A DNA stretch of 18,643 nucleotides from Methanomassiliicoccus sp. (GTDB lineage: Archaea; Thermoplasmatota; Thermoplasmata; Methanomassiliicoccales; JACIVX01), in contig DYTM01000002.1 in the NCBI GenBank assembly GCA_020725985.1, positions 1 to 18,643 of the forward strand. The letters run 5' to 3'. The first letter of the stretch is position 1. Each line of letters opens with the position of its first letter. Under the pieces are notes generated by a model. It ran no database searches. It saw nothing but the letters and a program-made list of their open reading frames with translations, and was not told the origin of the DNA. Below are positions 1 to 18,643 of this stretch, piece by piece. The position numbers and the translations under genes are program-made.

Positions 1-647
1 TCCTCGAGGATCGCCTCGATCAGCTTGACGACGAAGTAGACGGCGATGATGATGACCACGGTAGACATGATGGCCGCGACATTGTCCGACACGAATTGAA
101 TCAGTGCGGTGTAGGGGTCCGCCCCGGGGATCATCGAGACGAAGATGACTATCACCACAACCGCCACAATGACGTAGACGACATAGCTGAGGAACAGGCT
201 TGTGAACTCGACAGCGCTCGTATGCAGTGTTTCATGACTCGTCGCCTTCACCCTCGCTCTCCTCGCGATCCTGCGGAGGATCCTGACGATGAGCATGGCG
301 ATCAGGACGATCGCGATGATGAAGATGATCTCAAGGATGTATCCCAGTAAGTGGTTCCAGACGTTCTCCCTGAAGGCATCGGAGACGAGGGAGGCGACGT
401 ACAAAGCGGAGAAGGCCAAGACGATGATGATGAACGCCTTGACTACGTGATCGAGGAAGCCGATCACGTCGGAGTCGAGATACTTCCCCTCCTTGACCTT
501 CATCTTCTGGAAGTGCTTGGACAGATAGGACCAGAGATAGAGGGAGACGATGAAGAGGCCCGCAACGGCCAGCAGGGCCCAGCCATAGTCCTGCATCCAC
601 TGGGCGTCCCCGATGTCCAGAGGGCTGAGTCCCCCGATGGCTCCCAT
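1..647 (-). CDS. Multi-pass membrane protein, possibly MscS-like mechanosensitive channel (partial, C terminus off window)
   Basis: An open frame runs without a stop from an ATG at 647 to the window edge, giving about 215 residues. It shows about five strongly hydrophobic segments, near residues 23-43, 69-89, 99-124, 146-171 and 184-213. The loops between segments are rich in Lys and Arg, for example the RILRRIARRARVK stretch after the third segment. Several membrane helices ahead of a C-terminal domain that is not visible is the layout of MscS-family channels, but the diagnostic pore helix and beta domain lie outside the window, so this assignment is tentative. Other multi-pass proteins are possible. 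No good Shine-Dalgarno precedes the ATG, but a TATA-like box lies about 28 nt upstream, which fits a leaderless start. The gene follows the lamin-tail-domain gene on the same strand after about 95 nt. Confidence 0.6.
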   Translation of the reverse strand, partial: MGAIGGLSPLDIGDAQWMQDYGWALLAVAGLFIVSLYLWSYLSKHFQKMKVKEGKYLDSDVIGFLDHVVKAFIIIVLAFSALYVASLVSDAFRENVWNHLLGYILEIIFIIAIVLIAMLIVRILRRIARRARVKATSHETLHTSAVEFTSLFLSYVVYVIVAVVVIVIFVSMIPGADPYTALIQFVSDNVAAIMSTVVIIIAVYFVVKLIEAILE

Positions 648-670
648 GTCGCAGAGTATCCACAAGCGAC

Positions 671-680
671 ATAATGAAAT
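671..680 (-). promoter_or_regulatory. TATA-like box for the partial membrane protein gene
   Basis: On the minus strand the sequence reads ATTTCATTAT, centred about 28 nt upstream of the ATG at 647. This is the distance expected if transcription starts at or just before the start codon. It suggests the membrane-protein gene has its own promoter as well as any read-through from the upstream gene. Confidence 0.35.
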
Positions 681-741
681 TTGGGGAGGGGTCCGGGGCA
701 TCGGTCAGCGGGTTCACCTTATCTGGGTCGGAGGGATCCGC

Positions 742-3700
742 TCAAGTCTCGAACACAGACGCCCTGAAGATCCACACGTCCGCCAGCTTGTCAGTGCCAA
801 CGCCGAAAACCGTCGGCAGAATGCTTCCAGGAACCTCCGAGATGCAAAGACCGAATGTCACCCTCCAGCTGCCGAGCTCCTTGCCCATGAGACTGGCGAC
901 GGCTGGCAGATTCGCCTCCACGAGGGCATCGAACCTCACGCTCGTGCCTTCGACCGCTCTGGAGATCATTCTCGGAAGCCCGATCTCGCCGAAGGCGCCG
1001 AACCTGACATAGACGTCCTCGAGGGCACTCTCCGCCGCATTGGTCTCCTCCCCGGCGTGGCAGGGGTTGATCATGTTGCCTATAGCGTCAGCGACCATCC
1101 GGATGAGATGCTTTATCGCCTTTTCAACGAACTCCCCGGTCGCGACGAGGCTGATCGCGAAACCCGCTCTGGCGGATGAGGAGTAGTCCTTGACCGCGAC
1201 CTCCACGTAGACCCGCAGCTCGACGATCGAGTCAGCGAGAGCCTCGATACAATTCTCGACGAGCTTCTCTACTGCCCGCTTGACGAGCCTCCCGAGTGCG
1301 TCCATGTTCACCGTCACATCGGAGATCTCCCCGAACGCACTCGCCGCCGCATCCAGGACTGCTTTCCGCATCCAGTCAAAATCCGTGTTGCCCGACGCCC
1401 TCTTCCCATTGTACCTTCCCGCCGTCTCCTCCTTGAACGCCCATCGGTCCGCGCCGTCGCTCACCCTCTGCCATGTGCGACCGTCGTTGTAGTAGTCGGT
1501 GGTCCATGGGGTTGAGTCCACGCGCTCGCCCGATGGATTTCGGAGGACGATGCATTCCATCAGGGGGAACTTGACCTCGCCTCCGTTGTCGAGCGCCTGG
1601 CCCTCCATGACGAAGACAGCGTGGGAACGGGGCTGGATGGAACGGTCCCCGAGGGCCTCGAGCCTCTGGGCGCCGTGGGAGGTCTCGATCGTCCATCCGG
1701 CGAGGCTCTGGGCGGTTTCGGTCGGGTTGTATATCTCGATCCACTCTCGTCCATAGTCGCTCCCAGGCGGGTTCCGCTCGTACTCGTTGATGACGAGATG
1801 GTTCGTGAAGGGAAGGTTGTACTTCAGTTCGAATCCGGCGTCGACGGAGCCTACCAGCCCGGGGAATGGCATGGGGATGCTCGACAGGAAGGCGCCGATT
1901 CCCGGCACTTCGGAGAGCGAGAGCCTGAGCCGCTCATATTGGACCACTTCCGGAACGTTGAGTTCGAAAGCACGATTCCCAAAGACACCCCTGATCTCCA
2001 CGAAATGCCTGAAGACCCTCATCAGAGGATCGATCACCACGCTCACCGTCCACGCGTCAGTGGAGAGGGTTGCATTCGCGAGAATGTCGTAGTAGCCCGC
2101 TCCCAGCCGAAGGATTCGAGCCGATATGGACAATGTGGCACCCAGGGCGCACAATGAGAAGGTGATCCTCAGGATGTCCTTGGTCGAGCCGAGAGCCAGA
2201 TCGGCCACGTTAGTCTGGACCGAGAAACTCAGTCCGAATATCGTCAGGTTGAACCGTACCGTTCCCAACAGTGCCGACACACCCTCCGCTATCCAGCCGA
2301 CCACCGTGGTGGCGCCTTTGAAGAAGAAATCCTGGACTGCCGAGACCATAGTCTGGAGCACGTTCGCGAGGAACTCGACGACCTTGACTGCGTAGGAAAG
2401 CAGCGTGGAGAACATCGTCTGCAGGAAGGAGAAGGCCTTCGAAATCCCGCCAGCGATGAACCCTATCCCTCCGCATACTTGGGACCATATCCCTTCAAGG
2501 AATCTCGAGACCTCCTTCAGAAGGGTGGAGGTGGATTCGTAGCGGACGCCTTTCAACGGCCAGCCGCTCTGAGCGCTTATCGTGAAGCTCATGTCGAAAG
2601 GGACTGTCGTCGAGGCGGAGGCGAGGTCCCCGAAGAGGCCTGAGGCTATCGCCTTCGCTTTGAGAACAGCGTTCAAGGAGCCCGAAAGGGAAACGTGCCA
2701 CTGAGTGGTGAACGGCCTGAAAGTGAAGTTGTCGAGGTCGGTAATGTGCCTGTTGGGATACTGCTCGTTCGGGCTGTATTCCCAAGGCTCGACGATATTG
2801 ACCCGGAGATCATTTCCGATATGCAAGGTTGGGCCGGAGCCGTTCGTCTCGGATTCGACACCCAGACCCTCCAGAATGGTCCATCCATCTTCGGAATGGA
2901 GAGTAAATTCGCCCAACCTTGGGAAAGGCAGGAAGACTGGATCTGCTCGGACCGCGAAGGAATTGCATGTGTCCTCGATCAGCCTGAGGGCCATGCCCGA
3001 CATCAATTGCTCGAACTCAGGGAATCCTCCGACCGTGCCGTAGACGATGCCTGAGAGTGTTTCCCCGAGCCATCCGCCGCGGTCGTCAGATGGTGAGTTG
3101 CCGAACGCGGCCTTAAAGGCGTCCAGCCTTAGATCGACCCTCGCATCGAACGCTCCAAGAATCTCCTCCTTCAAGCCCCAGTTTGATGACATCGCCTCCC
3201 AGTACACCCGATTGACTGCGATTCTCACCGATTCGGGACCGAAGCCGGACAACTGGGAGGAGAACTCATGAACCACTCCCTCAGCGAAGGCATGGATTGC
3301 CTCCTCGACGGTCGAGTTCCTCTCGAACAGCTCCTGCCAGTAGGAATCGATGAAGCGGAGGAAGGCCTCCCCCATCTGATCGACGATGAGGGTTGACTCG
3401 GTAGCGTAGTGGAGGGCCGTCTCCATCCAGGATTCGCGATCAAGGATTGCATCGCCTATCGTCTCCCGGAGGTTCTCCGCATATCCCGTATGGTCGAAGG
3501 GGTCGAATGAGGAGGACACGATCGGGAGATTGGTCTTGAATGCAATGCCTTGGGCGATGGATTTGATGAAGTTGTCAAGGGTCTCGGCAAACTCGCATGT
3601 TGCGATCTTGTACTGAGAATAGAACCATTTCCACGCATCGGTGGCGAAGAGATCGTACGGCTTGAAATCGACGTAACGAGGACCTACCAGCACCAATGGG

Positions 3701-5004
3701 AAGCTTTCGTTCGCGTCATTGAAGAAGACCATTCGATGCGCCGGGATCTCGATGAGGGCGTCCGGTGATCCATAGTTCATGTAGCGATAGTATGCCTCCT
3801 GGAAGCCAGCGGCGGCGAGACGTTCTCGAATCCATCCCAGCACCGAGTCCTGCAGGGAATCGACACCGAGCATCGCCTCGACTATGTACGAAAGGGCGAA
3901 ATTCGACAGGTCGGCCGCCTGCTCGACAAATTCGGCGGCATCGATGAGATGAAAGAACTCAAGCCACTTCAGCACCAGTTGATCTGCGACGGCGTACAGA
4001 CTCTCGGCCAAGATGAGCCTTGTGTCGTAGCCCTCCGAGCCGTAGAGACCGAGGAAGAGTTCGGCAGGATCCAGAGTCCCGCTTATGTTCCTGTCGGAAA
4101 GAAGATCGGCGATCCGGAGAGAGCCCGGCAAGTTCGTATCCTGCGCAAGGGAGTCGAGGGCCGATTGGTCGATCGCTCGGAAATGCTTCCGCTGTTCGAG
4201 AAGCAGGGCGAGGTTGAAGGCATCGACGACGTCCTGCTCTGTCAGGACGGTCGCCGTCCCGAGGCTCCCGTCCCTGGATCCGATACCGTATCCTCGTAGC
4301 ACTCGATCCTGGGCCAGCGCTGAGAGCTCGTATCGCACTGTGTTCTCGAACTCGCTCCTTCCCCCCGCCACCGAGTCGGAGAAACTCTGCAGCCGGTTCG
4401 TCAGAAAGGGGAACGGGAGGTAGATCGCTTCGCTGATCTCCCGCTCCCTGACAAGGAAACCGTCCTCGCCTCTTGCAGAGACCTTGCAGGTGCCGTAGAT
4501 CGAGAAGTATGCGGGAACGGTCGTCCTGTTCCATCCAAAGGCCCCGGACGGGCCCCCGACGAACTCGGGATACAACTCGTCCATGGTCATCCTGAGGAAG
4601 CTGAGAGAAACACTGGTTTCGTTTATGTCGATGAGGTGGCGACCGATGAGGATAGGATACCTGTCTTTGATGAACTCGTTGAGGGAGGAGTTGAATCTCC
4701 TGTTCATCTCGCTCTCGTTGAGGTCACGGATCTCTCCGATAACGTCCACTGCAATGGAGAGGGCGGCCTGTTCGATCTGGAGGACTGCGGAATCGATGGC
4801 TTCTTTCATCTCTCCGAGGGATTCCGAGCTTGGATGGTCGTCTCCTATGCGTGAGTTCATCCCGGAGATGAGAACGACGCTCGCGCTCGAGAAAACCAAC
4901 AGGAGGACTGCGACGAGCGAGAACGGCATCTGCCCCGATTTGGACTTCGTCAATCTATCCAGCGACTTCAGTGCGGAATACCAGACTTCGATCCTTTCTC
5001 TCAT
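742..5004 (-). CDS. Large membrane-anchored extracellular protein with lamin-tail domain (1420 aa)
   Basis: The protein starts with a short basic segment and one hydrophobic helix at about residues 27-49 (QMPFSLVAVLLLVFSSASVV), which probably acts as a signal anchor and leaves the rest outside the cell. A lamin-tail (LTD) domain is recognisable at about residues 1065-1205, with the family's INEY start, a WIEIYNPT strand, an LAGWTI turn and a late W-x-RVSDG segment. In archaea and bacteria this fold is usually found in secreted or surface proteins. A hydrophobic to amphipathic stretch lies near residues 840-930. The remainder is not recognisable to me: long alpha-helical parts first, then beta-rich parts before the LTD. 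There are few cysteines. The ATG at 5004 sits about 26 nt from a TATA-like box, implying a leaderless mRNA. A surface or envelope structural role is inference; no enzymatic motif is visible. Confidence 0.85.
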   Translation of the reverse strand: MRERIEVWYSALKSLDRLTKSKSGQMPFSLVAVLLLVFSSASVVLISGMNSRIGDDHPSSESLGEMKEAIDSAVLQIEQAALSIAVDVIGEIRDLNESEMNRRFNSSLNEFIKDRYPILIGRHLIDINETSVSLSFLRMTMDELYPEFVGGPSGAFGWNRTTVPAYFSIYGTCKVSARGEDGFLVREREISEAIYLPFPFLTNRLQSFSDSVAGGRSEFENTVRYELSALAQDRVLRGYGIGSRDGSLGTATVLTEQDVVDAFNLALLLEQRKHFRAIDQSALDSLAQDTNLPGSLRIADLLSDRNISGTLDPAELFLGLYGSEGYDTRLILAESLYAVADQLVLKWLEFFHLIDAAEFVEQAADLSNFALSYIVEAMLGVDSLQDSVLGWIRERLAAAGFQEAYYRYMNYGSPDALIEIPAHRMVFFNDANESFPLVLVGPRYVDFKPYDLFATDAWKWFYSQYKIATCEFAETLDNFIKSIAQGIAFKTNLPIVSSSFDPFDHTGYAENLRETIGDAILDRESWMETALHYATESTLIVDQMGEAFLRFIDSYWQELFERNSTVEEAIHAFAEGVVHEFSSQLSGFGPESVRIAVNRVYWEAMSSNWGLKEEILGAFDARVDLRLDAFKAAFGNSPSDDRGGWLGETLSGIVYGTVGGFPEFEQLMSGMALRLIEDTCNSFAVRADPVFLPFPRLGEFTLHSEDGWTILEGLGVESETNGSGPTLHIGNDLRVNIVEPWEYSPNEQYPNRHITDLDNFTFRPFTTQWHVSLSGSLNAVLKAKAIASGLFGDLASASTTVPFDMSFTISAQSGWPLKGVRYESTSTLLKEVSRFLEGIWSQVCGGIGFIAGGISKAFSFLQTMFSTLLSYAVKVVEFLANVLQTMVSAVQDFFFKGATTVVGWIAEGVSALLGTVRFNLTIFGLSFSVQTNVADLALGSTKDILRITFSLCALGATLSISARILRLGAGYYDILANATLSTDAWTVSVVIDPLMRVFRHFVEIRGVFGNRAFELNVPEVVQYERLRLSLSEVPGIGAFLSSIPMPFPGLVGSVDAGFELKYNLPFTNHLVINEYERNPPGSDYGREWIEIYNPTETAQSLAGWTIETSHGAQRLEALGDRSIQPRSHAVFVMEGQALDNGGEVKFPLMECIVLRNPSGERVDSTPWTTDYYNDGRTWQRVSDGADRWAFKEETAGRYNGKRASGNTDFDWMRKAVLDAAASAFGEISDVTVNMDALGRLVKRAVEKLVENCIEALADSIVELRVYVEVAVKDYSSSARAGFAISLVATGEFVEKAIKHLIRMVADAIGNMINPCHAGEETNAAESALEDVYVRFGAFGEIGLPRMISRAVEGTSVRFDALVEANLPAVASLMGKELGSWRVTFGLCISEVPGSILPTVFGVGTDKLADVWIFRASVFET

Positions 5005-5025
5005 CCTAGAGCCCGAGGATGCGGG

Positions 5026-5033
5026 AAAATAAA
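5026..5033 (-). promoter_or_regulatory. TATA-like box for the lamin-tail protein gene
   Basis: The minus strand reads TTTATTTT, centred about 26 nt before the ATG at 5004. This spacing fits an archaeal promoter giving a leaderless transcript. No Shine-Dalgarno sequence is present before that ATG. Confidence 0.5.
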
Positions 5034-5112
5034 GCCGTTGAAGCTACGTGCACACTACACCAGATCGATGTGGACGGCGGGCTCCTCGAAAACGCCGCGA
5101 CAATCGCTCCTA

Positions 5113-5865
5113 TCAGGGAGGGGTCTTTCCATGCGTCCTGTCGACAGCGGCCAGCATGAAGCCTTCCAGATGCCCTGCGAGGAATGGGTTGTCGGAGTAG
5201 CCACATATGGAGAGATCGGGCGACGCTATCAGGGCCTGATTGCCGTCACTTATCACATCCGTGGCGAGGAGACCTGATCTGCGATACACCTTCGTGGCCT
5301 CTGGCACTTTGACAAAAGGCTCGACCACGAGTGTGATCCCAACCCCCCTCTTGACCGCGTCTCTGAACTTCTGCGAATGAAGGGTTCGTATGGCGGGCAT
5401 GGATGGCGTGGAGATGAAGAGCCGATTCGTCGCCGAATCGAGTATCTCCCCTATCTTGACAAGCACTCTTTCTCTACCTAGAATGGTGAAGACCAGCTGA
5501 GGTGTGCCCTTCTCACTGAGAATCCCTCGAACCGCCTCGAGCTTGTCGAACGCCTCCCCCACCTCGTGGATGAGCTTCTCCCGTACCTCGCGCGGGGGCA
5601 CGGGGTGGAAGATCGTGGGGCGTCCTTCACTCATACTGACGTATCCCCTTTCCTTCAATGCCTGCAATGCCTTGTACGCAGATGTCCTGGGAATACCTCC
5701 CAGCCCGGCCACCTCGTCTGCCGTCCCCCGCCCCTGAGCGATGAGGGCGGTGTACGAACGAGATTCGTAATCCGACAACCCGATCATGCGGAGAACGGAA
5801 GCGATCTTGGCGTACTCTTCCTCAATGCCTTTGAGGTCCAGATTCAACACGTGCATCAGGTCCAT
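5113..5865 (-). CDS. TrmB-family transcriptional regulator
   Basis: This 250-residue protein has an N-terminal winged helix-turn-helix at about residues 25-90. It has the TrmB-type features LGLSDYESR-like entry (here IGLSDYESRSYTAL), a recognition helix IPRTSAYKALQAL and a wing EGRPTIFHPVPP. A short helical linker follows, then a C-terminal domain with FISTPSMPAIR and VEPF segments that resembles the phospholipase D-like sensor half of TrmB proteins. TrmB regulators repress or activate depending on whether they bind downstream or upstream of the TATA box; some bind sugars, but no ligand can be inferred here. The gene diverges from the Tes-ferredoxin-GGR operon with 75 nt between starts, and a perfect palindrome lies 10-28 nt upstream of its ATG, so autoregulation and control of the lipid operon are likely. 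The start could also be the ATG at codon 4. Confidence 0.9.
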   Translation of the reverse strand: MDLMHVLNLDLKGIEEEYAKIASVLRMIGLSDYESRSYTALIAQGRGTADEVAGLGGIPRTSAYKALQALKERGYVSMSEGRPTIFHPVPPREVREKLIHEVGEAFDKLEAVRGILSEKGTPQLVFTILGRERVLVKIGEILDSATNRLFISTPSMPAIRTLHSQKFRDAVKRGVGITLVVEPFVKVPEATKVYRRSGLLATDVISDGNQALIASPDLSICGYSDNPFLAGHLEGFMLAAVDRTHGKTPP

Positions 5866-5874
5866 CTTACATCT

Positions 5875-5893
5875 TGTAGCTAAAGGAGCTACA
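5875..5893. promoter_or_regulatory. Perfect inverted repeat, probable operator of the TrmB-like regulator
   Basis: The sequence TGTAGCTAAAGGAGCTACA has two 7-bp arms that are exact inverted complements, separated by 5 nt. It lies between the divergent regulator and the tes operon. It is immediately upstream of the TATA-like element on the tes side and between TATA and the start codon on the regulator side. That position would allow activation of tes and repression of the regulator gene. Binding by the neighbouring protein is inferred from position and symmetry. Confidence 0.6.
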
Positions 5894-5897
5894 TAAG

Positions 5898-5905
5898 TAT
5901 TAAAT
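5898..5905 (+). promoter_or_regulatory. TATA-like box of the tes-ferredoxin-GGR operon
   Basis: TATTAAAT lies 43 nt upstream of the TTG start at 5941, which places the expected transcription start near 5925-5930 with a short leader carrying AGGTGA at 5931-5936. Read on the other strand (ATTTAATA), the same A/T element could serve the divergent regulator gene, whose ATG is about 37 nt away. Confidence 0.5.
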
Positions 5906-5940
5906 CGTTACCTTGGCAATCGCAACCGAAAGGTGAGCAA

Positions 5941-7491
5941 TTGATAGCCAAGGAAAGCGTCCTTCCGAAAGGACTTCCGAAGAAGACAGAGTCCCTCTGC
6001 CCAGAGTGCAAGAGCATCATCCCGGCGACGATCTATGAGTCTGAGGGGAGGGTACTCATGGAGAAGGAATGCCCGGTTCACGGCAAGGTGACCGATGTCT
6101 ACTGGTCCGACGCTGCTCTCTATCTCAAGGCTGAAGGCTTCGCCTATGATGGCGTGGGAGTGCTCGATCCCCTCATCAAGGGAGCGAAGGTATGCCCGAA
6201 CGAATGTGGTCTCTGCGACCTGCACTTGAGCCACACCTCCCTCGCGAACCTCGACCTCACCAACAGATGCAACCTCAAATGTCCCATCTGCTTCGCGAAC
6301 GCCAACGCCGCGGGTTACGTATATGAACCTTCATACGAAGAAGTCGTGAGCATGCTGGAGAACTTGAGGAATCAGAAACCCGTGCCGACTCCCGCGGTCC
6401 AGTTCTCGGGCGGGGAGCCGACCATCTATCCGAGATTCCTCGACGTGATCAGGAAGGCGAAGGAACTTGGATTTGCCCAAATCCAGATCGCCACCAACGG
6501 GATCAGAATCGCCCAGGACGAGGAGTTCCTCAGGAAGGCGGCCGAGGCCGGTCTCAATACAATCTACCTCCAGTTCGACGGGCTCAGGGAGGACATCTAT
6601 GTCACGACCAGGGGGCGATCGCTGCTGGATGTGAAGATGAAGGTCATCGAGAACCTGAGGAAGATGGAGAGGCGGCCCTCGGTGGTTCTCGTCCCCACGA
6701 TTGTGAAGGGAGTTAACGACGACCAGGTCGGACCGATCCTCAGGTTCGCCATCGAGAACTCCGATGTGATCAGGGGGGTCAACTACCAGCCAGTTGCTTT
6801 CACGGGACGGATAAGCAAGGAGGAAAGGGAGAAGGGACGGTACACGCTGACCGACCTCGTCCACGACCTGGAGGAGCAGACTAGCTACGTGAACAGGGAC
6901 GATTGGTATCCCGTTCCCACGGTCGTGCCGATTTCCACGCTCGTCTCCTCCCTGCTCGATCAGCCGAAGGTCACCTTCACGTCGCATCCTCATTGCGGTC
7001 TCGCCAGCTACCTCTTCATTCAGGACGCGGACAATGTCATTCCGCTGACGCGATTCGTCGAGGTCGAGCCCCTGTTCAAGGAGCTCTACGCACTCTCGGA
7101 GAAGGCGGAGAAGGCGAAGGTCAAGTTCCCGTCAAAGGTCAAGGCCCTGAACATCCTGAAGAAGCACATCAGCAAGGAGAAGGCGCCGGAGGGACTGAAC
7201 CTGATCAAGTTCCTGCGGATGATGGAGACGGTCTTCAGCGACGAGACGAAGTCCGGCCTTGCCGAGTTCTCGTGGAGGATGATGTTCGTCGGGGGGATGC
7301 ACTTCCAGGACGACTACAACTACGACATTGAAAGGGTGAAGAGGTGCGTCATCCACTATGCCACTCCCGATGGGAGGATCATCCCCTTCTGCGCCTACAA
7401 CGGCGGACCGACCTACAGGGAGGAAGTGGAGAGGAAGTTCTCCGTTCCGATCGAGGAGTGGAGGAAGACCAGGGGGACGGAGTTCACCTGA
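5941..7491 (+). CDS. tes: Radical SAM tetraether lipid synthase (Tes)
   Basis: Tes couples the phytanyl chain ends of two archaeol-type diether lipids, forming two new C-C bonds to give membrane-spanning tetraether (GDGT) lipids. The 516-residue protein matches the family's known layout. An N-terminal rubredoxin-like metal site is visible as C20-x2-C23 and C44-x2-H47. A cysteine cluster C85-x3-C89-x2-C92 follows. The radical SAM motif is C110-x3-C114-x2-C117, with the SAM-binding FSGGEPT near residue 155. Further conserved cysteines lie at HPHC (352), about 469 and PFC (484), which fit the extra iron-sulfur clusters of the family. The start codon is TTG, chosen because AGGTGA sits 4 nt upstream and the next in-frame ATG (codon 40) would cut the metal site. 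It heads an operon with a ferredoxin 13 nt downstream and then GGR. Confidence 0.9.
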   Translation: MIAKESVLPKGLPKKTESLCPECKSIIPATIYESEGRVLMEKECPVHGKVTDVYWSDAALYLKAEGFAYDGVGVLDPLIKGAKVCPNECGLCDLHLSHTSLANLDLTNRCNLKCPICFANANAAGYVYEPSYEEVVSMLENLRNQKPVPTPAVQFSGGEPTIYPRFLDVIRKAKELGFAQIQIATNGIRIAQDEEFLRKAAEAGLNTIYLQFDGLREDIYVTTRGRSLLDVKMKVIENLRKMERRPSVVLVPTIVKGVNDDQVGPILRFAIENSDVIRGVNYQPVAFTGRISKEEREKGRYTLTDLVHDLEEQTSYVNRDDWYPVPTVVPISTLVSSLLDQPKVTFTSHPHCGLASYLFIQDADNVIPLTRFVEVEPLFKELYALSEKAEKAKVKFPSKVKALNILKKHISKEKAPEGLNLIKFLRMMETVFSDETKSGLAEFSWRMMFVGGMHFQDDYNYDIERVKRCVIHYATPDGRIIPFCAYNGGPTYREEVERKFSVPIEEWRKTRGTEFT

Positions 7492-7504
7492 GGGGGGTCG
7501 AGGA

Positions 7505-7678
7505 ATGATAGTCACTATCGAGAAATGCATGCACTGCGGGGCATGCGTCGGAACCTGCCCCGTCAATGCGATCTACCTGAACGATGTCCTTCTTGAGTTC
7601 GACGACGAATGCAACCGGTGCGGCAGATGCGTGAGGATCTGCCCCGTCGGCGCGCTCGAGCTGGAGGCGAGGAAATGA
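7505..7678 (+). CDS. 2[4Fe-4S] ferredoxin
   Basis: This 57-residue protein is almost entirely a bacterial-type two-cluster ferredoxin. The first binding motif is CMHCGACVGTCPVNAI and the second is CNRCGRCVRICPVGAL, both C-x2-C-x2-C-x3-CP. The ATG at 7505 follows a GAGGA ribosome binding site, and the stop codon overlaps the next start (ATGA). The gene lies between tes and GGR, both of which need low-potential electrons: Tes for reductive cleavage of SAM, GGR for reduced flavin. A dedicated electron donor role for one or both is a reasonable inference from position. An open frame extends further upstream, but it covers the end of tes and has no reason to be used. Confidence 0.93.
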   Translation: MIVTIEKCMHCGACVGTCPVNAIYLNDVLLEFDDECNRCGRCVRICPVGALELEARK

Positions 7679-8862
7679 GGAAGGAGTACGACGTCGTTGT
7701 CGTGGGCGCAGGCCCGGCCGGGAGCATGACGGCGAAGCATGCCGCGCTGGGAGGGGCGCGCGTCCTGATGGTCGAGAAGAGGCAGGAGATCGGCTCCCCG
7801 GTGAGATGCGGAGAAGGCCTGTCGAGAGCCTCGCTGGATGAGGTCGGAATACGTCCTGACAGGAAGTGGATCGCGACCGAGGTGGACGGGGCGAAGATCG
7901 TCTCCCCTGGCGGCCATGCGTTTGTCATCAACGAGAGGATGGCTGGGAACGAGGTCGGAATGGTGCTTGAGAGGGACATGTTCGACAAGGCGCTCGCCGC
8001 GGACGCCGCGAAGGCCGGGGCGGAGATCATGCTCAAGACCTCGGCGGTGGGCCTGATCACAGAAGGGGGAGCGGTGAAGGGGGTCAAGCTCGCCTCCTAC
8101 GGGAAGACGCTCGACGTCGCCGCGGGATGCGTCGTCGGAGCCGACGGCTTCGAATCGCAGGTGGGGAGGTGGGCGGGGATCGATACGACGCTCAAGCCCA
8201 GCGACGTGACCTCCTGCTTCCAGTACCGGCTCACCAACATCGACCACGACTACAAGTACTGCGAGTTCATCGTCGGCAGCGCCGCGCCCGGAGGGTACGT
8301 GTGGATCTTCCCGAAGGACGAGCACACGGCGAACGTCGGGATCGGGGTGCTGCTGTCGAAGCTGAAGAAGCCTGGTCAGGTCAAGAAATACTTGGACGAC
8401 TTCATCGAGAGCGACGAGAGGCTGAGGAAGGGACAGCCCCTGGACGCGGTCAGCGGGGCGGTCTCGGTCTCGCCGCCGGTCGAGAAGGCGGTCGTGGACG
8501 GCCTGCTCCTTGTCGGGGACGCGGCCCGGATCATCGACCCGATCACGGGCGGGGGCATTCACAACGCTTGCATAACCGGCACCTTCGCGGGGAAGGTCCT
8601 GTCGAAGGCGGCGGAGGCAGGGGACTTCAGCGAATCCGCCCTGATGGAATACGAGAGGCTCTGGCGCAACAGGCTCGAGAACAATCTCTGGCGCAACTGG
8701 ATGGCGAAGGAGAAGCTCATCACGCTCTCGGACGAGACCTTCGACAAGATCATCCAGACGCTCGCCGAGGTGGGGGTGGAGAAGATGTCAGTCGGGAACA
8801 TACTGGCGGTCATCAAGAGGAAATACCCCGAGCTCGTCAGGGAATTCGAGGAATTCATCTGA
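7675..8862 (+). CDS. Geranylgeranyl reductase family protein (digeranylgeranylglycerophospholipid reductase)
   Basis: This FAD-dependent enzyme saturates the double bonds of the geranylgeranyl chains of archaeal ether lipids. The 395-residue sequence has the dinucleotide-binding G11-x-G13-x2-G16 near the N terminus, the family-specific RCGEGLS at about 44-50 with its conserved Cys45, the substrate-site motif PGGYVWIFP at about 205-213, and the second FAD motif GDAARIIDPITGGGI at about 280-295. Length is typical of the family. The chosen ATG overlaps the ferredoxin stop by four bases and follows a GGCGAGGA ribosome binding site; a longer frame starting at 7609 would run across the ferredoxin. 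Last gene of the tes operon. The exact chain substrate (lipid or free geranylgeranyl diphosphate) cannot be told from sequence. Confidence 0.92.
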   Translation: MRKEYDVVVVGAGPAGSMTAKHAALGGARVLMVEKRQEIGSPVRCGEGLSRASLDEVGIRPDRKWIATEVDGAKIVSPGGHAFVINERMAGNEVGMVLERDMFDKALAADAAKAGAEIMLKTSAVGLITEGGAVKGVKLASYGKTLDVAAGCVVGADGFESQVGRWAGIDTTLKPSDVTSCFQYRLTNIDHDYKYCEFIVGSAAPGGYVWIFPKDEHTANVGIGVLLSKLKKPGQVKKYLDDFIESDERLRKGQPLDAVSGAVSVSPPVEKAVVDGLLLVGDAARIIDPITGGGIHNACITGTFAGKVLSKAAEAGDFSESALMEYERLWRNRLENNLWRNWMAKEKLITLSDETFDKIIQTLAEVGVEKMSVGNILAVIKRKYPELVREFEEFI

Positions 8863-8910
8863 GTCCTTCGTTCCGTCTTCTCTCTCATCCTTCTCCCTTT
8901 TCATTTCCTC
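8863..8910 (+). terminator. Pyrimidine-rich transcription terminator-like tract
   Basis: Directly after the GGR stop codon the plus strand carries nearly 50 bases almost free of purines, with several T runs (CCCTTTTCATTTCC at the end). Archaeal termination often uses T-rich tracts without a hairpin. It separates the lipid operon from the promoter of the next gene. Confidence 0.45.
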
Positions 8911-8922
8911 AATTCGAAAAAG

Positions 8923-8932
8923 TTCAAATATC
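8923..8932 (+). promoter_or_regulatory. TATA-like box for the pirin-family gene
   Basis: TTCAAATATC lies about 50 nt upstream of the TTG start at 8978. It predicts a transcription start near 8952-8955 and a short leader that contains the GGGAGG ribosome binding site at 8963-8968. Confidence 0.45.
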
Positions 8933-8977
8933 CCGGGTTCGCAGGCGCTAGTGAATCCAACCGGGAGGCAGAACATC

Positions 8978-9679
8978 TTGATCCAGGTTATTCCTGCGGC
9001 GAAGCGCCACTTCTCAGACATCGGCTGGCTGAAGACCTACTGGCTTTTCTCTTTCGATGACTACTATGACCCCTCGAATGTCGAGTTCGGGGCGCTGAGG
9101 GTCTTCAACGACGACCGGATCTCACCGGGAAGGGGCTTCCCCTCCCACACACACAGGGAGATGGAAATAGTCACTATCATGCTCGAGGGGGAGCTGACCC
9201 ACCAGGACAGCGGGGGGCATCAGGCCCTCATAAGGGAGGGGGATGTGCAACGCATGTCGGCCGGGACCGGGATCACGCATTCGGAGTTCAACCGCGGGCG
9301 GGACCCGGTCCATCTATACCAGATCTGGATAAGGCCGCGGACGAAAGGGGCAGGGCCGAGTTACGATCAGAGGAGCTTCGGACGATCGAAGTGGAGGAAC
9401 GCTCTTCTTCCGCTCGCCTCGGGAAGGGCACTGGATGGGGCGCTCGGGATGAACACCGATTCGACGATCTTCAGGACTGAGCTGGATCGGGGGAGGACCC
9501 TGGACTTCGAGACCGATCCCTCCAGACTAACCTTCGTCTATCTGGGCCGAGGGGAGCTGGCAATCGACGGAACGACCGTCGGCGAAGGGGATCAAGCGAG
9601 AATATCGAAGGCGGAGAAGGTCAGGCTTGAGGCAAGGTCCGACTCGGCTCTCGTCCTGATCGACATTCCGCCCGGATGA
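8978..9679 (+). CDS. Pirin family protein (YhhW-like bicupin)
   Basis: Pirins are metal-binding cupins; some YhhW-type members have quercetin 2,3-dioxygenase activity, though natural roles are mostly unknown. The protein has the hallmark FDDYYDP and GALRVFNDD segments, the metal-binding FPSHTHREMEIVTIMLEG, and SAGTGITHSEFN with the third His and the Glu ligand. The C-terminal half is a second cupin domain. I chose TTG at 8978 because it follows GGGAGG by 9 nt and gives an N terminus (IQVIPAAKRHFSDIGW) that lines up with the start of YhhW proteins; a GTG at 8951 is the alternative and would be almost leaderless. It stands as a single gene converging on mevalonate kinase, with 30 nt between stops. 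Confidence 0.88.
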   Translation: MIQVIPAAKRHFSDIGWLKTYWLFSFDDYYDPSNVEFGALRVFNDDRISPGRGFPSHTHREMEIVTIMLEGELTHQDSGGHQALIREGDVQRMSAGTGITHSEFNRGRDPVHLYQIWIRPRTKGAGPSYDQRSFGRSKWRNALLPLASGRALDGALGMNTDSTIFRTELDRGRTLDFETDPSRLTFVYLGRGELAIDGTTVGEGDQARISKAEKVRLEARSDSALVLIDIPPG

Positions 9680-9709
9680 CTCCTGTCCCTTCCGAAGGCG
9701 CGCTTCTCT

Positions 9710-10639
9710 CTAGACCTCCTCCGCCTTCAGACCCTCCACTCCGGTCCTGACGACGAATGGAGTCCCTCCCCTTCGAGTGATCGCGCCGCACACCTTTTGC
9801 GGTTCGTCTGTCAGGGCGATCATGCTTCCTCCGCCTCCGGCGCCGGTGAGCTTGGCTCCGTACGAGTGCGGAAGGGACGCATCGATCAGCTTCTCGAGTT
9901 CGGGAGAGGACACTCCCAGCACGGCCAGGAGCTTCTGATTCCTGTTCATGAGACGACCGAGACCGACCCTGTCATCCGCCACGAGCCTGCCGCGACCCTC
10001 GACGGCGATCTGCCCGATCTCCTCGATGAGCTCCCTTCCGAAGGAGGATCGGTCCACGAACCGCTTGACCTTTGCCACCAAAGGTCCCGTATGGGCGTTG
10101 ACCCCGGTGTATCCGACGACCATGCCCATCTCCGGTGCCTCGCAGTGGTGGATGAACCATTTCCTCGTGTCTCTTCGTATCTCCCATAGGAAGCGGTCTC
10201 CCCGGGACCGGTCGATGAATATCCCTCGGCCGTGCGTGCAGGTCGATGTGTCCACCGGGCTCGCCCTCCCCTGGACGATCGATTCCACCTCGAAGGCCCT
10301 CTCGGCCACCGAGGACTCGGTGGAGTCGGACCTCATCCGGTCGATCGCTCCAAGGACCGCGACCGTCACAGCTGCCGAGGAGCCCAAGCCCGATCCTGAG
10401 GGGAGGTCCGAGGAAATATCGAGGCTCAATGGCTCCCCGTCCCAGAATCTGCCTATCGCGGCGTGAATGTAAGGATGGAACTTGTCGGAGAGGGGCTGAC
10501 CGTTAACGGTGTGGCGCGCGGAAGGCGAGGCGGAGCAGCGGAGCCTCAGGCTTATCGCCAGGGCGATCGCGGGCTGCCCGAATACGACCGCATGTTCCCC
10601 GAGGAGGATGAGCTTTCCAGGAGCGGATGAGACAACCAT
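9710..10639 (-). CDS. mvk: Mevalonate kinase
   Basis: Phosphorylates mevalonate at the 5 position with ATP, an early step of the pathway supplying isoprenoids for archaeal lipids. This GHMP-superfamily protein has motif 1 SAPGKLILLGEHAVVFG at the N terminus, the ATP-binding loop DLPSGSGLGSSAAVTVA at about residues 78-94, the mevalonate kinase segment GRASPVDTSTCTHG, and motif 3 LTGAGGGGSMIAL near the C terminus. The 309-residue length is usual for archaeal forms. I start at the ATG at 10639, since SAPGK normally follows within a few residues; an upstream ATG at 10681 would overlap the MFS gene. No good ribosome binding site is seen, but TTTAAT lies about 28 nt upstream, so a leaderless mRNA is possible besides read-through. 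Thermoplasma relatives using the mevalonate-3-kinase route lack this classical enzyme. Confidence 0.92.
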   Translation of the reverse strand: MVVSSAPGKLILLGEHAVVFGQPAIALAISLRLRCSASPSARHTVNGQPLSDKFHPYIHAAIGRFWDGEPLSLDISSDLPSGSGLGSSAAVTVAVLGAIDRMRSDSTESSVAERAFEVESIVQGRASPVDTSTCTHGRGIFIDRSRGDRFLWEIRRDTRKWFIHHCEAPEMGMVVGYTGVNAHTGPLVAKVKRFVDRSSFGRELIEEIGQIAVEGRGRLVADDRVGLGRLMNRNQKLLAVLGVSSPELEKLIDASLPHSYGAKLTGAGGGGSMIALTDEPQKVCGAITRRGGTPFVVRTGVEGLKAEEV

Positions 10640-10664
10640 CCAGACTTTGATGCATTTTCCTGGA

Positions 10665-11876
10665 TTAAACGGTTTCTGCAACCTTCCGCTTCATTCTCCT
10701 TTCTCCGCGCGGGTCCCTACCGCGGAGGAGGAGGAAGCTGGAAAGGATGATCAATCCCGCTGCGACAAGGAAGGGCAGGGGACCGATCAACCCACCTGCG
10801 GAAGGCAGGAGCAGTGCGAGGGCGACTGGACCGACGACGAAGCCAAGATCGCTCATCGTCCGGAACAGTCCCATCGCGGTGTTCAAATGACTTTCCTCGG
10901 TGATGTCAGTCACCCACGCGATTATTGGCCCCGAGAGCCCGAAGGCGAGGCCGAGCAGGGCCATGACAACTGCGAATGATGCCACGTCCCAGGTGAACGG
11001 TATGAGGATCGTCAGAACGCCCGAGAGGAAGAGGCTTGAGAACATGAAGTGCTTCCGACCATACCGGTCGGTGAGGGAGCCGGCGGGGACCATCGTGACG
11101 AAGTTGGTGAAGGAGGAGAGGGCGAGGATAAGCCCGATCGCCGCTATCCCCATCCCCAGGTTCGCGCTGGCGAAGAGGGGGACGAGCGTGGCGACGACGC
11201 CCATTCTCAGGAAGAAGATGGCGAAGATGGCGAGGTTGATCGAAAGCTGGGTGTAGTCTCGGAGGAGTGTTCTGAGCTGGCGGAGATCGAACCCTCCCCT
11301 CCGGCTCGGCCTGGCCTTAAATGCCACCTCGTCCAGACCAAAATGGATGAGGAGGTATGAGAGAAGCGAGAAGGTGGCATAGAAGAAGAAAGGGGCGGCG
11401 AGGCCGAACGCATCCGCGACGAACCCTCCCAATGCGGGACCGCTCACGCCCCCGAGGAGGAGCATGCCGAGGTAGAAGCTCATGTACTTCCCCCTCTTGT
11501 GCTCCGGCGCCACCCTTCCCATGCAGGTGAACGATGTGGTCGTGTACATCGCCGCCCCCACACCTCCGAGAAGTCTTCCAACGAGCAGCATCCAGTAGTC
11601 AATCGCGAAGGCGCATATGAGCGCCGAGACGAAAACGATCGCGATGCCGTAGAGCATGAAGCGCTTCAGGCCGATGCGGTCCCCGACCATCCCGCTGGGG
11701 ATGTCCAGGAAGACGCTTGCCACCCCGAATCCCGAGATGAGAGCGCCTACCAGGGCCATCGAGACCCCGAAGCTGAGCGCGTAGAGCGGAAGGATCGGAG
11801 AGACGAGGGAGCCCCCGAGCAGAACGAAGTACGCAACTGCCGAGAGGGCCAGAGTACAACGGAGCTCGAAGTTCAT
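10665..11876 (-). CDS. MFS transporter (drug-efflux-like)
   Basis: This 403-residue protein has about twelve hydrophobic segments in two halves. The family signature between helices 2 and 3 is visible as GMVGDRIGLKRFM, and a related GSLTDRYGRKHFM occurs in the second half. GRLLGGVGAAMYTTT in helix 4 resembles drug:proton antiporters and sugar-efflux proteins. The substrate cannot be told. The start ATG at 11876 has no clear ribosome binding site. It lies 47 nt downstream of the lysine-rich unknown gene and 25 nt upstream of mevalonate kinase, so it may be in a shared transcript, but no functional link is evident. Confidence 0.87.
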   Translation of the reverse strand: MNFELRCTLALSAVAYFVLLGGSLVSPILPLYALSFGVSMALVGALISGFGVASVFLDIPSGMVGDRIGLKRFMLYGIAIVFVSALICAFAIDYWMLLVGRLLGGVGAAMYTTTSFTCMGRVAPEHKRGKYMSFYLGMLLLGGVSGPALGGFVADAFGLAAPFFFYATFSLLSYLLIHFGLDEVAFKARPSRRGGFDLRQLRTLLRDYTQLSINLAIFAIFFLRMGVVATLVPLFASANLGMGIAAIGLILALSSFTNFVTMVPAGSLTDRYGRKHFMFSSLFLSGVLTILIPFTWDVASFAVVMALLGLAFGLSGPIIAWVTDITEESHLNTAMGLFRTMSDLGFVVGPVALALLLPSAGGLIGPLPFLVAAGLIILSSFLLLRGRDPRGERRMKRKVAETV

Positions 11877-11923
11877 GATCGACCCTGCGATTCGCTATCG
11901 AGCCTGAAGCTCCATCCTCGACT

Positions 11924-12442
11924 TCAAAGCTCGTATCTGTCCGCGACCTCTTGGACCGCGTCGTTCGGGGTCTTGCCGTCGAGCTCCTTCCTCGGGGCGT
12001 TCCACCAGCGATCTTCGAACTCGTCCAGAGCCTCAAGCAGCTGAGTCTCGTCCTCGAACTCCGTCCCCTTCTCCTTCTCGAACTCCTCCTGGAAGGTCTG
12101 CAGGAGGTCGATGTTTCTCTCCTGGTTGACCACGGTCACAGCGAGGTAATCATCGAGGTTCTTCGCCAGCAGGCAGGAGACGTTCTCGGGGAGGATGTCC
12201 ATCATCATGTCGAGTATCGCATTCGATAGGGTCAGGAACATGAGCTCCCTCTTCGACCCCTCGGGGATCTCCTCCTGGTCGATGACCTCCATGAGGCTCC
12301 TGAACCAGATGTCTCTGAGAACATAAGACCTGGAGGGGTTCTTGGTGAAGAGCACGTCCTCGGCACCCGCCTCCTTCTTCTTCCTTCCTCCTTTCTTCTT
12401 TTTCGAGACCTTCCCGCCTCTCTTCGCTTTTGTTCCCTTCAA
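11924..12442 (-). CDS. Lysine-rich hypothetical protein after tfrB
   Basis: I do not recognise this 172-residue protein. It begins with a highly basic, low-complexity tail (about residues 1-26, mostly Lys, Arg and Gly) followed by a mixed, mostly helical and acidic domain with the segments YVLRDIWFRSLMEVIDQEEIP, LMFLTLSNAILDMMMDILPEN and a late DEFEDRWWNAPRK. No transmembrane segment and no cysteine cluster are present; there is a single Cys. The start codon is TTG, supported by a strong GGAGGG ribosome binding site 6 nt upstream. It starts 12 nt after the tfrB stop, so co-expression with TfrAB is likely. The basic tail could bind nucleic acid or an acidic partner; this is speculative. Confidence 0.75.
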   Translation of the reverse strand: MKGTKAKRGGKVSKKKKGGRKKKEAGAEDVLFTKNPSRSYVLRDIWFRSLMEVIDQEEIPEGSKRELMFLTLSNAILDMMMDILPENVSCLLAKNLDDYLAVTVVNQERNIDLLQTFQEEFEKEKGTEFEDETQLLEALDEFEDRWWNAPRKELDGKTPNDAVQEVADRYEL

Positions 12443-12454
12443 GTCCGTCCCTCC

Positions 12455-13999
12455 TCAATCCAAAGCGGCCGACACGAGGTCGACCAGATCCCTCACCTTC
12501 CAGTCCGGGAACTCCCCTGATTTGATGCTGTCCTCTATGTTCTGCTCGCACCACGGGCAGCAGCTGATGATCGTCTCGGCCCCGGTCTCCCTGACCATCT
12601 CGAGCCTCGTCCCGCCGATGGTGGTGGCGAGGTTCGGCCTCGCGGTCTTGACTCCTCCGCCGGATCCGCAGCAGGCGCTGTTCTCCCGGTTCCTGCTCAT
12701 CTCCACGAGCCTTATCCCAGGAATCGAGCGGAGCACGTTCCGCGGGGGATCGTACACGCCCCCCGCTCTCCCCAGGTGGCAAGGGTCGTGATATGTCACT
12801 GTGATGTCATTCTCCGGCACGCGCTTCAGCTTCAATCTCCCCTCGGCGATCGCCTTCTCCATCACCTCGGAGATGTGAAGGATTTCGATGCCATAGTCCC
12901 CGAAGAACTCCCGATAGTCCTCCTTCCACGCCTTGTAGCAGCCCGCGCAGGTGACGACGATTCTCTTCGCCCCTGCCTTCCTCATCGCGTCGATGTTCGC
13001 CAGGGCCATCTCCCTGAACAGGCTGACCTCGCCGACTCTCAGAAGCGGGGAGGAGCAGCACCTCTCCTCCTTTCCCAAGTACCCGATCCGCTCCCCCATG
13101 GCGCTGAATATCCTCACGACGTTCTCAACCAGGTTCTGCTTGAGCAAGGATGGAGAGCAGCCTGCGAAGAGCATCGTCTCCGCCGAGGTGGGCAGGTCGA
13201 GGTGCTTGGCCCACCGAACCCTCTGTCCCCGGGGCGCCATCCAGGGATTCCAGTAGTTCCGAATCGAGGCAATGGCGACCTTGTGGGGCGGGAGAGGGGC
13301 GAGGCCTTTTTCGATGGCCCTCGCCCTCAGCTTTTCGACCGCTTTCTCCGGGATCTTGATCTCCTGCGGGCACACGGCCCAGCAGTTCTTGCACGCGGTG
13401 CAGTTGTACATGCCCTCGACGAGCGCGACGCTCACCCTGTCGAGTATGTCCCTCTTGTCCATCGAGAGCTCGGCGAGCTTCCGCATTGAGATGGGACCGG
13501 CGTAATCGTCCCAGACCTCGTGGACGACCGGACATATGGAAACGCAGGCCCAGCACTCGATGCAGCTCCTGAACTCCTTCACGCGCTCGATGTCCTCGGG
13601 AAGTATGATCTCGGGCCTCTTGGGCTTCGAAGCCCTTTCCAAGTAGGGTCTGAGGGTGAGGAACTTGTCGTACCCCCTCTCCATGTCGGTGACCAGATCC
13701 TTGATGACCGGGAACACCCTCAGGGGCTCGACCGTGATCTCCTCCGCGTCCTGGGGCACCTCGGTTTTGCATGCTGGCCCGGGCTTCCCGTCCACCGTCA
13801 CGGTGCAGGAGCCGCACTGGTTCGCCCTGCACACCCATCTGTAGGAAAGCGTTCCGTCGTGATGATCGTGAATGTAATTGAGCGCGTCCAGAATTCTCAT
13901 CTTCTCGACGTACGGGACCTCGTACACCTCGTACCTTGGCTCGTCGTCACGGTCGGGGTCGTACCTGAAGACGCGGAATCTGATAGTTCTCTCGGCCAC
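12455..13999 (-). CDS. tfrB: Thiol:fumarate reductase-type iron-sulfur subunit fused to HdrB-like CCG domains
   Basis: This subunit passes electrons between a thiol/disulfide-type site and the flavoprotein that interconverts fumarate and succinate. From the N terminus it has a [2Fe-2S] domain (C57, C62, C65, C77), two [4Fe-4S] motifs (C146/149/152/156 and C200/203/206/210), then two CCG domains as in heterodisulfide reductase subunit B: C281, C314-C315, C351-x2-C354, and C407, C443-C444, C481-x2-C484. In methanogens such a fusion oxidises coenzyme M and coenzyme B. Whether this organism uses those thiols cannot be seen. I start at GTG 13999 because AGGTGG lies 5 nt upstream; GTG 14008 is also possible. 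The start overlaps the end of tfrA by 53 bases. There is no membrane segment, so a soluble TfrAB complex is expected. A quinone-linked succinate dehydrogenase variant is the alternative. Confidence 0.85.
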   Translation of the reverse strand: MAERTIRFRVFRYDPDRDDEPRYEVYEVPYVEKMRILDALNYIHDHHDGTLSYRWVCRANQCGSCTVTVDGKPGPACKTEVPQDAEEITVEPLRVFPVIKDLVTDMERGYDKFLTLRPYLERASKPKRPEIILPEDIERVKEFRSCIECWACVSICPVVHEVWDDYAGPISMRKLAELSMDKRDILDRVSVALVEGMYNCTACKNCWAVCPQEIKIPEKAVEKLRARAIEKGLAPLPPHKVAIASIRNYWNPWMAPRGQRVRWAKHLDLPTSAETMLFAGCSPSLLKQNLVENVVRIFSAMGERIGYLGKEERCCSSPLLRVGEVSLFREMALANIDAMRKAGAKRIVVTCAGCYKAWKEDYREFFGDYGIEILHISEVMEKAIAEGRLKLKRVPENDITVTYHDPCHLGRAGGVYDPPRNVLRSIPGIRLVEMSRNRENSACCGSGGGVKTARPNLATTIGGTRLEMVRETGAETIISCCPWCEQNIEDSIKSGEFPDWKVRDLVDLVSAALD

Positions 14000-15704
14000 T
14001 CGGACCACCTGACCGTGTCGTAGGATTCAGTTTCGTCGTGACGATAGGAGTGGTGAAGACCTCCATCTCCCCTCCGCTTCCTTTTCGGACGTTCACGTTG
14101 ACGAACCATTTGTCGTCGTCCCTCTTCGGGAAATCTGACCTGAAGTGGGCTCCCCTGCTCTCCTCCCTCGTGAGAGCGGAGCGGATGATGGCCTCGCAGG
14201 TAGCGAGCATGTGAGGGAGGACGATTGCGTCGTACCATTCCGGATTGTACTTCTTCCCTCCGCCAACACCTATTTGACTCAGCTCTACCCTGAATCTCTC
14301 GATCTCCCCAAGAGCGAAATGAAGCTTCTCCCTGTCCCTGACTATGCCGACATACTGCCACATCATCTCCCTGATGCGCTCCCTGAGTTCCTGGGGCTTG
14401 CTCCCTTCTCGTAGCAGCGAGTCGAGTCGTCCCGCCTCATCCTCCACCTGTCCCCTGTCCACCCCCGGCTTGGTGGACATTCTCGCGAACTTGGCAGCGA
14501 ACATTCCCGCCCTCGCGCCGAAGACCTGGGTCTCGGCGAGTGCGTTCCCTCCGAGACGGTTGCCGCCATGAACACCAGCCTCAGCCTCCCCAGCGAGATA
14601 GAGGCCCTCGACCGTCGTTGAGCGATTGTCCTCCACCCTGATCCTGACCCCGCCCATGAAGTGATGGGCGGTGGGCGCGACCTCCATCGGCTCCTTGGTG
14701 ATATCCAGATCGGCGAAGTTCCTGAACTGCTTCACCATGCGGGGAAGCTTCTTCAGAATCTGATCGCTCTCCTTGTACGATATGTCCAGGTAGACGCCTC
14801 CCCTCGGCGTCCCCCGGCCTGCCTGCAACTCCGAGTAGATGCTCCTCGCGACCACGTCCCTCGGAGAGAGCTCCATCTGAGAGGGATTGTACCGCGCCAT
14901 GAACCTCTCCCCCTCGATGTTCTTCAGAAGGCCTCCCTCTCCCCGGACCGCCTCGGTCACGAGAATGCCCTTCGCCGACTCGGGGAATATCATCCCAGTA
15001 GGATGGAACTGGACCTGCTCCATGTCCATCAGCTCCGCCCCGATCTCGTATGCCATCGAGTAGCCGTCCCCCGTCGCCTCCTCGGGGTTGGAGGTCACCT
15101 TGTACACCCTTCCGCCCCCGCCGGTGGCGAGCACCGTGGCCTTCGCCCTGAAGACGAGATAGTCCCCGCTCTTCATGTCGATGCCGAAGGCGCCGACGCA
15201 TCTCTTCCCGACGGTGAGGAGCCGGGTGACGATCACCTCGTCCATATGGGGCAGGTCCCTCCTCCGCACCTCCTCCGTCAACGCCATGATCATTTCGTGG
15301 CCTGTCTCATCCCCGACATAGCATGTGCGGGGATGGCTCTGCCCTCCGAACGGGCGCTGGGCGATCTTTCCGTCAAGCGTTCGATCGAAGACCGCGCCGA
15401 AATCCTCGAGATCGTAAACCCTTTCGGGGACTTCGTTGACAAGGATCTCGACGAGCCTCTGGTCGTTGAGGAACCCTCCCTCGACGACTGTATCTCTGAA
15501 ATGCTCGTCGATCGAGTCGGTCGGATCCCTGTTCCCCAGCGCGGCGTTGATCCCTCCCTCGGCCATGGTGGTGTGAGCCTTCCCGGGAAGGGTCCTCCCG
15601 ACGATCATGACCTCCAGGTTCGCCTTGCTCGCCTCGATCGCGGCCCTGAGGCCGGCGCCTCCGTTGCCGATTATCAGAACGTCCGTCTCGATCGTCTTGT
15701 GCAT
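13947..15704 (-). CDS. tfrA: Fumarate reductase/succinate dehydrogenase flavoprotein subunit
   Basis: The catalytic flavoprotein interconverts fumarate and succinate. The 585-residue sequence shows the FAD-binding GNGGAGLRAAIEA at about 13-25, the KAHTTMAEGGINAALGN segment with the His44 that holds FAD covalently in this family, HPTGM, the active-site region SPRDVVARSI, HHFMGGVRI, and GEAEAGVHGGNRLGGNAL near the end of the FAD domain. The usual helical C-terminal domain follows. The paired tfrB with CCG domains makes thiol:fumarate reductase the best match, though direction in the cell is unknown. The last about 18 codons lie inside the tfrB reading frame and give a Pro/Arg-rich tail that looks non-conserved, perhaps from loss of an earlier stop. 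The ATG at 15704 is the first gene of the run that continues to mevalonate kinase. Confidence 0.92.
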   Translation of the reverse strand: MHKTIETDVLIIGNGGAGLRAAIEASKANLEVMIVGRTLPGKAHTTMAEGGINAALGNRDPTDSIDEHFRDTVVEGGFLNDQRLVEILVNEVPERVYDLEDFGAVFDRTLDGKIAQRPFGGQSHPRTCYVGDETGHEMIMALTEEVRRRDLPHMDEVIVTRLLTVGKRCVGAFGIDMKSGDYLVFRAKATVLATGGGGRVYKVTSNPEEATGDGYSMAYEIGAELMDMEQVQFHPTGMIFPESAKGILVTEAVRGEGGLLKNIEGERFMARYNPSQMELSPRDVVARSIYSELQAGRGTPRGGVYLDISYKESDQILKKLPRMVKQFRNFADLDITKEPMEVAPTAHHFMGGVRIRVEDNRSTTVEGLYLAGEAEAGVHGGNRLGGNALAETQVFGARAGMFAAKFARMSTKPGVDRGQVEDEAGRLDSLLREGSKPQELRERIREMMWQYVGIVRDREKLHFALGEIERFRVELSQIGVGGGKKYNPEWYDAIVLPHMLATCEAIIRSALTREESRGAHFRSDFPKRDDDKWFVNVNVRKGSGGEMEVFTTPIVTTKLNPTTRSGGPSGRENYQIPRLQVRPRP

Positions 15705-15724
15705 CGCAAGCCCTTGAGCTCTAT

Positions 15725-15733
15725 GGCTATAGG
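15725..15733 (-). promoter_or_regulatory. Possible TATA-like box for tfrA
   Basis: The minus strand reads CCTATAGCC centred about 25 nt before the ATG at 15704. A second candidate, GTATTTACT at 15747-15755, would give a leader of about 20 nt instead. The two cannot be separated by eye. Confidence 0.3.
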
Positions 15734-15813
15734 AAATGGCGACTCCAGTAAATACCTTTGCGGTTCGCTCGCTCTGGCAATCGATTTCAGGTCAGTTGAT
15801 GGGGAGGGAGGGA

Positions 15814-16941
15814 TCATCCGATCTTCTCCACCACAGAGCGGACGATCTCCATTCCCCTCGCTATGTCCTCCTCGGGGGCGGCGTAAGAGAAACGAATGTG
15901 GCTTTCTCCCATTCCGCCAAAGGCCGAGCCCGGCGAGCTGATCACTCCGGCCCCAAGAATCATCTCGGCCAGCTTCCTCGAGGCAATGTCGACGTCATAT
16001 CGGGGAAAGGTGTAGAACGCTCCCTTCGGCATCTCGCATGAGAAACCGGGAATGCGATTCAGCAGGCGCACCATGAGCCTCCTCCGCCTGTCAAGAATCG
16101 GAAGGATTTCCCCAATGAACCGCTCATGGTGCGGGAGGGCCATTAGAACCGCCTGCTGGATCGGGGTAGGGGGACAGGCGAGGGAGTAGTACTGCATCTT
16201 GGATATCTCCTCCACCAGCGCTCCGTCCGCGACTAGATAGCCGATCCTCCAGCCCGGAATGCCCATTGATTTCGAGAAGGAGTTGACGACGATCGATTTC
16301 TCGTGGGCGTTGCAGAATGTCTGATGCTTCGTTCCATAGACGAACCGATCATAGACTTCGTCGGAAATGATCCAGATATCCCTGTCCACCGCAAGATCGA
16401 CAATCGTCTTGTGGATCTTCGCCGACAGGACCGATCCGGTTGGGTTGGAGGGGCTGTTGACGACGATAGCCTTAGTCTTGGGGGTAACGAGGGCTTCCAC
16501 CTCGGTAGCGTCGGGCAGGTACTCCCTTTCCTCATGCAGTACATAGGGAATCGCTTTTGCCCCTACGAGGATTGCATCGGGTCCGTAGACAACGAATCCA
16601 GGGTCGGGAACCAGTACTTCGTCTCCGGGGTCAAAGAGCGTCTGATAGCACGCCAAGAGCCCACCGGTCGCCCCCGCGGTGATGAGGACATTCCTCGCCT
16701 CGATGCCCTCGGTGCACCTGCTGGTCAAGGAGGCGATCGCCTCCCTGAGCTCCTCGAGGCCGGCGGTGGGGCCGTACTTGCTCGCTCCGAGATCGACCGC
16801 CCGCTTGAGCGCCTCCCTCACCTCCTCGGGCGGATCGAAATCCAGCTCACCCAGGCCGAGGTTGATCGCCCCTTCGCCGGCCATCTGGAATATCTCTCTT
16901 ATGCCCGACCGGCCGACGGATGCGAGGCGTTTCGAAACCAT
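15814..16941 (-). CDS. Class I/II pyridoxal-phosphate aminotransferase
   Basis: The protein transfers amino groups between an amino acid and a 2-oxo acid using PLP. Family marks are INLGLGELDFDPP near the N terminus, the SKYGPTAGLEELREAI segment, ITAGATGGLLA, VVNSPSNPTGSV with the conserved Asn and Pro, IISDEVYDRFVY with the Asp and Tyr that hold PLP, the Schiff-base Lys in NSFSKSMGIPGWRIGY (Lys224), and IRFSYA with the C-terminal substrate-carboxylate Arg. It belongs to the aspartate/aromatic (AspC/AraT-like) group; the exact substrate is not decidable. I choose the ATG at 16941 because the preceding 19 residues of the longer frame (start at 16998) are unlike the family. No ribosome binding site is visible before it, so a leaderless start is likely. 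Confidence 0.9.
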   Translation of the reverse strand: MVSKRLASVGRSGIREIFQMAGEGAINLGLGELDFDPPEEVREALKRAVDLGASKYGPTAGLEELREAIASLTSRCTEGIEARNVLITAGATGGLLACYQTLFDPGDEVLVPDPGFVVYGPDAILVGAKAIPYVLHEEREYLPDATEVEALVTPKTKAIVVNSPSNPTGSVLSAKIHKTIVDLAVDRDIWIISDEVYDRFVYGTKHQTFCNAHEKSIVVNSFSKSMGIPGWRIGYLVADGALVEEISKMQYYSLACPPTPIQQAVLMALPHHERFIGEILPILDRRRRLMVRLLNRIPGFSCEMPKGAFYTFPRYDVDIASRKLAEMILGAGVISSPGSAFGGMGESHIRFSYAAPEEDIARGMEIVRSVVEKIG

Positions 16942-17034
16942 GACGGACGTAATGATTGGGCCGATAGCTTTTCGCTTTTTTGTGAATAGTGATATCACGA
17001 AACACGGGGATGCTGGGCCGGAGCGTTCGAAATG

Positions 17035-17042
17035 CTTATAGC
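17035..17042 (+). promoter_or_regulatory. TATA-like box for the small zinc-ribbon gene
   Basis: CTTATAGC is centred about 40 nt upstream of the ATG at 17079 and predicts a transcription start near 17064. The short leader would contain GAGGCG at about 17065-17070, a weak ribosome binding site. Confidence 0.4.
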
Positions 17043-17078
17043 GGGGCAGCTTCCACTTAGTTCAGAGGCGAAGTCGGA

Positions 17079-17249
17079 ATGATATCGAACGCAGGGATCG
17101 AAGAGGCGAGAGTCGAAGCTTCAAGATACATATGCAAGAGTTGCGGCCACTCCTGGTTGAGAAGGGACGCGGAGGGCAGCCATATCTGCCCTGTGTGCAA
17201 CACCCCCAACATCGAGGACGAGGAGAAGAACGTCATAAGGAAGAATTGA
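17079..17249 (+). CDS. Small zinc-ribbon protein (56 aa)
   Basis: A short frame with good coding character gives 56 residues. It has one zinc ribbon: YICKSCGHSW supplies Cys19 and Cys22, and HICPVCNTP supplies Cys37 and Cys40. The knuckles are 14 residues apart, close to the usual spacing of small zinc ribbons or rubredoxin-like domains. An acidic to basic C-terminal tail follows. I cannot assign a function; such proteins in archaea act in transcription, translation or as accessory domains. It stands alone, divergent from the aminotransferase and convergent with rubredoxin, with its own TATA-like box and a weak GAGGCG ribosome binding site. Confidence 0.72.
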   Translation: MISNAGIEEARVEASRYICKSCGHSWLRRDAEGSHICPVCNTPNIEDEEKNVIRKN

Positions 17250-17252
17250 GCG

Positions 17253-17361
17253 ATCCTGTTCCACTCATTCTTGGCGTTGTTTTCATATGGCACTTCCACC
17301 GAGCGGCCGTGGGAACAAGCTCCGCCTCCGATGGAGGTGTGGACGTCGTAGCGAACAGGAT
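17253..17361. repeat. Separated 9-bp inverted repeat enclosing hairpins
   Basis: ATCCTGTTC at 17253-17261 and GAACAGGAT at 17353-17361 are exact inverted complements. Between them is a tight hairpin, CGCCTCC (17322-17328) against GGAGGTG (17332-17338) with a GAT loop and one G-U pair. The element fills the gap between two convergent genes. It may be a structured RNA, part of a terminator, or chance. Confidence 0.3.
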
Positions 17362-17379
17362 GCAATCTCGCCGGCTGTA

Positions 17380-17553
17380 CTAGGCGGGTATCTTCTCGAA
17401 CATATCCTTCTCCGCCCCGCAGGTTGGGCAGACCCAGTCGTCCGGTATGTCCTCGAACGGCGTGCCGGGCTTGACGCTGTTCTCAGGGTCTCCCGCAGCT
17501 GGATCGTAAACGTAGTCGCAGAGCGTGCACTTCCACTTCTCCATGGCTCCCAT
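17380..17553 (-). CDS. Rubredoxin
   Basis: This small one-iron electron carrier acts in the cytoplasm, often feeding oxygen- or peroxide-reducing enzymes in anaerobes. The protein has the complete signature: [13 protein letters not shown] with Cys-x2-Cys, an acidic [18 protein letters not shown] segment with the second Cys-x2-Cys, and the conserved aromatic residues. There are two in-frame ATGs. The outer one at 17553 gives MGAMEKW and lies about 29 nt from a TATA-like box, which fits a leaderless mRNA; the inner one at 17544 gives the usual MEKW start and 54 residues. It lies next to a hemerythrin-like gene on the same strand, and both may serve in oxygen defence. Confidence 0.92.
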
Positions 17554-17578
17554 GCGGACGGATATGACGGCAGAGCGA

Positions 17579-17586
17579 CATAAAAC
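17579..17586 (-). promoter_or_regulatory. TATA-like box for rubredoxin
   Basis: The minus strand reads GTTTTATG, centred about 29 nt before the ATG at 17553. The position predicts a leaderless or nearly leaderless rubredoxin mRNA, separate from the hemerythrin transcript. Confidence 0.5.
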
Positions 17587-17610
17587 TCGCCCCCTGCCTC
17601 CGTCGCTTTC

Positions 17611-18150
17611 TCAGGAACCCTTCTCGACCTTCTCCACCATCGCCTTGTATCTCTCGTGGATGAGGTTCCTGTCGAAATCGTAGAACTCCTTGAGCATCCT
17701 TTCGAGCTCCTCGGCGGAGAAGTACGACATTGTCGGGATGAAGAACCTCTTGTCCTCCTTCTCAATGTGACGCGGATACAGTTCGACAAGGAAATCCAAG
17801 GCTTCGATCGCATCCGATAAAGCGGATGCGTCTCCCTTCTCATACCTGCTGCGAGCCTCGACGAGCCTGCGTATTCTCTTCCGCGCCTGGACATGCTCAT
17901 CGATTAACTCGGTGAGAATCCTCGCATGATCTTTGCTAAGAGACTTGGACTTCAAATCCCTGAAGAGAATGTCCTCCTCCTTCCCGTGATGGCATCTATC
18001 GGCGTAGGTCCTTGCGAAATCGACGTACGTGTCGACGAAAGCGACGTTCAGGGTTCCCTCGGACTTAACCCTAGCAAGCTCTTTCTGAACAATGCCAATC
18101 ATTCTCTCGATCAACCTGTGCTCAATCATCAAAAGACCTATCGGCTTCAT
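17611..18150 (-). CDS. Hemerythrin-like (HHE domain) protein
   Basis: HHE-domain proteins bind a di-iron centre in a four-helix bundle and sense, carry or remove oxygen or nitric oxide. In this 179-residue protein the likely ligands occur in order: His11 in LMIEHRLIER, HHGKEEDILF at about 54-63, DEHVQARKRI at about 85-94, and YPRHIEKEDKRFF near residue 130 with the His-x3-Glu/Asp pattern. I choose the ATG at 18150, where the bundle begins; upstream codons in the same frame are unlike the family and overlap a flavodoxin remnant. A TATA-like box lies about 49 nt upstream. Its rubredoxin neighbour supports a role in redox or oxygen stress. Confidence 0.88.
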   Translation of the reverse strand: MKPIGLLMIEHRLIERMIGIVQKELARVKSEGTLNVAFVDTYVDFARTYADRCHHGKEEDILFRDLKSKSLSKDHARILTELIDEHVQARKRIRRLVEARSRYEKGDASALSDAIEALDFLVELYPRHIEKEDKRFFIPTMSYFSAEELERMLKEFYDFDRNLIHERYKAMVEKVEKGS

Positions 18151-18268
18151 TGGTATATTCCCCGATCCCTCTAGGCTGCATTTGGAGGCTGGGGATATAT
18201 AATCCTTGAGCCTCGGCAACCTTCTTGGTGTTGCCGGTCGACGACATACATGCGACAAGCACTTTCAT
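18122..18268 (-). pseudogene. Truncated flavodoxin N terminus (remnant)
   Basis: The ATG at 18268 follows a strong GGGAGGAGGGA-like ribosome binding site and begins MKVLVACMSSTGNTKKVAEA, which is the first strand and FMN phosphate-binding loop of a flavodoxin (S/T-x-TGNT-x-x-VAEA). After these 20 codons similarity stops abruptly near 18208, and the frame continues with unrelated residues to a stop at 18122, inside the hemerythrin gene. A whole flavodoxin has about 140-180 residues, so this is a remnant. The junction coincides with the TATA-like box of the hemerythrin gene. The fragment could still be translated as a 48-residue leader. Confidence 0.65.
18194..18203 (-). promoter_or_regulatory. 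TATA-like box for the hemerythrin gene
   Basis: The minus strand reads ATTATATATC, the best TATA match in the window, centred about 49 nt upstream of the ATG at 18150. It predicts a transcription start near 18173 and a short leader with GAGGG. Confidence 0.5.
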
Positions 18269-18479
18269 TCTGTTCCCTCCTCCCACTACTCTCATCCGGG
18301 CGGGCACCCTTAGAACCTCTCATAGACAACAATCCTGGAACACGGCACTCTCCTCATCTACCGTCAGAATTGCCACGAGGTCAGAAGCGGGCGATTCGGA
18401 GCCGGATAGGGGATTCGATCACTGCGATCTTAACAGTCGTCGCATCCATTTTTCTGTCTTGTCTATTACCCCCAAGACT

Positions 18480-18595
18480 TGGTGCGAGGGGCCGGATTTG
18501 AACCGGCGGACCTCTGCAGGAACAGATCTTGAGTCTGTCGCCTTTGGTCGATGATTCGGTCAAAACCATCATTGACCAGGCTTGGCTACCCTCGC
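18480..18595 (-). tRNA. tRNA-Leu(CAA) with D-loop intron
   Basis: The minus strand gives a class II tRNA. The acceptor stem is GCGAGGG/CCCTCGC (7 bp), the anticodon stem ACAGA/TCTGT with loop CTCAAGA (anticodon CAA at 18529-18531), a long variable arm with CCT/AGG, and a T arm GCCGG-TTCAAAT-CCGGC. The discriminator is A and the terminal CCA is encoded (18480-18482). The D arm reads GCC...GGC with a GCCTGGTCAA loop, but is broken by a 28-nt insert at 18544-18571. After removal the molecule is a normal 88-nt tRNA-Leu including CCA, reading UUG codons. Confidence 0.95.
18544..18571 (-). other. 28-nt tRNA intron in the D loop (bulge-helix-bulge)
   Basis: The insert lies between GCCTGGTCAA and AGGCG of the tRNA-Leu D arm. 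The flanks fold as expected for the archaeal splicing endonuclease: exon pairing GCC/GGC, a central 4-bp helix GGTC/GACC, a 3-nt bulge AAT on the 5' side and an A-rich bulge on the 3' side, closed by an intron helix GATGGT/ATCATC. Cutting inside each bulge gives the normal D loop. Because CAA occurs at both ends, the exact border could shift by up to 3 nt. Most archaeal tRNA introns lie next to the anticodon, so this site is non-canonical. Confidence 0.85.
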
Positions 18596-18624
18596 TCGTC
18601 CAAGTCCTCGTAACAACTGGTTCC

Positions 18625-18633
18625 TAATTAAAG
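18625..18633 (-). promoter_or_regulatory. TATA-like box for tRNA-Leu
   Basis: The minus strand reads CTTTAATTA, centred about 34 nt upstream of the tRNA 5' end. This is a suitable distance for transcription starting a few bases before the mature tRNA. Confidence 0.5.
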
Positions 18634-18643
18634 GTTGTTCAAC

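Follow-up and report, generated by a model that had tools for sequence, protein, structure and literature searches.

TrmBL1/Tgr of Thermococcales, which controls a sugar regulon, combines a TrmB-type wHTH domain with a palindromic operator (TGM, TATCAC-N5-GTGATA) and acts according to the position of that operator relative to BRE/TATA (available portions of PMC4158304 and PMC4706686). The same portions give the positional rule of the TrmB family in the form on which the sequence-only reading of the present locus had relied: a site upstream of BRE/TATA leads to activation, and a site over or downstream of the promoter leads to repression. They also report that malE of Pyrococcus furiosus is under repression by TrmB, whose site there overlaps BRE/TATA, and, in the case of PMC4706686, that upstream sites allowed P. 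furiosus TrmBL1 to activate two of three tested templates while the third gave no response. TrmB of Pyrococcus and Thermococcus, the mal repressor, has a sugar-binding lobe beyond residue 239, and its sugar-binding residues G320/E326 sit in this second lobe (PMC4158304, in part). TrmBL2 of Thermococcales is a chromatin protein that binds DNA non-specifically (PMC7325993, in part); OxsR of Haloferax volcanii, also a TrmB-family protein, is an activator whose motif lies upstream of BRE/TATA; it has a single wHTH, no PLD-like domain and a conserved cysteine, C24, where the model places the dimer interface (PMC9426492, in part). Among open-licence PMC papers, to the extent of their available text, we found none announcing a transcriptional regulator of the tetraether lipid synthase gene tes.

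The locus described here lies in an 18,643-nucleotide stretch of Methanomassiliicoccus sp. DNA, analysed as a whole and referred to as the window. A TrmB-like regulator of 250 aa (5113-5865, minus strand), for which profile and structure matches indicate a wHTH, a coiled coil and a PLD-like domain, is divergent from tes (5941-7491, plus strand), which has a TTG start and encodes a 516 aa radical SAM tetraether lipid synthase with Zn_ribbon_HMPTM and Radical_SAM domains (NF045702 equivalog, 663.2 bits; cut-off 450). A ferredoxin (Fd) gene with two 4Fe-4S motifs (7505-7678, plus strand; PF00037 and others) begins 13 nt after tes and overlaps by 4 nt the gene for a geranylgeranyl reductase family protein (GGR; 7675-8862, plus strand; GGR_cat PF22578; TIGR02032, 225 bits, cut-off 158.8). 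The gene at 742-5004 on the minus strand codes for a protein of 1420 aa that has a hydrophobic stretch at its N-terminus and a Lamin Tail Domain (PF00932); in many loci of the regulator's relatives, a relative of this protein comes after the regulator. Upstream of the 1420-aa gene (about 5033-5061, minus strand) a TGTAGNNTGCANNTAGCTC-like motif precedes a T/A-rich box, an arrangement that recurs, by eye, in several relatives.

The gap between the regulator and tes contains a candidate operator, the palindrome TGTAGCT-N5-AGCTACA (TGTAGCTAAAGGAGCTACA, 5875-5893), with perfect 7-bp arms, the 5-nt spacer AAAGG and the conserved core TGTAGY-N7-RCTACA; it is close in size to the TGM operator, from which its arms, TGTAGC(T), differ in sequence. 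It ends 4 nt before a TATA-like box of tes, TATTAAAT (5898-5905), recognized by inspection and by the unchanging spacing between operator and box among relatives, and lies 9 nt from the ATG of the divergent regulator (start 5865); neither palindrome nor box is assigned to a strand. The proposal of a perfect palindrome between the tes TATA box and the regulator ATG is thereby confirmed, coordinates included. The bases TAAG in between (5894-5897, plus strand) are BRE-like, belong to an A-rich stretch conserved in the ungapped site alignment and may function as a BRE, and AGGTGA (5931-5936, plus strand) is a putative Shine-Dalgarno sequence ahead of the TTG start. Read backwards, TATTAAAT is ATTTAATA, the sole TATA-like box evident on inspection for the regulator in this gap, and the one box at 5898-5905 may serve both genes.

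The palindrome is the sole match at up to three mismatches in the window (0.20 expected); at this tolerance 35 of 200 shuffles contain at least one match, and the palindrome's own match has 0 mismatches. The own genome (1.51 Mb, 74% complete), which the sequence-only reading had named as the place to look for other copies and so for a regulon, has no other match at up to one mismatch and one additional palindrome-like site with two (G000:C117:54-72). An RNA element at the site was considered and set aside: there is no Rfam match in 5700-6100, and the palindrome, being upstream of the tes TATA box, is not within the expected tes transcript.

The assignment of the regulator to the TrmB family, already made from the sequence, is borne out by PF01978 (71 bits; cut-off 25.6) in the wHTH. 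At the same time, it falls under the cut-offs of the family's equivalogs: TrmB (55.7 of 600 bits), TrmBL1 (58.7 of 650), TrmBL2 (39.3 of 530) and the halo TrmB (60.2 of 500). The best structural match is TrmBL2, which is of the same length class (264 aa, 250 here) and overall architecture. The effector-binding domain PF11495 scores 20.9 bits, below its cut-off of 22.2, over profile positions 2-98 of 233 only, and the structural match of the regulator model to 3qph stops at chain residue 239, model residue 245 of 250. The second-lobe residues G320/E326 have no counterpart in the regulator, as no protein is left to form the lobe. Because TrmB's sugar-binding lobe is absent, sugar sensing by TrmB's route is unlikely and sugar status, one of the signals that had been suggested, is not supported; the ligand would be something other than a sugar. 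The PLD-like domain retains an aspartate (D207, invariant in an alignment of 57 rows) at what we take, by eye, to be the HKD position, and not the histidine and lysine, which suggests a binding rather than a catalytic domain. Unlike OxsR, the regulator has its only cysteine, C221, in this PLD-like domain; it is kept in 28 of 28 rows of one alignment and in at least 90% of the rows of the 57-row alignment (alignment A2 excludes L159, which has a stop inside its range). As to the signal, C221 and the degenerate HKD region offer no more than leads.

Within Methanomassiliicoccales, an orthologue of the regulator (match of at least 160 bits) is found in 46 of 120 genomes, own genome included, and four more genomes have weak hits only. 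In all 46 the regulator, or a contig-end fragment of it, is divergent from tes across a gap of 72-92 nt, and in all 46 the palindrome lies between the two genes, with 14 of 14 arm bases matching in 14 genomes, 13 in 18, 12 in 12 and 11 in two, and with a variable spacer. In G104 it is a fragment of this kind that adjoins tes, and a second, full regulator copy is on another contig. The sequence-only reading had staked its proposal on conservation of the palindrome upstream of tes genes that keep the neighbouring regulator, and the palindrome is kept at every one of these 46 loci. The conservation is far beyond chance; the genomes are related, and the counts are not independent trials.

Most of the genomes of the order that have no orthologue (71 of 74) belong to a single family, f2. 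Of 40 tes loci scanned, one (G044) has the regulator and two are second tes copies; the other 37, from 36 regulator-less f2 genomes, have at most 10 of 14 arm bases, with a lowest shuffle p of about 0.08. Three further regulator-less genomes of the order, G060, G064 and G066 (63-78% complete), lie outside that scan. Genus g21, the one f2 genus to retain the regulator, has the site as well (4 of 4, 12-13 of 14 arm bases). Many regulator-less f2 genomes have CAGTTAG-like motifs upstream of tes, perhaps for another regulator. The second tes copies in the regulator-bearing genomes G025 (L199, G025:C1) and G046 (L200, G046:C16) have no operator (8 of 14), so one tes copy in these genomes may escape the regulator's control.

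A scan of genome contigs found 203 encoded relatives of the regulator. Among the best 80 of the 203, 36 are divergent from tes (37 with L088, entered as 'none' with its tes cut by a contig end, although another scan of L088 shows the tes start), three are divergent from Fd-GGR, and 19 are followed by a same-strand GGR-family gene that shares 27-35% identity with the GGR of the window; in the flanks of the other 21, some of them short, neither tes nor GGR was seen. We picked from this set 24 other Thermoplasmatota genomes, mainly with the regulator away from tes; it is within the tes flanks in two only (G141, G142). The site is present at 25 of 25 tes loci of these genomes, with scores of 8.1-24.0 (matrix trained on Methanomassiliicoccales only) and p of 0.002-0.016 against mononucleotide shuffles, and is mostly directly ahead of A-rich bases and a TTTAAA-like box. 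When the genes are unlinked, the site remains with tes, and none was found at the regulator unless it is divergent from Fd-GGR. What is conserved as a target is therefore the promoter of the lipid gene, whereas autoregulation goes along with the divergent arrangement.

In a wider sample of 116 genomes of the phylum, 29 have an orthologue (at least 240 bits, with the next hits below 100 bits) and 66 have tes. Promoters of tes scoring at least 8, a limit chosen after the scores were seen, number 12 of 17 in regulator-bearing genomes against 1 of 20 in genomes without the regulator. These 20 were hand-picked, not drawn at random, from 33 regulator-less, tes-bearing genomes outside f2; the remainder comprises nine with hits below the cut-off together with G150, G155, G236 and G243. 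Upstream DNA is limited to 158 nt in G222 and is too short in G153, and G159, G176 and G216 share their tes coordinates with G122, G142 and G141 and were scored once, in the 24-genome set. The single exception without the regulator, G245 (L294), has a site at tes with a score of 14.7 and no detected orthologue, the next regulator-less score being 6.9; an assembly gap, a divergent orthologue or a recent loss are possibilities. All five misses among the 17 are from family f9, in which three of eight tes promoters pass the limit. At the other five (L278-L280, L283-L284) the regulator is kept, the half-sites are degraded or everted (ACTACA...TGTAGC in G230), and we could define no operator. Weaker TrmB-like hits (below 100 bits) occur in several genomes, so it is to this orthologue that the site is linked.

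Aligned without gaps, two sets of 44 and 34 distinct sites (the second without the eight f9 loci) give the consensus core TGTAGY-N7-RCTACA, with 1.5-1.9 bits per base in the arms and 0.2 in the spacer. The right arm, which adjoins the BRE, is better conserved than the left, and the TATA columns (1.6 and 1.0 bits in the two alignments) stand at a constant distance from the site. Symmetric double changes occur, namely TGTCGC/GCGACA in G135 and G138 and TGTAGT/ACTACA in G128, G133 and G143. Overall, covariation between the arms is weak (451 of 546 complementary, compared with 437.9 +/- 5.1 in shuffles; 7 of 1000 shuffles reach 451), and we do not use it by itself as proof of dimer binding.

TrmBL1/Tgr governs a sugar regulon, whereas the regulator here has one or a few predicted targets. 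The pattern TGTAG-N9-CTACA occurs with 0 mismatches at tes in 33 of the 46 regulator genomes of the order (the other 13 have variant arms), and in 25 of these 33 it is the sole genomic copy, with further copies in eight. That 25 of the 46 have just this one copy agrees with a local regulon. The pattern is absent from 64 of the 74 regulator-less genomes of the order, and the other ten have one or two matches, none at tes. In most genomes a reversed control pattern occurs more often, so base composition, too, contributes to the rarity of TGTAG-N9-CTACA. A genome-wide search with arms plus BRE/TATA at up to two mismatches in 40 chosen genomes gave 65 matches, as did the reversed control, and tes accounts for 40 of them, in 38 genomes (all but G010 and G122; one site is counted on both strands). 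As a set, the 25 matches away from tes, fewer than the 65 of the control, are no more than chance and are not taken as regulon members; nine of these stretches were inspected, and our claims are limited to targets that recur or are separately supported. A look-alike, TGTAGCTTCGGGAGCTATA, with one mismatch in several genomes, lies inside a tRNA-Pro gene in G003, and identical hits elsewhere were set aside with it.

Candidate targets other than tes fall into two supported groups. In G120, G121 and G122 the site is between the regulator and divergent Fd-GGR (scores 19.0, 22.3 and 13.7), with no other hit above 9 at these loci. In five of 24 genomes with an archaeal SAM synthetase gene (PF01941), that gene too is preceded by a site, together with a TATA-like box at roughly the normal distance (scores 16.6-20.9, p 0.003-0.007), whereas none was found before this gene in the own genome, seven other Methanomassiliicoccales and 11 further Thermoplasmatota. 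The five are G134, G130, G127, G129 and G125 (L314, L316, L317, L323, L325-L327, L339). In G142 (L320) a bacterial-type MetK is preceded by a site with two mismatches, a class of match that is at chance level. In genus g14 (f6), perfect or one-mismatch palindromes recur some 225-290 nt before an MCM-like gene (L204, L206, L208) and some 425 nt before an rpl3-like (ribosomal protein L3) gene (L203, L205, L207), and by eye no TATA box stands at the spacing seen at tes. The names MetK, MCM and rpl3 are readings of translated starts. A regulator/operator pair at tes is supported (46 of 46); the earlier idea of a regulator dedicated to tetraether synthesis is too narrow in view of the Fd-GGR, SAM synthetase and g14 upstream sites elsewhere.

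We consider it highly probable that the palindrome is the operator of the divergent TrmB-like regulator and common to both promoters, and it is very probably the site that the regulator binds. A homodimer would recognize TGTAGY-N7-RCTACA. As a general rule in archaea, the TATA box begins some 30 nt ahead of the transcript, a spacing that would place the start of the tes transcript near 5928 and, if the box is read backwards, that of the regulator near 5876, inside the left arm; a TATA position of -26/27 is given in the available part of PMC4158304. On the regulator side the site would thus overlie the point, shortly before the ATG, at which transcription is predicted to begin, and its binding should shut off the regulator gene; autorepression is the best reading for this gene. 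It is not a general property, since no TGTAGC-type dyad was found at the promoters of regulators that are not divergent from the lipid genes. On the tes side the site stops right before BRE/TATA, with a spacing that hardly varies, and a bound dimer would therefore act directly on TFB/TBP loading. Recruitment, and hence the activation of tes-Fd-GGR put forward in the sequence-only reading, has about an even chance and is slightly favoured over occlusion of the tes promoter by the dimer, for which the chances are somewhat under even.

Occlusion would make the regulator a plain repressor of both promoters, one that excludes TFB from the tes BRE and blocks its own start until a ligand releases both, and we regard this as a serious contender, though not the likelier case. 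The BRE starts at the very end of the right arm, the site from which TrmB represses malE in P. furiosus overlaps BRE/TATA, and outside Methanomassiliicoccales an A-rich BRE and a TTTAAA-like box, which may need no activator, are found at many tes promoters. However, the site is upstream of the TATA box and not over it, its near-constant distance from that box across the phylum fits contact with the basal machinery, and upstream sites served P. furiosus TrmBL1 for activation on two of three templates. A different protein might instead own the palindrome, the regulator being a bystander beside tes. The site in G245 would agree with this, but site and regulator are jointly missing in the f2 genomes read, they co-occur even where the genes are unlinked, and the TrmB-like proteins below 100 bits in several genomes tie the site to this orthologue; we judge a bystander very unlikely. 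Least credible of all is a TrmBL2-like chromatin protein with an incidental palindrome, for the regulator reaches 39.3 of the 530 bits of that equivalog, and a specific palindrome conserved at one promoter is unlike non-specific binding.

The sites before SAM synthetase raise the question of whether the regulator's true object is the S-adenosylmethionine economy, with SAM synthetase and the SAM-consuming Tes as its targets and tetraethers following SAM supply. The recurrence of the site with its TATA-like box in five of the 24 PF01941 genomes speaks for this, as does the two-mismatch MetK match in G142, at the chance level of that search. The 19 genomes without such a site, own genome included, speak against it, and the Fd-GGR targets are not known to use SAM; we hold this to be rather improbable. 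A broader version of the preferred reading, in which the operator belongs to the regulator, is tentative: the regulator may control core-lipid maturation across Thermoplasmatota, covering cross-linking by Tes, saturation through Fd-GGR and, in some lineages, SAM supply, with the degenerate PLD-like domain sensing a polar-lipid or SAM-related ligand and one operator, fixed to BRE/TATA, making the system self-limiting.

Unlike TrmBL1/Tgr, this system has predicted membrane-lipid targets and a regulator that lacks the sugar-binding lobe, and unlike TrmBL2 it has a specific, conserved operator. We conclude that this predicted TrmB-family regulator/operator pair at a tetraether gene is new, real, conserved and functionally coherent. 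A 19-bp operator and its regulator, kept in distant relatives and jointly missing in one family, make the control of tes directly testable, and the pair is a first handle on the control of tetraether membranes.
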